In this document: piece by piece, positions 1 through 64,000 of the stretch
Position numbering within the stretch: the first letter of the stretch is position 1
How the letters are laid out: each line of letters opens with the position of its first letter
Assembly (NCBI RefSeq): GCF_002214385.1
Contig: NZ_CP014855.1
Location: 1,550,001-1,614,000 of the forward strand
Length of the DNA stretch: 64,000 nucleotides
Reading direction: 5' to 3'
Source of the DNA: Thermococcus gorgonarius
GTDB taxonomy: Archaea; Methanobacteriota_B; Thermococci; Thermococcales; Thermococcaceae
The notes under the pieces: model-generated
What the model saw: the letters and a program-made list of their open reading frames with translations, nothing else
The model's database searches: none
What the model was told of the DNA's origin: nothing
Made by a program: the position numbers and the translations under genes

Positions 1-947
1 ATCTTCCGTTCTTCGAATTCAACTTCAACCTTGAAAACATCCGTCTCAACAACGTCCCTACCCAAGGGTATATCTAGAACAGCCTTGAGCTCAAAGGTTC
101 CGTGTCCCATGATAACGGGCCCGCTCCACAGCTTTCCGAGTATCGAGCGGGGCGTAACCGAGCCATAGTGTGTGAAGAGCACAGTTTTCTCCTCGGGGAG
201 AGTTGAAAAGCTGAAGTCAAAGCTGCCTCCTTCGGCGACTTTTTTCCATATATCACCCGAGCCGACTTCTATTCTAACTTTTCTTGCCTTCGAAAGCTCT
301 GCCCAGACGTTACCGCGCAGGAACTTCCCATCTCCCCTAAAGCTCACCTGAGCCATGTCGTCTCCTCTGCTCAGGCTGAGCTGTCCTTCTCCTTCAACAA
401 CTCCTTTATCTGTCAGGACGAGTATAAGGGAACCGTCGTACCTGCCGCCCCTGATCCTCAACGCAGGAGCTTCAATGATCCCAGTGCCGTCCGGACGGAG
501 CTCAACGCGGAAGGGGCCCTCCGGAAGTGGAGCTTCCAGGCCGCGTCCCCGCTCTTCAGCCCTAAAGCTCCTTCTCGTTCGGTACCTCCTACTGGTCGTG
601 GTTCCAGAGCTCGTTGTGGTATGCCCGTACGTCCAGTAGCCCTCGAGGAAGACCCTGCCCAACTCGTATTCAACTTCCTCAGGAAAAGCCACCGAAGTTT
701 CAGTTAGAGAAGCCTCATTGAACAGGGACGAGGCCTTCTTTCCACCACCAAGGACTCTCACGCCCATCCCAAATATCGCTCCCAGAATCAGCAGAGGGAC
801 CAGGATAAAGGGAAGGAGGAACCATGAGGACACGAAAGATGATGCCAAGCTGAGTATCGAAAGGGACGTTATTATGAAAACGATTGTGAAGAATGCTCCA
901 GCAACCATAACACCCGTTGGATTCTCCTTAACGAGCACCTTTTTCAT
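1..947 (-). CDS. Membrane-anchored protein, C-terminus cut by window edge
   Basis: The frame opens at ATG 947 and runs left without a stop to base 1, so about 315 codons are visible and the C-terminus lies outside. Two hydrophobic segments (about residues 13-36 and 40-60) are followed by a Ser/Thr/Arg-rich stretch (about 110-127) and a soluble, beta-rich-looking part. I recognise no named family. The soluble half lines up with the protein at 22608-23459 (PFxVE, PAxxI, GSG, GHG-x-(F/Y)-x-(L/I) and LD(I/V)P blocks), so the two look like distant paralogs. It diverges from the FAH-family gene at 1045, and no neighbour suggests a substrate. Confidence 0.8.
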   Translation of the reverse strand, partial: MKKVLVKENPTGVMVAGAFFTIVFIITSLSILSLASSFVSSWFLLPFILVPLLILGAIFGMGVRVLGGGKKASSLFNEASLTETSVAFPEEVEYELGRVFLEGYWTYGHTTTSSGTTTSRRYRTRRSFRAEERGRGLEAPLPEGPFRVELRPDGTGIIEAPALRIRGGRYDGSLILVLTDKGVVEGEGQLSLSRGDDMAQVSFRGDGKFLRGNVWAELSKARKVRIEVGSGDIWKKVAEGGSFDFSFSTLPEEKTVLFTHYGSVTPRSILGKLWSGPVIMGHGTFELKAVLDIPLGRDVVETDVFKVEVEFEERK

Positions 948-1044
948 GAGGACCACCGTACTAAGATGGGCATAGAGCTTATTACCTTTTCCCATCGTAG
1001 GGAAAAGCTTTAACCCCGCACCTCTGAAACCCCGTGGTGATACC

Positions 1045-1722
1045 ATGGTCAGACTTCCATTCCGAGATACCTATTACGAGCTCCGCCCGAGCAAGATAGT
1101 GGCTCTCGCTAAAAACTACGCCGAGCACGCTAAGGAGATGGAGAGCGATGTCCCGGAAAGACCGGTCTTCTTCCTGAAACCTCCAAGCTCGCTGATAGGC
1201 CCTGGAGAGCCGATAATTCTTCCAAGGATGAGCAAAAGGGTTGACCACGAGGTCGAGCTGGCGGTGATAATCGGAAAGCGCGCGAAGCGCGTTCCAGCGG
1301 AAAAGGCGATGGACTACGTTTTAGGTTACACCATAATGCTCGACATCACCGCCAGAGACCTTCAGGCAGAGGCGAAGAAAAAGGGCCTCCCCTGGACGAT
1401 TTCCAAGGGCTTCGACACCTTCGCCCCGGTCGGGCCGAGGGTTGTTGACAGGCGCGAGTTGAACATTGACGACCTCGAAATCGGCCTTAAGGTGAACGGC
1501 CAGCTGAGACAGCTCGGGAGGACGAGTCAAATGGTCTTCAAGGTTCCGGAGCTGATTGAGTACCTAAGCTCCGTCATGACGCTCGAGCCCGGCGATATCA
1601 TAGCCACCGGAACTCCCGCCGGAGTCGGCCCGCTGAGGCACGGTGATAAGGTTGAGGCCTGGATAGAGGGCATAGGAAGGGTCGAGTTCGACGTTTTAGC
1701 AGAGGACTCGATACTGTGCTGA
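1045..1722 (+). CDS. Fumarylacetoacetate hydrolase (FAH) family protein
   Basis: A 225-residue protein of the FAH fold, whose members cleave or hydrate beta-diketo or 2-keto acids using Mg/Mn. The expected metal ligands are visible as E69 and E71 in HEVELAV and D100 in MLDITARD, followed by KGFDTFAPVGP (start of the substrate lid) and ATGTPAGVGP near the end. The length fits small archaeal members, which often act as oxaloacetate decarboxylase or acylpyruvase, but the substrate cannot be read from sequence. The start ATG has a GGTGAT ribosome site 3 nt upstream. A weak TATA-like CTTTAA lies near 1008. The gene is probably monocistronic. Confidence 0.9.
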   Translation: MVRLPFRDTYYELRPSKIVALAKNYAEHAKEMESDVPERPVFFLKPPSSLIGPGEPIILPRMSKRVDHEVELAVIIGKRAKRVPAEKAMDYVLGYTIMLDITARDLQAEAKKKGLPWTISKGFDTFAPVGPRVVDRRELNIDDLEIGLKVNGQLRQLGRTSQMVFKVPELIEYLSSVMTLEPGDIIATGTPAGVGPLRHGDKVEAWIEGIGRVEFDVLAEDSILC

Positions 1723-1767
1723 GAAACTTTTTTAAGTTCTCTTTCTTTAACTCTACTAGGTGGTACC

Positions 1768-2112
1768 ATGAGGGGACGCTTCGCGGTGTTTCTGACCCTA
1801 ATGCTTATCGGCACAGTGGTAACCGCTGGATGCATCGAGGGCGGCAACTTCGTCTACTCCAAGGGAAAGAGCCTCTCCCCTGGAGACTCGCTCACCTAAG
1901 TCTTCAGCGGGCCTGTGAACCTGACGGTCAAGGTGAGTTCGAACGTTCCCGTTGAGGTTAAGATAGTTGGAGACAAGGACGTCCTAAGGGATTTTGGTTG
2001 GACAAAGAAGATAGACACCATTGTGGAGCTTCCAAAGGGGAAGTGGAAGGTTGTAATTAAAAATCCAGGGAACGAGAAGGCAACACTCGATATAGAGCTG
2101 AAAGGCTCGTGA
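1768..2112 (+). pseudogene. Small lipoprotein gene interrupted by an in-frame TAA
   Basis: ATG 1768 with a GGTGG ribosome site starts a signal peptide with a lipobox-like TAGC (lipidated Cys at residue 22). At codon 44 (1897-1899) a TAA stops it. The same frame continues without another stop to TGA 2110-2112, giving about 70 more codons rich in V/K/E that look like a small beta-sandwich. The intact product would be a lipoprotein of about 114 residues on the cell surface. A single change (for example TAC to TAA) explains the break. Either it is a recent nonsense mutation or a sequencing error. If translated as is, only a 43-residue lipopeptide results. Function unknown. Confidence 0.75.
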
Positions 2113-2114
2113 GG

Positions 2115-3266
<1,152 letters not shown>

Positions 3267-3286
3267 CCAAAGGGCTAACTGCTTTC

Positions 3287-4438
3287 ATGGAGGGCTCCTG
3301 GCGCTTCAGGAGGCTCGTCTTCTTGGTCTTCTCGACAATCCCGGTTATCTCTGCGCTAGCCCATTATCCAGCCATAACGGGCACGGTCGGAGAGCTTATG
3401 CGCTTTACCGGTTTGGCAATCATGCTCATCTCCGGCGGGATGGCCGTCTACATCCACTCGCTCTTTCCCAAAAAGCACGACAGACCTGAGAACTTTGAAA
3501 AGCTCCTCAAGGACGGTCCCTACCGCTTCGTTAGGCACCCCTTCTATTCGGCCTTCATGTTCCTCGGCTTTGGGATTGCCCTCTTCTTTGCCAGCGTTCC
3601 AGGAATGGTTGTCTCGCTCCTCATGGTTCCCCTCTGGGGGAGGCTTGCCGAAATGGAGGAGAGGGAACTCTTAGAATACTGGGGCGAGGAGTACGCGAAG
3701 CTTATTGAGACGAGGGGCAGGTTTTTGCCAAGGGCTGAGTCCTGCCCCGGTAGAGTTCTTCTTGTTCTCTCGATTTTCCTCCTCGACTATTTTACTCTCT
3801 ATGGCCTCAAGGCGCTTTTCGTTGATAGTTACACGGTTGAATTCTTCATCCGCGTTGCCATTCTCTTAACCATGACCCTCGGCTTTGCCCTTCTCATCTC
3901 AAAATCCCTGGGGGTAAGGGCTGAATTCGGCTTCAGAAGGGACGAAATCTGGAGGAGTTTCTTACTTGCCTCGGCCCTCTCACTGCCCAGCCCGCTCCTC
4001 CAGCTTCAAGCGGGGAGCTTTCACGGCTTTCACGTTCAAACATCCGTTGCCTTGATATTCCTCGCCTACCTGCTCTTCGCTATCTACACTTTCTCCGTTT
4101 TCGTTGCCTTCCCAATCGAGGTTTTAGCTCCGTGCGGAAGGCTCTGGCTGATTGTTCCGCCGCTCTTTCTCTTCGTTTACGACAACTACTACTTCAACGC
4201 GGGGAAGATGCCTCCACTCGGCGACCTCATCCTGTTCGTCCTCCTGTACCCAGTCGTTTACAAGAAGACGAGAAATGTTGCCGGGATTATTCTGGCTTAC
4301 CTTTTCATCGCCGAATGGGACCCCTGGTGGGCCTTCGGGAGCTCTTACGGATGGGATGCCTTTAAACTCGCCGGGCTGATTAGGGTTGGCATTTCTCTGC
4401 TCTCCATCCCTCTGGCGGTTAAGTTCTGGAGGAGGTGA
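3287..4438 (+). CDS. Membrane protein with N-terminal ICMT/phospholipid methyltransferase-like domain
   Basis: A 383-residue multi-spanning protein. The first 150 residues match the isoprenylcysteine methyltransferase/PEMT fold: two membrane spans, then GPYRFVRHPFYSAF (77-90), two more spans, and an acidic EERELLEYWGEEY block (125-137), the usual SAM-binding signature. Residues about 155-383 add roughly seven further hydrophobic segments that I cannot assign. The family is normally 150-250 residues, so this is a fusion or a two-domain form. It probably methylates a lipid or membrane-bound small molecule; that is inference. It diverges from trm14 and converges on the GTPase gene, whose stop is 3 nt away. 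Confidence 0.75.
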   Translation: MEGSWRFRRLVFLVFSTIPVISALAHYPAITGTVGELMRFTGLAIMLISGGMAVYIHSLFPKKHDRPENFEKLLKDGPYRFVRHPFYSAFMFLGFGIALFFASVPGMVVSLLMVPLWGRLAEMEERELLEYWGEEYAKLIETRGRFLPRAESCPGRVLLVLSIFLLDYFTLYGLKALFVDSYTVEFFIRVAILLTMTLGFALLISKSLGVRAEFGFRRDEIWRSFLLASALSLPSPLLQLQAGSFHGFHVQTSVALIFLAYLLFAIYTFSVFVAFPIEVLAPCGRLWLIVPPLFLFVYDNYYFNAGKMPPLGDLILFVLLYPVVYKKTRNVAGIILAYLFIAEWDPWWAFGSSYGWDAFKLAGLIRVGISLLSIPLAVKFWRR

Positions 4439-4440
4439 CT

Positions 4441-5514
4441 TCACTCCATCACCGCTATTACTCCCTTCCACTTCTTCCCAAAGCACTCGCTGGCCAAAGC
4501 GTGCTTTCCAGTTAGTTCTTCAAGGAACTTAACGGCCGAGTCACACTTCTTGAAGCCCGTCGCGATGCCAACCGTTATCCCCTCGATTTCCCTTACTCCG
4601 GCGCGCTTCTGGTTGTCCAGCTTATCCCGAAGTTCATCCCCATACTTCCACAGGATTCTCCTCGGGTCGAGGAGCAGGTCTTTCTCAACTCCCTCAAGCA
4701 CGTCCTCGAAGTCCCAGACGAAGTCTCTTTCCTTCTCCTCCTCGCTCGCGAAGAGGGTGAAGCGACCTGTCTGCCACTCGCGGAGGAGCCATCTAGCCGT
4801 CTCCTCAAGGTCGACCTCGCCACCGGTCTTTATCATTCCGCGTTTCTCGCCAATCCTTCTAAGTACTTCCTCCTCGTTCTCAAACTCCTCGATGCCAAAC
4901 TTTTCGGTTATCGCTTCCTTTCTCGTCTCAAGGATGCGCGAGATAAGCTTTAGGGCTGGCTTAACTGGTTCCTCTATCTTGTCCGCTGGAAAACCACCCT
5001 TTATTACGAGCTCGTCGAAGTCGTCTATCGGAACGACGCCGGGGCTGTCGAGAAGCCATATCCTCTTGCTCAGCCTTATGAGCTGTTTTCCCTTTGTGTA
5101 GCCCGGTATCGGTGCCGTTCCCACGGCTCTTTTCCCCTTGAGGGTGTTGATTATCGTGCTCTTTCCAACGTTGGGGTAGCCTATGAGGGCCACCTTAACT
5201 CTCTCCTTATCATCCAGCAGGGGCTTTGCGAGCTTTTTTATTTCCTTCCTCAGGATTCCAGTCCCTTTTCTTTCCCTCGCGCTTATGAAGACAACAGGAA
5301 TCTCACTCCTCCTCTTGTACTCTTCCGCCCACTCCTTCGGCACTAAATCGGCCTTGTTCATGACTATAAGGAGAGGTTTTCCGCTCTCCTGGATTAGTCT
5401 TTCCAGCTTTCTGTTGCGAGTTCCTATTGGGTCCCTGGCGTCAACTACCTCAACGATAAGGTCAGCCTCGTCTATTACTTCCCTCACCACTCGCCACGCT
5501 TTCCTCTGCTTCAT
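4441..5514 (-). CDS. Circularly permuted GTPase, YlqF/MMR1-HSR1 type
   Basis: 357 residues with the G motifs in permuted order: G4 NKAD (53-56), G5 SA (78-79), G1 GYPNVGKST (112-120), G2 GTAPIPGYTKG, G3 DSPG (156-159). This order defines the YlqF/YawG GTPases that help assemble the large ribosomal subunit. The archaeal C-terminal part (about 190-357) is charged and has no motif I recognise. ATG 5514 has GGTGATTAAG as a ribosome site, which lies inside the end of the upstream gene (5462-5812). The two genes overlap by 53 nt and are probably translationally coupled. Confidence 0.9.
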   Translation of the reverse strand: MKQRKAWRVVREVIDEADLIVEVVDARDPIGTRNRKLERLIQESGKPLLIVMNKADLVPKEWAEEYKRRSEIPVVFISARERKGTGILRKEIKKLAKPLLDDKERVKVALIGYPNVGKSTIINTLKGKRAVGTAPIPGYTKGKQLIRLSKRIWLLDSPGVVPIDDFDELVIKGGFPADKIEEPVKPALKLISRILETRKEAITEKFGIEEFENEEEVLRRIGEKRGMIKTGGEVDLEETARWLLREWQTGRFTLFASEEEKERDFVWDFEDVLEGVEKDLLLDPRRILWKYGDELRDKLDNQKRAGVREIEGITVGIATGFKKCDSAVKFLEELTGKHALASECFGKKWKGVIAVME

Positions 5515-5812
5515 CCTTAATCACCGTTATCTCGAATATTACCGTCCCGCCGTCCGTGTAGGGTGGCCCCGGATCGAGGCACTGGACGTAGGCTTTGTCC
5601 CCTCTGCCGAGGCCTAGCTCGCTCGGTTTAATACCCTTTCGGAGGGCCACGATGTAAGGCAACAGCGAGGCGAATGCATGGGTGCATATCGCGTCCGTTT
5701 CATCAAGCTTCACCCTCGGCCCTTCAATAACGATTCGGTCGCCAAGATGAAAAACCGGGCATTTTCCTCGAATTTTCACTACACGAGCCTCAAGCCTTTC
5801 CACAGGCCACAC
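5462..5812 (-). CDS. TIGR04076 family protein
   Basis: A 116-residue protein resembling the TIGR04076 family of small proteins of unknown function. It has the early GKCPVFHLGD motif, a central CTHAFASLLPY, and a late C followed by PxYxDGGTVIFE. GTG 5812 is used here; GTG 5803 or 5779 are in-frame alternatives, and the TATA-like box at about 5820-5830 is very close to 5812, which favours a later start. The last 18 codons overlap the downstream GTPase gene and extend past where the family usually ends. I do not know its function. Confidence 0.7.
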   Translation of the reverse strand: MWPVERLEARVVKIRGKCPVFHLGDRIVIEGPRVKLDETDAICTHAFASLLPYIVALRKGIKPSELGLGRGDKAYVQCLDPGPPYTDGGTVIFEITVIKDEAEESVASGEGSNRRG

Positions 5813-5894
5813 CGAAACCTAAATAAGGTTTGAAGTTCAAAAGACCAACTGACTTAAGGAAAAGGTGGGTATAACTCTCACGGTGGTGTTCAAA

Positions 5895-7199
5895 GTGGCC
5901 GAGGATATAGAAAGTAAGATTAGACGCCTGAGAGAACTGGGAAAGGCCGCCACAGAACCCGAAACCCCCCCGACAGCCAGACCTAAACCCGAATCCAGGT
6001 TCAGAATTCCGAGAAGGAGAATAGGGAGTATAAGGGAAAGAGAGAGAAGGAGAAGGATAATCATTGGTGCATCAATCATTGTAGTGCTCATCCTGATTGC
6101 ATCGTTTGGTGTTTACACGTGGTATTCCAATAAAAAAGCCTCCGAGCTTGAAAAAGCAAAACAGGAAAAACTACAGCTTCTAGACCAGACGTTTAAACCC
6201 TTATTAGACAAAGGATACGGAACGGAAACGTACTCCCAGCTGAGGGCAAAGATACTCCAGGCCAAGTCAAAGGAGGAACTGAACGAGATAGATATAAACA
6301 CCGCTTACGCACAGGTTCTCCAGAAATATGAGGCTGATCAGCAGAGACAGAAACAGCTGGAGTTCCAGAAAGAGCTAAACCAGACAAAAGAGAGAAAAAT
6401 ACAGGAGATAAACATCCTCTTCCAGCCGCTTCTGGAGCAGAGCGTGTCAACTCCCGTTAGAGGAAAAATCCTCGACGCAAGGAACAGTTTGATCAATCAG
6501 GTGAAGAAAGCCAACTCCATTGAGGAAGTTAACGGAACCAACCCAATTCCGATAGTGGTTTCCCTCTGGCATGAAGTGTACAAGGACAGGATAAACAGGA
6601 TGCCCGGAAGTTACGTCATCTTTGAATACAACGGCACTGCAAGGATGCTCACTAAAACAGAGGCAAAGGAATTCATAACATCGATAATGGACCTGAATGA
6701 ACTTTTGAAGTACAGGGTAAGAAAAGTGGAGTTCGTAAGGTTAGCCCTTCTCGTTCCGAGGGAGAGAGCAAATGGAGGATTCCTTAAGAAAGGAGCAAAG
6801 GTAAGAATATACACCGAGGAAGGAACGGTAGCAGACATGGGTTACATCGAAGAGATACTTATTCCAGCAACAGCTGGAGTCATTAACCTTAACGAGAACA
6901 TGGAGAGTGTATCCGGAAACGTCTCGGACTACTCCCGGTATTACTACTCCATAGACCTCGTACAGCTTCTGAGGGCTCTTGCTGCCAACGAGGCTGACAA
7001 TCCAGACGAACTCATAGCAAAGCTCAAAGACTACGGAATAAAGCTGACGAGCCTGGAGGAAGAAACTCAGCTTCAGTCTATCCCATATGGGGTTCCATAC
7101 CTGGTAATCGTAAAAGTTCCAGACATATACGTTCCAAAGATCATCTATGCCACACAGCACCAGTACAACTCCCTGACAATAGGGGAGGTACTCGGGTGA
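5895..7199 (+). CDS. DUF515-like membrane protein heading a secretion/pilus operon
   Basis: About 434 residues. A short cytoplasmic Pro/Arg-rich head is followed by one membrane span (about 55-76), a long Lys/Glu/Gln-rich coiled coil (about 78-230) and a beta-rich C-terminal domain with an SAF-like MPGSYVIFEYNGTARML start. It resembles the archaeal DUF515 family found beside type II/IV secretion ATPases. I chose GTG 5895 because GGTGGTG lies 6 nt upstream; GTG 5865 would add ten residues. It precedes the ATPase by about 30 nt, so it is probably the first gene of a four-gene operon, with an envelope structural role inferred from context. Confidence 0.75.
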   Translation: MAEDIESKIRRLRELGKAATEPETPPTARPKPESRFRIPRRRIGSIRERERRRRIIIGASIIVVLILIASFGVYTWYSNKKASELEKAKQEKLQLLDQTFKPLLDKGYGTETYSQLRAKILQAKSKEELNEIDINTAYAQVLQKYEADQQRQKQLEFQKELNQTKERKIQEINILFQPLLEQSVSTPVRGKILDARNSLINQVKKANSIEEVNGTNPIPIVVSLWHEVYKDRINRMPGSYVIFEYNGTARMLTKTEAKEFITSIMDLNELLKYRVRKVEFVRLALLVPRERANGGFLKKGAKVRIYTEEGTVADMGYIEEILIPATAGVINLNENMESVSGNVSDYSRYYYSIDLVQLLRALAANEADNPDELIAKLKDYGIKLTSLEEETQLQSIPYGVPYLVIVKVPDIYVPKIIYATQHQYNSLTIGEVLG

Positions 7200-7228
7200 G
7201 AGGGTAAGACCAGAACTGGGTGAGATTC

Positions 7229-9244
7229 GTGGGAGAGGAAAAAAAGAAGAAGGAAAACTCCAGCTCCTGGATAGACGAGATACTTAGAGGGAAAAGCGAT
7301 CCCCTAGCAAATGTCTTCGAAAAGGAGAAAGAGAGCAAACAGACAGAAGAGATTCCTCTGCTATCAACGTCGTCCTCACCATTAGAGGAAATACTCGGCG
7401 GCAGAAGTGAAGAACCCCCCAAGAAGGCAAAGGATGAGGAAAAGAAAAAAATCTCTTCTGGAGCAGATATTATTTCAGCATTACTTGGAGGGAATGCAGA
7501 AGAAAAAACAATAACCTCTCTCCAAGAAGAAAAAACAGAAAAAGAAACGAAAAAAGAAACACCACCAAAGCCATCCGGCGTTGACATGCTCGGGGCGATC
7601 TTGGGTGGAGGAAGCTCAAGCCAGACAAAACCCCAAACACCAAAAAGAACAGCACCTCCGTTGCCGCTCCCCAAACCCAGAGCATCTCCGGGCCTCCAAG
7701 CTATAATTGGGGAGACCAGGTCTGAGGAGATATCCTATGACAGAAAGGCTCAAATTCTGGATGCTTACGGTAACGTAAGAATTTTGAAGATAAAGGAGGA
7801 ACCGGTCCCAATTTACGAACTTCGCCTTCCAAAACTTTCCAGAGAGGAAGAAGAACTCCTCGGGAGAGTCAGAGAAAGGGCAATAACTGAAATTCAGGTA
7901 GATCCCAGCATGATACCAAATTACGAGGAGAGGCGCAGGATATTCATGAGAGAAGTCAAAAGAATGCTGAAGGAAGCGGCGCCAAATCTATCGGAAGGAA
8001 GAATAGAGGTTATGGCCGAGCTGATAGTCCAGAATATGCTCGGATATGGCCTTCTGGATCCTCTCGTGAGGGACGACAACCTCGAGGAAATAATGGTCAT
8101 AGGAACCAACAAGCCAGTCTACGTTTGGCACAGGCGCTTCTACATGTGCAAGACCAACATAGTGTTCAAAGATGAGAGGGATATACTAAATATCATAGAG
8201 AGAATAGCCAGAGAAGTCGGGAGAAGGATTGACCAGCAGAGTCCTCTCCTCGACGCCCGCTTACCCGATGGAAGCCGTGTTAACGCCACAATACCCCCCA
8301 TAAGCCTTGATGGACCCACAATAACAATCCGTAAGTTCAAAAAGGACCCCCTGACGATAATAGACCTGATAAAGTACGGTACTCTGAACAGTGAGGTTGC
8401 TGCCTTTCTATGGCTCTTGGTTGATGGCCTTGGAGTAAAACCCGCGAACATTCTAGTGGCGGGAGGAACAGGTTCCGGAAAAACGACAACGCTCAACGCA
8501 CTGGCAATGTTCATACCACCAAGTGAGCGTGTTATCAGCATAGAGGACACCGCAGAACTCCAGCTTCCAGTGGAACACTGGGTTCGCCTCGAAACCAGAC
8601 CGCCAAACCTCGAAGGAAAGGGAGAAGTAACTATGGATGATCTAGTGAGGAACACCCTGCGTATGCGTCCGGATAGAATTATAGTCGGTGAGGTTCGCGG
8701 TCCCGAAGCGAGAACAATGTTTACAGCCATGAACACGGGACACGATGGTTGTATGGGAACCATACACGCCAACAGCGCCAGGGAGACAATAGTCAGGCTT
8801 GAGAGCCCGCCGATGAACGTCCCAAGAATAATGATCCCGGCTCTCGACATTATACTGATGCAGGTCCGCTTCCACAGCAGGAAAAAGGGAACCGTAAGGA
8901 GGGTAACTGAGATAGCAGAGGTTTCAGGAATAGAAGGAGATAACATACAGCTCAACAAGCTCTACAAGTATGACCCGGCAAGAGATGAACTATTGCCTAC
9001 AGAGGTTCCGAGCAGAGTAATGAACGAACTGTCCCGGCACACCGGGATGAGCATAAGCGAGCTGGAACTGGAACGAGAGAAGAGAAAGATAATCCTGGAA
9101 TGGATGATAGAAAAGGGAATCAGGAGCATCGAAGAAGTCGGCCACTACATCAAGATGTTCTACATTGACGAGGAAGCCTTGCTTGAAAAAATTGAGAGGG
9201 AAAGCTCCTCCGAACTCCAGGAGCAGATTCGGGCCCTAAAGTGA
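7229..9244 (+). CDS. Type II/IV secretion system ATPase (TadA/FlaI/GspE family)
   Basis: About 671 residues. The C-terminal 450 form a secretion ATPase: Walker A GGTGSGKT (about 412-419), an Asp-box region around SIEDTAELQ, Walker B IIVGEVRG (about 484-491), and a His-box with MGTIHANS. Such hexameric ATPases drive pilus or archaellum assembly from the cytoplasm. The first 160 residues are low complexity, Lys/Glu/Ser rich, and carry four copies of a short motif ending in (I/L)L-x-G. GTG 7229 has GGGTGA upstream; GTG 7220 would add three residues. Two platform proteins follow directly, so this is the motor of that machine. Confidence 0.92.
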   Translation: MGEEKKKKENSSSWIDEILRGKSDPLANVFEKEKESKQTEEIPLLSTSSSPLEEILGGRSEEPPKKAKDEEKKKISSGADIISALLGGNAEEKTITSLQEEKTEKETKKETPPKPSGVDMLGAILGGGSSSQTKPQTPKRTAPPLPLPKPRASPGLQAIIGETRSEEISYDRKAQILDAYGNVRILKIKEEPVPIYELRLPKLSREEEELLGRVRERAITEIQVDPSMIPNYEERRRIFMREVKRMLKEAAPNLSEGRIEVMAELIVQNMLGYGLLDPLVRDDNLEEIMVIGTNKPVYVWHRRFYMCKTNIVFKDERDILNIIERIAREVGRRIDQQSPLLDARLPDGSRVNATIPPISLDGPTITIRKFKKDPLTIIDLIKYGTLNSEVAAFLWLLVDGLGVKPANILVAGGTGSGKTTTLNALAMFIPPSERVISIEDTAELQLPVEHWVRLETRPPNLEGKGEVTMDDLVRNTLRMRPDRIIVGEVRGPEARTMFTAMNTGHDGCMGTIHANSARETIVRLESPPMNVPRIMIPALDIILMQVRFHSRKKGTVRRVTEIAEVSGIEGDNIQLNKLYKYDPARDELLPTEVPSRVMNELSRHTGMSISELELEREKRKIILEWMIEKGIRSIEEVGHYIKMFYIDEEALLEKIERESSSELQEQIRALK

Positions 9245-9258
9245 GTTGGTGATGAGCA

Positions 9259-10335
9259 ATGGGGATTATCGAATCGTTCCTCAACTTCCTTGAAAGACTG
9301 GGCGCAACCACTATAGAAGTGACAGAGAGGCCCATTAGGCGAATACCCAAGACAGGAACCATTCAGGAGAGACTGAAAATTCTCAGAGAACTCCAAAAGG
9401 AAATAGAGGAGAGTCTAGAGAGTAAACAGGAAAAGGAAATAGAAAACATAATTGAACTGAGAAAGGAAGAGCTCAAAACTCCCTTTGGGGAAAGGCTTGC
9501 TGAGGCCTTTCTGAACAGGTTTAAAGGTCCGATTCAGTCGATCACTCAGTCGATAAAAGGCCTCGACTACGACCTTTACAGGGCCAACATAAGGATGTCC
9601 AAGGAGAAGTACGTTGCCCTCATGATAATAACTTCGATAATGGTTGGGGTATCCTCCTTTGCATTTGCCCTGCTCATTGAGATGGATCTTTTCACATCGG
9701 CGCTTATATCCCTCCTAGGATTCATAGGTGGCTTTCTCTACATGAGAAACTACCCGAAGATAGTGTGGAGAAGAAGAGTAGCAGAGGTCGAGAAAGCACT
9801 CCCCTACGTTCTCAGACACATAGCATCCCTACTGAGTGCGGGCGTTGGTATTGCCGAAGCCCTCGTTTCGGTGGCAAAAGCCGACTACGGACCCGCATCC
9901 GAGGAGTTTGAGCTCATAGTTAGGGACATGAGGGCAGGAGCATCGTTTGAAGATGCCTTGGAGAAGTTCGAGGAGAAGATGGGATCGGAGAACGTAAGCA
10001 GAGTAGTGAAGCAGATACTCAGGGCCATAAAGTTTGGTGGAAACCTGGCGGAGATCCTCTACAAGATGGCCGAGGATTTCGCCTTCGAGTACAGGATGAA
10101 GCTGGTGGAGTACGTCCAGAAGGTCAACGGTATAGCGTTTATATACATGTTCATGACGATAGTGATGCCGACGATGTTCGTGGTAGCTGTTCTGGCGGGA
10201 TCAGCTTTCAGCGCCGCAGGCGGTGGTGGTGGAACGGCTATTTCTCCCGGAGCACTGGCAGTTCTTCTGCTGTTCGCCTTCCCTATGCTCTCCCTGATAA
10301 TAGTTATGATGATAAAGCGCAGTGAGCCGAGGTGA
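9259..10335 (+). CDS. Type II secretion F-domain membrane protein (TadB-like)
   Basis: 358 residues. A cytoplasmic, charged N-terminal part of about 110 residues is followed by T2SSF-type architecture: paired spans at about 118-160, a cytoplasmic four-helix region with LPYVLRHIASLLSAGVGIAEAL, and spans at about 300-352 around a Gly/Ala-rich loop. This is the membrane platform that the ATPase turns. ATG 9259 has GGTGATGAGC just upstream, within 15 nt of the ATPase stop. It is paired with the next gene, as TadB/TadC or FlaJ-like pairs usually are. Confidence 0.88.
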   Translation: MGIIESFLNFLERLGATTIEVTERPIRRIPKTGTIQERLKILRELQKEIEESLESKQEKEIENIIELRKEELKTPFGERLAEAFLNRFKGPIQSITQSIKGLDYDLYRANIRMSKEKYVALMIITSIMVGVSSFAFALLIEMDLFTSALISLLGFIGGFLYMRNYPKIVWRRRVAEVEKALPYVLRHIASLLSAGVGIAEALVSVAKADYGPASEEFELIVRDMRAGASFEDALEKFEEKMGSENVSRVVKQILRAIKFGGNLAEILYKMAEDFAFEYRMKLVEYVQKVNGIAFIYMFMTIVMPTMFVVAVLAGSAFSAAGGGGGTAISPGALAVLLLFAFPMLSLIIVMMIKRSEPR

Positions 10336-10339
10336 TAGA

Positions 10340-11257
10340 ATGCCAAGAGCACCAAAGGCAGGTAGCATTGGGGTTACCCTAACGAGGATCCTAGAGCGTA
10401 CTCTACCAGCCAAATGGCTGAAAAGGTACGAAATCTTCGTTTATTCGGCGGGAATAGAGTTCCTAGCAATTGAATACCTGCTCATTTCTATTCTGCTGGG
10501 CGTGATTGCAGGAGCCGCGGCAATAATTCTCATCCCTCCAATCTACGCAGTGCTAATCACAGTAGTGATCTTCGCGGGCATGGCCTTTCTGTACCCCTAC
10601 TGGAGGATAGCAAAAAGAACGGAGGAAATGGAGAAAAACCTTCCCGATGCATTCTTCTATCTCGCAAGCTCATTGAGAGCAGGTATCTCTTTCTCGGAGG
10701 CGCTGGAGGATCTCACAACTGCCAAATTTGGTGCTCTTACTGAAGAGTTTAAGAGGGTGGTAAACGAGATAAAGAGAGGTAGATCCACCGTTGAAGCACT
10801 CCGGGTTATGGCACTCCGCAACAAGAAGTCTCCAGTTATATACCGCTCGCTCATGATAATAATTGAGGCCCTAGAGAGAGGTGCCCCGATGAGTGATGTC
10901 TTGGTTTACGTTGCCAATGACGTCAGGGAGATACTCAGGATAAGGCAGGAGAGAAAGGCCTCAACCGGAATGCAGATGATGTTCTTTATAATAACGAGCG
11001 GATTCATAGGGCCAGCAATACTTGGAATAGTGGGGAAGCTTATGTACGAGATGATCCAGGGAGAGGCGGCTGCCCAAATACCAACAATGATAAACATCCT
11101 TCTGGGTTTTGTTGTAATACAGGGTATTGTGTCAGGGCTAGGAATTGGCGTTATAAGGGAAGGAGAGTTCTCAGCGGGTCTGAAGTACGGGATAATGCTG
11201 GCAGTTATGGGAGCCCTAGTCTTTCAGGGAATGAAGTTTGTGAACATAAGCTTCTAA
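10340..11257 (+). CDS. Type II secretion F-domain membrane protein (TadC-like)
   Basis: 305 residues with the same topology as the gene before it: spans at about 42-82, a cytoplasmic T2SSF block (LPDAFFYLASSLRAGISFSEAL), then further spans to the C-terminus. ATG 10340 is preferred because GAGGTGATAG precedes it; GTG 10322 would overlap the upstream gene. It is the last gene of the operon. No prepilin gene with a class III signal peptide is seen nearby, so the substrate pilin is encoded elsewhere or is unrecognised. Transcription probably ends at the inverted repeat at 11256-11290. Confidence 0.88.
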   Translation: MPRAPKAGSIGVTLTRILERTLPAKWLKRYEIFVYSAGIEFLAIEYLLISILLGVIAGAAAIILIPPIYAVLITVVIFAGMAFLYPYWRIAKRTEEMEKNLPDAFFYLASSLRAGISFSEALEDLTTAKFGALTEEFKRVVNEIKRGRSTVEALRVMALRNKKSPVIYRSLMIIIEALERGAPMSDVLVYVANDVREILRIRQERKASTGMQMMFFIITSGFIGPAILGIVGKLMYEMIQGEAAAQIPTMINILLGFVVIQGIVSGLGIGVIREGEFSAGLKYGIMLAVMGALVFQGMKFVNISF

Positions 11258-11290
11258 AGAAAAAAGAGTCAAGAGCTCTCTTTTTTCTTT
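11256..11290. terminator. Perfect 13-bp inverted repeat, likely bidirectional terminator
   Basis: The arms at 11256-11268 (AAAGAAAAAAGAG) and 11278-11290 are exact reverse complements around a 9-nt loop. On either strand the RNA ends in a U-rich tract (CUCUUUUUUCUUU), which is what archaeal RNA polymerase needs to stop. It lies between the converging secretion operon and the FKBP gene and overlaps the last codons of the latter. Confidence 0.7.
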
Positions 11291-11739
11291 ATCTCCACCA
11301 CCTCAAGCTCAAAAACAACTTTCTTGCCTGCTAGAGGATGGTTGAAATCCAGTATCACCGCATCATCCCTGACCTCAACGATCCTGGCCATGCCGGCATC
11401 GGTCATGACGTACATGCCCTCAACGGGCTCAAGACCCGCCGCAGTGAATTGTTCGACCGGAACGGGGACGATAAGTTCCTCTTTCGGCATGCCATAGCCC
11501 TTCTCGGGCGGCACAACAACTTCCTTCTTCTCTCCGACTTCCATACCAATCAAAGCTTCCTCAACGCCGGGGATGAGTTCACCGGCGCCAACTGTGACCC
11601 CCAAGGGGCCGTATTCCCTCTCCTCAACGAGGATACCGTTCTCCTCAGCAACATCGCGGTAGCTGGTATCAAAAACCTCGCCGTTTTCGTATCTCCCAAT
11701 ATAGTTGAACAGAACGTAGTCTCCAACTTCAACCTTCAT
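11269..11739 (-). CDS. FKBP-type peptidyl-prolyl cis-trans isomerase (SlyD-like)
   Basis: 156 residues. The FKBP core (GDYVLFNYIGRYENGEVFDTS) is followed by an insert-in-flap region and VGAGELIPGVEEALIGMEVG, then the DFNHPLAGK hallmark of the bacterial/archaeal SlyD-like short FKBPs. These catalyse prolyl isomerisation and act as folding chaperones in the cytoplasm. ATG 11739 is chosen because a TATA box (11782-11790) predicts transcription start near 11757, after the further-upstream alternatives. Monocistronic. Confidence 0.93.
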   Translation of the reverse strand: MKVEVGDYVLFNYIGRYENGEVFDTSYRDVAEENGILVEEREYGPLGVTVGAGELIPGVEEALIGMEVGEKKEVVVPPEKGYGMPKEELIVPVPVEQFTAAGLEPVEGMYVMTDAGMARIVEVRDDAVILDFNHPLAGKKVVFELEVVEIKKKESS

Positions 11740-11781
11740 CTTCTTCAGCTCCAAAACCTTTGATAGGTGTATCCGAGATCC

Positions 11782-11790
11782 CTTATAAAC
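11782..11790 (-). promoter_or_regulatory. TATA box for the FKBP gene
   Basis: GTTTATAAG on the minus strand, placing transcription start about 18 nt before ATG 11739. This supports the shorter start for the FKBP gene. Confidence 0.6.
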
Positions 11791-11859
11791 TTTTGGGCAT
11801 TGTGGAACACACTTGAGAACCGGAAAAGGTTGATACACGATAAAAAGCAAGTAGAAACG

Positions 11860-12132
11860 ATGATACGCACGGTTATTTCTCTGAGATGCTTCGCAAAGAG
11901 TACAAGAAAACTTGGGAACACTGACGTTGAGATAGTTGAGGTCTCGATTGAGAATGAAAAATTCATAGCGATGTTCCAGAGCAGCCCGCTGAAAAACAAC
12001 TTGTACAAATGGTCCCTTATAATAACAAGCCCCAACAATACCAGGACGTTAAAGGGAATGGACGATGAAAAGGGAATAAATCTGGCCATAAAGTCCAGCA
12101 TAGAGGCTATGATAAAAGGAATAAAGGGCTGA
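11860..12132 (+). CDS. Small hypothetical protein
   Basis: A 90-residue open frame starting at ATG 11860 that I do not recognise. It has an amphipathic start, a mid part with alternating hydrophobic residues (VEIVEVSIENEKFIAMF), NNLYKWSLII, and a helical C-terminus. Charge and codon use look like real coding sequence, but no strong ribosome site precedes the ATG. Its stop is adjacent to the stop of the converging DUF2118 gene. A longer in-frame start at 11767 would overlap the FKBP promoter and is less likely. Confidence 0.55.
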   Translation: MIRTVISLRCFAKSTRKLGNTDVEIVEVSIENEKFIAMFQSSPLKNNLYKWSLIITSPNNTRTLKGMDDEKGINLAIKSSIEAMIKGIKG

Positions 12133-12627
12133 TCACTCCTCGGGAAGGAGGTAATAAACGTAGTGAGGCCTGTTAGTTATTTCGTCGATGAAAACTACCG
12201 TGCCAGGCTTTGGTGGTTTTAGGTAGTGGACTTCCCCTTTTCTTGTCGTCACCGCGGCAAAGGCGTCTCCGGTTCTTACTCTGTTGCCGACGTTAGCTAT
12301 CAATGTCTTTGTGAACCCCTCCACCGGAAGAAGCATGAGTTTATCGCCCTTCTTGAGGTATATCCTCGTTCTTCCGTCGGGGAGAACTATGATGGCATCA
12401 ACAATCATTTTCTGCTCCAGCCGATCAACATAGAGGTAAAAACGGTCATAGACTTCTTTTCTCAGGAATTTAGAGATCTCAACGTTGATGAAATCCGGAA
12501 TCGAATCCCCCTCTTTCAGCCACACTTCAACGTTCCCCATCAGGATTACGCACTCGGTTTTCAGCTTTCCGTTTTCAATGCATGAATCCGGGGAGTCCTC
12601 AACGTAGAGTTTTGGCAGTTTTTCCAT
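12133..12627 (-). CDS. DUF2118 family protein (biotinyl/lipoyl-like C-terminus)
   Basis: 164 residues. The C-terminal half has the barrel-sandwich pattern VGNRVRTGDAFAAVTTRKGEV...PPKPGTVVFIDE, like biotinyl/lipoyl domains but without the Met-Lys-Met biotin site. Overall it fits the archaeal DUF2118 family, whose role is unknown to me. ATG 12627 has GGTGAGAGG 3-9 nt upstream. It diverges from the DUF4129/MoxR operon across a short region with a palindromic TATA element at 12658-12671, so the two may be co-regulated. Confidence 0.75.
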   Translation of the reverse strand: MEKLPKLYVEDSPDSCIENGKLKTECVILMGNVEVWLKEGDSIPDFINVEISKFLRKEVYDRFYLYVDRLEQKMIVDAIIVLPDGRTRIYLKKGDKLMLLPVEGFTKTLIANVGNRVRTGDAFAAVTTRKGEVHYLKPPKPGTVVFIDEITNRPHYVYYLLPEE

Positions 12628-12657
12628 TTCCTCTCACCAATTCAGGGGGAGTTAAAA

Positions 12658-12671
12658 AATTTTATAAAATT
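12658..12671. promoter_or_regulatory. Palindromic TATA element shared by divergent genes
   Basis: AATTTTATAAAATT is a perfect 14-bp palindrome between ATG 12627 (minus) and ATG 12699 (plus). It can serve as a TATA box in both directions. It is bracketed by GGGGGA (12645-12650) and TCCCCC (12673-12678), an inverted repeat that could be an operator. Confidence 0.5.
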
Positions 12672-12698
12672 GTCCCCCGATAACACACGGGACAAGGA

Positions 12699-13544
12699 AT
12701 GAAAAACAGGCACCACCTGTTAATAACGTTCACAGTTATTCTAATCCTAATGGCCGCCATGTCCAGCTATGAAATAGAAGACAGGCCCCTTTCGAAAAGC
12801 GGTGCAAACTCTTACATTGGCATAGCAATCGTCTCAGCGGCGGCCGTTGGGGCCATAGTAATTACCCTTGTTCTCCTAGGCTGGAGAGACCCCTTTGACA
12901 GGCTAAGGTACGAAAGTGGTCCTTTCTTCTCCTACATGGCGCTCTTCCTGGCAGTTTTTCTCTTCGCCCTGCTGTTCCAGATGAAAGGGGGTCTCAAATA
13001 CACAGTGAACCCAACCAATAATTCGACCATGATCAAGAACTCAACTCTTCACTCTGTGCCAATTCTGGGCTCGGCCAACGCAACTGGAATAAAGAGCAGT
13101 ACCAATCCATCTCCTATAGGATTGGACGCTCTTTTTCTTGCTTCTGTGGCTGGCCTAACGGCAACTTTTGGAGTTTTCGCAGCCAAATACTACAAAGTGC
13201 TTGGTATTAAGAGGAAAAGAAAGGAAATGGCCAGAAAAGCAAAGGAATTCGACGAGAAGCTAGATCATTTTGGGCTGGAACTCTTTGACAATCCGAGGGA
13301 AGCGGTGATTGGAATCTACAAAAACGCAGTTCTATGGCTAAACTCCCTGGGGATACCATACTTGGAGAGCTGGACGCACTGGGAGCACGCCGAACACGTG
13401 AGGCTGATGCGCGAGACCTTTACTGCACTAACGAGGCTGTTCGAAAAAGCCGAATACGCTCCTGAGAGGATTACATGGGACGACGCCAAAAAAGCCCTAG
13501 AGCTTTATCTGAGTATGAGGAGGGGGCTGAATGAGCTCAGCTAA
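12699..13544 (+). CDS. DUF4129 domain membrane protein
   Basis: 281 residues. Three to four membrane spans (about 6-22, 38-62, 74-92, 147-165) surround an external Asn/Ser/Thr-rich loop with several N-x-S/T sequons. A cytoplasmic tail (about 190-281) matches the DUF4129 pattern: NPREAVIGIYKNAVLWLNSLG, then an HVRLMRETFTALTRLFEKAEY-type helix. DUF4129 proteins accompany MoxR and DUF58 genes. Here it opens that operon; the next gene overlaps it by 14 nt. Role unknown; an envelope or protease-like assembly function is inferred for such loci. Confidence 0.75.
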   Translation: MKNRHHLLITFTVILILMAAMSSYEIEDRPLSKSGANSYIGIAIVSAAAVGAIVITLVLLGWRDPFDRLRYESGPFFSYMALFLAVFLFALLFQMKGGLKYTVNPTNNSTMIKNSTLHSVPILGSANATGIKSSTNPSPIGLDALFLASVAGLTATFGVFAAKYYKVLGIKRKRKEMARKAKEFDEKLDHFGLELFDNPREAVIGIYKNAVLWLNSLGIPYLESWTHWEHAEHVRLMRETFTALTRLFEKAEYAPERITWDDAKKALELYLSMRRGLNELS

Positions 13545-13965
13545 ACTCGTCCCAATATTAACAGCCGCGACATTGGGGGTACTGATTATCGAAGGAAAGT
13601 ACTTCCTCCGCTGGCTGACAGTTATCACCTTCGGAATCACGCTCGCAATAATTCTCTTTGGGGCCGAGCTCGGCCTGCCCGCCGTTGAGATACGGAAAAA
13701 AGAGAACAGACCAAATAGAAGGGACGAAGTAAAGGCCCTCTCGAGGATAATAAGGCAGGCTAGGAAGGGGAAAACCGCGCGAGAGATAATAGTGGAAAGG
13801 ATAATAGAGATATACGCAAGCGCCTCCGAAGACTACAGCAGTACTTATTCCCGTCTTCGCTCCAGTCCGAACGAGGCCATAAAAAAGCTCAGAATGGAGG
13901 GAGATTTTGTCAAAAATCTTGAAGAAGCCCTAAAGATAGTGGAGGCTGAGATAAATGAAGATTGA
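13531..13965 (+). CDS. Small membrane protein of the MoxR operon
   Basis: 144 residues with two hydrophobic segments near the N-terminus (about 5-22 and 29-48) and a helical, basic cytoplasmic domain. I recognise no family. ATG 13531 has GGAGGGGGCTG upstream and lies inside the end of the DUF4129 gene; the moxR start lies inside its own end (11 nt overlap). The tight overlaps suggest translational coupling and a shared complex. Archaeal MoxR operons often hold a similar two-span protein. Confidence 0.7.
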
Positions 13966-14908
13966 AGACATCGCAGTTAAAGGAAATGCCGTGTTGGAAG
14001 AGGTCAAAAAGGTAATTGTGGGGAAAGAGGACGTTCTAAAGCTCGTACTCACGACTATTCTGGCCGACGGGCACATACTCCTTGAAGACCTCCCTGGACT
14101 GGCAAAGACTCTCATGGCAAAGAGCTTTGCAAAGGCCCTCGGAGTGGAGTTCAGAAGGGTTCAGTTCACGCCGGATTTGCTGCCAAGCGACATACTTGGC
14201 GTAAGCGTCTTCAACCAGAAAACCCTTGAGTTTGAGTTCAGAAAGGGGCCCGTTTTCACGAACATCCTGCTGGCGGATGAGATAAACCGCTCGCCCCCAA
14301 AGACCCAGTCGGCGCTACTTGAAGCCATGCAGGAAAGACAGGTAACCATTGAGGGAAAAACTTACCCCCTACCCAAGCCATTCATAGTTGTGGCCACCCA
14401 GAACCCAATAGAGCAGGAGGGAACCTACCCACTTCCCGAGGCCCAGCTGGACAGATTCCTAGTCAGATTAAACGTGGGCTATCCGACTAGGGAAGAGGAA
14501 AAGGAGATTCTTCGCAGGAGAATAAAGAGAAAGAGAGACGAAGCGGAGGTAAACCCTGTTCTAAACGACAAAGAAGTCGTGGATATGCAAAAAGCCATAG
14601 AAGACGTTTACGTCAGCGAGGCCATTCTGGACTACATCACGGCCATAGTTGAAGCCACGAGGAACAGCAAAAGGGAAGTTGAGATAGGCGCCTCACCCAG
14701 GGGTAGCCTTGCCCTCCTCAAACTCTCGAGGGCATATGCAGCACTCGAGGGGAGGGACTACGTCATTCCAGATGACGTAAAAGCCGTCGCCGTCCCGGCT
14801 TTGAGCCATAGATTAATCCTGAAGAGAGAACTGTGGTACACGAACGTAAGGCCCGAGAACGTGATGAGGAAGATCCTCGAAAAGGTTCCCGTGCCAAAGT
14901 TCGAGTGA
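13955..14908 (+). CDS. MoxR family AAA+ ATPase
   Basis: 317 residues. Walker A is [10 protein letters not shown] (43-52), the usual GxxGxGKT being relaxed in this family, and Walker [11 protein letters not shown] (103-112) carries the ADE acid. [22 protein letters not shown] is the sensor 1/arginine finger region, and [16 protein letters not shown] the sensor 2. MoxR ATPases act as hexameric chaperones that activate or insert metal cofactors with VWA-domain partners. Here the partner is the DUF58 protein encoded next. Confidence 0.93.
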
Positions 14909-14918
14909 GGGTCTAGCC

Positions 14919-16208
14919 TTGCAGCGCATTCCAATCCTCCCGACGTTTGGAGGTTCCAGGGTAGAAGGCCCAAAAAAAGTAGGAATACTAACAGAGGAAG
15001 GACAGGAAACTCTGCTCGCGCTATGGGTGATAATAATAATCTCCTTCCTTTTTCTTAAGTGGGAAGCGGTCTACTTGGCGATCCCAGTGCTTTGGGCATT
15101 TTTTATTGCGGGATTTTTCTTCAAACCCTCGCTGGACGTTGAGGTAGCCAGGGTTGTTGCCCACAACCGCTTTATAGAGGGGCAGGAAGCGGAGATAACC
15201 CTGAAGATAAAGGCGCGGGAGAGGATATCAAGTCTAAAGGTGATAGATGTTGTCCCCCATGGGCTGGAAATTACGGATGGAAGCCCCGAGGCTGTGATTT
15301 CTCTCAAAAAAGGGGAGGAAAAATTGATAAGGTACAGGGTAAGGGTAAAAAGGGGTATTCACGTTTTTAGTGGGGTTATACTGGCTTACAGAGATCCATT
15401 TTCGTTCTTTAAGCTAGAAAAGGAGATAGAACACTATACCGAAATAGTAGGAGTTCCCATGATAGAGGAAGTGCCAACACCCTATTCGACCAAGGGAACA
15501 AAGATAACCGTAGGCCACCTTCCCAGCCCAAGGGTCGGTGAGGGAGTAGAATTCCATGCAATAAGGGAGTACCAGCCCGGGGATCCACTCAAGATAATCA
15601 ACTGGAAGGCAACCGCAAGAATGGGAAAGATAATGTCAAACGAGTACGAGAGCGAAAGAAAAGTGGACGTGATCTTCATAATAGACGGAGCAAAAAAAGG
15701 TGAAGCCGTTTTGGACTACAGCATAAGGGCGGCTGCTTCCCTCATGCTCAACAGCCTGAAGGAAGGCACCAGCTTCGGCCTGGTTCTGGCCGAGAGCGTG
15801 CCCCTGTGGGTAAGAATCGACTATGGTAAAAGGCACTTCTTCAAGTGCATAGACTTTCTCAGCACCATGAAACCGGATGAGAACAATATGATAGCCTATC
15901 AGATAGAGTACCTTGCCAGATCGCGCTTCCCGGCCAGGGCCCAGCTCGTATACATCTCACCACTCCTCACGGAAGAAAGCAGAAAAGCCCTTGAGATTAT
16001 GTCGAAGTACGGCTACAGGGTGGTGGTAATAAGCCCCGACCCCTACACCACAGTTGAACCAAAAACCAGGGAAGAGGAGCTTGCATTGAAGATCCTCAGC
16101 CTCCAGAGGAAGGCCCATCTAAAGAAGATGAGAAGTTACGGGATAATCATAGACTGGGACGTCAGAAAACCCCTGAAAGCCGCTATTGCGGAGGTGCTGA
16201 AACCATGA
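14919..16208 (+). CDS. DUF58 domain protein (VWA-like partner of MoxR)
   Basis: 429 residues from a TTG start with GAGGGTC about 8 nt upstream. Two membrane spans lie at about 30-62, then a beta-sandwich region. The DUF58 signature is FHAIREYQPGDPLKIINWKA (about 209-228), followed by a VWA-like fold beginning VDVIFIIDGAKKG (MIDAS-like DxA). DUF58 proteins are regularly encoded next to MoxR and are thought to be their substrate adaptors. TTG is the only start near the ribosome site, so the exact N-terminus is slightly uncertain. Confidence 0.88.
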   Translation: MQRIPILPTFGGSRVEGPKKVGILTEEGQETLLALWVIIIISFLFLKWEAVYLAIPVLWAFFIAGFFFKPSLDVEVARVVAHNRFIEGQEAEITLKIKARERISSLKVIDVVPHGLEITDGSPEAVISLKKGEEKLIRYRVRVKRGIHVFSGVILAYRDPFSFFKLEKEIEHYTEIVGVPMIEEVPTPYSTKGTKITVGHLPSPRVGEGVEFHAIREYQPGDPLKIINWKATARMGKIMSNEYESERKVDVIFIIDGAKKGEAVLDYSIRAAASLMLNSLKEGTSFGLVLAESVPLWVRIDYGKRHFFKCIDFLSTMKPDENNMIAYQIEYLARSRFPARAQLVYISPLLTEESRKALEIMSKYGYRVVVISPDPYTTVEPKTREEELALKILSLQRKAHLKKMRSYGIIIDWDVRKPLKAAIAEVLKP

Positions 16209-16636
16209 AACCAAGACGTTTGAATAGAAAAATGTACTCCCTTCTGCCCCTGGCCTTTCTCCTCATTGCACTCTTACCCTTTGGAGTGGAAGGAGTAATA
16301 ATAGCGATGCTGGCTGCACTTGGAGTGTTCTGGTATCTGCCGGGAATGCTGAACTTAGTGCTCGTAGGCGTTTTCCTGATCCATAAGAACGTAGATCCAC
16401 TGTACAGCCTGATAGTCTTTTCTCTTGCCTTCCTGGTGCCGATAACGGGAAAGCTCGATAGGGAAAGGGCCCCGCTTGGGGACTACTTAACAGTGTCGAG
16501 CATCGTGCTCCTTTCAGTCCCAACTTACTTTCTCATTAAGGCAATATCAGCGTTACTCGGTGGATTTGACGTCACGATTCTGGCGACAGTTCTCCTCGCG
16601 GTGGTCTACTTTTTTGCCAAGTCCATCTCCACCTAA
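16205..16636 (+). CDS. Small membrane protein ending the MoxR operon
   Basis: 143 residues with five or so hydrophobic segments and very few charged loops. It shares the ATGA overlap with the DUF58 stop, so it is translationally coupled. I recognise no family. Its stop codon overlaps the stop of the converging PfkB kinase gene (16633-16636), so the operon ends here without intergenic space. Confidence 0.7.
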   Translation: MKPRRLNRKMYSLLPLAFLLIALLPFGVEGVIIAMLAALGVFWYLPGMLNLVLVGVFLIHKNVDPLYSLIVFSLAFLVPITGKLDRERAPLGDYLTVSSIVLLSVPTYFLIKAISALLGGFDVTILATVLLAVVYFFAKSIST

Positions 16637-17460
16637 ACACTCCAGCTCCCCTTCTTCTTCAAAACATTTCTCGCCCTTTCCAGGCCGAGTTTCACGCATT
16701 CCTCCAGTGAAAGACCCCTTGAGTATCCAGCCAGGAAGCCACCGGCGAAGGCATCCCCCGCCCCGGTTGGGTCTATCTCGCCTTCAACGGGCAATGCGGG
16801 AAACTCGTGGAAGTCACCGTCATAGATAAGAACACCCTTCTCGCCCCTAGTGACGACGACTAACTCTACCCCCCACGAGTAAAGTTGTTCTGCAGATTTT
16901 CTGACGTCTTTCAGCCCTGTTATTAGCATTGCCTCCCTCTCATTCGGAAAGATTATCTCGCTCCTCTCAACGAGCTCCCTCACGAGTTCGGGCCTTCTTT
17001 TATAGTCCTCGTAATAGGTGGGGTTAAAGTCGAGGCTTATTCTCTTCCCCTCAAGCCTTTTCAGGGCCTTCAGCTGTTCTTCTGGAGGAATCGGCGCTAT
17101 GTGGAAGAATTTTGCCTCCATGTATTCCTCGGGAATCGGGGTTTCCCCCATCCTCTCTGCCACCCCAATCTCAACAGGGGCATCAACGCTCCCGTCCTCG
17201 TGATAGATCATGTAAATGTGCATCGTTTTGCCCGGGAGAACGTGAACGCCCCTCACGTCCAGGATTGAGGCCAGCTTTTCAAGCCACTCCCCTGGAAAGT
17301 CCTCCCCCACCTTAGTAACCAGTCCTACCTTTGCTCCTGCCAGAGCGGCGGAAGTGGCAACGGCCGCCGCGGCACCTCCAGGGAGTATTAGCTCGGGTTT
17401 TCCGGGCATGCGTATGTGATCTATTGAAACGTGACCGAGCACAACTAGGTCAAACCTCAT
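16633..17460 (-). CDS. PfkB family carbohydrate/nucleoside kinase
   Basis: 275 residues of the ribokinase fold. It has an N-terminal GHVSIDHI, the GGAAAAVAT glycine patch, an anion-hole/catalytic DPTGAGDAFAGGF near the C-terminus, and NExE (FPNEREA). These kinases phosphorylate sugars or nucleosides with ATP; the acceptor cannot be read here. ATG 17460 is chosen because GGTGGTG precedes it by 3 nt. A second, distinct PfkB kinase lies at 58672-59562. Confidence 0.9.
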   Translation of the reverse strand: MRFDLVVLGHVSIDHIRMPGKPELILPGGAAAAVATSAALAGAKVGLVTKVGEDFPGEWLEKLASILDVRGVHVLPGKTMHIYMIYHEDGSVDAPVEIGVAERMGETPIPEEYMEAKFFHIAPIPPEEQLKALKRLEGKRISLDFNPTYYEDYKRRPELVRELVERSEIIFPNEREAMLITGLKDVRKSAEQLYSWGVELVVVTRGEKGVLIYDGDFHEFPALPVEGEIDPTGAGDAFAGGFLAGYSRGLSLEECVKLGLERARNVLKKKGSWSV

Positions 17461-17602
17461 GTGCACCACCTTGATAGTTTTTAGGGCGTATGACCCATCC
17501 TTTAAGCAGTTTCCGGTGGGGGTAATCGGTTTTTACTCGCACGTTTAGATGAATATCGAAAAGGTTTAAAAGATTCCCGCCCAAAAATTTTCGGTGATTA
17601 GT

Positions 17603-19102
17603 ATGGAGTCGGTTTTCCAGAATGAAACGATAAAGGAAATTCTGTCGAGGTACAGGCGCATCTGGGCTATTGGCCACGCCCAGAGCGTCCTCGGCTGGGA
17701 CATGGAGGTCAACATGCCCAGGGAGGGCATCCTTGAGAGGAGCGTTGCCCAGGGCGAGTTAAGCGTCCTCAGCCAGGAGTTCCTCCTCAAGCCGGAGTTT
17801 GTAGAGCTCGTTGAGAAGGCCAAGGGGATTGAAGACCTCAACGAGTACGAGCGCGGTGTGGTTAGAGTCCTCGACCGCTCGATAAGGATAAGCAAGTCCT
17901 TCCCGCCGGAGTTCCTCAGGGAGATGAGCGAGGTTACGAGCCAGGCCACCAAGGCCTGGGAAGAGGCCAAGAAGAGCAACGATTACTCCAAGTTCGAGCC
18001 CTGGCTCGACAAAATTATTGATCTGGCAAAGCGCGCCGCTGAGTACCTCGGCTATGAAAACGAGCCCTACGACGCTTTGCTCGACCTCTTCGAGGAGGGC
18101 CTCACTACCAAAGAAGTCGAGAAAATGTTCGAGAAGCTTGAGAAGGAGCTCAAGCCGCTCCTTGAGAAGATAATGGAAGAGGGCAAAGTTCCGAGGGAGC
18201 ACCCGCTTGAGAAGGAGAAGTACGAGAGGGAGCAGATGGAGAGGGTGAACATCTGGATACTCGAGAGGTTCGGCTTCCCGCTCGGCGTTCGCGCGAGGCT
18301 CGACGTTTCCGCTCACCCGTTCACAACAGAGTTTGGCATTCGCGACGTCAGGATAACGACCAGATACGAAGGCTACGACTTCAGGAGAACTATCCTCAGC
18401 ACGGTCCACGAGTTCGGGCATGCTCTCTACGAGCTCCAGCAGGACGAGAGGTTCATGTTCAGCCCGATTGCTGGTGGAGTAAGCCTCGGAATCCACGAGA
18501 GCCAGAGCAGATTCTGGGAGAACATTATTGGCAGGTCGAGGGAGTTCGCTGGACTAATCTACCCCGTCCTGAAGGAGAACCTGCCCTTCATGGGCAACTA
18601 CACACCTGAGGATGTCTACCTCTACTTCAACATGGTTCGCCCGGACTTCATCAGGACCGAATCAGATGTGGTAACCTACAACTTCCACATACTCCTCCGC
18701 TTCAAGCTCGAGAGGATGATGCTCAACGAGGGCGTTAAGGCGAAGGATCTCCCTGAGCTCTGGAACGAGGAGATGGAGCGTCTCTTGGGCATAAGGCCGA
18801 AGACCTACACTGAGGGAATCCTCCAGGACATCCACTGGGCTCACGGAACGATAGGCTACTTCCCGACCTACAGCATCGGAACCCTCCTCGCGGCCCAGTT
18901 CTATTACCACATCAAGCGCGACATCCCGGACTTCGAGGAGAAGGTAGCTAAAGCCGAGTTCGAGCCGATAAAGGCCTGGCTCCGCGAGAGGGTCCACAGG
19001 TACGGCTCCATCTACCCGCCGAAGGAGCTCCTCAAGAAGGCCATCGGCGAGGAGCTGAACCCGGACTACTTCGTCCGCTGGGTGAAGGAGAGGTATCTGT
19101 GA
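17603..19102 (+). CDS. Thermostable carboxypeptidase, peptidase family M32
   Basis: 499 residues, the same length as the P. furiosus M32 carboxypeptidase. The zinc site is HEFGH at 269-273, with the third ligand E299 in GIHESQSR, identical in position to the P. furiosus enzyme as I recall it. DxRxT (DVRITTRY) and a C-terminal GTIGYFPTYSIG block are family hallmarks. It removes C-terminal residues from peptides in the cytoplasm using Co/Zn. ATG 17603 follows GGTGATTA; GTG 17594 is a less likely start. Monocistronic. Confidence 0.96.
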   Translation: MESVFQNETIKEILSRYRRIWAIGHAQSVLGWDMEVNMPREGILERSVAQGELSVLSQEFLLKPEFVELVEKAKGIEDLNEYERGVVRVLDRSIRISKSFPPEFLREMSEVTSQATKAWEEAKKSNDYSKFEPWLDKIIDLAKRAAEYLGYENEPYDALLDLFEEGLTTKEVEKMFEKLEKELKPLLEKIMEEGKVPREHPLEKEKYEREQMERVNIWILERFGFPLGVRARLDVSAHPFTTEFGIRDVRITTRYEGYDFRRTILSTVHEFGHALYELQQDERFMFSPIAGGVSLGIHESQSRFWENIIGRSREFAGLIYPVLKENLPFMGNYTPEDVYLYFNMVRPDFIRTESDVVTYNFHILLRFKLERMMLNEGVKAKDLPELWNEEMERLLGIRPKTYTEGILQDIHWAHGTIGYFPTYSIGTLLAAQFYYHIKRDIPDFEEKVAKAEFEPIKAWLRERVHRYGSIYPPKELLKKAIGEELNPDYFVRWVKERYL

Positions 19103-19104
19103 TT

Positions 19105-19377
19105 TCACATCTTCCCTATTCTTATTCTGTCTTCGTGGACGCTCACGATCTTCCCTTGAAAGTCTATATCCTTCGAAAGAAGAGCTTTGAGGTTTTTGTA
19201 AATGTATTCAACGTTTTTGGGAGGGAACCTCAGGAGTATTAAGCCTGGGAGCTTGAGGCCTTCAACGAAAAGTATGGTTCCAAAATCTCTGTCGAACGTT
19301 ATTAGAATCCGTCCCTCGTTGTTTGCCAGTCTTTTAACAACCCCGTAGGGGACGTTTTCATCAGCCAAAAACCCCAA
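19105..19377 (-). CDS. DUF5615-type PIN-like toxin, internally shortened
   Basis: 90 residues from a TTG start. The family core is present at both ends: FLADENVP at the N-terminus and NNEGRILITFDRDFG after it. DUF5615 proteins are usually about 110-120 residues and have a block of some 20 residues between these motifs (the second strand and helix). Here the two motifs are nearly adjacent, joined by YGVVKRLA, so an in-frame deletion is likely. It overlaps the DUF433 gene by 17 nt. This pair is a known toxin-antitoxin type arrangement; with the missing segment the nuclease-like fold is probably impaired. Confidence 0.75.
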   Translation of the reverse strand: MGFLADENVPYGVVKRLANNEGRILITFDRDFGTILFVEGLKLPGLILLRFPPKNVEYIYKNLKALLSKDIDFQGKIVSVHEDRIRIGKM

Positions 19378-19582
19378 CGTACTGCTCCTCCTTCAATATC
19401 ATGCTCGCATACCTGATCGCGGCGAGTATGTCCTCCCTCGTTAGCTGGGGATAGTTTTCCAGGATATCTTCGAAGCTCCACCCGTTGGCCAGGAGCTCCA
19501 GTATGAAGTAAACTGGTATCCTTGTGCCTTTAATAACGGGTTTTCCTCCCATCTTTCTTGGGTTGATCTCAATTCTCTCCAT
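19361..19582 (-). CDS. DUF433 antitoxin-like protein
   Basis: 73 residues. It has the classic DUF433 sequence pattern: RIEINPRKMGGKPVIKGTRI, then a helix-turn-helix-like VYFILELLANGWSFEDILENYP. DUF433 proteins are the presumed antitoxins and DNA-binding partners of DUF5615 toxins. ATG 19582 is chosen because GTGATG lies 3 nt upstream; two further in-frame starts add three residues. The downstream toxin gene overlaps it by 17 nt. Confidence 0.85.
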   Translation of the reverse strand: MERIEINPRKMGGKPVIKGTRIPVYFILELLANGWSFEDILENYPQLTREDILAAIRYASMILKEEQYVGVFG

Positions 19583-19653
19583 GCTCATCACATACTACTC
19601 CGTTAATCCTCTTAAAGAAATTTTCGGGGACAAGGGATACTGCTTAAATTATG

Positions 19654-19663
19654 ATGCATGCAT
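19654..19663. promoter_or_regulatory. Palindrome in the vapBC leader, candidate operator
   Basis: ATGCATGCAT is a perfect 10-bp palindrome located just after a TATA-like TTAAATTAT (about 19643-19651) and about 20 nt before the vapB start. VapBC complexes usually repress their own promoter through such inverted repeats. Confidence 0.35.
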
Positions 19664-19683
19664 TCAGTGTATTGGCGGTGCGA

Positions 19684-19875
19684 ATGGTTAAAACCATCAC
19701 AATCTCCGATGACGTTTACAAAGAGATACTCCGCATCAAGGGGGATAAGTCCTTCAGCGAGCTTCTTAGAGAGCTTTTAAGGGAAATAAAGGGCAACGCC
19801 GATGCCCTGCGACATATCGCTGGAATCCTAAACGAGGATGAGTATGAAGGGGCCAAAAAAGAATCAAAGGGCTAG
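19684..19875 (+). CDS. vapB: VapB-type antitoxin (VAPB_antitox family)
   Basis: 63 residues from ATG 19684, which has GGCGGTG 3 nt upstream. The sequence VKTITISDDVYKEILRIKGD, followed by SFSELLRELL, is the standard archaeal VapB/DUF217 pattern: a ribbon-helix DNA-binding part and a C-terminal toxin-binding tail. It precedes the PIN toxin gene by 16 nt. Since that toxin has lost a catalytic Asp, the antitoxin may now act mainly as a regulator, or the pair may be a relic. Confidence 0.88.
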   Translation: MVKTITISDDVYKEILRIKGDKSFSELLRELLREIKGNADALRHIAGILNEDEYEGAKKESKG

Positions 19876-19891
19876 AGGAGGCGTTTGACGA

Positions 19892-20263
19892 ATGGGGGCA
19901 GTCCTTAATACGAACATGATAATCGAAATAGCCAGGGGTAACGAGGACGTGCTCAACGCTGTCCTGGGGTTTGACAAAACCTTCTACGTGACTTCCATAA
20001 CGCGCTTTGAACTTCTGGTTGGTCTCCCAAGGAAAGATGACCTGATATGGCTGGACTCCCTCATTGAGCTTCCATTTGAGGGAAAATCCGCTGAGATTGC
20101 GGCTTACCTTCACAGAAAGCTGAGGGAAAAGGGAGCCCCGATGGGATTGAGGGACCTCTTCATCGGTGCCGTCTGCCTTGCCAACGATCTGCCTCTGATA
20201 ACACTCGACAGTGATTTTGAGGCTTTGAGGGATTTTGGTCTCACCGTGAGGTTGATCAGGTAA
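19892..20263 (+). CDS. vapC: VapC-like PIN domain protein with a substituted catalytic Asp
   Basis: 123 residues, normal PIN length. Expected acidic residues are E40 (ITRFELL), D88 (GLRDLF) and D106/D108 (ITLDSDF). The first catalytic Asp, normally in VLDTN, is Asn here (VLNTNMI, N6; codon AAT at 19907-19909). In VapC toxins this Asp binds the Mg ion needed for RNA cleavage, so activity is probably lost. The rest of the fold is intact, so it may still bind VapB or RNA. ATG 19892 has GGAGGCG upstream; it follows vapB by 16 nt. Confidence 0.88.
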   Translation: MGAVLNTNMIIEIARGNEDVLNAVLGFDKTFYVTSITRFELLVGLPRKDDLIWLDSLIELPFEGKSAEIAAYLHRKLREKGAPMGLRDLFIGAVCLANDLPLITLDSDFEALRDFGLTVRLIR

Positions 20264-20269
20264 TCAATC

Positions 20270-20755
20270 TCAATCCTTAACTTCGAACTTCAGAATCTCG
20301 TCCTTCCTCAGAACCCCAACCCCTGCTTTCTTCCCAATGACTTCAACGACTACCACCCAGTCCGGGTTTGACAGGTTAACTTCCAACCCGTGCTCTTTCA
20401 CGATCCTGGAACCTACGATCCTCTCGATCTCCTTCTCACCGAGCTTTTTGTTCCCCCTCACTTTCGCCCTTACCGCAAAGGTCCCGGTTTTCCCTTCCAT
20501 GAGCTCAATGGCCTTCTTCTCAATCTCCTCAAGTCTAGCGGGCAGGAGACAGTCAAGGGGGATAACCCTCTGGAGTGCCTGCGTTTCGAAGGAGAGAAGC
20601 CTTTTTATTGCTTCATCCTTACTCAACGGTGTCTCGGCTATGAGAACTCCCCTCCAGTCCGTTCCCTTGGCATGAACCTTTCCGAGGGCCCATTCCAGTT
20701 CGAGTATCCCGTCTCCCTCCCTTCCAGGGGGACACGTTATAACCAAAACCACCAT
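20270..20755 (-). CDS. Stand-alone THUMP domain protein
   Basis: 161 residues. An N-terminal ferredoxin-like part (VITCPPGREGDGILELEWAL) precedes a THUMP core: GTFAVRAKVRGNKKLGEKEIERIVGSRI, then VNLSNPDWVVVVEVIGKKAGVGV. No catalytic domain follows. It resembles Tan1/THUMPD1-like adaptors that present tRNA to an acetyltransferase, but archaeal single-THUMP proteins have several possible partners. It diverges from the AAA ATPase gene. Start ATG 20755. Confidence 0.8.
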   Translation of the reverse strand: MVVLVITCPPGREGDGILELEWALGKVHAKGTDWRGVLIAETPLSKDEAIKRLLSFETQALQRVIPLDCLLPARLEEIEKKAIELMEGKTGTFAVRAKVRGNKKLGEKEIERIVGSRIVKEHGLEVNLSNPDWVVVVEVIGKKAGVGVLRKDEILKFEVKD

Positions 20756-20777
20756 CCTGGCTCACCAGTGGACAAAC

Positions 20778-20787
20778 TTTTATATTT
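20778..20787 (+). promoter_or_regulatory. TATA box for the AAA ATPase gene
   Basis: CTTTTATATT lies about 35 nt before ATG 20818, giving a short leader that contains the GGTGATT ribosome site. Confidence 0.6.
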
Positions 20788-20817
20788 ACCAAATGCAAAC
20801 TAAACAGGGTGATTTAA

Positions 20818-22023
20818 ATGGAGAACACGGAACTTAAAGTTTATCCCGTTCAGACGTATGAAATATACGGTTTATCCAAGAATCCCTTCGAACAGCTGGC
20901 AAGCGAGGGTATCGAGGAAGTCGAGGCCATTCACGTTTACCAGGAGGTCGACATGAGGCTCTCGATGATTCTCTCGGAGGTTATCGGCAACAAAAGCTCC
21001 ATAGCCCTCAGCATAGTGGGGCCCCTCGGAATGGGAAAGACCCAGAGGTTGAAAAGCATAGCCAAAGCGATAGAGCGTGAGGGAGGCAAAGCGATATACG
21101 TTAAGGTTGATACCAACGACATTTTAAAGCTCACGCGCGACATCTTCTACGCCCTGAAACCACCGAGGAGCAGGACAAACATATTTCTTGAAAACCTGAG
21201 CAGGAAACTGGGCTTTATAGACAGGCTGGAGAAAATGCTGAGCGATCCAAAGGAGTACAAGAGCAGGGACATAGCTGAACTTCTCGTCGAGCAGCTCAGG
21301 AAGTACCCCTACTCGGCCCTTCTTCTGGATGAGCTCGAAAACATGCAGGGAGCCAGGGAACAGGAGAAGATACAGTTCTTCGAGATGCTCAGGCACGTGA
21401 TAAGCACCATGCCTCCTGGTTGTATAGTTGCCTTTGCCTCAGTCCCTGAAGCTTACGAAGAGTACACGAAAATATTTCCGGCATTCTTCATGCGCCTCCA
21501 CTATGAGTTCAAGCTGAGGCCAATGAGCGTCGAAGAAACCTTTGAGCTCGTAAAGAAGAGGCTCAACAGGGTAAGGATAAAGGACACCGACAACCCGCTG
21601 TACCCGTTTACAGACGAGGCCGTCAGACTGATCCACGATCTGGCAAAGGGCAACCCCAGACAGATTTTAAGGCTGCTCCACTACGTTCTGAGTGAGGCAG
21701 CGAAGAGGGCCTTTGACCCCATAGATGAGCTTGTCGTGACCACAATACTGGAAGAACCCAAGAGCCTGGAGGAGTACATTAGAAGGGTTCCAAAGGACTA
21801 CCGCGATCTGATAGAGGCCATAGTTTACAAGTTCAACGGCGGGCCGGTCAGCTACATCACCCTGGCCAAAGAGCTCAAAAAACCCGCAAACCAGGTTTAC
21901 GAGGCCCTCAACAAGCTAGTCACCATAGGGTTCCTCGTGGGCGATCCTGGGGGGAACTACAAGGTTCCTTACTACGTTAGAAAATTCTTGGAGGCGGAAG
22001 ATGCTGAGAAGAAAACAGGGTGA
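20818..22023 (+). CDS. AAA/Orc1-like ATPase with C-terminal winged helix
   Basis: 401 residues. Walker A GPLGMGKT (68-75), Walker B LLLDELEN (168-175), a sensor-2 region GNPRQILRLL (about 280) and a winged-helix domain at about 330-395 (YITLAKELKKPANQVYEALNKL). The order is like Orc1/Cdc6 and other archaeal ATPases, but Walker B is DE-LEN and the ORC-specific sequences are absent, so I do not call it a replication initiator. It may be a DNA-bound regulator. It overlaps the next gene closely (stop 22023, start 22029), suggesting an operon. Confidence 0.75.
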   Translation: MENTELKVYPVQTYEIYGLSKNPFEQLASEGIEEVEAIHVYQEVDMRLSMILSEVIGNKSSIALSIVGPLGMGKTQRLKSIAKAIEREGGKAIYVKVDTNDILKLTRDIFYALKPPRSRTNIFLENLSRKLGFIDRLEKMLSDPKEYKSRDIAELLVEQLRKYPYSALLLDELENMQGAREQEKIQFFEMLRHVISTMPPGCIVAFASVPEAYEEYTKIFPAFFMRLHYEFKLRPMSVEETFELVKKRLNRVRIKDTDNPLYPFTDEAVRLIHDLAKGNPRQILRLLHYVLSEAAKRAFDPIDELVVTTILEEPKSLEEYIRRVPKDYRDLIEAIVYKFNGGPVSYITLAKELKKPANQVYEALNKLVTIGFLVGDPGGNYKVPYYVRKFLEAEDAEKKTG

Positions 22024-22028
22024 CCCTG

Positions 22029-22562
22029 ATGCCCAACTACGACGCCCACGTGCTCTCTGGGATAGTCACCTATCCGCTCGCCGTGGCCCTCGCGGGAATA
22101 CTCAAGGAGTACGCAGGGATCCCCTTTGAGCTCAGTTCGATTGCCCTCATCCTCGGTTACGCACTCTACGTCCTCGGGGCTGATCTGCCGGACATGGACC
22201 ACCCGAACGCGCTGCTCCACAGGGGGACGAAGCCCATAGTGGCAGTCGCGGTAGGGAGCGCCGTTTACCTCCAGGCCCTTCACAGGTTCAGCTTTACTGA
22301 GGAATGGCTCAACCAGACGGCCGCATGGAGCGTTGGAGTTGTGGGGGCACTGATCGGCTGGTTTGGCTTCACCTGGATCATGCCACGGCACAGAGGGATA
22401 GTCCACTCCCTCCTCTTTGCGTTCATCTACGGCGTCCTAGCTTTCCTCTTAGTGGAGTACGGACTTGGAATGAGTACCGGCGAGGGCCTCTACGTGGGCT
22501 TCGCGGCCTTCAGCGGCTACATGCTCCACCTGCTCCTCGACAGGGAGATTTCACTCATATGA
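22029..22562 (+). CDS. Membrane-bound metal-dependent hydrolase, YdjM/PF04307 type
   Basis: 177 residues with four to five membrane spans. The family metal motifs are present: H at NYDAHVLSG, DLPDMDHPNAL after span 2, and PRHRGIVHSL in the middle, ending with HLLLDREISLI. These small proteins are related to LexA-regulated YdjM. Their substrate is unknown, possibly membrane lipids. ATG 22029 is chosen over GTG 22020 because AGGGTGACC sits upstream. Probably in an operon with the ATPase before it. Confidence 0.82.
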   Translation: MPNYDAHVLSGIVTYPLAVALAGILKEYAGIPFELSSIALILGYALYVLGADLPDMDHPNALLHRGTKPIVAVAVGSAVYLQALHRFSFTEEWLNQTAAWSVGVVGALIGWFGFTWIMPRHRGIVHSLLFAFIYGVLAFLLVEYGLGMSTGEGLYVGFAAFSGYMLHLLLDREISLI

Positions 22563-22607
22563 GGAAAATCCTTTTATTCCTCCTTTCGTAGTAAACCCGG
22601 TGATTCA

Positions 22608-23459
22608 ATGGATCCCGGGGCGGTGATGTTCCTGCTTTTCATTGCCGCAATCGTCGGCATGATTCTCATAGCCATAAAAGGGGAGGAATCCGCCAGGGCG
22701 AGATGCCGCAGGTTTTCAGAGTCCGTAACGGTGGAAGGAACCGTTCTGAAGTTTCCACTGAAAACCAAACTCAGTAAAGGAAGGTTCGTCCTCAGGGGAG
22801 AATGGAGGGGTTCGAATAACAGGTACTACCACATAGAGAGGAGCTTCGAAGCCCTGGAAAAACTCAGCGCGGATGAGATAGAGCTCACCCCGGAGCCGTT
22901 CTCAGTGGAGGTGAAAAAGAACGACGATGCCCTCGTGGAGCTCCCCGCGTATATTGTCGAGGAGGGAGAGTTCAAGAACGCGGTGATAGTCCCCATTATC
23001 CCCTCGTACTCGGTTGAGATTGAGAAGGATACCCTCGAAGCGTCCAGAGACATGGAGTTCGCCCACCTGAGAGTGGAAGTCCTCGAAAGCGGCCTTTACG
23101 GGAAGCTCTACGTGAACGTTAGCAAATGCAGGGGCGCCAGGGTGGAGTCCGAAAAGAATCGGCTCCACACCGGGGAGAAACTCGTCGAGGTTGAGGGGAG
23201 CGGTGAAGCAGAACTCAGAAGGGAGTTCTGGACGAAGCCGCTAATCTTGATAATGGACAGGAACCACTCCGACCCGAGGAAGCTCCGGGATGTCTTTGGG
23301 AAAAAGGAAATACTGGAGGGACACGGGGAGTATCTCATCAGACTGACTCTGGACGTTCCATTCTCAAAGGACGAGCACGACACGGCAAGGGTAACTGTCT
23401 CGCCGGGGAGAAAGGCTCCTGCAGAATTTAAGGAACCGGAGGTAAAGGTCGTGGTCTGA
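22608..23459 (+). CDS. Membrane-anchored protein, paralog of the gene at 1-947
   Basis: 283 residues. One N-terminal span (about 6-21), then a soluble, beta-rich region ending EVKVVV. Blocks PFSVEV, ELPAYIV, VEVEGSGEAEL, EGHGEYLIRLTLDVPF match PFRVEL, EAPALRI, IEVGSGDIW, MGHGTFELKAVLDIPL in the left-edge protein, in the same order and spacing. The fold looks like repeated Ig- or arrestin-like sheets, which is a guess. No named family. GGTGATTCA precedes ATG 22608. It is monocistronic or trails the YdjM gene. Confidence 0.78.
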   Translation: MDPGAVMFLLFIAAIVGMILIAIKGEESARARCRRFSESVTVEGTVLKFPLKTKLSKGRFVLRGEWRGSNNRYYHIERSFEALEKLSADEIELTPEPFSVEVKKNDDALVELPAYIVEEGEFKNAVIVPIIPSYSVEIEKDTLEASRDMEFAHLRVEVLESGLYGKLYVNVSKCRGARVESEKNRLHTGEKLVEVEGSGEAELRREFWTKPLILIMDRNHSDPRKLRDVFGKKEILEGHGEYLIRLTLDVPFSKDEHDTARVTVSPGRKAPAEFKEPEVKVVV

Positions 23460-23482
23460 TTATCCACATCAGGGCAATAATG

Positions 23483-23492
23483 CTTTTAAATA
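23483..23492 (+). promoter_or_regulatory. TATA box for trxB
   Basis: CTTTTAAATA, about 38 nt before ATG 23525, gives a short leader carrying the GGAGGTGAG ribosome site. Confidence 0.6.
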
Positions 23493-23524
23493 AGCCACGT
23501 TAGAAAAGCCCGGAGGTGAGAGAG

Positions 23525-24517
23525 ATGTTCAGCCTCGGAGGATTTTCACGCAGTGGTGAGTACGAGAACAAGACCTGGGACGTGCTCATCATAGGAGCGG
23601 GGCCGGCGGGCTTCACGGCGGCGATATACGCGGCCCGCTACGGTCTGGAGACCCTCATCATCAGCAAAGACCTCGGTGGAAACATGGCCCTAACGGACCT
23701 CATCGAGAACTACCCGGGCTTTCCGGAGGGAATAAGCGGTTCAGAGCTGGCCAACAGGATGCACGAGCACGTCAAAAAGCTGGGCGTTGATATAGTGTTC
23801 GACGAAGTCGTCAGAATAGACCCGGCCGAATGTGCCTACTACGAAGGCCCGTGCAAGTTCACGGTAAAAACCGCCAACGGAAAGGAGTACAAGGGCAGAA
23901 CGATAATCATAGCCGTTGGAGCTGCACCGAGAAAGCTCAACGTTCCAGGAGAAGAGGAGTTCACAGGAAGAGGCGTCTCCTACTGCGCCACCTGCGACGG
24001 CCCGCTCTTCAAGGGCAAGAAGGTTATAGTTGTCGGCGGTGGAAACACGGCACTTCAGGAGGCCCTCTATCTGAAGAGCATAGGCGTTGACGTCACCCTC
24101 GTCCACAGGCGCGACAAGTTCAGGGCCGACAAGATACTCCAGGACAGGTTCAAGGAGAGCGGAATTCCGGCAATACTAAACACCGTCGTGACGGAGATAA
24201 AAGGAACCAACAAGGTCGAAGCCGTTAGGCTGAAAAACGTCAAGACGGGCGAGGAAACCGAGATGAAGGTGGATGGCGTCTTCATCTTCATCGGCTACGA
24301 GCCTAAAACCGATTTCGTCAAGCACCTCGGCATAACCGACGAGTACGGCTACATCCCGGTGGACATGCACATGCGCACGAAGGTTCCGGGCATCTTTGCC
24401 GCTGGGGATATCACCAACGTCTTCAAGCAGATAGCGGTTGCAGTCGGTCAGGGAGCGATAGCCGCTAATTCAGCCAAGGAGTTCCTTGAGGAGTGGAAGG
24501 AGAAGAGCGGGGAGTAA
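23525..24517 (+). CDS. trxB: Thioredoxin-disulfide reductase
   Basis: 330 residues, typical for low-molecular-weight TrxR. FAD-binding GAGPAG is near residue 20, the redox motif CATC is at 154-157, NAD(P)H-binding GGGNTA follows, and the C-terminal FAD motif is GIFAAGDIT. It reduces thioredoxin or protein disulfide oxidoreductase with NAD(P)H in the cytoplasm. ATG 23525 follows GGAGGTGAGAGAG; GTG 23516 is inside that site. SurR often controls such genes in Thermococcales; I found only a partial match to its GTTnnnAAC motif at 23500-23508. Confidence 0.95.
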   Translation: MFSLGGFSRSGEYENKTWDVLIIGAGPAGFTAAIYAARYGLETLIISKDLGGNMALTDLIENYPGFPEGISGSELANRMHEHVKKLGVDIVFDEVVRIDPAECAYYEGPCKFTVKTANGKEYKGRTIIIAVGAAPRKLNVPGEEEFTGRGVSYCATCDGPLFKGKKVIVVGGGNTALQEALYLKSIGVDVTLVHRRDKFRADKILQDRFKESGIPAILNTVVTEIKGTNKVEAVRLKNVKTGEETEMKVDGVFIFIGYEPKTDFVKHLGITDEYGYIPVDMHMRTKVPGIFAAGDITNVFKQIAVAVGQGAIAANSAKEFLEEWKEKSGE

Positions 24518-24618
24518 ATTCTCACCCTCCATCGTTCTTCCTTCTCGGCACTTCTTGCCCTCCACGTCTCCTTAGTTGAGGATTTTCCGGGTTCTCCCGA
24601 AAAATCTTCGGTCAAAAA

Positions 24619-24634
24619 TGTTCATCGATGAACA
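24619..24634. promoter_or_regulatory. Perfect 16-bp palindrome, candidate operator
   Basis: TGTTCATCGATGAACA is its own reverse complement. It ends 4 nt before the TATA box of the aminotransferase gene, in the space where archaeal activators or BRE-blocking repressors bind. Its size and placement fit an Lrp/AsnC-type or other dimeric regulator. Confidence 0.6.
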
Positions 24635-24638
24635 CAGA

Positions 24639-24648
24639 CTTATATAGG
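24639..24648 (+). promoter_or_regulatory. TATA box for the class III aminotransferase gene
   Basis: CTTATATAGG, about 36 nt before ATG 24680. The leader holds GGTGATT as a ribosome site. Confidence 0.65.
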
Positions 24649-24679
24649 AAAAAGCTCGACTTCCTCACGGTGATTAATC

Positions 24680-26017
24680 ATGGTGATTAGACCAAGTGTT
24701 AAAGAACTCCCCGGGCCCAAGGCCAAGGAAGTCATAGAGAGGAACTTCAAATACCTCGCAATGACAACCCAGGACCCTGAGAACCTGCCGATAGTCATCG
24801 AGCGCGGCGAGGGGATAAGGGTCTACGACGTTGACGGGAACGTCTTCTACGACTTCGCGAGTGGCGTTGGAGTTATAAACGTCGGCCACTCCCACCCGAG
24901 GGTCATTGAGGCCATAAAGAAGCAGGTCGAGAAGTTCACCCACTACTCTCTGACCGACTTCTTCTACGAGAACGCCATCATCTTGGCCGAAAAGCTAATT
25001 GAGCTTGCTCCCGGCGACATGGAGAGGAAAGTTGTTTACGGCAACAGCGGTGCCGAGGCGAACGAAGCTGCCATGAAGCTCGTCAAATACGGAACCGGAA
25101 GGAAGCAGTTCTTGGCTTTCTACCACGCCTTCCACGGAAGGACGCAGGCTGTTCTCAGCCTCACGGCCAGCAAGTGGGTTCAGCAAGACAGGTTCTTCCC
25201 GACGATGCCGGGAGTTACCCACATCCCGTATCCAAACCCCTACAGGAACACCTGGGGAATCGACGGCTACGAAGAGCCCGATGAACTGACCAACCGCGTT
25301 CTCGACTTCATAGAGGAGTACGTCTTCAGGCACGTCCCGCCGCACGAGATTGGAGCGATATTCTTCGAGCCGATACAGGGTGAAGGCGGCTACGTCGTTC
25401 CGCCGAAGGGCTTCTTCAAGGCCCTCAAGAAGTTCGCCGACGAATACGGCATTCTCTTGGCGGACGACGAGGTTCAGATGGGTATTGGAAGGACCGGTAA
25501 GTTCTGGGCCATCGAGCACTTTGGAGTAGAGCCGGACCTCATCCAGTTTGGAAAGGCCATCGGTGGCGGCCTTCCGCTCGCTGGAGTTATCCACAGGGCC
25601 GACATAACATTCGACAAGCCCGGAAGGCACGCGACCACCTTCGGCGGCAACCCGGTCGCTATAGCAGCTGGAATAGAGGTCGTCGAAATAGTCAAGGAGC
25701 TCCTTCCACACGTCCAGGAGGTCGGCGACTACCTCCACAAGTACCTCGAGGAGTTCAAGGAGAAGTATGAAGTCATCGGCGATGCCCGCGGCCTCGGACT
25801 TGCCCAGGCCGTCGAGATAGTCAAGAGCAAGGACACCAAGGAGAAGTACCCAGAACTGAGAGACAGGATCGTCAAGGAGTCGGCGAAGCGCGGACTGGTG
25901 CTCCTCGGCTGTGGAGACAACAGTATTCGCTTCATCCCGCCGCTCATCGTCACCAAGGAAGAGATTGACGTGGCCATGGAGATCTTCGAGGAGGCCCTCA
26001 AAGCAGCCCTCCAGTGA
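24680..26017 (+). CDS. Class III PLP-dependent aminotransferase or amino acid racemase
   Basis: 445 residues. The PLP Lys is K292 in FGKAIGGG; other marks are [15 protein letters not shown] (phosphate site), [11 protein letters not shown], and [15 protein letters not shown] (Asp that binds the pyridine N). In Thermococcales this subfamily includes ornithine aminotransferase and broad-specificity amino acid racemases, which cannot be separated by motif alone. The sequence looks closest to what I recall of the ornithine/4-aminobutyrate type enzymes. It is monocistronic, with a palindrome just upstream of the TATA box that suggests regulation by amino acid or nitrogen state. Confidence 0.88.
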
Positions 26018-26071
26018 TCTCTCTTCAATTTTCTTTGATTTTGATTTTAGGATGGAAAAGAATTTTAAAGT

Positions 26072-26080
26072 CCAAAGTCC
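26072..26080 (+). promoter_or_regulatory. TATA box for the membrane protein at 26098
   Basis: ATTTTAAAG lies about 22-26 nt before ATG 26098, so the transcript is probably leaderless. A short direct repeat, GTCCAAA GTCCAAA, sits between box and start. Confidence 0.55.
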
Positions 26081-26097
26081 AAAGAACCGCGATAACA

Positions 26098-26694
26098 ATG
26101 AACGGGAATGCCGTTGGGCTTATCATCCTGGCTAGCATCGTTGGCTATCTCTACTATGTGATCCACAATAGGAAGAATTTCAACACATCCCAGGGCAATC
26201 TTTTGCTCATCCTGACTGCTTCGTTTCTTCTGGGTTTACTCTCAAACGGATTCCAAAAGAACATCGATGGGTACGTATACGGCCTTTCACCCGTTTACAC
26301 TGGACTGCTGTTTACGGCCCTCTCCTTCGGAGAAATCGGGGGGATTATGGCCGGTATAGGTGCCGGTGTTGCCGAATATTTCAAATCCAGCGATTCAATA
26401 GTCTTTGAGATTTTCTTCGTTGCGTACGTGGCTGGAGGTTTTCTGGCGGGTAGAATAGCCAGGGGAGATTCCTCCTTTTCAACCCTCATACTGGGTTCAG
26501 TCATCGGTGCCTTGGCTATAATGGCCATACATTACGCCTACCTGCTCCCCGTGAGGGGACTAAAAATCGGGGAGGCATACGTACAAACGTCCCCCTTACT
26601 TGCCTCCGTCACAACGGGGGTCATCCTGGGGACGGGGCTAGCGGCACTGTTTAAAAAATGGGATAAATGGCCAGAACCAATAGGGAAAATCTAA
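26098..26694 (+). CDS. Multi-spanning membrane protein, perhaps ECF S-component-like
   Basis: 198 residues with six hydrophobic segments, Gly/Ala-rich in the middle (FGEIGGIMAGIGAGVAEYF, YVAGGFLAGRIA). Size and topology resemble the substrate-binding (S) components of ECF-type vitamin transporters, but no ECF ATPases are adjacent, and the assignment is weak. ATG 26098 is chosen because of the leaderless TATA spacing; a longer frame to 26014 would overlap the aminotransferase stop. It converges on the encapsulin-like gene, with stops overlapping at 26691-26694. Confidence 0.65.
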   Translation: MNGNAVGLIILASIVGYLYYVIHNRKNFNTSQGNLLLILTASFLLGLLSNGFQKNIDGYVYGLSPVYTGLLFTALSFGEIGGIMAGIGAGVAEYFKSSDSIVFEIFFVAYVAGGFLAGRIARGDSSFSTLILGSVIGALAIMAIHYAYLLPVRGLKIGEAYVQTSPLLASVTTGVILGTGLAALFKKWDKWPEPIGKI

Positions 26695-26987
26695 AGTTCC
26701 CGTATTTCCTCCCATAAGTTCTCTTCCACCATCAGGGGCTCAATCGAAATTCTCTTCGATGCCCTCCTGATCTGACCGAGGTACCTAGAGTCAGCCACAA
26801 CTGCATCGTACTCGAGCTCGCTGATAACGTAGACCGAAAGACCAACGACATCAAGTACCTCCGAGGCATTCTGGGCAAACTGAGGACCAGCTAAGAGAAT
26901 ATCTGGGGAGAGACCTTCCTCCTTAAGTTCCTGAATGGCGTTTTCAATTATCTCCAATATTTGTTCTTTGAGTTCCAAATCACTCAC
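26691..26987 (-). CDS. Family 4 (A-domain) encapsulin-like protein, HK97-fold fragment
   Basis: 98 residues. The pattern PDILLAG (phage-capsid A-domain start), then [37 protein letters not shown], follows the order I recall in P. furiosus PF0899 (PDB 2PK8): PDIILFG ... ILEELGGDAVVIDSKVLG ... AAKRIKI. PF0899 is the founding member of family 4 encapsulins, single A-domain proteins derived from HK97-type capsids. These are encoded next to sugar-metabolising enzymes, deoC among them. GTG 26987 lies inside the end of deoC (8 nt overlap), so the two are coupled. Whether it forms a shell or a smaller assembly with DeoC is unknown. Confidence 0.75.
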
Positions 26988-27654
26988 CCCTTGCTCCCTT
27001 TACGATGCTGACCCCACTGGAAGTGCCAATTCTGTTGGCTCCTGCCTGTATCATTGCCAAAGCCTGTTCGTAGGTTCTTATGCCTCCCGCGGCCTTAACA
27101 CCCATCTCAGGCCCGACTACCATTCTCATGAGCCTGACGTCTTCAACTGTAGCCCCACCGGTTCCAAAACCGGTTGATGTTTTTACAAAATCTGCCCCAG
27201 CTTCTTTTGCCAGCTCACAGGCCTTGATTTTCTCCTCCTCCGTCAGATAGCACGTCTCTATAATGACCTTGACCTTAACCCCCTTCCCATGGGCCACTTT
27301 AACGACTTCCTCAATGTCCTTCCTGACGTAGTCGTAATCCCCATCCTTCAACGCGCCAATGTTTATCACCATGTCGAGCTCGTCCGCACCATCCTCGATG
27401 GCTTTCTTTGCCTCGAAAACCTTAACTTCAGTTGGGGTCGCCCCAAGAGGGAAGCCTATGACGCTTGCCACCTTAACATCGGCGTTTTTCTCTCGAAGGT
27501 ACTCCTTGGCAAGCTTAACACGGTAGGGGTTAACGCAGACAGCGTAGAAACCGTACTCTATAGCCTCGTCGCAGAGCCTAATTATGTCCTCCTTGGTAGC
27601 GTAGGGCTTGAGGTTGGTATGATCAATATACCTCGCGATTTCCTGCGCTTTCAT
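26980..27654 (-). CDS. deoC: Deoxyribose-phosphate aldolase
   Basis: 224 residues. The Schiff-base Lys is K158 (FVKTSTGFG), with K187 (VKAAGG) and D95 (ELDMVINIG) completing the catalytic set, equivalent to K167/K201/D102 in E. coli. It cleaves 2-deoxyribose-5-phosphate to glyceraldehyde-3-phosphate and acetaldehyde, feeding nucleosides into glycolysis. ATG 27654 is chosen over an upstream start because GGGGGACTGAAA precedes it. The encapsulin-like gene starts inside its last codons, making DeoC the likely partner or cargo. I see no obvious C-terminal targeting peptide. Confidence 0.95.
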
Positions 27655-27771
27655 TTTCAGTCCCCCAGTCAATCTTTAATTTAAGAAGGTATATAGGAAT
27701 TTCCATCAGGCAACTACTGAAATCGGCAACTTTATGGGACAAGCCAAAATTAGTTACCATGGTGGGATCCC

Positions 27772-28491
27772 ATGCTAAGTGAAAGTGACCTGGAAAGGTA
27801 TAGCAGGCAGATAATGATATGGGGAACCGAAGGACAGGAAAAACTCAAAAAGTCCACGGTTGCCGTTGCCGGAACCGGAGGCCTTGGATCACCAGTGGCC
27901 TTCTACCTAGCGGCGGCAGGTGTGGGAAGGATAATCCTGATTGACTCGGAAAAACCCGAGTTAAGCAATCTCAACAGGCAGATACTGCACTGGGAAGAGG
28001 ATCTGGGTAAGAATCCAAAACCCCTCTCAGCGGCATGGAAGCTCAGAAGGTTCAACTCATCAATCGAAATTGTCCCAGTGGTAACTAAGGTAACCGAAGA
28101 AAACGTCGATGAGATCCTAAAGGACGCGAACATCATAGTCGACTGCTTAGACAGTTTTAAGACAAGGTTCATACTCGATGATTACTCTCAGAGAACTGGA
28201 AAGCCCCTCGTTCATGGGGCCGTTGAGAGGACGTACGGCCAAGTAACAACGATAGTTCCAGGAAAAACCATGAGCCTGAGGGAAATCTTTGGAAACGTTA
28301 GAGAGAAGAAGGGCAAGTTCCCAATAATCGGAGCAACGGCGGCTTTTATAGGTTCCATTCAAGTAATGGAGGTGCTAAAACTCATAACAGGAGTTGGAGA
28401 ACCCCTTCTCAACAGGTTATTGATAGTGGATCTAGCCTACAACACCTTTGAGATCGTAAACCTGAAAGATTCCTCGAAGGAGAACCCATAA
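27772..28491 (+). CDS. ThiF/MoeB/HesA-type E1-like adenylyltransferase lacking Cys motifs
   Basis: 239 residues. It has the ATP-binding GTGGLGSP, IDSEKPELSNLNRQ with the Arg/Asp of the adenylation site, and IIVDCLDSFKTR. The two CxxC zinc motifs of MoeB/ThiF are absent, and so is the later catalytic Cys; the only Cys is in VDCLDS. It may therefore adenylate a ubiquitin-like sulfur carrier such as MoaD without forming a thioester, as MoeB does in E. coli. It precedes moaE by 35 nt, which supports molybdopterin/tungstopterin synthesis. ATG 27772 has GGTGGGATCCC. Confidence 0.85.
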   Translation: MLSESDLERYSRQIMIWGTEGQEKLKKSTVAVAGTGGLGSPVAFYLAAAGVGRIILIDSEKPELSNLNRQILHWEEDLGKNPKPLSAAWKLRRFNSSIEIVPVVTKVTEENVDEILKDANIIVDCLDSFKTRFILDDYSQRTGKPLVHGAVERTYGQVTTIVPGKTMSLREIFGNVREKKGKFPIIGATAAFIGSIQVMEVLKLITGVGEPLLNRLLIVDLAYNTFEIVNLKDSSKENP

Positions 28492-28525
28492 ATATCCAAA
28501 CAAACAACCCGCACAGGTGTCGAAA

Positions 28526-28978
28526 ATGATGAACGAGAAGGTTGCCGTATTGGAAGAGGCGTTCGACATTAACAAGGCAACCGAAATAGTAGCACACCCC
28601 GAAGCCGGAGGATACGTCATTTTCTTGGGAAAGGTAAGAAATCAGAGCCATGGAAGGAAGGTTCTAAAGCTGATATATGAGGTCTACGACGAAATGGCCG
28701 TGGAGGAAATGAAGAAAATACGGGAAGAGGCATTGAAAAAATTCAGAATAACTGACATGCTGATATGGCATAGAAAGGGGGAACTGAAAGTTGGAGAGGG
28801 TACCATACTGATAGTGGCATCGGCTCCCCACAGAAAAGAGGCCTTTGAAGCCTGCATATGGGCGGTTGACGAGGTAAAGAAAAGAGTCCCCGTATGGAAA
28901 AAAGAGATCACCGAAGAAGGGGCTTTCTGGATTGAAGGGGATAAAGCAGTTCCTGTAGAGGATTACTATGGCAAGTAG
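28526..28978 (+). CDS. moaE: Molybdopterin synthase catalytic subunit MoaE
   Basis: 150 residues. Marks: GYVIFLGKVRNQSHGRKV, YEVYDEMA, WHRKGELKVGEGTILI, SAPHRKEAFEAC and VPVWKKE, where the two Lys do the sulfur transfer with MoaD. In Thermococcales the product is the pterin of tungsten enzymes. ATG 28526 (ATG ATG AAC) follows AGGTGTC; GTG 28517 is an alternative. It probably shares a transcript with the E1-like gene before it. No moaD gene is in the window. Confidence 0.93.
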   Translation: MMNEKVAVLEEAFDINKATEIVAHPEAGGYVIFLGKVRNQSHGRKVLKLIYEVYDEMAVEEMKKIREEALKKFRITDMLIWHRKGELKVGEGTILIVASAPHRKEAFEACIWAVDEVKKRVPVWKKEITEEGAFWIEGDKAVPVEDYYGK

Positions 28979-28985
28979 TTCGCCA

Positions 28986-28992
28986 TTTTTTT
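28986..28992 (+). terminator. T-tract after moaE
   Basis: Seven consecutive T eight bases after the moaE stop, the usual archaeal intrinsic termination signal. Confidence 0.45.
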
Positions 28993-29032
28993 ATTACTAC
29001 TTTTAGTTAAATGCAAAATTCGTATAGAAAAA

Positions 29033-29043
29033 GTATTTATACA
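29033..29043 (+). promoter_or_regulatory. TATA box for the SPASM protein gene
   Basis: GTATTTATACA about 35 nt before ATG 29073. The short leader carries GGTGAAG. Confidence 0.6.
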
Positions 29044-29072
29044 CGAGCCCCCAACCCATTCTGGTGAAGTTA

Positions 29073-30017
29073 ATGGCTGAAGTAGTAAGAACTTCCCTGG
29101 GTATTTCATCAGTGAGTAGAACACCACAGAACGTCACGGTCGGGAAGCCACCATGGAGCAAAAAGGCCCACAGTGGAGATGTAGAGCGGCTGATACTCCA
29201 TCTTGGAGAAGGAAAGGGAAAGTTCGACGAGGCACACGGAATACCAAGATCAATAGGCTGCATAGGAAACAACAGGTTCTTCCTCCGGAGGGAAAAGCTC
29301 AGTGAAGAAGAAATCAGGAACGTTCTTCGGGATTTTAAAGCCCTCAACGGGGAAGAAGTCTGGATAACGAATTACGACAGCCCAAGGGATCTCTCGAAGG
29401 TTGCAAAGATAGCGGTCGAAGTTGGGATTCCAGAAGTGAACGTCGTTGTCCTCGAAGAGGATCTAGATGCATACGAAGTTGTTGAAGGAGCCAGAACCAT
29501 AGTAGAGCTCGAATATGATCCCGATAGAATATTGAAGATCTCTCTAAACCCCCACGTAGACGGACTTCTGGTGATGGTTCCTCAAGAGAAGGTAGATGAA
29601 GCCCTGACATTTCTGAACAAGCTCGACGAACCGGGTGACCTTGAAATATACGCGGACTTGCTGTATCCAAAATCGGCACGGTTTTTGAAGTTCAATGTTA
29701 TTGAGAAAAGAATGAGCGAGAACCCAACAACACAGATGTATCATGATTGTCTGGCAGGGACAATTGCAGTAAGCGCCGACGGATATATAACGCCCTGCCC
29801 ACTTCTCAGGAATTTCGTTGTGGGAGACGTGAGGAAAGGGGATATAAAGAGGATAAGAAAGAAGAGGAAACTCAAGGAGTTCTGGAAAATGACAAAGGAC
29901 AAAATAAAGGGATGCTCAGCCTGCCCGTTCAGGTACATATGCCACGACTGTCGTGCCCTTGAATACCAGGCCACGGGAGAGATAGACGGCCTTGAGTACT
30001 GTCCGATCCTGCTATAA
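29073..30017 (+). CDS. SPASM domain protein without the radical SAM cluster motif
   Basis: 314 residues. The C-terminus has the full seven-Cys SPASM arrangement: DC near GTIAVSADG, TPCPLL, then CSACPFRYICHDC and a final YC, enough for two auxiliary Fe-S clusters. Just before it lies a TIM-barrel-like part (about 40-220), but the CxxxCxxC that binds the catalytic [4Fe-4S]/SAM is missing: the only N-terminal Cys is in SIGCIGNN. It may be a degenerate radical SAM enzyme, a scaffold or an electron-transfer partner. It follows moaE, which hints at a link to pterin/tungsten metabolism, but that is inference. ATG 29073 has GGTGAAG. Confidence 0.8.
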   Translation: MAEVVRTSLGISSVSRTPQNVTVGKPPWSKKAHSGDVERLILHLGEGKGKFDEAHGIPRSIGCIGNNRFFLRREKLSEEEIRNVLRDFKALNGEEVWITNYDSPRDLSKVAKIAVEVGIPEVNVVVLEEDLDAYEVVEGARTIVELEYDPDRILKISLNPHVDGLLVMVPQEKVDEALTFLNKLDEPGDLEIYADLLYPKSARFLKFNVIEKRMSENPTTQMYHDCLAGTIAVSADGYITPCPLLRNFVVGDVRKGDIKRIRKKRKLKEFWKMTKDKIKGCSACPFRYICHDCRALEYQATGEIDGLEYCPILL

Positions 30018-30944
30018 TTAAAAATCGAGTATGCAACGGTACCCCTTTCCATCCTTTCTTACCATCCCTGAAAAGCGCCATTCTCTGTATTTTTCCATTA
30101 CGGGGTTCAAAACATCGAAATACTCAATACCAAGCTTTTCAACGTACTTGCTGAACTCCATAATTTTCGATGCCAGATCCTCTTTTGAGGAGAAATACCA
30201 CTCAATAAGATACCATCCATCCCTTGGAGAGAACCCAACCTGTATTTCGTACTCTTTGAACTTTTCAATGACTTCATCGTTAAACTCCCTGGTCAGGCCA
30301 AGAACTCCCCTATCGTAGGCCGGGGCATCCACCACAACTATGTACTCAAGTATTATTTTCTCCTTTCTGAGCCTGTCCAGCATGTAGTTCACAGTGGATC
30401 GGCTCTTTCCGAGGGCTTTAGCTATCTCCGAAATGGGCCTTCGAGCATCCCACAAGTGAAGATCCATGAGTTGAGCATAGGGATAGCTTAAGTACCAGTC
30501 GCCAAAGTTATCGTCGCCTGAGTAGTGTAGATAACTTCTCATCTCGTAGTACTCATAGTCATCGGAGTACTTGGCCAGCAGATCATCAATGAGGTCAACC
30601 TGATCCTTGGGGATGTAAAGTATCGCCGAGATACCATTCTTAAAGCCGAACATCGCATTTATGTAAACGATAAAAGGATTCGCCTTCATTCTATCAGCAA
30701 CTTCAAAGAGATCCTCCTGAGGAACGGAGAGGAAGGCAACAAAACTCCTAAGGCCAAGTTTTTTAATGTCATATATCGGATTAACCGTGAGTTTTGTTCC
30801 GTAGTATTTGTCGTAGATACGTTTTAGTCGATAGTAGTCGATACCCTCAAGCTCGGCTATTTTCTTGAGGCTCTCGGTTGGATATTTCTCCAGTATACTT
30901 ATTAGAAACTCCATTTCAGACTGGGAAAACTCCTCCCCAGGCAT
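30018..30944 (-). CDS. Double-domain Lrp/AsnC-like transcriptional regulator
   Basis: 308 residues that look like two Lrp-type units in one chain: a helix-turn-helix at about 5-45 and an effector-like domain (about 50-140), then a second helix-turn-helix (RRPISEIAKALGKSRSTVNYML, about 165-187) and another effector-like domain to the end. Archaeal regulators of this type bind DNA and amino acids or related ligands. ATG 30944 sits about 20 nt from a TATA-like sequence shared with the divergent gene at 31000, so it may be leaderless and may control that gene or the converging SPASM gene. Confidence 0.8.
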   Translation of the reverse strand: MPGEEFSQSEMEFLISILEKYPTESLKKIAELEGIDYYRLKRIYDKYYGTKLTVNPIYDIKKLGLRSFVAFLSVPQEDLFEVADRMKANPFIVYINAMFGFKNGISAILYIPKDQVDLIDDLLAKYSDDYEYYEMRSYLHYSGDDNFGDWYLSYPYAQLMDLHLWDARRPISEIAKALGKSRSTVNYMLDRLRKEKIILEYIVVVDAPAYDRGVLGLTREFNDEVIEKFKEYEIQVGFSPRDGWYLIEWYFSSKEDLASKIMEFSKYVEKLGIEYFDVLNPVMEKYREWRFSGMVRKDGKGYRCILDF

Positions 30945-30999
30945 GATACTTCACGAAAAGGTTAAATCGGGGGCGGTTATATTTTTATCGGTGGTTGCG

Positions 31000-31488
31000 A
31001 TGGTGAAGATAGAAGTCGTGGACATTGAAAAACCTGAGGGAGTCGAGGTCATAATAGGACAGGGAAACTTTTCCATATTCACAGTTGACGATCTTGCTAG
31101 GGCTCTTCTCACGGCAGTACCCGGAATAAAATTTGGAATAGCCATGAACGAGGCCAAACCCCAGCTGACTAGATATACTGGCAACGACGAGGAGCTTGAG
31201 GAGCTCGCCGCAAAGAACGCCCTCAAAATCGGTGCAGGTCATGTCTTCGTAATTCTGATGAGAAACGCATTCCCGATTAACGTTCTGAACACCGTTAAAA
31301 ATCATCCAGCCGTTGCGATGGTTTACGGTGCCAGTGAGAATCCCTTCCAGGTCATAGTGGCAGAGACCGAACTGGGAAGAAGCATTCTTGGAGTGGTCGA
31401 TGGAAAAGCCGCCAACAGAATAGAGACAGAGGAACAGAAGAAGGAGAGAAGAGAACTCGTCGAGAAAATCGGCTACACAATACACTGA
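31000..31488 (+). CDS. Adenosine-specific kinase (DUF355/COG1839)
   Basis: 162 residues. It starts [24 protein letters not shown] and contains [21 protein letters not shown] and [14 protein letters not shown], which match the adenosine-specific kinase family named from Pyrobaculum structures. The enzyme is thought to phosphorylate adenosine, consistent with nucleoside salvage elsewhere in the window. ATG 31000 has GGTGG upstream. It diverges from the double Lrp-type regulator. Confidence 0.85.
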
Positions 31489-31534
31489 TGCAAAGCTTTT
31501 TAGGTTTCTTCCTTTTCTCCGCTCAGGTGATCTC

Positions 31535-32089
31535 ATGAGGCTGGCCTTTATTACCTCTAACCCGGGCAAAGTAAGGGAAGCAAGGAAATACTTAGAACCG
31601 CTTGGAATCGAGGTACACCAGGTGAAGATCAGCTATCCCGAAATCCAAGCGGATACACTCGAGGAAGTAGCCGAGTACGGGGCCAAGTGGATTGCAGAGA
31701 GATTTAAGGAACCCTTTTTCCTCGACGATTCGGGTCTCTTCATTAAGGCTCTAAAAGGCTTTCCAGGGGTTTATTCAGCCTACGTTTACAAGACCATTGG
31801 GTACCAGGGAATATTAAAGCTTATGAGCGGGGTAAAAAACAGAGAAGCACACTTCAAAAGCGTGATAGCCTACTGGGACGGGGAACTGCATCTCTTCACA
31901 GGCGTTGTCGAAGGTTTCATAACTGAAGAGGCCCGTGGAAGCAAAGGGTTTGGCTTCGATCCGATTTTCAGGCCGGAGGGCTTTGAAAAGACTTTTGCCG
32001 AAATGACAACGGAGGAAAAGAACAGGATATCACACAGGGGGAGAGCCCTTAAGGCCTTTGCCACCTGGCTAAAAGAAAATCTTAAATAA
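31535..32089 (+). CDS. XTP/dITP pyrophosphatase (Ham1/RdgB)
   Basis: 184 residues. It begins [19 protein letters not shown] (nucleotide-binding), with [20 protein letters not shown] as the metal/purine loop and [11 protein letters not shown] and ISHRGRAL near the end. It hydrolyses ITP and XTP to monophosphates, keeping deaminated purines out of DNA and RNA, an important task at high temperature. GGTGATCTC precedes ATG 31535. Just after an adenosine kinase gene. Confidence 0.95.
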
Positions 32090-32152
32090 GAAGAAAACCT
32101 CAACCTTATGGTCAATGATTTGAACAAATGACAGCAACGGCAGGGGATAGAG

Positions 32153-32605
32153 ATGAGTGGACATATTGATGAAATAGACCTTCAGCTTCTTGAAGAATTA
32201 AGGGAAAATGCCAGAGAGAACATAGCTTCCCTCAGCAAGAAGCTGAAAATACCCAGGACAACAGTACATTACAGGATAAAGAAGCTCGTTGAAGAAGGAA
32301 TCATAGAGAAGTTCACTATAAAGCCAAATTACAAGAAACTCGACTTGGGGACTACCGCATTTATACTCGCTCGCTATGATCCAGAATCGGGCATAAACCA
32401 GAGAGAAGTCGCCAAGATGGTCGCGGCCCTTGATGGAGTGTATGAAGTCCATATAATCACCGGAGAATGGGATCTTCTGATAAAGGTAAGGGCCAAGAAC
32501 TCGGAAGAAATCGGAAAGATAGTTATTGACAGGCTCAGGGAAATAAAGGGCATTGGCCAAACTGTCACCATGGTCTCCTTCGTGTCGGTAAAAGAAGAAA
32601 TCTAA
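32153..32605 (+). CDS. Lrp/AsnC family transcriptional regulator
   Basis: 150 residues, normal Lrp length: winged helix (about 8-60) with LSKKLKIPRTTVHYRIKKLVEEGII and a RAM domain (about 65-150) where effector amino acids bind. The ribosome site GGGGATAG is 2 nt before ATG 32153. The target genes are unknown; it is a candidate for the 16-bp palindrome at 24619. An imperfect inverted repeat around GTCAATGATTTGAACAAATGAC (32111-32132) in its own leader may allow autoregulation. Confidence 0.92.
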   Translation: MSGHIDEIDLQLLEELRENARENIASLSKKLKIPRTTVHYRIKKLVEEGIIEKFTIKPNYKKLDLGTTAFILARYDPESGINQREVAKMVAALDGVYEVHIITGEWDLLIKVRAKNSEEIGKIVIDRLREIKGIGQTVTMVSFVSVKEEI

Positions 32606-32670
32606 GGGGGGCGATGATTGGCGTTCTCCTTTCTGATTTTGGTGATGAAGCGAGGAACAATGAGCCCTTC
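32605..32670 (+). ncRNA. Candidate C/D box small RNA
   Basis: Box-like elements occur in the correct order and spacing: C-like GCGATGA (32611-32617, one mismatch to RTGATGA), D' CTGA (32633-32636), 5-nt spacer, perfect C' GTGATGA (32642-32648), 12-nt guide, D-like ATGA (32660-32663, one mismatch). Flanks AAGGG and CCCTT could form the terminal stem. Thermococcales have dozens of such 2'-O-methylation guides in intergenic sites. The imperfect C and D boxes keep confidence low. Confidence 0.35.
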
Positions 32671-32675
32671 GAAAG

Positions 32676-32684
32676 ATTTATAAG
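32676..32684 (+). promoter_or_regulatory. TATA box for the zinc finger/aEF-1-beta operon
   Basis: ATTTATAAG, about 60 nt before GTG 32742, with GGAGGTG in the leader. Confidence 0.6.
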
Positions 32685-32741
32685 CGAAACCCGGAAACGG
32701 TCTCCAGTGGCTAAAAACCACCTTTCTTGGAGGTGTTCGCA

Positions 32742-32921
32742 GTGGAGATGAAGTTCGAGATACCCGTATGCACCTCATGCGGAAAGGAGATAACCCCAAG
32801 GGAGCACGCCACCCACTTCGTCTGCCCGAACTGTGGTGAGGCGATCATCTGGCGCTGTGAATCCTGCAGAGTCTTGAGCGCTCCCTACAAGTGCCCCAAC
32901 TGCGGCTGGGAGGGGCCGTGA
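32742..32921 (+). CDS. HVO_2753-type small zinc finger protein
   Basis: 59 residues with four CxxC knuckles: CTSCG, CPNCG, CESCR and CPNCG, plus a conserved HATHF. Size and motif order match the HVO_2753 family, for which two zinc sites and a role in motility or biofilm were reported in Haloferax. GTG 32742 fits the GGAGGTG site; ATG 32748 is two codons later. It lies 18 nt before the aEF-1-beta gene, an arrangement suggesting co-expression with translation. Confidence 0.88.
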
Positions 32922-32939
32922 ATTAGGAGGTGAAAGAAA

Positions 32940-33215
32940 ATGGCAGACTACAACATGGTTGCCGTCGTTAAGGTCATGCCGACCGACCCGGATGTAAACC
33001 TCGACGAGCTCGAGGCTAAGCTCAAGGAGGCACTTCCCGAGAAGTTCGGCCTTGCCAAGGTCGAGCGCGAGCCCATAGCTTTCGGCCTCGTCGCCCTCAA
33101 GTTCTACGTCTTAGCTAAGGACGAGGAGGGCTACGACCTCGACCAGATCCTCGAGGCCTTCAGGCAGGTTGAGAACGTCGAGAGCGCAGAAGTTGAAACT
33201 GTTTCAAGGATCTGA
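32940..33215 (+). CDS. ef1b: Elongation factor 1-beta (aEF-1B)
   Basis: 91 residues, the archaeal form of EF-1-beta with a single ferredoxin-like guanine-exchange domain: VVAVVKVMPTDPDVNLDELEAKL, PIAFGLVALKFYVLAKDEEG, and VENVESAEVETVSRI at the end. It recharges aEF-1-alpha by exchanging GDP for GTP. GGAGGTGAAAG precedes ATG 32940. Co-transcribed with the zinc finger gene before it. Confidence 0.95.
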   Translation: MADYNMVAVVKVMPTDPDVNLDELEAKLKEALPEKFGLAKVEREPIAFGLVALKFYVLAKDEEGYDLDQILEAFRQVENVESAEVETVSRI

Positions 33216-33229
33216 GGGCCCTCGCCCTC

Positions 33230-33238
33230 TTTAAATTC
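33230..33238 (+). promoter_or_regulatory. TATA box for the ABC exporter operon
   Basis: CTTTAAATT, about 42 nt before ATG 33276. A palindrome GAGGGCCCTC lies just upstream (33214-33223), and a T5 run at 33246-33250 could end aEF-1-beta transcripts. Confidence 0.5.
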
Positions 33239-33275
33239 CGAAACCTTTTTCTAATCCCCTTCTGATTGTGACGTG

Positions 33276-34250
33276 ATGCCGGCGATTGAAGTCAATGATT
33301 TGCGAAAGAGCTACCCAAAGAAGATACCCCTCCCCTTTAGGCGCGTCGAGTGGGTGGAGGCCCTCAAAGGCGTCTCCTTCAAGGTCAAAAAAGGTGAACT
33401 ATTCGGCCTCCTCGGCCCTAACGGTGCGGGAAAGACCACGACGATAAAAATCCTCACAACCCTTCTGGAACCGAGCGGGGGGAGCGCGAAGGTTCTCAGC
33501 TACGACGTCGTCACCCAGGCGAGGGAAGTCAGGAGAAGAATAAACCTCGTTGCCGAAGGCGAGAGGACACTCTACTGGCGGCTGAGCGCCTACGAAAACC
33601 TCCGCTACTTTGCCAGCATCTACTACGTCCCAAAAGACGAGGCCGAGAAGAGGATAAGGGAACTTCTCCAGCTCGTCGGCCTCTGGGAGAGGAGGAACGA
33701 CTTGGTTATGGGCTTCTCACGCGGAATGAAGCAGAGGTTGGCCATAGCCAAGGCCCTGATAAACGACCCAGATGTTCTCTTTCTGGATGAGCCTACCCTC
33801 GGCCTCGACGTCCAGAGTGCCGTATTCGTCAGGGAGTTCGTGGAAAGACTCGTGAGGGAGGAGGGCAAGACGGTTCTCCTGACGACCCACTACATGGCCG
33901 AGGCAGAAAGACTCTGCGACAGGATTGCCATAATCGACCACGGAAGGATAATAGCCCTCGACACGCCGGAGAACCTCAAGAAGCTCGTCAGTGAGGGTGA
34001 AACGGTGGAGATACGGGTTAAAAACCTGAGACCGGAAAAGGTGAAGGCCGTTGATGAGAGGCTGGCAGTTTCCGAAGAAGATCCTACACGCGGAACCCTC
34101 ATCCTCAGGGGGAACCTCGACGAGGAAGACCTACCAAAGGTTGTTGAGAAGCTCATAAAAGCAGGGGCAAAGGTTCTATCTGTGGAGAGGGTCGAGCCGA
34201 CGCTGGAGGACGTGTTCATAAAGCTAACAGGAAGGGCGCTGAGGGATTAA
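33276..34250 (+). CDS. ABC transporter ATP-binding protein (DrrA-like)
   Basis: 324 residues. Walker A is LGPNGAGKTTT, signature GFSRGMKQRLAIAKA, Walker B VLFLDEPTLGLD, and the switch His in LLTTHYMAEAERLCD. The C-terminal 80 residues are the DrrA-type tail (LKKLVSEGETVEIRVKNL onward). It powers export through the two permeases encoded next. ATG 33276 or GTG 33273 can start it; ACGTGATG lies upstream. Substrate unknown. Confidence 0.93.
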   Translation: MPAIEVNDLRKSYPKKIPLPFRRVEWVEALKGVSFKVKKGELFGLLGPNGAGKTTTIKILTTLLEPSGGSAKVLSYDVVTQAREVRRRINLVAEGERTLYWRLSAYENLRYFASIYYVPKDEAEKRIRELLQLVGLWERRNDLVMGFSRGMKQRLAIAKALINDPDVLFLDEPTLGLDVQSAVFVREFVERLVREEGKTVLLTTHYMAEAERLCDRIAIIDHGRIIALDTPENLKKLVSEGETVEIRVKNLRPEKVKAVDERLAVSEEDPTRGTLILRGNLDEEDLPKVVEKLIKAGAKVLSVERVEPTLEDVFIKLTGRALRD

Positions 34251-34251
34251 G

Positions 34252-35055
34252 ATGGCCTTCCTGGCTGTCATCGAAAAGGAGTTCAGGATGTTCTTCCGCT
34301 ACCCGCTCAGGGTTCTGAGCTCAATCTTAGTCGGGATAGTGTTCCTCGTGCAGTTCGTCTACTTCGGAGAGGCAATCCTTGGCGGGAGGTATTCGTCCCT
34401 CCTCCAGGCCTCCACCGGGGTCGGTGACTACCCCACCTACGCCCTGATAGGCTACGTCCTCTGGTGGGTCTCGTCCTCACCGCTGGAAGCGTCCGTGTGG
34501 GGAATCCGGCGGGAGCTCCAGAGGGGAACGCTGGAGAGCAACGTGGCCTCTCCCATGGGCCTCCAGGAGATGGTGGTCAGCTTGGCCGTGAGCTGGATGC
34601 TCATGGACTCCGTGGTTATGGCCGTCGTCTTCCTGGCCGGCGTGGTGACTTTTGGAGTGAACCTCTCCTGGACGGCCCTTCTCAAGGCCCTTCCCGTTAT
34701 AGGGCTGGCCTTCCTGGCTTTCCTCGGTTCGGGCTTAATCTTTGCTGGCCTCGTGATGGTCCTCAAGAACATAGGGCCCTTTGCCCAGATATTCGAGTTC
34801 CTGGTTCTCTTTCTCTCGGGCGTCTTCTTCCCCCTTTCAACGCTCCCGGGCTGGGTCGCCTCGGTCTCAAAGCTAATCCCGCTAACGCACGCCGCCAGTG
34901 CGGTCAGAAAGCTGCTCGTCGGGATGTCGTATTCAGCCGTAACCGGCGAGGTCCTGTGGCTCGCCGCATTAACGCCCCTCTACTGGCTCGTGAGCTACGC
35001 GGTGTTCAGGTGGGCGGAGAAAACCGCCAGGGTGATGGGCTATGGCGGCTACTGA
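34252..35055 (+). CDS. ABC-2 type permease
   Basis: 267 residues with six membrane spans and the ABC-2 pattern: an N-terminal cytoplasmic helix (AFLAVIEKEFRMFFRYPLRVL), a coupling motif ELQRGTLESNVASPM between spans 2 and 3, and FEFLVLFLSGVFFPLSTLP late. ATG 34252 is 2 nt after the ATPase stop. It forms a heterodimer with the next protein. Confidence 0.9.
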   Translation: MAFLAVIEKEFRMFFRYPLRVLSSILVGIVFLVQFVYFGEAILGGRYSSLLQASTGVGDYPTYALIGYVLWWVSSSPLEASVWGIRRELQRGTLESNVASPMGLQEMVVSLAVSWMLMDSVVMAVVFLAGVVTFGVNLSWTALLKALPVIGLAFLAFLGSGLIFAGLVMVLKNIGPFAQIFEFLVLFLSGVFFPLSTLPGWVASVSKLIPLTHAASAVRKLLVGMSYSAVTGEVLWLAALTPLYWLVSYAVFRWAEKTARVMGYGGY

Positions 35056-35863
35056 AGAGCTTAGGGCCCTCATGGGGGTGGCAAGAAAAAACTGGAAGGT
35101 CTTCCTGAGCTACAAGCTCTGGTTCATCAGCGACATCCTCATGGGCTTTTTCTTCGCCGGCAACGCCCTCCTCATCGGAATAGGGCTGACAGGCAAAAGG
35201 TACTCGGAATCCCTCGCCGAGCTCACCGGCTACTCAGACTACCTCCTCTTCGCTGTCCTCGGCTTCATGGTTCTCGGCTTTGGATTAACCTTCCTCAGCG
35301 GGTTCGTCTGGAGCGTGGTTGACGAGCTCTACGCCGGGACCCTTGAGTACTCCTTCGCCTCACCGATGAGGAGGATAACCTTCTTCCTCGGCAACGTCCT
35401 CGTCAGGCTCGTCCTCAACGGGGTGTTCCTTCTGGTTTACGTTCCGCTCTTCGTCGTGCTCTTCGACCTGAGAATAGACGCTATCCCGTTCCTCAGAGGG
35501 TTGGCCGTTCTCCTCCTTGGGACACCCGGGATGATAGGCCTGGGCCTGGCCGCCGCTGGAATCGTCCTCTACCTTCGCGATCCCGGGCCCTTCGTAAGCA
35601 TCCTCGAGATGCTCGTCTTTGCCCTCAGCGGGGCGATGTATCCAATCTCCATCCTCCCAAGGCCCCTTCAGGTGATGGCAAAGGTTCTCCCCTACGCTCC
35701 GACTACTGAAGCCCTCAGAGAAGCCGTTGTTCATGGGATTTCAGGGGCCAGGGAAGAGATAGCCTACCTTCTGCTGGTTTCCACAGCTTACACTATTTTC
35801 GGCTACCTGGTGTACAAATGGAGTGAAAAACAGGCGAGAAAAGTGGGGCTGAAGAGCTACTAA
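35042..35863 (+). CDS. ABC-2 type permease, second subunit
   Basis: 273 residues, same topology and motifs as the gene before it (ELYAGTLEYSFASPM coupling region, SGAMYPISILPRPLQ late). ATG 35042 lies inside the end of the upstream gene (14 nt overlap) with GGTGATGGGCT as ribosome site, so translation is coupled. Its TAA overlaps the stop of the converging TPR gene. Confidence 0.9.
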   Translation: MAATEELRALMGVARKNWKVFLSYKLWFISDILMGFFFAGNALLIGIGLTGKRYSESLAELTGYSDYLLFAVLGFMVLGFGLTFLSGFVWSVVDELYAGTLEYSFASPMRRITFFLGNVLVRLVLNGVFLLVYVPLFVVLFDLRIDAIPFLRGLAVLLLGTPGMIGLGLAAAGIVLYLRDPGPFVSILEMLVFALSGAMYPISILPRPLQVMAKVLPYAPTTEALREAVVHGISGAREEIAYLLLVSTAYTIFGYLVYKWSEKQARKVGLKSY

Positions 35864-36885
35864 AGCCCGAGGCTAAGGCTCAGCTTGGGCCTCTTCCACT
35901 CGTCGAGTATGGCCTTCAGCTCCTCGTTCTCAACCTTTGAGTAAAGCTCGTCGAAGCGCTTCTTGGCCTCCTCGTCGCCGGCCTTCCAGCGGGCAAGCTC
36001 GCCTATCGCCCTGAAGAAGTAGGCTGTATCATCCTCGAAGAGCTCGGCGAAGGATTCCATGTTCTTGGCAACGACGTCATAGGCACCCTCATTGAAGAGG
36101 CCCTCGATGAAGTCAATGAGCGTGTCGAAGACAACTCCAAACACGTCGTCGCTGACGTTTATCGCCTTAAGCAAAGCCTCGCGAAGGGCTTTGAAGGCCC
36201 TGTCATAATCCTCCCTGCCGGCCCAGATTTCCGCCTCGACGAGCTTCGCGTTTATCTCTATCTCATCGTCCCTCGGGTTTCTAAGGACTTCCTTTATGAG
36301 GGCCTCGGCAGCCTCGTAGTTACCGAGCTCGTAGTGGAAGTGAGCCAAATCGAGGAGGCTTATCATATGGTTCTTCTCGTCGTTGAGCTTCTCAAATATC
36401 TCCCTCGCGCGCTCCATCAGCTCTATTGCCTTCTCGGTTTCCCCAAGCTCGTCGTAGTTCACAGCAAGGTTCGCTAAGGTCAGGGCAATCTCCTTCTCGT
36501 TCTTCAGAACCTCTTCCTCGTGTTTCAAAAGCTTTGCATAGACCTCGATTGCCTTGTCTGGCTTTCCAAAGTGCTCGTATGCATCCGCCAGGTAGTAGAG
36601 GGCCGTCGCGTACTCCTCGGGGTCGTCTTTCTTAAGCTCAACGAGTCTTTTATAGAGGTCTATTCCACCCTCAACGTCGTCGAGGTGCGCGTAGACGTGG
36701 CCAATCTCATGGGCGAGGCCGTAGGGGTCTTCACACTCCAAGACAACCTCTTTGAGCCTCTCGAGTTCCTTCTTAAGCTCCTCCTCGTCCTCAATCGTGT
36801 CAATGTAATCGTCAAAGAGTTCGAGCAACTTCTCACAGTCCTTCTTCGCTAAGGCCTTTTCCCACTCGGCTTTTACACCGGTCAT
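35860..36885 (-). CDS. Tetratricopeptide repeat protein
   Basis: 341 residues, nearly all helical and acidic, with six or more TPR-like units; clear ones are ALYYLADAYEHFGKPDKAIEVY, TLANLAVNYDELGETEKAIELM and LLDLAHFHYELGNYEAAEAL. No enzyme domain or membrane span, so a cytoplasmic protein-binding scaffold is likely. ATG 36885 has GGTGGTTGAAG. It lies upstream of and divergent from the thermosome gene, but no functional link can be seen. Confidence 0.88.
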   Translation of the reverse strand: MTGVKAEWEKALAKKDCEKLLELFDDYIDTIEDEEELKKELERLKEVVLECEDPYGLAHEIGHVYAHLDDVEGGIDLYKRLVELKKDDPEEYATALYYLADAYEHFGKPDKAIEVYAKLLKHEEEVLKNEKEIALTLANLAVNYDELGETEKAIELMERAREIFEKLNDEKNHMISLLDLAHFHYELGNYEAAEALIKEVLRNPRDDEIEINAKLVEAEIWAGREDYDRAFKALREALLKAINVSDDVFGVVFDTLIDFIEGLFNEGAYDVVAKNMESFAELFEDDTAYFFRAIGELARWKAGDEEAKKRFDELYSKVENEELKAILDEWKRPKLSLSLGL

Positions 36886-36958
36886 CTTCAACCACCGGCC
36901 TTCGGTCGAAGGGATGAGTTAAAAATGTATCCTTCTTCATCCTTGAGTCTACCGAAAA

Positions 36959-36968
36959 ATTTATAAAT
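36959..36968 (+). promoter_or_regulatory. BRE/TATA of the thermosome gene
   Basis: TTTATAAATA preceded by a purine-rich BRE (ACCGAAAAA). Spacing predicts transcription start near 36990 and an untranslated leader of about 65 nt, longer than usual here. The leader is A-rich with GGAGGTGGGAGG before ATG 37056. Confidence 0.65.
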
Positions 36969-37055
36969 AGTCCAAAAGAATGATAACGCGGAAACACAAA
37001 TTGTAACTAAAACTCATCCTCCCATAAAAGAAGAAAAGAAAGGAGGTGGGAGGAT

Positions 37056-38696
37056 ATGGCCCAGCTCGCAGGCCAGCCAGTTGTTATTCTGCCTGAGGGA
37101 ACCCAGAGGTACGTCGGAAGGGACGCCCAGAGGCTGAACATTCTGGCCGCAAGGATAATAGCCGAGACAGTGAGAACCACCCTCGGTCCGAAGGGAATGG
37201 ACAAGATGCTCGTCGACAGCCTTGGTGACATCGTTATCACCAACGACGGTGCAACTATTCTCGACGAGATGGACATCCAGCACCCGGCCGCTAAAATGAT
37301 GGTTGAGGTTGCCAAGACTCAGGACAAGGAGGCCGGTGACGGTACCACCACCGCCGTCGTCATCGCCGGTGAGCTTCTCAGGAAGGCTGAAGAGTTACTC
37401 GACCAGAACATTCACCCGAGCATAATCATCAAGGGTTACGCCCTCGCTGCCGAGAAAGCCCAGGAGATACTTGACAGCATTGCCAAGGACGTTGACGTCG
37501 AGGACGTTGAGACCCTCAAGAAGGCCGCCATGACCGCCATCACCGGTAAGGCCGCCGAGGAAGAGAGGGAGTACCTGGCTGAGATTGCCGTTGAGGCCGT
37601 CAGGCAGGTCGCCGAGAAGGTCGATGGCAAGTACAAGGTCGACCTCGACAACATCAAGTTTGAGAAGAAGGAGGGCGGTGCCGTCAGCGACACCCAGCTC
37701 ATCAAGGGTGTTGTCATCGACAAGGAGGTCGTCCACCCAGGCATGCCAAAGAGGGTTGAGAACGCCAAGATAGCCCTCATCAACGAGGCCCTTGAGGTCA
37801 AGGAGACTGAAACAGATGCCGAGATCAGGATTACCAGCCCAGAGCAGCTTCAGGCCTTCCTCGAGCAGGAGGAGAGGATGCTCAAGGAGATGGTCGACAA
37901 GATCAAGGAGGTCGGTGCCAACGTTGTCTTCGTCCAGAAGGGTATTGACGACCTCGCCCAGCACTACCTGGCTAAGTACGGCATAATGGCAGTCAGGAGA
38001 GTCAAGAAGAGCGACATGGAGAAGCTCGCCAAGGCCACCGGAGCAAAGATTGTCACCAACATCCGCGACCTCACTCCAGAGGACCTCGGTGAGGCCGAGC
38101 TCGTCGAGCAGAGGAAAGTGGCTGGAGAGAACATGATCTTCGTCGAGGGCTGCAAGAACCCGAAGGCCGTAACCATACTCATCCGCGGCGGCACCGAGCA
38201 CGTCGTTGACGAGGTCGAGAGGGCCCTTGAGGACGCCGTCAAGGTCGTCAAGGACATCATCGAGGACGGCAAGATCGTTGCAGCAGGTGGTGCTCCGGAG
38301 ATCGAGCTCGCCATCAGGCTCGACGAGTACGCCAAGGAGGTCGGTGGAAAGGAGCAGCTCGCCATCGAGGCCTTCGCCGAGGCCCTGAAGGTAATCCCGA
38401 GGACCCTCGCCGAGAACGCCGGTCTCGACCCGATCGAGACCCTCGTTAAGGTCATCGCCGCCCACAAGGAGAAGGGACCGACCATCGGTGTCGACGTCTT
38501 CGAGGGCGAGCCGGCAGACATGATGGAGCGCGGCGTCATCGCGCCGGTCAGGGTTCCGAAGCAGGCCATCAAGAGCGCCAGCGAGGCAGCCATAATGATC
38601 CTCAGAATCGACGACGTCATCGCCGCCAGCAAGCTCGAGAAGGACAAGGAGGGCGGCAAGGGTGGAAGTGAGGACTTCAGCAGCGACCTCGACTGA
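37056..38696 (+). CDS. thsB: Thermosome (group II chaperonin) subunit, CpkB/beta-like
   Basis: 546 residues with all chaperonin motifs: [35 protein letters not shown] (catalytic Asp), and the C-terminal [12 protein letters not shown]. The tail is charged and ends [11 protein letters not shown], like the heat-inducible CpkB subunit of Thermococcus; CpkA subunits end in Gly-Met repeats instead. It forms double eight-membered rings that refold proteins with ATP. Strong ribosome site GGAGGTG and the long leader fit high, heat-regulated expression. Confidence 0.96.
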
Positions 38697-38730
38697 AGGC
38701 TTTAGCCTCTGATTCTTTCTCCTTTAGCTC
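38697..38730 (+). terminator. Small hairpin and pyrimidine tract after the thermosome gene
   Basis: AGGCTTTAGCCT right after the stop can form a 4-5-bp hairpin, followed by a T/C-rich tract (GATTCTTTCTCCTTT), a plausible termination region for a highly expressed gene. Confidence 0.4.
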
Positions 38731-38781
38731 ATTCTCTTCTCGCAGTATTGTATCTCGACCTAATTCTTCGCCTGCGGCAAA

Positions 38782-38790
38782 TTTTATATC
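38782..38790 (+). promoter_or_regulatory. TATA box for the DUF1464 gene
   Basis: TTTTATATC about 35 nt before ATG 38821; GGTGAGC in the leader acts as ribosome site. Confidence 0.6.
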
Positions 38791-38820
38791 CCACCTTCCT
38801 CACTTCTCCCGGTGAGCAAA

Positions 38821-39888
38821 ATGAGGGTTATAGGCGTTGATCCGGGCACGAAGAGCTTCGACGTCATAGGGCTTGAAGACGGGAAGATAAAGCTCGACCT
38901 GACTTTTCCGAGTGAAGTGGTGGCCCAGGAGCCAGGGAAAATCGTGAAGGCGATAGAAGAGTTCAACGCGGACCTCATAATCGGCCCCTCGGGCTATGGA
39001 GTTCCCTTAAAGCACATAAGCGAGCTGACTGAAAGAGACCGCTTCGAGATGACCTTAGTGAGAGAGGACGAGCTGAAGGAGATACCCGTCCTCATAGGCC
39101 TCCAGAAGATGGTATCGGAGATGGCTGAAAAGGGAATGAACGTCTGGTTCATACCGGGCGTCATCCACCTCCCAACCGTCCCCGAGTGGAGGAAGTACAA
39201 CAAGATCGACATGGGAACCGCTGACAAGATGGCCATAACCGTCCTCGGGATCTACGACCAGGCAGAGAGGCTCGGAATCGAGTATAAAGACGTCTCCTTT
39301 GTCCTCCTGGAGGTCGGCTTCGGATACAACTACGCCGGAGCGGTTAAGGGCGGGAAGATAGTGGATGGAATAGGCGGCACTGTTTTCCCTGGCCCGGCAT
39401 ATGTGAACAGCGGCGCCCTCGATGGCGAGGTCGCTTACCTTCTAAGGGAGATCAAGAAGTGGCACCTGTTCTGGGGCGGTGCAACTGTTATAGCGGCCAA
39501 CGAAATCCTCCCGCCCGAGGAATTTGCCAAGAGACTTGACGAAGAACCCTTCGCCAAGGCCTGGGAGGCCATGAAGAACGGCTTCCTAAAGGCTGTCGCG
39601 AGTGAACTGGCCGTTGTGAAGGAAGCGAAGGAGATAATCCTATCCGGAAGGCTAATGCGCATAGACGAGCTCAGAAAGGACGTTGAGAACCTCTTTGAGG
39701 AGCACTTCGGCCTTCCGGTGGTGAGGCAGAGGGGCCTCGAGGGCATGGCAAAGGAGGCCGCCCAGGGGAGCGCTATAATAGCGGACGGCCTTGCCGGCGG
39801 GCAGTTTAAGGAACTCGTCGAGCACGTCGAGATAAAGAAGAGCCGCGGTAGCGTTCTCGACTACGTTAAGTTACCGCTGGAGGTTTAA
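38821..39888 (+). CDS. DUF1464 family protein (ASKHA fold, predicted kinase)
   Basis: 355 residues. It starts MRVIGVDPGTKSFDVIGLE, a phosphate-1 loop of the actin/hexokinase/Hsp70 fold, and later has VLLEVGFGYNYAGAVKGGKIVDGIGG (phosphate-2 loop) and EIILSGRLMRIDELRKDVENLF. The family DUF1464 (COG2441) is listed as a predicted butyrate kinase-like protein, but activity is unproven. ATG 38821 is chosen over GTG 38812 because GGTGAGC lies between them. Monocistronic. Confidence 0.85.
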   Translation: MRVIGVDPGTKSFDVIGLEDGKIKLDLTFPSEVVAQEPGKIVKAIEEFNADLIIGPSGYGVPLKHISELTERDRFEMTLVREDELKEIPVLIGLQKMVSEMAEKGMNVWFIPGVIHLPTVPEWRKYNKIDMGTADKMAITVLGIYDQAERLGIEYKDVSFVLLEVGFGYNYAGAVKGGKIVDGIGGTVFPGPAYVNSGALDGEVAYLLREIKKWHLFWGGATVIAANEILPPEEFAKRLDEEPFAKAWEAMKNGFLKAVASELAVVKEAKEIILSGRLMRIDELRKDVENLFEEHFGLPVVRQRGLEGMAKEAAQGSAIIADGLAGGQFKELVEHVEIKKSRGSVLDYVKLPLEV

Positions 39889-39892
39889 GCCC

Positions 39893-40480
39893 TCAGAGCT
39901 TTTCTATTTCCTCCTCCAGCCTCTTCAGCTTTCCCTTGAAGCGCCTCACCTGTGCGTTGGCGAGGTTCACGATCTTTCCGATGTACTCCTCGCTCACCCA
40001 CAGTTCCTCGTTCTCTCCCAAAGGGACGTCCATCCTCTCGGTAGAGCGTATCTCGACGAGGAGCTTCTTGTGGCTGACGCTCTTGATGTTGCTGTACTTG
40101 AAGCCGAGGCCTACCGCGAGGTTGAGCAGCTTCACGGCGTCTTCCAGGGTTTTAGCCGCGACGTGGATGATCGGACTCCTCACTAGAAACCACAGCTGGC
40201 CGGAGCGGTGCTTTCCGATGGCTTCAAGAACTTCCTCAACCGTTACTTCCCTGTGCCACTTGCCGAGCCAGACCGAGTTCACCTTGTCGCCGAAGTGGGG
40301 CATCTCCATGACCGAAATCCTACCGGAGCATGAGCTTGTAGTGAAGTAGTTATCGAGGGCGTTGATCTTCTCAAGGAGGGGGATTATATCGTAATCTACC
40401 TTGTCCTCGGCCAGAGCTTTCCTGAGGCCTTCCATAGCCCTTTCTTTCTGCTCCTCGAAGTTCTTGGTGTAGAGGAACAT
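39893..40480 (-). CDS. taw3: tRNA(Phe) wybutosine-derivative methyltransferase Taw3
   Basis: 195 residues of the TYW3 family. Marks: LLEKINALDNYFTTSSCSGRI, HREVTVEEVLEA, QLWFLVRSPIIHVAAKTLEDA and LEIRST-type ending VEIRSTERMDVPLGE. It uses SAM to methylate N4 of 7-aminocarboxypropyl-demethylwyosine at position 37 of tRNA-Phe. ATG 40480 is preceded by a TATA box at about 40501-40509 and a GGTGGT. It converges on the DUF1464 gene, with 4 nt between stops. Confidence 0.94.
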   Translation of the reverse strand: MFLYTKNFEEQKERAMEGLRKALAEDKVDYDIIPLLEKINALDNYFTTSSCSGRISVMEMPHFGDKVNSVWLGKWHREVTVEEVLEAIGKHRSGQLWFLVRSPIIHVAAKTLEDAVKLLNLAVGLGFKYSNIKSVSHKKLLVEIRSTERMDVPLGENEELWVSEEYIGKIVNLANAQVRRFKGKLKRLEEEIEKL

Positions 40481-40500
40481 GGTGGTGGGTTTGTGTGAGG

Positions 40501-40509
40501 TATTTAAAC
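40501..40509 (-). promoter_or_regulatory. TATA box for taw3
   Basis: AGTTTAAATA on the minus strand, about 25 nt before ATG 40480, in the gap between the decayed vapC and taw3. Confidence 0.6.
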
Positions 40510-40527
40510 TTTAACGCTCAAGAAGAA

Positions 40528-40848
40528 TCAACTTGTGAGTTCTGAGACCTCTGCGATGGCCAGGAAGTCTGAATCGTACGTTATCAGTTCCTCATCCCGG
40601 TTGACACAAATAGCCGCGATGAGAAGATCAGCAAAAACCCTGAGGTTTGCCTCGCTTTAGGAGTTTCTCCTGCAACTGACGGGCAAGTATGTAGTCATCA
40701 AGGGTAGGAAACAAAACCCTCCCCCCCTAAAAAGGGAATAATTGATCACCTTGGGAAACTCAACAAAGGTGACCCCGGTTATGTTTTCGGTTATTTCCTC
40801 ACGCCTGCGAACCCGCTCTATGGCAACGTTGGTGTCTATGACAGCCAT
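40528..40848 (-). pseudogene. vapC: VapC-type PIN toxin broken by two frameshifts
   Basis: ATG 40848 starts MAVIDTNVAIERV with the first catalytic Asp intact. After about 42 codons the frame is lost at a run of seven C (40731-40737). The sequence then continues as LFPTLDDYILARQLQEKLL in another frame. A second slip at five A (around 40632) moves to FADLLIAAICVNRDEELITYDSDF and a stop at 40528. Read together, the pieces make a normal PIN protein of about 105 residues with all four acidic residues. Both slips are in homopolymers. As written, only the N-terminal third is translated. Confidence 0.85.
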
Positions 40849-41057
40849 TTTAACCTCTCCCTGTCCTTCTCCCTAATCCACTCGAGCTCCTTGGGAACGT
40901 CTATTTCCTCCTCCACTTCTTTTATCCCAAGGAGTCTCCTAACCTCATCGGCACTCATGCTCTCGGGAGTGCTCTCCAGCAGGGCTCTCATAAAGGCCTC
41001 CTTGAACTTCTTCTCGTTCACCCAGTCAGGAACCGAGATCGTCACAATTTTGCTCAT
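40836..41057 (-). CDS. vapB: VapB-like antitoxin
   Basis: 73 residues. An N-terminal strand (SKIVTISVPDWVNEKKF) is followed by a helix and an acidic C-terminal tail (EEEIDVPKELEWIREKD), the pattern of small archaeal antitoxins. It overlaps the decayed vapC by 13 nt. ATG 41057 has GGGTGC upstream. If the toxin gene is really broken, this antitoxin is an orphan. Confidence 0.8.
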   Translation of the reverse strand: MSKIVTISVPDWVNEKKFKEAFMRALLESTPESMSADEVRRLLGIKEVEEEIDVPKELEWIREKDRERLKWLS

Positions 41058-41157
41058 ATTAGCACCCACTATGAATTTTTGATGTCGGTTGGTTTTAACT
41101 CTTTCTTATCCCACAGAAAGATCCAAAACCACCACTTCCCACAACAGTCCAGCCAAC

Positions 41158-41166
41158 CTTTTAAAG
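41158..41166 (+). promoter_or_regulatory. TATA box for the radical SAM gene
   Basis: CTTTTAAAG about 33 nt before ATG 41196; GGTGGTGAC is the ribosome site. Confidence 0.6.
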
Positions 41167-41195
41167 AGCTTTTCGATTGATGAGCAGGTGGTGAC

Positions 41196-42107
41196 ATGAG
41201 CATTAAAATGAGCTGGGAAGAGTTTGCGAGAAGCATGGGCGTTGAGCCTCAAATCTTGGAAAACAAAGAAGCGAGACTGCTGAAGCAGTTTGTGATGGAT
41301 CTGAAGTTCCCGACCCATTGCCAGGGCTGTCAGGGACTTGACCTGAACAATCCCAATCCCGTCCACCATCCGAGCTACGAGCTCACCCCGGCGTGCAACC
41401 ACGACTGCATATTCTGCTATTCAAACGTTGCCGTGAAGCTCGGAAAGGCACCGAAGCCGGGCTACTACGGCTGGGACAACCCGTACGCGATAACCGTCTC
41501 CCAGTACGGCGAGCCCTTACTGAGCCCCCGCATCGTCGAGGTAAACAAGATGCTCCGCGAGCGCTTTCCGAACGCGAGGCTCGACCTCCAGACCAACGGC
41601 TCGCTCTTAACGGAAGAGCTTTGGGAGAAGCTCGACTTCGACCTCGTGATGATAAGCCTCGACGCGGCAAGCAGGGAGAAGCATCTAAGGATTACGAACG
41701 CCGACACCTTTGATGCTGTCGTAAACGCCCTGAAAATAGTCGGAAGCGACAAAAGCGTCCGCTCTGTGGTTAGAACCATCTTCATGCCCGGCATAAACGA
41801 CGAGGACATACCGAAGATAGCCGAGCTTGCCGCTTCCCTCGGAATAGACGAGATGATGCTCCAGCCCTTAACAATTCACGAGCTCAACGTTGAGAGGCTC
41901 AAGAAAGCCGGCCTCGACTTCGATAGTGCCGAGAGCGTGAGAGAGTTCCTGAAAGCGGCTATGGAGGCCAAAAAGCACATAGACGTCCGCATAAGCGGCT
42001 GTCAGCTGGCAATCTACAGAACCATGGATCCGCTGGCGCTCTTCAGTGCCAGAAGGGTGGCCAGAGACGTCGTCCCCATCGTGAAGAGGGAGAGAAACGT
42101 TCCCTGA
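41196..42107 (+). CDS. Radical SAM protein of unknown substrate
   Basis: 303 residues. The cluster motif CNHDCIFC is at C67/C71/C74. A CxxC (CQGC, C42/C45) precedes it, perhaps a second metal site. The barrel follows with SQYGEPLLSP (the GxP/GGEP region), DLQTNGSLLTEELW, and MISLDAASREKH. The family is common in archaea, but the substrate is not known to me. The gene ends at a T-rich tract and is monocistronic. Confidence 0.88.
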   Translation: MSIKMSWEEFARSMGVEPQILENKEARLLKQFVMDLKFPTHCQGCQGLDLNNPNPVHHPSYELTPACNHDCIFCYSNVAVKLGKAPKPGYYGWDNPYAITVSQYGEPLLSPRIVEVNKMLRERFPNARLDLQTNGSLLTEELWEKLDFDLVMISLDAASREKHLRITNADTFDAVVNALKIVGSDKSVRSVVRTIFMPGINDEDIPKIAELAASLGIDEMMLQPLTIHELNVERLKKAGLDFDSAESVREFLKAAMEAKKHIDVRISGCQLAIYRTMDPLALFSARRVARDVVPIVKRERNVP

Positions 42108-42117
42108 TGCTACAGAC

Positions 42118-42128
42118 TTTTTATTTTT
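42118..42128 (+). terminator. T-tract after the radical SAM gene
   Basis: CTTTTTATTTTT shortly after the stop at 42107, a typical archaeal termination tract. Confidence 0.5.
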
Positions 42129-42153
42129 CAGCTTTACTTTTGTTCCCACAAAA

Positions 42154-42162
42154 GCTTATAAG
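42154..42162 (+). promoter_or_regulatory. TATA box for the first DppBC permease operon
   Basis: GCTTATAAG, about 23 nt before ATG 42181, so the transcript is probably leaderless. Confidence 0.6.
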
Positions 42163-42180
42163 TTCAACTATCAACCAGAG

Positions 42181-43167
42181 ATGGGATTAATTATGAGGAT
42201 CGTTAGGGACGTTCTGTTAAACCTGATCCTCATAACCCTCGCCCTCATTCTCACAGCCTCAATAATAGCCCTGGTCGAGGAGAACGTAAACAGGGCGACC
42301 ACGGAGGGTGAGGGGCTCAACCTGGGAAAAATGACCGGTGAGAGCAGGGCTGAGATGATAAAACAAAGCGTCAAATCCTACTTCAGAAAAACGTGGGATG
42401 ACTTCACGGGCAGTGAGAGGGGGAAGACACTGAGGGCCATAGGGCTTACCTTCGCGGTGCTCACGATGACCATGGCCCTAATATTCCTTCTGGGCCTCTA
42501 CTGGGGCCTGAGGGCAGGATACAGGGGTGGATGGTCCAACAGGGTTCTCTCAGCCCTGGCACCGGTATTCTCTGGCATACCAGCATGGTTCTGGGCGCTT
42601 CTGTTCCTCTGGACCCTCTGGTGGAAGTGGGATATAGGGGCCGTGAGCTACGCAAACAGGCTCCTCGAAGCAAAGAGGGGCGGCGAACCCGAGATACTAG
42701 CCCAACTGAGCGCCCTCCTCATCCCAGTTCTGGCCCTGACCCTCTCCAACATCGTGGTATACGCCTTCAGCGTCAGGAACCTCGTCAAGAGGGAAGCCAG
42801 CCAGGAGTACTTTTTCATCGATGTCCTGAAGGGCCTTCCCGATAGGAGGGTAATGAGAAAGCTCCTCAGGACAGTCCTGCCCTCGTTCCTCACCTTCACG
42901 AGCTACAACTTCCTCAACCTCATGATCAACGGCATGGCCGTCGAGAAGCTCTTCGAGGTTCCTGGGATCGGGAAGATGCTGGCGGACTCGGCAACTGTCA
43001 TATACGTGCCCAACGAGTTCGGCGAACTGAAGATACCGGAGTTCATCTTCGACGGGGCGAGCGTGTTCTTCGTGACGTTCGTCATGGCAGTCTTCTACTT
43101 CCTCAACTCAACGATACTCGAGGCGCTCTACCTCCATCTGGACCCGAGGAGGGAAATCAATGAGTAG
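42181..43167 (+). CDS. ABC transporter permease, DppB-like
   Basis: 328 residues with six membrane spans and the peptide/nickel-type permease core: LGLYWGLRAGYRGG after span 2, the EAA-like loop around FIDVLKGLPDRRVMRKLLRTVLPSFLTF, and ending LEALYLHLDPRRE, the usual DppB C-terminus (yxxlDPR). A region of about 50 residues between spans 1 and 2 faces outside. It pairs with the next gene (8 nt overlap). No substrate-binding protein or ATPase is nearby, so these must be encoded elsewhere. Confidence 0.88.
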   Translation: MGLIMRIVRDVLLNLILITLALILTASIIALVEENVNRATTEGEGLNLGKMTGESRAEMIKQSVKSYFRKTWDDFTGSERGKTLRAIGLTFAVLTMTMALIFLLGLYWGLRAGYRGGWSNRVLSALAPVFSGIPAWFWALLFLWTLWWKWDIGAVSYANRLLEAKRGGEPEILAQLSALLIPVLALTLSNIVVYAFSVRNLVKREASQEYFFIDVLKGLPDRRVMRKLLRTVLPSFLTFTSYNFLNLMINGMAVEKLFEVPGIGKMLADSATVIYVPNEFGELKIPEFIFDGASVFFVTFVMAVFYFLNSTILEALYLHLDPRREINE

Positions 43168-44518
43168 GGGCAAAAAGATCCCGAGAAAGGTTTCGATCGC
43201 CCTCACGATCATATCGATCTACGTCGCAACCTCGATCCTCGGTCCCATGCTCCTCAACGGGGATGACCTCAGGAACTGGAACAACCCGGGCTACTGGGAC
43301 AAGAACCCCAAGGCAAAGCCGCCGGAGTGGTACGGAAGGTTCAAAGACCTCCCTCCATCGGAGTGGCTGAGGGGCACCTACAAAGAGGGGGAATATGTCT
43401 TCGTCTACGACTTCCACTACCGAACGGCACCGGATGACGTGGTTCTCTTCCTGAAGACTGAGAAGTCCATCGAGGTCACCCTGACAACTCCCGACAACGA
43501 GACCATCCGGCTCTTCAGGGGCTCACCCAGTCTGATGAACTACACCCTCCATCTGAAGCTGAACTACCCCCTCTTCGAAAAGCTCGCCGAGAAAAGGTGC
43601 GGTATGAATCCAATCGGCCAATCCTTCATCGGCAAGAACGTCTTCAACATTATATTTTCAAGGCCCAAGGAAGACTGCCTCACCAATCCCGATCCCCTTC
43701 AGGGAAAGTACCGGATTGTCGTAAAGGCACAGGATTCGCCGATAATCCGCGCCATTCACGGCGGAAAAGTCCCGAAGCTGGAACCCAACGAGAGCATCAA
43801 GGTTTTCGTCGCCGGGCAGAGTCATGGCCTCCTCGGGACCGACACGTTTGGGCGTGACGTCTGGGTGGGGTTCATAGCCGGAATGAGGGAAACCCTGCTC
43901 ATAGCGTTCATTGGGGCCTTAATATCGGTTGGGCTGGGCCTCTTCCTCGGAACCCTCGGGGCCATAAACGGAAAAGCCGGAACCGCCTCTAACCTCGCCT
44001 CCCGCTTTCTGACGGTGCTCCCGACCCTCCCCCTGGCAATGGTCACTATAATAGCGCTTGGCAGCATCAGACTCGAGAACGCGACCTACGTCATAAGGGT
44101 TCACCCGCTGGTTGTTTCACTCGTTCTGGGTGTCCTGCTGACGGGCAACGTCTCAAGGAACGTTCGGGCCATAGTCAAGGGGGAGCTGAGGAAGGAGTAC
44201 GCCGAGTCCTCGAAGGCACTTGGTGGAAGTCTAAAGTGGGTGCTCAAAAAGCACGTTTCAAAGATCCTGGTACCCTACACTCTGGAGCAGCTGGCCCTGG
44301 CGGTTCCAGGCGTCATCGCGTTTTTAACGTTGCTCGGCTTCTTCAGCATCTCGCCAGGATTCAACTGGAGCACTCTTATGAGCCAGACCATAGTGTACAA
44401 CGCGAAGTATCAGTTCCTCTGGTGGCAGGTTCTTCCGATAGGAGTCTCCATGGGGCTCCTGGCGCTCTCCTTCGTTGCAGTGGCCAACTGGATCGAGGAT
44501 GAGTTTATTAAGATCTAA
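43160..44518 (+). CDS. ABC transporter permease, DppC-like, with a large external domain
   Basis: 452 residues, longer than usual DppC (about 300). Span 1 is at about 12-30, then an extracytoplasmic segment of about 190 residues, then the hallmark GLLGTDTFGRDVWVGF (about 228-243) and five further spans. The EAA loop is KEYAESSKALGGSLKWVLKK. The inserted region is beta-rich (VTLTTPDNETIRLF) and is shared with the paralog at 47255, so it is a feature of this family. Overlaps the gene before it, forming a heterodimeric channel. Confidence 0.88.
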   Translation: MSRGKKIPRKVSIALTIISIYVATSILGPMLLNGDDLRNWNNPGYWDKNPKAKPPEWYGRFKDLPPSEWLRGTYKEGEYVFVYDFHYRTAPDDVVLFLKTEKSIEVTLTTPDNETIRLFRGSPSLMNYTLHLKLNYPLFEKLAEKRCGMNPIGQSFIGKNVFNIIFSRPKEDCLTNPDPLQGKYRIVVKAQDSPIIRAIHGGKVPKLEPNESIKVFVAGQSHGLLGTDTFGRDVWVGFIAGMRETLLIAFIGALISVGLGLFLGTLGAINGKAGTASNLASRFLTVLPTLPLAMVTIIALGSIRLENATYVIRVHPLVVSLVLGVLLTGNVSRNVRAIVKGELRKEYAESSKALGGSLKWVLKKHVSKILVPYTLEQLALAVPGVIAFLTLLGFFSISPGFNWSTLMSQTIVYNAKYQFLWWQVLPIGVSMGLLALSFVAVANWIEDEFIKI

Positions 44519-44533
44519 GCGCAAGGAAAAATC

Positions 44534-45208
44534 ATGATCGGCACCACCATCGCAGCGGGCTTCCTCCTCTTGATATTCATAGGCCTCAACCTCATGCTCC
44601 TCATGGCCAGGACTATGGCCGGGCTCGGGAGCGCGGCCTGGAAAAAGCTCTTCAGGGTAGAGGTGCCCGAGAACGAGAAGAAATCCTACGAGCTCCTCCA
44701 GACGGCTGCTTGGATCGTAGCGGGGGTGTGGGGCTTCTGGAAACTCAGGAGCGCAAGCCTATTGGCGGCGTTCCTCGCGTTCTTCGCCTTCAGGAGCGGT
44801 TTAAACGTCTCGAAAACCCTGATCTATACGCTCCACGACCAGAAGGTGGTGAGGGAGCACTACATCGAGGGGAGGCTGCTCTCAGTGATAGGGACAGCCT
44901 CCGCGGTATCGCTCCTGCTGGAAGGCCTGTTCGTGGTGACCATGGCGGTGGCCTACAAGGCACTATCCGCGGTAACGCAATCGGGCATTGGGGCCGGAAA
45001 CCTCGTCCTGTACCTCTGGCTCTCAGGCCTCGCTTTCGGCGCGGCTTCGGCGTTACTGGTGGCCAGAAACAACCGGGGGATCCTCATGAAGAACGCACTC
45101 CCGATCGTGGTTTTCTTCTCGGCCAGAACCGGAAAGAAGAAGGTGAAGAAGGGCGTTGAAAAGTCCAAGGAGATCACGAGAAAACCCCTCAAAAAGCTGA
45201 AAGGCTAA
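44534..45208 (+). CDS. Membrane protein with basic C-terminal tail
   Basis: 224 residues, four to five spans, and a Lys-rich cytoplasmic tail (ARTGKKKVKKGVEKSKEITR). I recognise no family. ATG 44534 is 15 nt after the DppC-like stop, so it belongs to the same operon. No copy accompanies the second permease pair. An accessory role in the transporter is possible but unproven. Confidence 0.65.
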   Translation: MIGTTIAAGFLLLIFIGLNLMLLMARTMAGLGSAAWKKLFRVEVPENEKKSYELLQTAAWIVAGVWGFWKLRSASLLAAFLAFFAFRSGLNVSKTLIYTLHDQKVVREHYIEGRLLSVIGTASAVSLLLEGLFVVTMAVAYKALSAVTQSGIGAGNLVLYLWLSGLAFGAASALLVARNNRGILMKNALPIVVFFSARTGKKKVKKGVEKSKEITRKPLKKLKG

Positions 45209-45218
45209 ACCGTTTGAT

Positions 45219-45227
45219 TTTTTAAGG
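45219..45227 (+). promoter_or_regulatory. TATA box for the PP-loop gene, overlapping a T6 tract
   Basis: TTTTTAAGG, centred 25 nt before ATG 45247, indicates a leaderless mRNA; no ribosome site precedes the ATG. The T6 run (45218-45223) may also end the permease operon. Confidence 0.6.
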
Positions 45228-45246
45228 CCCTCTCCTATCATCCCCC

Positions 45247-46071
45247 ATGCTCAAGTGCTCACTCTGCGTTAACGATGAGAGGACGGCGAAGATAGATATA
45301 ATCGACGGAAAGCTAATATGCAGGGAGTGCCAGGTCTACCTAAAACACCCCATAGACAGGGAAGCCGTTAGGCAGGGACTCGATGAGCTTATGGAGAATG
45401 TTGAGAGGGCCATCGTTGCCTACTCCGGAGGAAAGGACAGCACCGTGGCACTCTACCTGGCCAAGGAAGTTTACAAGGTTCCAGAGCTTGAGGCTGTTAT
45501 GGTAGACCATGGTCTCATGGCCAGGGAAGCAATAGAGAACGCTCGCAGGGTTGCTGGAGCCCTTGAAGTTCCATTTACGCTCCTCCGCTACGACTACTCG
45601 GACATCTTTCGGGAGGCACTCCTCAAGGGTCAGAGCCCCTGCAGAGCCTGCTCCAAAAGGACAATGGAAAAGCTGAGGAAGTACGCCCTCAAAAACGGCT
45701 ACCGATACATAATCACCGGCCATGAGCTTCCCTTCGGCCACCACCCTTACAGGCTAATGAGCGGTGGAGTCGTTCAGATAAGGCTCCTCTCAATGATGAC
45801 TGAGGAGGAGCGCCTTGAGATACTCAAAAAGCTCCCCTTCGAGCTTCCAGAGCTACCAGGTTACACGACCAACTGTCTCGTCCTTGGCCCGGCCTTGGAG
45901 CGCTACTGGGAGGTTCACGGACACAGCTTCGAGCATAGAAGAATAGCGGCACTCGTGAGATACGGGCTTATGAGCAGGGAGAGGGCCGAAAAGGAGCTTG
46001 AGAAGCCAGAAGTGCCGGAGTGGCAGAGAAAACTCGTCTTCGAGAGACTGGGGCTGAACCGCGGGAGTTGA
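45247..46071 (+). CDS. PP-loop ATPase, TtuA/Ncs6-like sulfurtransferase
   Basis: 274 residues. N-terminal zinc knuckles C4/C7 and C25/C28, a PP-loop SGGKDS (60-65), then CRAC (C132/C135) and a lone C210, the three-Cys set that binds a [4Fe-4S] cluster in TtuA-type tRNA thiolases. The C-terminal zinc finger of TtuA is absent, and the family could be the related COG1365 group. It probably adenylates and thiolates a tRNA base using a sulfur carrier. It sits between two permease pairs, apparently by chance. Confidence 0.75.
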   Translation: MLKCSLCVNDERTAKIDIIDGKLICRECQVYLKHPIDREAVRQGLDELMENVERAIVAYSGGKDSTVALYLAKEVYKVPELEAVMVDHGLMAREAIENARRVAGALEVPFTLLRYDYSDIFREALLKGQSPCRACSKRTMEKLRKYALKNGYRYIITGHELPFGHHPYRLMSGGVVQIRLLSMMTEEERLEILKKLPFELPELPGYTTNCLVLGPALERYWEVHGHSFEHRRIAALVRYGLMSRERAEKELEKPEVPEWQRKLVFERLGLNRGS

Positions 46072-46168
46072 CCGAATACCATTTGGGGGTTTTCCATGAT
46101 TGATTTTTATCCTTATCTCCATCATCCAAAATAGCCGAACTTTCAGGTTTTAAATTAAGTGTGTAACT

Positions 46169-46177
46169 CTTATAAAG
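46169..46177 (+). promoter_or_regulatory. TATA box for the second DppBC permease operon
   Basis: CTTATAAAG, about 35 nt before ATG 46208; no clear ribosome site follows. Confidence 0.55.
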
Positions 46178-46207
46178 ATTAACATCAGAGTAAAACCGGG
46201 ATGCCAG

Positions 46208-47258
46208 ATGTCCAAAAAAGGGCATGTATACATAGGAATATTCATCAAAAACTTTCTGATTCTGGTTTTGATCCTTATCGTGTTTGGATACATCGTGGCC
46301 ATTGGTGAGGCAAAAGCCAAGGTATACAACAACGACAAACTCTACAGGCAGAACCTCATGAGGCTCAAATACGAAAACGTCACCGGAAACATCGAGGAAA
46401 AGGCTGAAAAGCTGATGGAGAAACAGCTAGGTGTCGACGACAAATGGAAGCTCGTGAAGGGATACTTCAACCTGACCTACTGGTTCTTCACCCATCTAAA
46501 CGAGAGGGACAAATACGGAAACCCCCTCTACTCATATCTCGTTAAGAGTCTGGTTCTCCTGCTTCTGACGGAGGCAATTATAGTGCCCCTCGGGCTCTAC
46601 CTTGGGCTAAGGGCAGGTTACAAGGGTGGCAAAAATCGACAAGGTCATAACAGCACTCGCCCCGCTTTTCTCAGGCATTCCCTCGTGGTTCCTGGCAATA
46701 CTCTTCCTGTACCTGTTCTACTGGAAGCTGTCGGTGTTCCCAGTGGACTTCGAGAGAAACCTGAGGGATGCGCTTATAAACGGCGATCCAACCGCGCTGG
46801 CCCACCTGGCCGGAATGTGCCTCCCAGTGATAACACTCGTAACCTCCCTCGTCTGGGACTACGCCTTCAACGTACGCAACTTCATAAAGTTCGAAAGTGA
46901 GAGCCCCCACATCCTGTACGATAAGGCCAGGGGTCTCCCAGACAGAAAGATAATGAGAAAACTCCTCAGAACCAGCTTTCCCTCGTTCCTCACCTTCACA
47001 ACCTACAACTTCCTCGATATACTGGCTAGTGTTTTGGCCGTTGAGCTTATCTTCGACATCCACGGCGTTGGATGGCTGATGGGAATGTCTTTGAGGGTCG
47101 TGAAGGAGGAAGTGGAGGGCGTGAAGATATTCTACTGGCCCTGGGGGCTGTTTTTTGCGACCTTCGTGATGATGCTCCTGTACTTCATAACAACCGTTGT
47201 CCTGGAGAGCCTCTACGTTAAGCTTGACCCAAGGAGCAGGAGGGAGATGAAGCTATGA
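46208..47258 (+). pseudogene. DppB-like permease gene with a +1 frameshift
   Basis: ATG 46208 gives 140 normal residues up to LGLRAGYKGG, then the frame fails at a run of five A (46631-46635). Removing one A joins it to IDKVITALAPLFSGIPSWF and the rest of a complete permease, ending LYVKLDPRSRRE at 47258. The repaired protein (about 350 residues) aligns end to end with the DppB-like protein at 42181 (LGLRAGYRGG-WSNRVLSALAPVFSGIPAWF). Either a real mutation that silences the transporter or a sequencing error. The downstream partner gene is intact and overlaps by 4 nt. Confidence 0.88.
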
Positions 47259-48538
47259 AGCGAAAGCCCTCCCCCAAGCTCACGATCTCCCTAGCCATCA
47301 TAGGGCTCTACCTCCTAGGTGCCCTGCTGGCCCCCCACTTCGTGGACAAAGAGGGCATCGACAACTGGTACAACGGAAACTACTGGATCAGGAACCCCAG
47401 ACTCGCACCACCGGAATGGGTCAACCTCTTCGGATCCAAAAAGCCCCCCAGCAGAATTCTCAAGCCCACGAAGGAGGAGGGAAGACTGCACGTCTTTGAG
47501 TACGACTTCCACTACTCTCGGACCCCGCAGGACATAAAGATCATCTTCAACAAAACGAAGTTCGAGAGGATAAGTATAACCCTGACGACACCGGGAGGCG
47601 AGAGCTATGTTCTCTACAACTCCCCCATAATTGAAGAGCTTTCCTTCAGGGCAAGCGTTAAGAAGCTCATCGAGATCGGAAGGGATAAGGGAATGGACGT
47701 CACCGAAACCGATGTTCTCTTCGGGGACGCCCTGAAGCCCCTGTTCTTTAAAAACGAGAGCGGGAGAATAGTTCCGGATGAGGGGAAGTACCGGATCACG
47801 ATCGTATCATCGGCCAAACCCCAGGTCTTCGTGGTGGGGAAAGTCTACGGACTGATGGGGACGGACGTCAAAAGGCGGGATCTGTGGGTCGGGTTCCTCT
47901 GGGGACTTCGGGAAACCATGATCCTCGTCATCCTCACGAGCCTGCTGGCAACTTTTCTCGGAACCCTGCTTGGGGTAAGCGGTGGTCTTAGCGGAGCGGC
48001 AGGGGTCTTTTCCGACGCAGTTTCGAAGATCTCGGCCATAACCCCTCTGCTTCCGGTGATGATTGCCCTTGTCCCAGTGGAGGGAAAAGTAGGGCCCAAC
48101 GGGATACTTCAGATGCCGATGGGTTTATTCATCCTGATATTAGGCTTCCTGCTCTCCGGCAAGATATCGAGGAACGTAAAGGTGATGGTCGAGACGGAGA
48201 TCAAGAAGGAGTACATAGAGTCCTCCGTGAGCCTTGGCGGGGACAGATTGTGGATACTGAGGAACCATATACTTAAAGTCGTCATACCGTACGGCATATA
48301 CCAGCTGACGCTTTTAGTGCCGCGAGTGGTGGCCCTGATCTCACTGCTGGGCTTCTTTAGAGCCACACCTGGGTTCAACTGGGGAACGCTGATGGCGTCG
48401 GTGGTGATAGAGAACCCCCGCGTGACCATCTACTGGTGGGAGGTGTTGCCCATAACCCTCGCCCTTGGAATATTCGCTCTTGCCTTCGTGCTGATCAACA
48501 GGGATATGGAAGACAGGATGTCCTCGAAAAATATCTAA
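47255..48538 (+). CDS. ABC transporter permease, DppC-like (second copy)
   Basis: 427 residues with the same plan as the protein at 43160: one span, a long external domain, then the permease core. In the hallmark region it reads YGLMGTDVKRRDLWVGF, where GRD has become RRD, and the EAA loop is KEYIESSVSLGGDRLWILRN. This divergence may reflect relaxed constraint or a different partner. It overlaps the frameshifted DppB-like gene by 4 nt. Confidence 0.85.
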   Translation: MKRKPSPKLTISLAIIGLYLLGALLAPHFVDKEGIDNWYNGNYWIRNPRLAPPEWVNLFGSKKPPSRILKPTKEEGRLHVFEYDFHYSRTPQDIKIIFNKTKFERISITLTTPGGESYVLYNSPIIEELSFRASVKKLIEIGRDKGMDVTETDVLFGDALKPLFFKNESGRIVPDEGKYRITIVSSAKPQVFVVGKVYGLMGTDVKRRDLWVGFLWGLRETMILVILTSLLATFLGTLLGVSGGLSGAAGVFSDAVSKISAITPLLPVMIALVPVEGKVGPNGILQMPMGLFILILGFLLSGKISRNVKVMVETEIKKEYIESSVSLGGDRLWILRNHILKVVIPYGIYQLTLLVPRVVALISLLGFFRATPGFNWGTLMASVVIENPRVTIYWWEVLPITLALGIFALAFVLINRDMEDRMSSKNI

Positions 48539-48545
48539 GCGATTT

Positions 48546-49781
48546 TCAAGGGGCACCCCTCTGGAGGGCACCCTTTAGCTTTTTCAGGGCCACACTAATG
48601 ACCTCCTCCGGTTTCACATTAAAGCCCCCGCCCCTGGCCAGTACCTCGCTACCGCCCCCACCGCCACCAGTTTCTTTCAGAACCTCCCGGAGGAGCTCGT
48701 TCATGGCTATTCCCGTGACTTCCCTGTTCTTTGCGAAGATGACGTAGTTATCGCCACCGATTAGAGCTACCGTGTTCGGGTTCTTATCCACAAGGTACAC
48801 CACGAAGGCCTGGGTGTCCTTCAGAGGACCACCTTCCAAGTGCGCAACAACCTTAACACCGCCAATATCTTCTGCATCCTTGAGAAGCGCTCTGGATTTC
48901 CATTCCCAAAGCTCCCTCCTGAGGGCGTCCTTCTCAGCTTCAAGTCCATTAAGTTCTTCCTTCAGCTCCCTGACTCTCTCAACCAGCGGACGGTTCTTGT
49001 TGGGCATCTCATTTAGGGCGTCCCAGTAGTCCTCAAGAAGTTCGCCAAGGTACTTCAGGGCCCTCACTCCGGTGGCAAATTCCACACGCAGGAGCTTTTT
49101 GCTCTTCCTGTAAACGCGGAGGATTTTTAAGAATCCGATTTCCCTCGTGCTCTTCACGTGGGTTCCACCACAGGGAGTGACATCAACAGTCCCGATGCGG
49201 ACGACCCGTATCGGAGGTTTGACCTTCGATGAGACTTCTTTCCTGAGGACTGTCCCCAGCTCATCTGGAAGATCATCGTAAACCTCGACCTCAACGGGTA
49301 CGTCTCCCCATATAATCTCGTTCGTTTTCCTCTCGATCTCAAGGATGTCCTCCCAATTGAGCTCGCCCGGGTAGTCTATCTCTATCTTATTGTATTCCGG
49401 GAATATCTGGAAGCCAGTGGTCTCGGCACCGTAAAGGCCTTTGATGACCGCAGAGAGAATGTGCTGTCCAGTGTGGGCGCGCATGTTCTCGTATCTCCAC
49501 TCCCAGTCAAGTGTCAGCCTTACTTCCTCGCCGACCTTGGGAGTTCTCCCCTCAATAACGCCCTCGTGGACGATTTCTTCCTTTCCTGCGACCCTATCAA
49601 CCCGCACTGCAAAGCCGTTCCCTTCAATCAGCCCTCTGTCAGATGGCTGACCACCGCCTTCGGGATAGAATATCGTTCTGTCAAGGGTCAGCTTTACCCT
49701 CTTTCCCTCAACTTCGATACTGGTAATCCTTGCTTTCGCTTCCCTCAGGTAGGGATCTCTATAGAAAAGCTTCTCAGTCAT
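48546..49781 (-). CDS. alaXL: Alanyl-tRNA editing protein AlaX-L
   Basis: 411 residues: an N-terminal AlaRS-like barrel (FYPEGGGQPSDRG), the editing site HxxxH (H103/H107 in HTGQHIL) with C204 and H208 in CGGTH, then a coiled coil (about 270-310) and a DHHA1 domain with a GGGGGGS stretch. This is the long AlaX type, which hydrolyses Ser- or Gly-tRNA-Ala made in error. No catalytic AlaRS domain is attached. ATG 49781 has GGTGATGGT. It converges on the permease gene. Confidence 0.95.
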   Translation of the reverse strand: MTEKLFYRDPYLREAKARITSIEVEGKRVKLTLDRTIFYPEGGGQPSDRGLIEGNGFAVRVDRVAGKEEIVHEGVIEGRTPKVGEEVRLTLDWEWRYENMRAHTGQHILSAVIKGLYGAETTGFQIFPEYNKIEIDYPGELNWEDILEIERKTNEIIWGDVPVEVEVYDDLPDELGTVLRKEVSSKVKPPIRVVRIGTVDVTPCGGTHVKSTREIGFLKILRVYRKSKKLLRVEFATGVRALKYLGELLEDYWDALNEMPNKNRPLVERVRELKEELNGLEAEKDALRRELWEWKSRALLKDAEDIGGVKVVAHLEGGPLKDTQAFVVYLVDKNPNTVALIGGDNYVIFAKNREVTGIAMNELLREVLKETGGGGGGSEVLARGGGFNVKPEEVISVALKKLKGALQRGAP

Positions 49782-49820
49782 ACCATCACCGCTGAAAATT
49801 AAGGGGGAAGGATAAAAAGG

Positions 49821-50471
49821 TTAAGCCCCACCTTGAGAGCGAGCCTCGATTAACGCCTTGACCCTCTTCAGCCTGAAGAAGTTCTCGCGCTCCATCTCAT
49901 CCAAGCGCTGCTTGATGAACTTGACCGTTGCCTCCATCCTCGGTATGATAATGTACTCAAGCGCGTTAACGCGCCTCTTGGTGGTTTCAATTTCCTTCGC
50001 TAGCCTCTTGAGGGTCTCCTCAACTTCAGCCAGGCGAACCACGAGATCAAGAACTTCCTCAAACTTTTCAGCAACCAAATCAACCGAGGGGTCAGTTGAA
50101 ACAAAGGAGTAGCCCCTCTCCTGAACATTCCTCCTGAAGGACTCAGCCTCGATTAATGGAACAGAGACGCCCATAACGTTCCTCTGCTTTATCTCTATTT
50201 CATGGTTCGGCTTAACTGAGAGCGCCGCCTCTTTTAGTCTAAGAGTTCCAGTCTCCAGCTGAGCATTTAGGAGGGCATCAAAGGCACTCTCCATTTTCTT
50301 GTTGAGCTCTTCACGAAGGCTCAGTGCTTCGTCGTAGATCGTGAAGAACTCCATTATCAAAGCGTCCTGCTTGTCCTTGAGGAGCTTGTGGCCTTTCTTC
50401 GCTAACGTAATGCGCCTCTTGAGGTTGAGGAGCTCCATCCTCGTTGGTTTCACGTTGAGCAGTTCTGCCAT
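49821..50471 (-). CDS. atpD: A-type ATP synthase subunit D (central stalk)
   Basis: 216 residues, mostly two long helices: [36 protein letters not shown] at the start and [19 protein letters not shown] near the end, the coiled-coil rotor shaft of A/V-ATPases. ATG 50471 has GGTGGTCAAA. Last gene of the nine-gene ATP synthase operon. Confidence 0.95.
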
Positions 50472-50500
50472 TTTGACCACCTAAAAATTTTGAAGGGCCT

Positions 50501-51889
50501 TTAGGCCCTCTTCCTGTACTTCGGGTGGTACTTGAGGATGTACTCCTTCCTGACACGCTTGAGCTCGCTCTCCGGGAGCTCGGCAAGAAGCTCCCATCCA
50601 AGGTCGAGGGTCTCGAAGATGCTCCTGTCCTCATCGTAGCGCTGGGCGACGAATTCACGCTCAAACCTGTCGGCGAACTTGAGGTACTTCCTGTCGGTCT
50701 CGCTCAAAGCCTCCTCACCGACGACTGCCACGAGATCCCTAAGCGACCTTCCTTCTGCATAGGCCGCGTAGAGCTGCTGGCTGAGCTGTGGGTGGTCTTC
50801 CCTGGTTCTTCCCTTACCGATACCGTCCTTCATCAGACGGCTCAGGGAGGGCAGGACGTCTATCGGCGGGTAGATTCCCTTCCTGTGGAGTTCCCTGCTG
50901 AGGACTATCTGGCCCTCGGTGATGTAACCGGTAAGGTCCGGAATCGGGTGGGTGATGTCATCGTCCGGCATCGTCAGGATGGGCATCTGGGTTATACTTC
51001 CCTTCTTGCCCCTGACACGGCCAGCCCTTTCGTAGATGGTAGCTAAGTCGGTGTACATGTAACCCGGATAACCGCGCCTTCCGGGGACCTCTTCCCTTGC
51101 CGCGGAGATCTCACGCAAAGCCTCGGCGTAGTTGGTCATGTCAGTGAGGATAACCAGAACCTGCATATCGTAGTCGAAAGCCAGGTATTCCGCAACGGTC
51201 AGGGCCATACGGGGTGTAATGATTCTCTCAATGGCCGGGTCGTCCGCTAAGTTAAGGAACAGGACGGCCCTCTCTATTGCACCAGTTTCTTCGAAGCTCT
51301 TCTTGAAGAAGTTGGCCTCTTCGTAGGTGATACCCATCGCCGCGAAAACCACGGCGAACTGCTCCTCCTCACCGAGGACCTTAGCCTGCCTCGCTATCTG
51401 GGCCGCGAGCATGTTGTGCGGCAGACCGGAACCGCTGAAGATTGGAAGCTTCTGACCCCTAACGAGGGTGTTCATACCGTCTATGGCAGAGATACCGGTC
51501 TGGATGAAGTCCCTCGGGTAAGCACGGGCAACGGGGTTGAGCGGTGCACCGTGGACGTCGCGCCTGTCCTCGGGGATGATCTCAGGCCCGCCGTCGATGG
51601 GCTTACCGATACCGTTGAATATCCTGCCCAGCATGTCCATTGAAACGGGAACCTTCAAGGTCTCGCCGGTGAAGCGGACGCGCGTGCTCTTGACGTCCAG
51701 ATCACGGGTTCCCTCGAAGACCTGGACAATGGCCAGGTTTTCCCTCGCCTCAAGAACCTGTCCCTTCCTCTTCTCCCCGCTCTCGGTCTCTATCTCGACG
51801 ACCTCACCGTAAGCTACGCCTTTGACACCCTCGACGATCATGAGCGGTCCGTAAATCTTGCTAACGGTTGAGTACTCCATTCCCGGCAT
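50501..51889 (-). CDS. atpB: A-type ATP synthase subunit B (non-catalytic)
   Basis: 462 residues. Related to the catalytic subunit but with the P-loop replaced by FSGSGLPHN, as expected for the regulatory B subunit. It alternates with A in the A3B3 head. ATG 51889 (MPGMEYSTV) matches the known Thermococcus start and has GTGATG upstream; a longer start at 51898 is less likely. Its upstream overlap with atpA depends on that choice. Confidence 0.96.
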
Positions 51890-51894
51890 AAGCA

Positions 51895-53652
51895 TCACGC
51901 CCCGTACTTCTTGAAGAGCTCTTCAAACTGGGAGTTAGTTTCGTCTATGAGCGCCCTAATCTTCTCGATGTCCGGCTCGAACTTCATACGCCCTATCTTC
52001 TCCCTGACCGGGAGCTTGGCTATCTCGTCAACCGGAACACCTCTATCGACTGCTTCCATGGTCTTTTCGTAGAAGTTGAGAATGACGCGCATCATGGTGA
52101 CCTGCTTCTTCGGCGGACAGTAGGTGTCAACCTCATCGAAAGCATCCTGCTGGAGGTAGTCCTCACGGAGCATCCTGGTGACGATGAGTATTGCCTTCTC
52201 CCTGTCCGGCAGGGCATCTGGACCGACGATTCTAACGATTTCCTGCAGTTCAGCCTCCTTCTGGAGGAGGGCCATAGCGGTGTCGCGCATCTTCCTCCAC
52301 TCTGGGTCAACGTTCTTGTGCCACCAGTCCTGGATGGCGTCGACGTAGAGCGAGTAGCTCCTCAGCCAGTTGATTGCCGGGAAGTGCCTCCTACGAGCGA
52401 GGTCAGCATCCAAAGCCCAGAATACCTTGACGACACGCAGGGTGTTCTGAACGACGGGCTCGCTGAAGTCACCACCGGGCGGTGAGACCGCTCCAATGAC
52501 GGAAACACTGCCTATTCTCTCGTCGCTTCCGAGGGTGATAACCCTACCGGCCCTCTCGTAGAACTCCGCTATCTTGCTCGCGAGGTATGCAGGGTAACCC
52601 TCCTCACCGGGCATCTCCTCGAGACGGCCCGAAATTTCACGGAGAGCCTCAGCCCACCTGCTCGTCGAGTCTGCCATCAGAGCGACGTCGTAGCCCTGGT
52701 CGCGGAAGTACTCTGCTATGGTGATTCCGGTGTAGATCGAAGCCTCACGCGCAGCGACCGGCATGTTCGAGGTGTTGGCTATCAAAACGGTTCTCTCCAT
52801 GAGCGGCTTTCCGGTCTTCGGGTCCTTTAGTTTGGGAAACTCCTCAAGAACGTCAGTCATCTCGTTTCCGCGCTCACCACAGCCGATGTAGACGACGACC
52901 TGAGCGTCACTCCACTTGGCGAGCTGGTGCTGGGTGACGGTTTTTCCTGAACCAAAGGGGCCGGGAATTGCCGCGGTTCCACCCTTGGCCTGACTGAAGA
53001 ATGTATCGATGGTTCTCTGTCCGGTGATGAGCGGAACCTCCGGAGGAAGTTTGCTCTTGTAGGGCCTCTTCACACGGACGGGCCAGCGGTGGTACATCTT
53101 GAGCTCCTCTATGCTCCCGTCCGGCTTCTTGACCTTGGCTATAACTTCCTCGACGGTGTAATCGCCCTCTTCTGCTATTTCAACAATCTCCCCCTCGACC
53201 CAAGGGGGAACGAGGATTCTGTGCTCGATGATGCTGGTCTCGGGGACGACACCTAGGATGTCTCCACCAACGACCTTGTCGCCGACCTTGACCTTAGGAG
53301 TGAAGTGCCACTTCTTGTCCCTCGGCAGAGCTGGGGCGGTTAGACCCCTCGCTATGAAGTCACCGCTGAGCTCGCGGAGCTTTTCAAGCGGCCTCTGAAT
53401 TCCGTCGTACATCGAGGTGAGCAGTCCAGGACCGAGCTCGACGCTGAGCGAGGAACCTGTTCCCTCGACGGGTTCGCCAGGCTTTATACCTGCAGTCTCC
53501 TCGTAGACCTGAATTACCGCCTTGTCTCCTTCAAGGCGAATGATTTCTCCGATGAGACCCATCTCACCGACGCGAACGACCTCGTACATCTTGGCCCCTT
53601 TCATGCCGTCCGCAACGACGAGTGGTCCGGTTACACGAATTATCCTTCCCAT
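51895..53652 (-). CDS. atpA: A-type ATP synthase subunit A (catalytic)
   Basis: 585 residues: P-loop [23 protein letters not shown], and the catalytic [11 protein letters not shown] loop, with the long non-homologous region (about 115-190) of A/V-type catalytic subunits. In some Pyrococcus strains this gene carries an intein at the P-loop; here the site is uninterrupted. GAGGTGAAGG precedes ATG 53652. Confidence 0.97.
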
Positions 53653-53658
53653 TTCCCT

Positions 53659-53967
53659 TCACCTCTTTAACTCAACACCGATTGCCCTCCTAACAATCTC
53701 CTTAAGCTGAGCCTCACCAAACCTCGAACCAGACTTGTCTGGTATCTGAAGGATGATCGGAAACTTTACATCCGGAACGCCTACAGCACGGGCGAGTGTT
53801 TCGGTGATAAGCACGAGCCCAATATCATCCCTTTGAATGAGCTCCCTAAGCTTGTTCCTAGCCCTCTCATAATCCATAGGGGTTGAGTGGAAAGAGTAGA
53901 CCTCGTGAACCCCTGCAAGCTTGAAGCCTATTGCAGTATCCGGGTCACCAAGGACAGCTATTTTCAT
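53659..53967 (-). CDS. atpF: A-type ATP synthase subunit F
   Basis: 102 residues: [19 protein letters not shown], a Rossmann-like regulatory subunit that binds the central stalk, with a helical C-terminus ([17 protein letters not shown]). GGGAGGGGGC precedes ATG 53967; the start overlaps the end of atpC by 4 nt. Confidence 0.95.
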
Positions 53968-55070
53968 GCCCCCTCCCCTCCCATCATGGCCTTGATTTTC
54001 TCAGGAGGTACTCCATCGCCTATCAGTTTTGCGAGTGCCCTGAGCTTCTGAACCTCCTTTTCCTTCTCCAGGAGATAGACTATCGGCGTGGCAACGCTTA
54101 GTGGATAGAACCTCGTAAGCTCGCGCATTCTGGAGATCAGGTAATCATTGAGGGCGTTTTCAGCAACTCCAATATTCTTCCCGATTTCCTCTCTCACGTC
54201 CCTGAGAACGCGGCCGTACCTAGTGGAGTCCAGCTCAGCCAGGGCCATGTCGAGGTTATCAACGTTGAGCACGCTTTCCAGCTTGACCTTCCCGCCGGGT
54301 ATGAGGTGCTCCCTGATCGCCTCTGCCGGGAGATCAGCTTTCTTAGCCCTGAGAACTGTAACTATATTCCTTATGTCAATCTTCGTCCTTACAAACTCCT
54401 CGAGGATTATCTTTTCTTCGTCCTTCCTCGACAGGGCGTAGTCTAGAAGCTTTCTGTAGTATGTCTTGTAAACGAGAGTTTCAAACCCTCTCAGGTCAAG
54501 TTCACCAAGGAGAAGCTTCTGGTAGTATTCCTCGTACGGTGTGCCCTCGAGGATTACCAAGATTTCCTCCATCGTCTTGGCCTCTGCCATTGCCTTGATC
54601 TTCGGAACCATGAGGCCAATCTCTATTACGTAGTCCGAAGCCACTTCACCCATGTACTTGGCCTTGACGACGTTGGACATGTTCCTAACGTCCCACTCCT
54701 CAAGCAGGAGTCTGAAAAAGCCCGAGACCCTCTTCGGAAGTATTTCCTCCATCAGGAGGTAAGCCGATGCCAGGGCCCTTTCAAGGGCCTTCTCTATCTC
54801 CACAGGATCATCAGGAGATACTGAAGCGAGATGAGGCTTGTAGTCCGTGTCTTCAAGATTGGCAACGAAGTTCTGGAGGGTTCTGCTCTCAGCCAGTTCG
54901 TTGATCCTTTGGTCAGTGAGAAGTTTGGCCTCCATAGCGTTTATTCGGGCGTTTGGATAGGCGTAGGGGGTATACCTGTAAAGTATTTTACCCGTCTTCC
55001 AGGTCAGCCATGTGAATATAACCCCCAGACTCGTGTCAAGTATCGCTGTTATGGCTGAATCCACTGGCAT
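53964..55070 (-). CDS. atpC: A-type ATP synthase subunit C (stalk/ring connector)
   Basis: 368 residues, all helical; the funnel-shaped subunit that links the central stalk to the K ring. Features: [17 protein letters not shown] near the start, KTKIDIRNI-type [19 protein letters not shown], and [20 protein letters not shown] 55070 follows GGTGATC, which overlaps the stop of atpE. Confidence 0.95.
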
Positions 55071-55076
55071 TTTCGA

Positions 55077-55670
55077 TCACCCGAAGAGGGCTTTAGCTAT
55101 CTCGGCCCTGAGCTCGTTCTCCATTTTCTCCATCCTGCTCTCGAAGGTGTTGTCAACCCTAACCTTACCCTCGGGATCGCTAACCACTATACCCCCAATG
55201 GTATCCATTGGCTTCCCAAGGATAACTTCGGCACCTATTTTGCTGCTGAACTCCTCAAGCCTGCTGGAGATAAGCTCCAGCGTCCTCTTGTTTGAGGAAA
55301 CCATTATCTTCTGAAGACCAAGTTCCTCCACGCCCTCCCTGGCAAGCTTCACCAGCGTCTCGAAGTACTCCTCGTCCGGAAGGGATGAGAGCCTCTCCCT
55401 GAGGGCAGACAAAACCTCCTTTATGAGATCTTCTTGGACGGCCAGCCTCTTCTTTCTAACTTCAAGCTTGGCGTTGGCGATTATCCTCTGCTTCTCTATC
55501 TCCGCCTGAGTTCTGGCCTTCCTGAGTATCCACTCGGCCTGAGCCTCTGCCTTTTTTCTGGCTTCTTCTTTGATCTCCTCCGCCTGCTCCCTAGCCTCGT
55601 TGAGTATGTACTGAACCTTCTGCTCCGCTTCTCTATGGATCTCCTGGATTATTCCCTCTGCACCGCTCAT
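55077..55670 (-). CDS. atpE: A-type ATP synthase subunit E (peripheral stalk)
   Basis: 197 residues: a long N-terminal coiled coil (about 1-100, Lys/Glu/Ala/Gln-rich) and a globular C-terminal head (IGAEVILGKPMDTIGGIVVSD). With subunit H it forms the peripheral stalk. ATG 55670 is chosen because GGAGG lies 8 nt upstream; a start at 55676 would add two residues. Confidence 0.94.
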   Translation of the reverse strand: MSGAEGIIQEIHREAEQKVQYILNEAREQAEEIKEEARKKAEAQAEWILRKARTQAEIEKQRIIANAKLEVRKKRLAVQEDLIKEVLSALRERLSSLPDEEYFETLVKLAREGVEELGLQKIMVSSNKRTLELISSRLEEFSSKIGAEVILGKPMDTIGGIVVSDPEGKVRVDNTFESRMEKMENELRAEIAKALFG

Positions 55671-55708
55671 ACTCAATCCTCCGTCGGATTAATGGAAAGG
55701 GAAAAGGT

Positions 55709-56218
<510 letters not shown>

Positions 56219-58225
56219 TCATGCGTTTTCAACCTTAAGCGTTACCTCCGACACCTCCCTCCGGGACTTGAAGGGCTCGAAGGGCTTCCCCTCCCCGGAG
56301 TAGAAGGTGCCAAAGAACTCCACGTAGTGAAGGCGGAGAGAGTGAACAAATGCACCGAGTGCGTTTATAGCTGTTGAAAATATCTGCCCTCCAAAGAACA
56401 AAATCACGCCAATTATTGGCCCTATGTAGAGGGTCTTTACTCCCCAGATCATCTGAACCAGGACGTTTATGACCATCGCTATTCCACCGGTTGCAAGGGC
56501 AAGGGCCATTAAACGGGCGTAACTGAGCCAGGTTCCCACGAAACCGAAGAAGTCCGAGATTATCATCAGGGCCGCTAGGCCGCCGTTGTTCACTATCTCA
56601 CCGATGGCGAAGAGGACTAAGCCCGTCCCAAAGAGAACCTTAGCAGAGCTAACGAAGGCCGGGACGTTCTTTCCTGTTGCGAACAGGGCTATTGCCAGTA
56701 TTACGAGCATCCATGGAAGCTGGTCGAGGAGAGCTCCCTTCCTGTCACCGTTCTTCCACTTGACAATGAAGCCGAGGGTGTATCCAACGAAGAGATGGGC
56801 GAGACCAACGGCCAGGGCAAGTATGAGGACGAACATTGGATCCCTGAGTGGGTCAGCTATGCGCCACATCTGGAAGTCTGGATTTCCCGTCAGGGCCGCG
56901 CCCACTACGTCCAGCGCGTTCCCGAAGTAACTGCCGAATAGAGCGCCCATGAGCATCGTGAAGAACGAGCTCCAGAGGAGAGTGTAGGAGAACTTGTAGG
57001 TTCCGTCGTTGAACTTCCTGTGCCCTTTGACCAGCAGTGCAGCGACTATTCCAACGATGAGGCCGTACAGGAAGTCCGTGAGCATAAAGCCGAAGAAGAA
57101 TGAGTACGTGAAAGCTATCAGCGGTGTCGGGTCGATCTCGTCGTACTTTGGAACGCCGTACATCTCGGTGAGCATCTCAAAGGGCCTGGCCCAGCCGGGG
57201 TTGTTAAGCTTTATCGGGATCTCATCGAGTTCTTCTTTAGCTGGCTCCCTGAAGTTAACGTAGGCTTTTCCATCTGTTACCTTAAGGATTCCTTCCCTTA
57301 CTTTCTCAGCGTCAGCTTTTGGAACCCATCCGGTCAGACCGAATGTCATGTTCGTCCTTGCGAGCATTCCCAAGACGTTGGCCTTGTTTCTCTCGTTCTC
57401 AACAAGCTCAAGGTAGAACTTTACATCCTCGTAGTACTTCACCGCAAGCTCTCTGGCAAGTTTGTGTACTTCCTCAAGCTCTCTCTCCTTCTTACCAAGT
57501 TCCTCAGAGTATTTGCGAATAAGTTCTGCGGGTGTCCCCTCCCCCTCGGGAACATCGATTTTTTCAAAGGAGTGCTTGGCGAGGATCGGATTTATTTTGT
57601 TGTAGTCCCTAGAGAGAAAGGCAATTGCCAGAAGAACTGTGTCACCCTCCTCTTTAGGAACCATGACAATTTTACCGGAGGTTGCGTTTTCAAGCTCTTC
57701 CCTGAGAGAGGAAAGCCTGTTTCTGTCGATCGAACCGACCAGCACCTCCACCATTCCAGAGTGCCTTAGGTACGAGACATCAAGATTGAAAGCCGAAAGC
57801 CTCTCAAGGGTTCTAATGACGTCCTTTATCCTCTCGATCTCGGTGTTTATGGAACTCATCCTCGTTTCAACTTCCTTAACTTTAGGCTCGACTTCGGACA
57901 GGAACTTTTCTGTGTCCTTAATGAGTTTTTCTATGCCCTCGTAGGTATACTCACGCCTTTTCGGCATTTGGGGGAATAGGAAATCCTTTATTCCACCTTT
58001 TCCGCTGGGAAGGTGGGATTTAAGAAACTCGGCTATTCTTGACATAGTTATGCTGTACGAGGCGGCCCTGCGGTAGAACTCGTTGGGGGCATCTCTCTGA
58101 GCTATAGGAATGTCGGCCTCCCTGATCTCAACAACACCCGCCTCGTGGAGATAGGTGAGAAGCCTGTCCCTGTACCGTTCAAGACTTATTACCTCGACTT
58201 TGAGCATCGGAGCAGGCCGAAACAT
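56219..58225 (-). CDS. atpI: A-type ATP synthase subunit I (membrane stator)
   Basis: 668 residues. The N-terminal half (about 1-330) is a cytoplasmic helical arm with coiled coil that binds the peripheral stalks; the C-terminal half has eight spans including ARLMALALATGGIAMVINV, the essential Arg that faces the K ring. ATG 58225 (MFRPAPMLK) has GGGAG upstream; a TTG start at 58231 would overlap ahaH by 4 nt. Confidence 0.95.
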   Translation of the reverse strand: MFRPAPMLKVEVISLERYRDRLLTYLHEAGVVEIREADIPIAQRDAPNEFYRRAASYSITMSRIAEFLKSHLPSGKGGIKDFLFPQMPKRREYTYEGIEKLIKDTEKFLSEVEPKVKEVETRMSSINTEIERIKDVIRTLERLSAFNLDVSYLRHSGMVEVLVGSIDRNRLSSLREELENATSGKIVMVPKEEGDTVLLAIAFLSRDYNKINPILAKHSFEKIDVPEGEGTPAELIRKYSEELGKKERELEEVHKLARELAVKYYEDVKFYLELVENERNKANVLGMLARTNMTFGLTGWVPKADAEKVREGILKVTDGKAYVNFREPAKEELDEIPIKLNNPGWARPFEMLTEMYGVPKYDEIDPTPLIAFTYSFFFGFMLTDFLYGLIVGIVAALLVKGHRKFNDGTYKFSYTLLWSSFFTMLMGALFGSYFGNALDVVGAALTGNPDFQMWRIADPLRDPMFVLILALAVGLAHLFVGYTLGFIVKWKNGDRKGALLDQLPWMLVILAIALFATGKNVPAFVSSAKVLFGTGLVLFAIGEIVNNGGLAALMIISDFFGFVGTWLSYARLMALALATGGIAMVINVLVQMIWGVKTLYIGPIIGVILFFGGQIFSTAINALGAFVHSLRLHYVEFFGTFYSGEGKPFEPFKSRREVSEVTLKVENA

Positions 58226-58227
58226 AC

Positions 58228-58539
58228 TCAACTCCCTCTCACAAGTTCTAAGGCAATGGCGACGGCATTCTCAAAATTCTGAGTTGCTTTGATTTTCATG
58301 TTCTCTATCTCTTCCTCGCCCTCAGAGAGAATTCTCTTTGCCTCTTCCTCTCCCTCTTTCCGGGCATTTTCTACGAGCTTCTCGCCCTCAGCCCTGGCCT
58401 TAGCCAAAATCTCTTCCTCAATCGCGCGTGCATCTTCCTTTGCTTTTTCAATTATTTTCTTGGCCTCTTCCTTTGCTCGTTCTATTTTCTCTTCCGCCTC
58501 TTTTTCGGCATCGACAATGCGCTTGATGATCTCCTCCAT
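58228..58539 (-). CDS. ahaH: A-type ATP synthase subunit H
   Basis: 103 residues, almost entirely a coiled coil of Glu/Lys/Ala (EKIERAKEEAKKIIEKAKED), the partner of subunit E in the peripheral stalk. First gene of the operon, with GGGGGGCC before ATG 58539 and a TATA box at about 58600-58609. The operon order is H-I-K-E-C-F-A-B-D, the usual order in Thermococcales. Confidence 0.92.
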   Translation of the reverse strand: MEEIIKRIVDAEKEAEEKIERAKEEAKKIIEKAKEDARAIEEEILAKARAEGEKLVENARKEGEEEAKRILSEGEEEIENMKIKATQNFENAVAIALELVRGS

Positions 58540-58599
58540 GATCGGCCCCCCGTGATAGTTGAAAACAGTCCACCGTTCCGCTTTGGCTAGCCTAATTGT

Positions 58600-58609
58600 C
58601 TTTAAATAA
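58600..58609 (-). promoter_or_regulatory. TATA box for the ATP synthase operon
   Basis: TTATTTAAAG on the minus strand about 65 nt before ATG 58539; a single promoter probably serves all nine genes. Confidence 0.55.
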
Positions 58610-58671
58610 TTTGTGGTCTAACCGGAAGTGAGATAAAAAAAGGCCTCAAAAAACAGGTGGGGTGGTGAAAG

Positions 58672-59562
58672 ATGAAAGACCTTGACGTGATCGGAATTGG
58701 CAATTTAAACTACGACATAATAATGCTTGTAGACCACTTTCCGGAATTCCACGAGAAGGTTAACGCCGAAAAGGCCTTCTTCGGCCTCGGGGGAGCGGCC
58801 GGAAATACAATAACCTGGCTGGCCCATATGGGTCTGAGAACAGGCTTCATCGGCGCCGTTGGGAACGACGAGATGGGTGAGGTCCACATCAGGTACTTCA
58901 GGAGAATAGGTGTGGACACGTCCAGAATAAGGGTTGTTAATGAGCCCTCGGGTATCGCGGTGTCGATTATTCACGGCGAGGACAAGAGAATAGTGAAGTA
59001 CCCGGGGGCAAACAGGTTCAAAATCCTCGATAGGGAGTACATAGCCAGAGCCAGGCTGATACACCTCTCGTCCAACCCCGTTGAGACAATCAGAGAGGCC
59101 GTATCCATGGCAAAAGACGTTGGAACCCTTGTTTCTGTGGATATAGGTGAGGCAGAACTTCCGAAGGAAGTCGAAGAAAGAATAGACTACCTCATGATGA
59201 ACGAGGACGAGTACCGGAGAAAATACGGCTCCCTGGACTTAAGCATCTGCCGGGCAAAAAATCTAGTGGTAACCCTGAACGGCGGTGGTGCGCTGATAAG
59301 GGGGGAGGACGGAGAGGAGAAGGAAATAAGGGGGCTTAGCGCCGAGGTAATAGACTCAACCGGGGCGGGGGACTCATTCGCGGCCGGAGTAATATACGGA
59401 GTCCTGAAGGGCTGGTCCCTGGAGGAGTCGGCCAAGTTGGGAATGTTGCTGGCTTACTTTACCGTCCAGAAGGTTGGTGCAAGGAGTGCAGTGATGCCGC
59501 TGGAGAAGATCGTGGAGGAAAGCAAAAGGCTGGGTCTTAATCTACCATTTAGTATGACCTGA
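58672..59562 (+). CDS. PfkB family carbohydrate kinase
   Basis: 296 residues of the ribokinase fold: [36 protein letters not shown] (glycine patch), and the catalytic [16 protein letters not shown]. It differs from the kinase at 16633 (here N-x-D in the start and an EDxYRR segment in the middle), so the two have separate substrates. GGTGGTGAAAG precedes ATG 58672. It diverges from the ATP synthase operon. Confidence 0.9.
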
Positions 59563-59790
59563 GACAATGTTTTTCACGTGTTTTACCAGAGTATCGAGAA
59601 GATGCCCCTGCATCAACTCACTCTTCCCAAGAGGAATCTTTATTTAGGGTATCCCCACCAAATATCGTTGACTTCAACGCCCCTCATCGGAGGGTGGATT
59701 TGGAATAATCAAAAGCAGGTCTTCAGGGGAACCCTTAAAAATCCAAAGCCGAAGGGGATTAAGAGCTCAAGGCCCCGGAGGTGAAGCCAG
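59563..59790. other. Intergenic stretch without a gene
   Basis: The largest gap in the window, 228 bases. It holds T-rich sequence after the kinase stop (ATGTTTTTCACG) and an AT-rich CTTAAAAATCC at about 59730 that could be the promoter of the next gene. A 68-codon open frame crosses it, but I see no ribosome site or protein-like pattern in it. Confidence 0.5.
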
Positions 59791-60078
59791 TTGGAAATAG
59801 TCATTGACAACTTTAAACCCAAGGTAACCCGACCGTTTAAGAGAAAAAACGAGTACTGGATCAAGCTCATCCTTCCTGAGGGAGAGGAATACATAATGAA
59901 GTTCAAGAGTCCCCTGGAGGCAGAAGACGCTATATACGGCATGCTGGATGACCTCCAGGTCTACGGAGGCAAGGTAAAGCTGAAACTAAGGGAAGGAAAC
60001 GTGATAGAAAAAATAGAGGTTCTCGAACTTTACAAGCCCTCGGCAAAGGAGCTCGTTGAGGAGTACTTCGGGGGCTGA
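59791..60078 (+). CDS. Small conserved-looking hypothetical protein
   Basis: 95 residues from TTG 59791, with GGAGGTGAAG as ribosome site. Alternating strands and turns (IVIDNFKPKVTRPF, YWIKLILPEGEEYIMKFKS, VKLKLREGNVIEKIEVLEL) suggest a small beta-rich domain. I recognise no family. Its stop abuts the stop of the converging deaminase gene. Confidence 0.7.
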   Translation: MEIVIDNFKPKVTRPFKRKNEYWIKLILPEGEEYIMKFKSPLEAEDAIYGMLDDLQVYGGKVKLKLREGNVIEKIEVLELYKPSAKELVEEYFGG

Positions 60079-61353
60079 TCATCCTATTTTCCCCACGATC
60101 TTCTCAGCATCATCCAGTATCTTCTCCTCGTCCAAGGTCAGAACTTCCCTGTCGAGCATCAGGATTTTTCCATCTACTATAGTTGTCTCGACGTCGTTTC
60201 CGTTCGCTGAGTAAACGAGATGGCTGATAACGTTGTTTATCGGCCTTAGATGGGGCTGATTGAAGTCGATTATCGCCAAGTCAGCGAGATAGCCCTCCTT
60301 TATTATGCCAGCCTTTATTCCGAGTGCCCTTGCCCCGTTGAGTGTCGCCATTTTGAAGACTGTTTTCGCATCGGCCACCGTTGGATCGAGGTTGTGAACC
60401 TTGTGGAGAAGTGCCGCCAGCTTCATCTCCTCCAGCATGTCGAGGTTGTTGTTGCTTGCAGCCCCGTCCGTCCCAAGACCGACGTTTACGCCCGCGTTGA
60501 TGAGCTTTTGAAGGGGCATGACTCCGCTGGCAAGCTTCATATTGCTGCCGGGGTTGTGGGCAACGGTAACGCCGTTCCTTGCCAGAATTTGGATGTCCCT
60601 GCTGTCGAGCCAGACGCCGTGCGCTATTATAACGTCGCTTCCAAGGAAGCCGATGTCGTCAAGGAGAACGACTGGACTCTTCCCATAGCGCTCGGTTATC
60701 TGGCCTATCTCAGCCATCGTCTCGCTCACGTGGATGGTTATCAGCCTGTTGTGCTCGCTCGCGAGCCTTCTGACCTCTTTCAGCAGGGCTATCGAGCAGG
60801 TGTAGGGCGCGTGCGGTCCGAAGACAAACTGAACCCTCTCGGAGTTCAGCTTTTCTATAGATTTCATCTCTCTGAGGGCTTCTTTTATCTCCTTCTCGGT
60901 CTTCTCCGGGTCGCCGAGATCTATCATGCCGTAGCTGAGGTAACCTCTAAGGCCGGAATCGAGAACCGCTTCCGCAACGGCATCCATGTGGAAGTACATG
61001 TCGAGGAAGGTAGTAGTGCCCGTCTTGATCATCTCGAGGGCACCGAGATAAGCCCCGACCTTGATGTATTCAGGGGTAAGCTTTGCCTCTCTCGGCCAGA
61101 TGTGGTTCTGGAGCCAGTCCATGAGGGGGAGATCGTCTGCCAGGCCCCTGAGGAGGCCCATAGGGGAATGAGTGTGGAGGTTGATGAAACCTGGAGAGAC
61201 CACCCTTCCACTCGCATCTATGACAGTATCAGCGGACTCGTTTATACCCTTCCTGACCTCGGCTATACTGTTTCCCTCGATGAGGACGTCGGCCTTAACT
61301 ATCTCGAAGTCCTCGCCGTAGATTACGTACCCGTTCCTGATGAGAATGCTCAT
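60079..61353 (-). CDS. mtaD: 5-methylthioadenosine/S-adenosylhomocysteine deaminase
   Basis: 424 residues of the amidohydrolase fold: metal ligands H60/H62 in NLHTHSPMG, then HAPYTCS, IHVSET, AHGVWLD and GTDGAASNNNLDM. The family deaminates MTA and SAH (also adenosine) to the inosyl forms. Together with MTA phosphorylase encoded just upstream it belongs to methionine/polyamine salvage. ATG 61353 is chosen because GGGTGATAACA precedes it. Confidence 0.92.
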   Translation of the reverse strand: MSILIRNGYVIYGEDFEIVKADVLIEGNSIAEVRKGINESADTVIDASGRVVSPGFINLHTHSPMGLLRGLADDLPLMDWLQNHIWPREAKLTPEYIKVGAYLGALEMIKTGTTTFLDMYFHMDAVAEAVLDSGLRGYLSYGMIDLGDPEKTEKEIKEALREMKSIEKLNSERVQFVFGPHAPYTCSIALLKEVRRLASEHNRLITIHVSETMAEIGQITERYGKSPVVLLDDIGFLGSDVIIAHGVWLDSRDIQILARNGVTVAHNPGSNMKLASGVMPLQKLINAGVNVGLGTDGAASNNNLDMLEEMKLAALLHKVHNLDPTVADAKTVFKMATLNGARALGIKAGIIKEGYLADLAIIDFNQPHLRPINNVISHLVYSANGNDVETTIVDGKILMLDREVLTLDEEKILDDAEKIVGKIG

Positions 61354-61437
61354 TGTTATCACCCGGTTTCCTTTTGAAAAGGTATGTTTCCGATGGAAGT
61401 TAAAAAGGTTGGGGGAAGAAAGTTTGAGGAGAAGAGG

Positions 61438-62211
61438 TCAGACGAACATGCTCTTCAGCACGTCGGCACAGCCGCACTTCCTCTCCTCGGGAATGCGCGG
61501 GATGGCCTTCTTGAGCAGTTCCTGAACCTTGTAGTTGTTCTCGGCCATGACCTTGAGCACTTCCTGTGCGTCCACAGGCTTCTCGGCCCAGACGTCGTAG
61601 TCGGTAACGGTGGCAATGTTGACGTAGCACATTCCCAACTCGCGGGCGAGATTGACCTCGGGAACCAGAGTCATTCCTATGATGTGGGCGTACTGCCTGA
61701 ACATGAAGCTCTCAGCCCTCGTCGAGAAGCGCGGGCCTTCAATGCAGACGTAGGTGCCCTTTTCGTGGACGGGGAAGCCCAGCTCTTTAGCTGTCTCGTA
61801 GAATATCTTCCTCATCTCGGGGCAGAAGGGGTCGGCCATAGAGACGTGAGCAACCCTTGGCCCGTTGTAGAAGGTGTAGTCGCGCTTCTTTGTGAAGTCG
61901 ATGAACTGGTCGGTTATGACGATGTCGCCCGGTTTGTACTCCTCGCGGAGAGAGCCAACGGCCGTTATTCCTATGACACGCTCGACGCCAAGCTCGTGGA
62001 GGGCCCAGATATTGGCCCGATAGGGAACCTCATGGGGCGGGAACTCGTGGTGTTTGCCGTGCCTCGGGATGAAGGCCACTTCAACGCCCTCGATTTCGCC
62101 TATTTCCACTGGAGCGGACGGCCTGCCGTAGGGAGTGTGCACCTTCACCGTCTCCTTCGGCTCGAAGACGCCGTAGACACCGGAACCGCCGATGATACCG
62201 ATCTTCACCAT
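61438..62211 (-). CDS. mtnP: S-methyl-5'-thioadenosine phosphorylase
   Basis: 257 residues, the length of the characterised P. furiosus enzyme, with near-identical motifs: [64 protein letters not shown] and the Cys-rich end [11 protein letters not shown]. It splits MTA with phosphate to adenine and 5-methylthioribose-1-phosphate. The CGC pair near the end forms a disulfide that adds thermostability in relatives. ATG 62211 follows GGGTGATGTCT. Confidence 0.97.
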
Positions 62212-62241
62212 AGACATCACCCTGTAAAAATACCGCCCGAG

Positions 62242-62250
62242 TTATTTAAG
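62242..62250 (-). promoter_or_regulatory. TATA box for mtnP
   Basis: CTTAAATAA on the minus strand about 35 nt before ATG 62211. Confidence 0.55.
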
Positions 62251-62281
62251 GGTTGCCTTTCCAGTGGAAATGAAACTCCGA

Positions 62282-62290
62282 AAATTTAAT
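62282..62290 (+). promoter_or_regulatory. TATA box for the PAC2 gene
   Basis: AAATTTAATA about 40 nt before ATG 62328, with GGAGGTGAG in the leader. Confidence 0.55.
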
Positions 62291-62327
62291 AACCTAAGGA
62301 AACTAAACTGTTATGGAGGTGAGAGTG

Positions 62328-63056
62328 ATGGAGGATAAAAAACCGGTCAAGCTCGTTTTGCCGGAGGTGAAGAACCCGATCCTGATAGAAGGCTATCCAG
62401 GAATAGGGCTGGTGGGGCATATAGCGGCCAACTTTCTTGCAAAGGAACTGGGAATGGAGATGATAGGCTACGTTGAGAGTCCATTCATCCCGCCAATGGC
62501 ACTCATCCTGGAGGGGAAGCCAAACCCACCACTGAGATTCTACGGGAAAGACAACATAATCGTTGCCGTTGCTGACATATACGTTCCTCCCACGCTGGTC
62601 AATGAGATAGCCTCGGAACTCGTAAACTACCTAAAGGAGATGAAAGCCGAGAAAGTCATCTCCCTGGGAGGAATAGGAATTGGGTTTCTCAAAGAAAAGC
62701 TCGAAGTGTGGGGTGTTGGAAGCAGGGAGGAGCTCAACAAGGAACTGGAGAATAACGGTGTAAAGATACTCCAGTACGGGTCAATAATGGGGATGAGTGG
62801 AAAGCTCCTCTGGGAGGCAAGCAGGAAGGACCTGGACGCCTACGCGCTCATGGGTGAAACCTTTGGGGACAGGCCAGACCCCAGAGCGGCGGCCAACGTT
62901 CTGGAGGTTGTGAAAAAACTCACAAACCTGGACTTCAGCACAGAACCGCTCCTTCAGGAGGCCAGAATGATAGAAGAGCAGCTCAGGAAGATGCACGAGC
63001 AGATGGAGCAGGCAAGGCAGAGGGCGGAGAAACAGTATGAGACGCTCTACCTGTGA
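62328..63056 (+). CDS. PAC2 family proteasome-assembly/activator-like protein with HbYX tail
   Basis: 242 residues. The PAC2 core starts with LIEGYPGIGLVGHIAANFL and contains KVISLGGIGIGF; the C-terminal 50 residues form a coiled coil (MEQARQRAEKQYETLYL). The last three residues, Leu-Tyr-Leu, fit the hydrophobic-Tyr-X motif used by proteasome activators to dock on the 20S alpha ring. P. furiosus PbaB is a homotetrameric relative. ATG 62328 is chosen over 62313 because GGAGGTGAG lies between them. The DUF473 gene follows in the same operon. Confidence 0.9.
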   Translation: MEDKKPVKLVLPEVKNPILIEGYPGIGLVGHIAANFLAKELGMEMIGYVESPFIPPMALILEGKPNPPLRFYGKDNIIVAVADIYVPPTLVNEIASELVNYLKEMKAEKVISLGGIGIGFLKEKLEVWGVGSREELNKELENNGVKILQYGSIMGMSGKLLWEASRKDLDAYALMGETFGDRPDPRAAANVLEVVKKLTNLDFSTEPLLQEARMIEEQLRKMHEQMEQARQRAEKQYETLYL

Positions 63057-63066
63057 GGTGATAAAG

Positions 63067-63450
63067 ATGGAGGCAGTTATCCTGACGGGAATAGCGAGGA
63101 GGGTTTTGGACGAACTGATCCGAAACCCCTATAGAACAATAGAGCTCAGGAGTGCGAGAAACGTTTTAGCAGTTGAAGAAGCCCTCAAAGAAGCCCTCAA
63201 GCTCTTTCTAACCTACGACCCCTTCGAGGACGTTTCCACTGGAACCGAAGGCCTGCTGGCGGAGATCCTGGAGGCAAAGGAAATCAACACAAGGATTCCC
63301 TGGGAGGAAAGTGATGAAAGGGAGATAACAGTCTGCAGGGCAAAGGTTAAACTGGTAGGCCTCGGCAGGGTCGTTGAAGTCGAGAGGAGAGATGGAATCC
63401 TCGTGGCAAGGGTGAGAGAACTGTTCCCCCACGAAATGAGTATTGGTTAA
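63067..63450 (+). CDS. DUF473 family protein
   Basis: 127 residues of the archaeal DUF473 family, starting AVILTGIARRVLDELIRNPYRTIELRSARN and ending with VARVRELFPHE. Function unknown. GAGGTGATAAAG precedes ATG 63067; the start lies just after the PAC2 stop, so the two are coupled. It converges on the nucS gene, with stops overlapping at 63447-63450. Confidence 0.85.
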   Translation: MEAVILTGIARRVLDELIRNPYRTIELRSARNVLAVEEALKEALKLFLTYDPFEDVSTGTEGLLAEILEAKEINTRIPWEESDEREITVCRAKVKLVGLGRVVEVERRDGILVARVRELFPHEMSIG

Positions 63451-64000
63451 AAGAGCCTGAGCTGTTTCCCCCGGGACTTCTTTTCCCGCTTGGGCGGCTG
63501 GAGCTTTCTGAATTCCAATCCCTCTTTTTCGAGGAGTTTTTTAGCTCCAGAAGTTAGAGAAGGCGCGACGAGGATTCCCCGAACGTTCTCGTACTCCTCC
63601 CTAAGGGTCTCAACGTAGCGCTTGAGCTGGCTTACCGCGTGCAAATCGGCCCTCCTGCGTTTTAGCTCTAAAACGACGATGTTCCCTTCCCTATCGACAC
63701 CCAAGATATCAACTATACCGTGCTTTATTGGTTTCTCGCGGTAAAGGGGCTTAAATCCGGGCTCTATGACCTCAGGCTGCTCAAAGATTAGCTCGGCCAT
63801 CTCGGCCTCGCTTCCGGTCAGGGCAAGCTCCTCGTAGTCTTCAGCATGGAAAACCGTTATGAGGTAGACTTCTTCCAACTCAACTTCAAGGGTCTCCCGG
63901 GGTTTCCGCCTAACGGAAACCAGAACTGGGTTTTCCCTAAGTTCGAGGTGGACTACACTCCCAGGAGGTTGCCAGTTCACAGGTTCTCTCTTTTTGCTCT
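63447..64000 (-). CDS. nucS: Endonuclease NucS, N-terminus cut by window edge
   Basis: The frame stays open from 63447 to the right edge, so the N-terminal part (about a quarter of the usual 250 residues) is outside. The C-terminal RecB-like nuclease domain has GIVDILGVDREGNIVVLELKRRRAD (D, ExK catalytic set). The extreme C-terminus GKQLRLF resembles a PCNA-binding motif. NucS/EndoMS cuts mismatched or branched DNA and replaces MutS/L in many archaea. Confidence 0.93.
   Translation of the reverse strand, partial: SKKREPVNWQPPGSVVHLELRENPVLVSVRRKPRETLEVELEEVYLITVFHAEDYEELALTGSEAEMAELIFEQPEVIEPGFKPLYREKPIKHGIVDILGVDREGNIVVLELKRRRADLHAVSQLKRYVETLREEYENVRGILVAPSLTSGAKKLLEKEGLEFRKLQPPKREKKSRGKQLRLF

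Follow-up and report, generated by a model that had tools for sequence, protein, structure and literature searches.

The window analysed here, 64,000 nucleotides of the Thermococcus gorgonarius genome (NZ_CP014855.1, positions 1,550,001 to 1,614,000), carries in this order a DUF515 gene, a gene for a motor ATPase, and two genes for T2SSF platform proteins (Table 1). In the accessible part of the survey by Makarova et al. (2016, PMC4858521), these four components make up the clade-1 archaeal type IV pilus set of thermococci and class I methanogens. Orthologues of the ATPase beside two TadC-like genes occur in both groups, and we conclude that the ATPase is the motor of an archaeal clade 1 type IV (Tad-like) pilus. 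The protein matched T2SSE in Pfam (E=1.7e-52), and the matches in a profile search were PDB 2oap, CpaF (8rkd/9e24), and FlaI (4ii7). Its scores were below the cut-offs of both the NCBIfam TadA-family model TIGR03819 (271; cut-off, 373) and the FlaI model (326; cut-off, 550), the former meaning that it falls outside the bacterial CpaF/TadA lineage. GTG at 7229 is the likely start codon: it is closely preceded by GGTGAG, a likely ribosome-binding site, and almost all orthologues begin a few residues before the KKKK sequence.

Table 1. Positions in the window of the genes and sequence features of the pilus motor locus
Feature	Positions	Strand	Basis
DUF515 protein, putative RcpC/CpaB-like fold, candidate partner	5895..7199	+	Pfam DUF515, E=1.9e-87
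Cytoplasmic N-terminal helix of DUF515 protein, AEDIESKIRRLRELG	5898..5942	+	Near-invariant in alignment
Clade-1 type IV pilus motor ATPase (T2SSE/CpaF/FlaI-like)	7229..9244	+	671 aa, open from GTG 7229
Disordered N-terminal tail of ATPase, about residues 1-165	7229..7723	+	AlphaFold2 pLDDT; variable linkers
Motif 1, SWIDEILRG, with KKKK just before it	7265..7291	+	SWI[DEN]E[IV][IL] in orthologues; model helix 14-19
Weaker motif, DPLANVFE (orthologues PLENIL/LLENVL/TLEAIL)	7298..7321	+	Alignment; model helix 25-31
Motif SPLEEILGG	7376..7402	+	Pattern match
Motif ADIISALLGG	7463..7492	+	Pattern match; model helix 78-85
Motif VDMLGAILGG (orthologues TGADILGEIL)	7580..7609	+	Pattern match, alignment
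Core-proximal motif PGLQAIIGE (orthologues STLQDILG)	7688..7714	+	Alignment; model helix 156-159
First T2SSF/TadC-type platform protein	9259..10335	+	Pfam T2SSF, E=3e-24
Second T2SSF/TadC-type platform protein	10340..11257	+	Pfam T2SSF, E=3.2e-18

We take the ATPase to be the KlbA protein of the intein literature. More than half of the Thermococcaceae orthologues (e.g. L009 and L027-L060) contain an in-frame insert of about 500 residues at a conserved MNTGH site near residue 512, as would be expected for what is presumably the known KlbA intein; the copy in the window does not have the insert. Only two ATPase matches were obtained in the window genome (G000), the present gene and, near position 159801, an ORF of about 620 aa with 34% identity to it, and the ATPase search found no FlaI-like archaellum ATPase in this genome, unlike in most relatives. 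One Methanococcales genome contains the ATPase gene four times (G254:C1:1057851-1075283), with identical scores and at intervals of exactly 5405 bases, possibly representing a tandem array of the pilus locus or an assembly artefact.

The DUF515 protein had no significant sequence relative in the PDB. The top Foldseek match of its predicted structure was RcpC (9gzr; prob 0.97, E 0.012, with low TM-scores), and the protein may, on the basis of this model, be a relative of RcpC/CpaB, in which case the operon would resemble a Tad motor unit. Its N-terminal helix, (M)AEDIExKIRRLRELG, is near-invariant, whereas the overall identity among Thermococcaceae is only 35-40%; the long Ser/Thr-rich loop found in most relatives is absent from the protein in the window. 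The first platform protein (TadC1) also starts with a conserved peptide (FLERLG(G/A)KTIEV-like, window 9259-9330), which is similar to the motif of the ATPase tail described below.

The folded core of the ATPase is preceded by a tail in which five clear copies and one weaker copy of a short motif were observed. The consensus is S/P/T-[LI]-[EDQ]-[EDS]-[IL]-[LI]-G-G, a sequence predicted to form a capped short helix. The original prediction described four such motifs at about 7268, 7379, 7466, and 7583, and these were placed correctly to within a few bases (7265, 7376, 7463, and 7580). All four are real, and the fifth copy next to the core as well as the weaker copy had been overlooked. The separation of 28-37 residues given for them is only approximately right, as the start-to-start distances between the five clear copies are 37, 29, 39, and 36 residues, and the proposed shared core, (I/L)L-x-G, is better written as [LI]-x-x-[IL]-[LI]-[GSK]. 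The only domain match in the tail was DUF2076 at a sub-threshold E value (0.041). When the tail in the window was shuffled with its composition retained, 0.38 matches to the regular expression were expected, as opposed to the five observed, and none of 500 shuffles attained five copies. A similar excess over shuffled sequences was found in nearly every orthologue.

The absence of the motifs from orthologues in other Thermococcus species had been set beforehand as the observation that would speak against the idea. The motifs survived this comparison: SWI[DEN]E[IV][IL] was found in all 57 readable Thermococcaceae tails, and also in a 58th genome (G059/L026), there in another frame owing to an apparent frameshift. 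In that genome the ATPase frame is broken after the tail and the match to MinD (see below) is partial too; perhaps both are sequencing errors. From the 57 genomes we collected 265 copies, which yielded one consensus with helix-cap preferences, [S/T/P/D/W]-[L 75%, I 25%]-[E/D/Q]-[E/D/S]-[I 85%]-[L 88%]-[G/S/K]-[G/K]. With a wider pattern, each tail has three to seven copies, spaced by a median of 27 residues (range 11-69). The hydrophobic fraction is 0.49 within the motifs and 0.12 elsewhere in the tail. The linkers differ in both length and sequence among orthologues. Amino acid identity was 0.86 in the motifs, 0.62 in the linkers, and 0.93 in the core; the motif value is biased somewhat upward by the choice of motif positions by hydrophobic pattern, although the contrast with the linkers is large nonetheless. 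Pairwise counts in seven groups of close relatives gave pN/pS values of 0.13 for the motifs, 0.37 for the linkers, and 0.064 for the core. At the sequence level, motifs that are conserved, linkers that drift, and a copy number that varies together characterize an array of short linear motifs. In L038, a genome with extra TGASFLEGIL copies, Tandem Repeats Finder detected no recent tandem duplication at the DNA level.

Related peptides were also found beyond Thermococcus. The ATPase tails of G122 (VKDLIGG and DLLRDILGKG), G127 (VLSRLLGET), and L093 (DIASILGG) contain recognizable copies. The tailed ATPases of Methanobacteriales have two copies, MKDKRKEILKEILGEF...F(D/N)I(D/E)KI: the protein begins with M(K/R)xKRKxILK(E/D)(I/L)LGEF, followed by an acidic linker of 20-80 residues and, in most of them, by F(D/N/K)(I/V)(D/E)K(I/V). 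In one member of this order (G185, tail L213), the region between the two motifs contains an acidic repeat, EEPKAEKIEEEFFPE. The ATPases of Methanococcales have one N-terminal peptide, MG(L/I)(L/F)D(R/K)IQ-like (e.g. MGLFDRIQKK), which is possibly related to the tail motif, and those of Methanobrevibacter are entirely without a tail. Judged from these peptides, the tail motif predates Thermococcus.

An AlphaFold2 monomer model was built on a 45-row alignment. The core was mostly predicted with pLDDT >90, whereas most of residues 1-167 had pLDDT <50, in agreement with the disorder originally proposed for this region. Within the tail, four of the six motif sites coincided with predicted short helices (residues 14-19, 25-31, 78-85, and 156-159), and no confident contact between tail and core was seen in the monomer. 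A free disordered arm would be expected to score this low in a model of this kind, and the low confidence is no evidence of a bound state.

A protein that might read the motifs is suggested by the distribution of MinD/FleN-type ATPases. This family is an expected component of clade-1 pili according to the available part of the survey (PMC4858521), and in Caulobacter the related CpaE has been modelled as six dimers ringing CpaF (PMC13170226). An initial MinD-family search gave 32-47 bits in tail-less Methanobrevibacter, where the orthologue is missing, and at least 158 bits in the other tested genomes. We then compared 90 Methanobacteriales, 88 of which have the ATPase. The 19 genomes with a tailed ATPase are exactly the 19 with a MinD orthologue (405-504 bits), a further 69 combine a tail-less ATPase with the absence of a MinD orthologue (best, 64 bits), and two have neither; the N-termini of the 19 tailed and about 34 of the tail-less proteins were read directly, and the others were judged by where the match begins. 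One genome scored as tail-less (G217) has kept a long N-terminus in which the only motif-like sequence is NWIDDLKF. As a tree of the ATPase cores is compatible with a single change, the match may reflect one evolutionary event, such as one loss on one branch, in which many other genes could have gone too, and the Fisher value for the association should not be taken as a probability. Elsewhere, the strict orthologue was found in 46 of 50 Thermococcaceae (at least 449 bits) and in 19 of 23 Methanococcales (at least 235 bits). The Thermococcaceae G010 and G028 keep motif-bearing tails with only a MinD paralogue of about 220 bits, and the Methanococcales G255-G257 keep the N-terminal peptide with only a MinD of 207-210 bits; in G270 (Methanococcales) the peptide is still there and no MinD match was obtained at E<=1e-25. 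These six genomes rule out the strict MinD orthologue as a universal partner.

The MinD protein of the window genome passes the TIGR01969 minD_arch model. Its C-terminus, RVFKAIFGGKR, resembles by eye the membrane-targeting helices of MinD, and MinD proteins generally finish in such short basic-hydrophobic sequences. The gene lies at position 213131, outside the pilus operon. Its end is overlapped by a gene for a small membrane protein of 85 aa with one likely transmembrane segment (L290:7348-7605), which is a possible partner of MinD.

Two explanations that need no protein partner can be considered together. Hydrophobic clusters could arise by chance in low-complexity sequence, and the motif is indeed short and the composition biased, but the shuffles and the contrast in selection between motifs and linkers rule this out, and the depth of conservation opposes it as well; we find it hardly credible. 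Alternatively, as the motifs are amphipathic and rich in W, I, and L, they could be membrane-binding helices. This is highly improbable, since the helices are too short and the residues on their polar side are acidic (E/D), not basic. An acidic helix is unfavourable on the anionic archaeal membrane.

Among protein partners, the choice is less clear. The motifs might dock on the motor itself, either within their own subunit or on an adjacent one, and control ATP turnover or oligomerisation; the last motif lies directly beside the core, and truncation of the disordered region of CpaF tended to increase ATPase activity (PMC12019362), but the monomer model lacks a confident tail-core contact and the core is kept in tail-less orthologues, so we regard self-docking as quite unlikely. 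Binding to the TadC-type platform proteins through their cytoplasmic regions would involve products of the same operon and would accord with the predicted contact between the three-helix bundles of CpaF and the N-terminal helices of CpaG/CpaH (PMC12019362) and with the conservation of the TadC1 peptide in tailed lineages. Platform proteins are still present in tail-less methanogens, and we consider this reading unlikely. We judge equally unlikely that the motifs bind the DUF515 protein, tying the motor to a membrane ring. Its gene adjoins that of the ATPase, and its N-terminal helix, by far the most conserved part of the protein, is basic and hydrophobic, could complement the acidic motifs, and is lost or altered in the tail-less methanogens checked; stable pairing of two short peptides is nevertheless improbable, and G122 and G127 have a motif-bearing ATPase and a DUF515 protein without the helix, which contradicts the helix as an obligatory partner. 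The leading candidate, favoured only tentatively, is a MinD/FleN-type ATPase bound in an archaeal version of the CpaF-TadZ/CpaE contact that would place or hold the motor at the membrane; it agrees better with the distribution of the tail than the DUF515 protein does. The exact match among the 88 Methanobacteriales, the distribution in Thermococcaceae, the place of the family in clade-1 pili, and the CpaE ring argue for it; the possibility of a single event, the six exceptional genomes, the location of minD outside the operon, and the other jobs known for archaeal MinD proteins argue against it. The changes in the DUF515 helix and TadC1 peptide in the tail-less Methanobrevibacter checked fit the loss of a shared hub, and also general divergence. 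The remaining probability belongs to other partners or to several at once.

We therefore return to the tail as a whole, which we consider to be, with a probability of roughly 0.7, a multivalent docking arm in which one short linear motif recurs three to seven times per motor subunit. Such an arm had been proposed for the DUF515 protein, the platform proteins, or the substrate. The arm itself is well supported by the conservation of the motif cores against drift of the linkers, by the variation in copy number, and by the predicted disorder with helices at motifs; nothing favours the pilin substrate as partner. Each subunit of the presumably hexameric motor would bear a disordered leash rich in Lys, Glu, Ser, and Pro. 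On binding, each motif may fold into a short capped helix (about 1.5 turns), with S/T/P/D as N-cap, an acidic first turn, a hydrophobic L..IL face, and Gly as C-cap, seated in a hydrophobic groove of the partner. With its six arms, a hexamer would present some 18-40 sites of low affinity, and many weak grips could give an avid yet exchangeable attachment during motor turnover, so that the tether would hold the motor near the base and permit turnover and release. A MinD/FleN-type ATPase would stand in place of the bacterial TadZ/CpaE, and the N-terminal peptides of DUF515 (probably a second docking peptide, to judge from its conservation) and TadC1 could dock on the same hub. It is possible, though rather doubtful, that a MinD-type hub recognizes the motor tail by its repeated peptides, read as a code, and probably also the single peptides on DUF515 and the platform, and thereby positions and licenses clade-1 pili. 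If true, this would give a function to the disordered tails of pilus motors.

Among the closest known systems is class II CpaF (e.g. of Caulobacter crescentus), which likewise is a T2SSE-type motor with a disordered tail before its folded domains and two platform proteins; DUF515 would be the counterpart of its RcpC/CpaB-type partner if the match given above (E 0.012, low TM-scores) reflects a true relationship. As in that class, a disordered region precedes the folded N-domain of the window ATPase in the AlphaFold2 model. The original prediction that TadA/FlaI ATPases lack such a tail thus needs correction with respect to disorder, as class II CpaF has an N-terminal disordered region of undetermined role (PMC12019362), but holds for the motif in two alphaproteobacterial CpaF tails (L120 and L121), which are Pro/Ala-rich and contain no repeated [LI]xxILG motif. 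Against the docking reading, deletion of this region in Caulobacter had no effect on phage infection in one study (PMC11300603) and reduced pilus activity in another (PMC12019362), so that tails of this type can be dispensable for assembly. FlaI, the archaellum motor, has a homologous core but a short folded N-terminal region (PMC12019362) and no motif array. The TadZ/CpaE-CpaF pair, a MinD-family ATPase beside a pilus motor, is a candidate functional parallel, although the archaeal MinD (about 250-275 aa) is too short for the receiver domain of TadZ/CpaE and, in the window genome, its gene lies away from the operon. With its DUF515 and two TadC neighbours, the window ATPase belongs to the archaeal clade-1 pilus ATPases (Methanococcus EppA-dependent pili; KlbA), for which the accessible text of the survey makes no mention of tail motifs (PMC4858521). 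In its repeated conserved motif within drifting disordered linkers, the tail resembles multivalent short-linear-motif scaffolds. It is not a new kind of system; what it offers is a concrete way to address an open question, the role of disordered N-terminal tails in Tad and type IV pilus motors (PMC12019362). The motif, marked by evolution, is short and multicopy and can be synthesised, mutated, and used in pull-downs; the proposed connection of pilus motors with archaeal MinD proteins is testable; and with DUF515 recast as a putative relative of RcpC/CpaB, the operon could be read as that of a Tad-like machine.

Follow-up and report, generated by a model that had tools for sequence, protein, structure and literature searches.

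A VapBC toxin–antitoxin pair of Thermococcus gorgonarius, probably in early decay

VapBC pairs are the closest described systems to the locus considered here, and the excerpts of the literature that we draw on describe aspects of them that bear on it. VapC toxins are metal-dependent RNases with divalent ions in the active site (PMC7180214, in part), and type II antitoxins generally contact the toxin through their C-terminal part and DNA through their N-terminal part (PMC4803016, in part). The consequences of losing an active-site acid have been described for H. influenzae VapC1: in the excerpt of PMC4229260, neither the D6A form (present at a low protein level) nor the E43A form inhibits growth, and the D99N form, for which Cline et al. 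are cited there, is non-toxic, yet still binds VapB1 and the promoter. The pairing of a PIN protein with a COG1753 antitoxin is described as archaea-specific in the excerpt of PMC2701414.

We analyzed a stretch of 64,000 nucleotides from Thermococcus gorgonarius (hereafter, the window), in which a vapBC locus is found together with an adjacent pair of oppositely oriented genes (Table 1). The locus shares its PIN toxin, its PF02697 antitoxin, and its gene order with other VapBC pairs that have a ribbon–helix–helix (RHH) antitoxin of the PF02697 family, which we take to be the same as COG1753/DUF217; overlap of vapB and vapC is a feature of its relatives. Unlike other pairs of this type, the locus in the window has Asn in place of the first catalytic Asp of VapC, and its VapB is truncated by a frameshift. 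As we argue below, this is very probably a type II VapBC pair of Thermococcus in early or recent decay. Our literature search found no publication naming this locus, which does not prove its absence from print; a decaying VapBC pair as such is an already known kind of thing.

Table 1. Features of the vapBC locus and of the adjoining genes in the window
Feature	Position	Strand	Description	Basis
vapBC upstream region	19624..19683	+	Conserved AAAT-NN-GATGCATG element, perhaps promoter and operator	Comparison with relatives
vapB	19684..19875	+	Antitoxin (PF02697), frameshifted, 63 aa, ended by TAG at 19873-19875	Pfam, relatives
vapB frameshift site	19855..19861	+	One base fewer than in relatives, A-rich	Alignment with eight relatives
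Former vapB C-terminal tail	19854..19919	+	Out of frame; old stop TGA at 19917-19919; 28-nt overlap with start of vapC	tblastn, codons
vapC	19892..20263	+	PIN-domain toxin ORF, 123 aa, Asn6, otherwise full length	Pfam PIN match, 26-row alignment
Asn6 codon	19907..19909	+	AAT; Asp in the aligned relatives (n = 25)	Alignment, codon reading
DUF5615 ORF	19105..19377	-	90 aa; in-frame internal deletion of 75 nt (25 aa) near 19326-19332 relative to the 120-aa copy of G046	
DUF433 gene	19361..19591	-	Predicted antitoxin, 76 aa, full Pfam model match, adjoins DUF5615 ORF	

Asn6 and the likely loss of toxin activity

The product of vapC matches the Pfam PIN model PF01850 (2.5e-9; 38.2 bits against a cut-off of 23.6) and begins MGAVLNTN, with AAT as its sixth codon. 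We aligned it with 25 relatives that are 38-90% identical to it, taking one genome per species and leaving damaged homologs aside. Asn occupies column 6 in the window alone (1 of 26 rows) and Asp in all 25 relatives, and E40, D88, D106, and D108 are invariant across the 26 rows, such that three of the four PIN active-site acids (positions 6, 40, 88, and 106) are retained in the window and the one at position 6 is lost. These readings bear out a preliminary description of the locus, which had reported VLNTN in place of VLDTN, with AAT at 19907-19909, and the persistence of E40, D88, and D106. That description had also called the VLDTN motif invariant. Its Asp is found in more distant PIN proteins too: among distant PIN matches in the family (26-37% identical; rows beginning at query residue 4 or earlier and not already assigned to a locus, with matches to the C-terminal part alone left out), Asp stands at the motif in 35 of 35, two of which (L137 and L154) contain an internal stop, and among 15 other PIN matches in the organism's own genome, the N-terminal motif is legible in nine and has Asp in every one. 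Given the Asp in both the 25 relatives and the 35 distant matches, Asn6 is not ordinary family variation, and the change is genuine in the sequence as given. One of the damaged homologs (L027, in G049) has LETN in place of LDTN and contains a stop as well. The genome has another PIN-domain gene, lying outside the window (L035; G000:C1:1283182-1283577), that is split by an in-frame TAA and has the motif Asp.

The laboratory-made dead forms of H. influenzae VapC1 (D6A, E43A, D99G, and D99N) resemble the window toxin in having lost an active-site acid, and their toxicity is absent or reduced (PMC4229260, in part). The change in the window differs from them in being natural and in replacing Asp with Asn, and D6N has no occurrence in that paper. 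By analogy with these mutants, a set that does not include D6N, the window VapC is likely to be without RNase activity, or nearly so.

The vapC frame is nonetheless open from end to end, and its substitution pattern indicates that the gene has not been drifting for long. In comparison with the nearest relative (G060, 90% identical), and with substitutions assigned to the two sides by a simple outgroup-majority rule without a likelihood model, in vapC, 8 nonsynonymous and 16 synonymous changes fall on the window side and 5 and 12 on the G060 side, with 6 further synonymous changes unsettled; in vapB, 3 and 8 fall on the window side, with 2 nonsynonymous and 3 synonymous changes of unsettled direction. 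The 8 nonsynonymous against 16 synonymous changes imply that vapC was constrained during much of its divergence from G060 and, taken together with the open frame, that any decay must be recent. Within the stretch where the two genes overlap, the window-only changes in vapC fall in codons 6 and 9, and both are silent in the vapB frame (Leu, in the former frame, for the change to AAT), as if vapB were still constrained at the time, although two changes are too few to make this more than a weak hint that the toxin was altered before the antitoxin.

The same observations can be read in terms of domestication, in which a dead VapC and a VapB reduced to its RHH part would have been retained to regulate through DNA binding or to act as a decoy for related VapBC systems entering the cell. 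The vapC frame is still open throughout, as is that of the RHH half of VapB, and window-side vapC substitutions are mostly synonymous (16 to 8), as retention would have it; moreover, the dead D99N form of H. influenzae VapC1 retained binding to both VapB1 and the promoter (PMC4229260, in part), and exaptation of solo toxins or antitoxins, as well as roles for inactive PIN toxins, are raised as a possibility in a review exchange (PMC2701414, in part). We nevertheless consider domestication unlikely. Recency suffices to explain the open frames, and the N6 form, occurring in 0 of the 25 aligned relatives, gives no sign of conservation across the species aligned; further points against it come from the antitoxin.

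A truncated antitoxin

Contrary to the preliminary description, in which the whole vapBC operon looked intact, vapB in the window is frameshifted and truncated, at 63 aa in place of the 78 aa found in eight close relatives by alignment at the DNA level. Its N-terminal RHH part is preserved, matching PF02697 at 2.9e-18 over positions 1-62 of 69, and DNA binding is predicted. Its C-terminal end is not: the 19 residues that close the 78-aa form are out of frame and run on in another frame to 19917-19919, and the final four residues of the window protein are unrelated to the sequence of the relatives. In the eight close relatives aligned, the last vapB codons overlap the start of vapC, and in all 20 intact pairs vapB reads without a break into this overlapping tail. 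Neither the vapB lesion nor Asn6 is present in the intact relatives. Since type II antitoxins bind their toxins through the C-terminal part, the truncated VapB should no longer neutralize VapC, and the search for a second PF02697 antitoxin in the genome found none (one match in total). An intact operon with the toxin change alone was considered and ruled out by reading vapB in three frames against its relatives.

Loss of the expected VapC-binding tail makes a joint VapB–VapC regulator, as postulated under domestication, unlikely. Additional features of the antitoxin and its surroundings argue in the same direction. VapB has unusual changes on the window branch (F28L, E56G, and E63G, found in the window only by comparison with eight relatives; for L15I and K35I, the direction of change is unsettled), and in the upstream element the spacer is longer by one base, at three bases in AAAT-NN-GATGCATG as opposed to two in 20 of the 23 relatives shown, the other three being distant and without this layout. 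A related proposal, which we consider quite unlikely, is that the N6 VapC and the 63-aa VapB persist as a form of protection, as an anti-addiction or regulatory remnant in which VapB would repress related vapBC operators, VapC would soak up foreign VapB, or both.

The sequence at the lesion itself must also be considered, as it contains a run of six A, at which a shift of -1 would join the two vapB frames. One might accordingly imagine that the pair is still functional, with -1 frameshifting at the A-run, or slippage there during transcription, restoring full-length VapB and with Asn6 giving a weaker, useful RNase. We regard this as extremely improbable: vapB lies in a single frame in the 20 intact pairs, Asp occupies column 6 in every intact PIN protein examined, and in the eight aligned relatives the corresponding stretch includes bases other than A, so the deletion in a single genome has produced the slippery appearance as a side effect. 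Programmed frameshifting of vapB was likewise rejected as a candidate, because intact relatives read straight through.

A-runs are also a common context for sequencing indel errors, and a sequencing or assembly error, with the substitution, the one-base deletion, or both absent from the organism, would account for a deletion that adjoins such a run; similar indels occur in relatives with fragmented assemblies, where they may be errors themselves. We judge this explanation very unlikely here. The genome is a single contig of 1,674,122 bases (99.98% complete), and two errors would be needed within about 50 bases of each other in one operon, one of them exactly at a catalytic residue; in addition, neither the 75-nt deletion in the DUF5615 gene nor the remnants in sister genomes are of the sequencing-error type. 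As a coarse control, 48 ORFs of G072 (non-overlapping longest) were compared with the window, 12 of whose ORFs have no match in the G072 stretch. The comparison flagged 15 of the 48, apparently on account of in-frame stops ahead of the start codon, antisense shadows (those at 31.9-33.2 kb, 62.4-63.7 kb, and 11.6 kb being called so from ORF lists alone), one intein, and window ends; inspection by eye, which did not settle each flagged ORF individually, found no clear frameshift in the window.

Repeated erosion of homologous loci and adjoining genes

Close homologs of the locus allow a broader view of its fate. We tallied 34 such loci (L001-L027, L052-L056, L058, and L060, with L059 counted once as a repeat of L025) from 32 of 94 family genomes, the window's own included and G060 contributing three; left out were L057 (a different PIN protein, in G019), L028-L030, and more distant or short matches such as that in G052 (49% over 37 residues). 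Twenty of these loci hold an intact pair and 12 show damage, the other 2 being interrupted by contig ends. The locus in the window is one of the damaged ones and has a lesion in both genes, that of the toxin being presumably disabling. For several of the damaged copies the assembly is fragmented, and part of their damage may be errors. vapC is affected in 11 of the 12; in 3 of these 11 (L024, L027, and L058), vapB is whole or nearly so, and in the other 8 it is broken or not found (that is, without a match at 1e-3 in the stretch examined). Separate lesions, namely frameshifts and stops, are seen in the copies L017 (G066), L022 (G058), L024 (G055), and L027 (G049).

A similar picture emerges at a single chromosomal site. 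We compared ten relatives that share the upstream flanking gene (and that were picked for having a match in the region, not at random): vapBC is intact in five (G050, G046, G061, G060, and G031), damaged in two (G055 and G066), and reduced to a remnant in two (G072, in which the still-alignable vapC is a 126-bp stretch, and G067), and in G019 no vapBC was seen at the site. With the same site intact, damaged, or reduced to a remnant in different relatives, erosion of vapBC has been repeated. Toxin–antitoxin genes or remnants adjoin the 3' end of the flanking gene (17594-19102 in the window, presumably a carboxypeptidase) in the ten relatives compared (L062, L063, L065, and L113-L119; 19103-20270 in the window), which suggests a recurrent docking site for such genes.

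In the window, the genes at this site include the DUF5615 ORF, whose domain we take to be PIN-like; its open frame is 95 aa in the window, as against 120-128 aa in seven relatives. Together with the DUF433 gene it makes up an adjacent predicted pair on the strand opposite to vapBC, which recalls the pairing of DUF433 (COG2442) with a PIN-type partner (PMC2701414, in part); in contrast to that described pair, the partner in the window is a DUF5615 protein minus 25 internal residues. Elsewhere in the window, at 7208-9241 on the plus strand, lies a gene for a T2SSE secretion-type ATPase (type II/IV) without an intein, and the G072 relative is longer by about 510 residues, which match intein splicing and LAGLIDADG domains.

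Order of events and implications

Taken together, these observations are best accounted for by a course of decay in which the PIN toxin lost its first metal-binding Asp and would have become catalytically dead or nearly so; a dead toxin would leave nothing to restrain, and the antitoxin would be free to degrade. A one-base deletion, presumably later, removed the C-terminal toxin-binding tail of VapB, leaving the N-terminal RHH DNA-binding part, and the neighboring DUF5615 gene is damaged as well. We infer the order, toxin first and antitoxin second, from the expectation that a truncated vapB would be harmful alongside a live toxin and harmless alongside a dead one. One homolog (L017, in G066, an assembly of 170 contigs) has frameshifts in vapB and no obvious lesion in vapC, which argues against a strict toxin-first order unless these are assembly errors. 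The suggestions of the preliminary description fare differently in this light: that the toxin is probably inactive and the locus in early decay is strengthened by the truncated vapB, the DUF5615 deletion, and the eroded relatives, whereas a detoxified or domesticated regulator presupposed the intact operon and loses ground with it.

The locus reveals no new mechanism. It does provide a clear example of how a toxin–antitoxin pair may die, the antitoxin being safely lost after the toxin has been disarmed, and the related Thermococcus genomes, with intact, damaged, and remnant copies at one site, offer a possible small natural series in which the order of decay may be followed.
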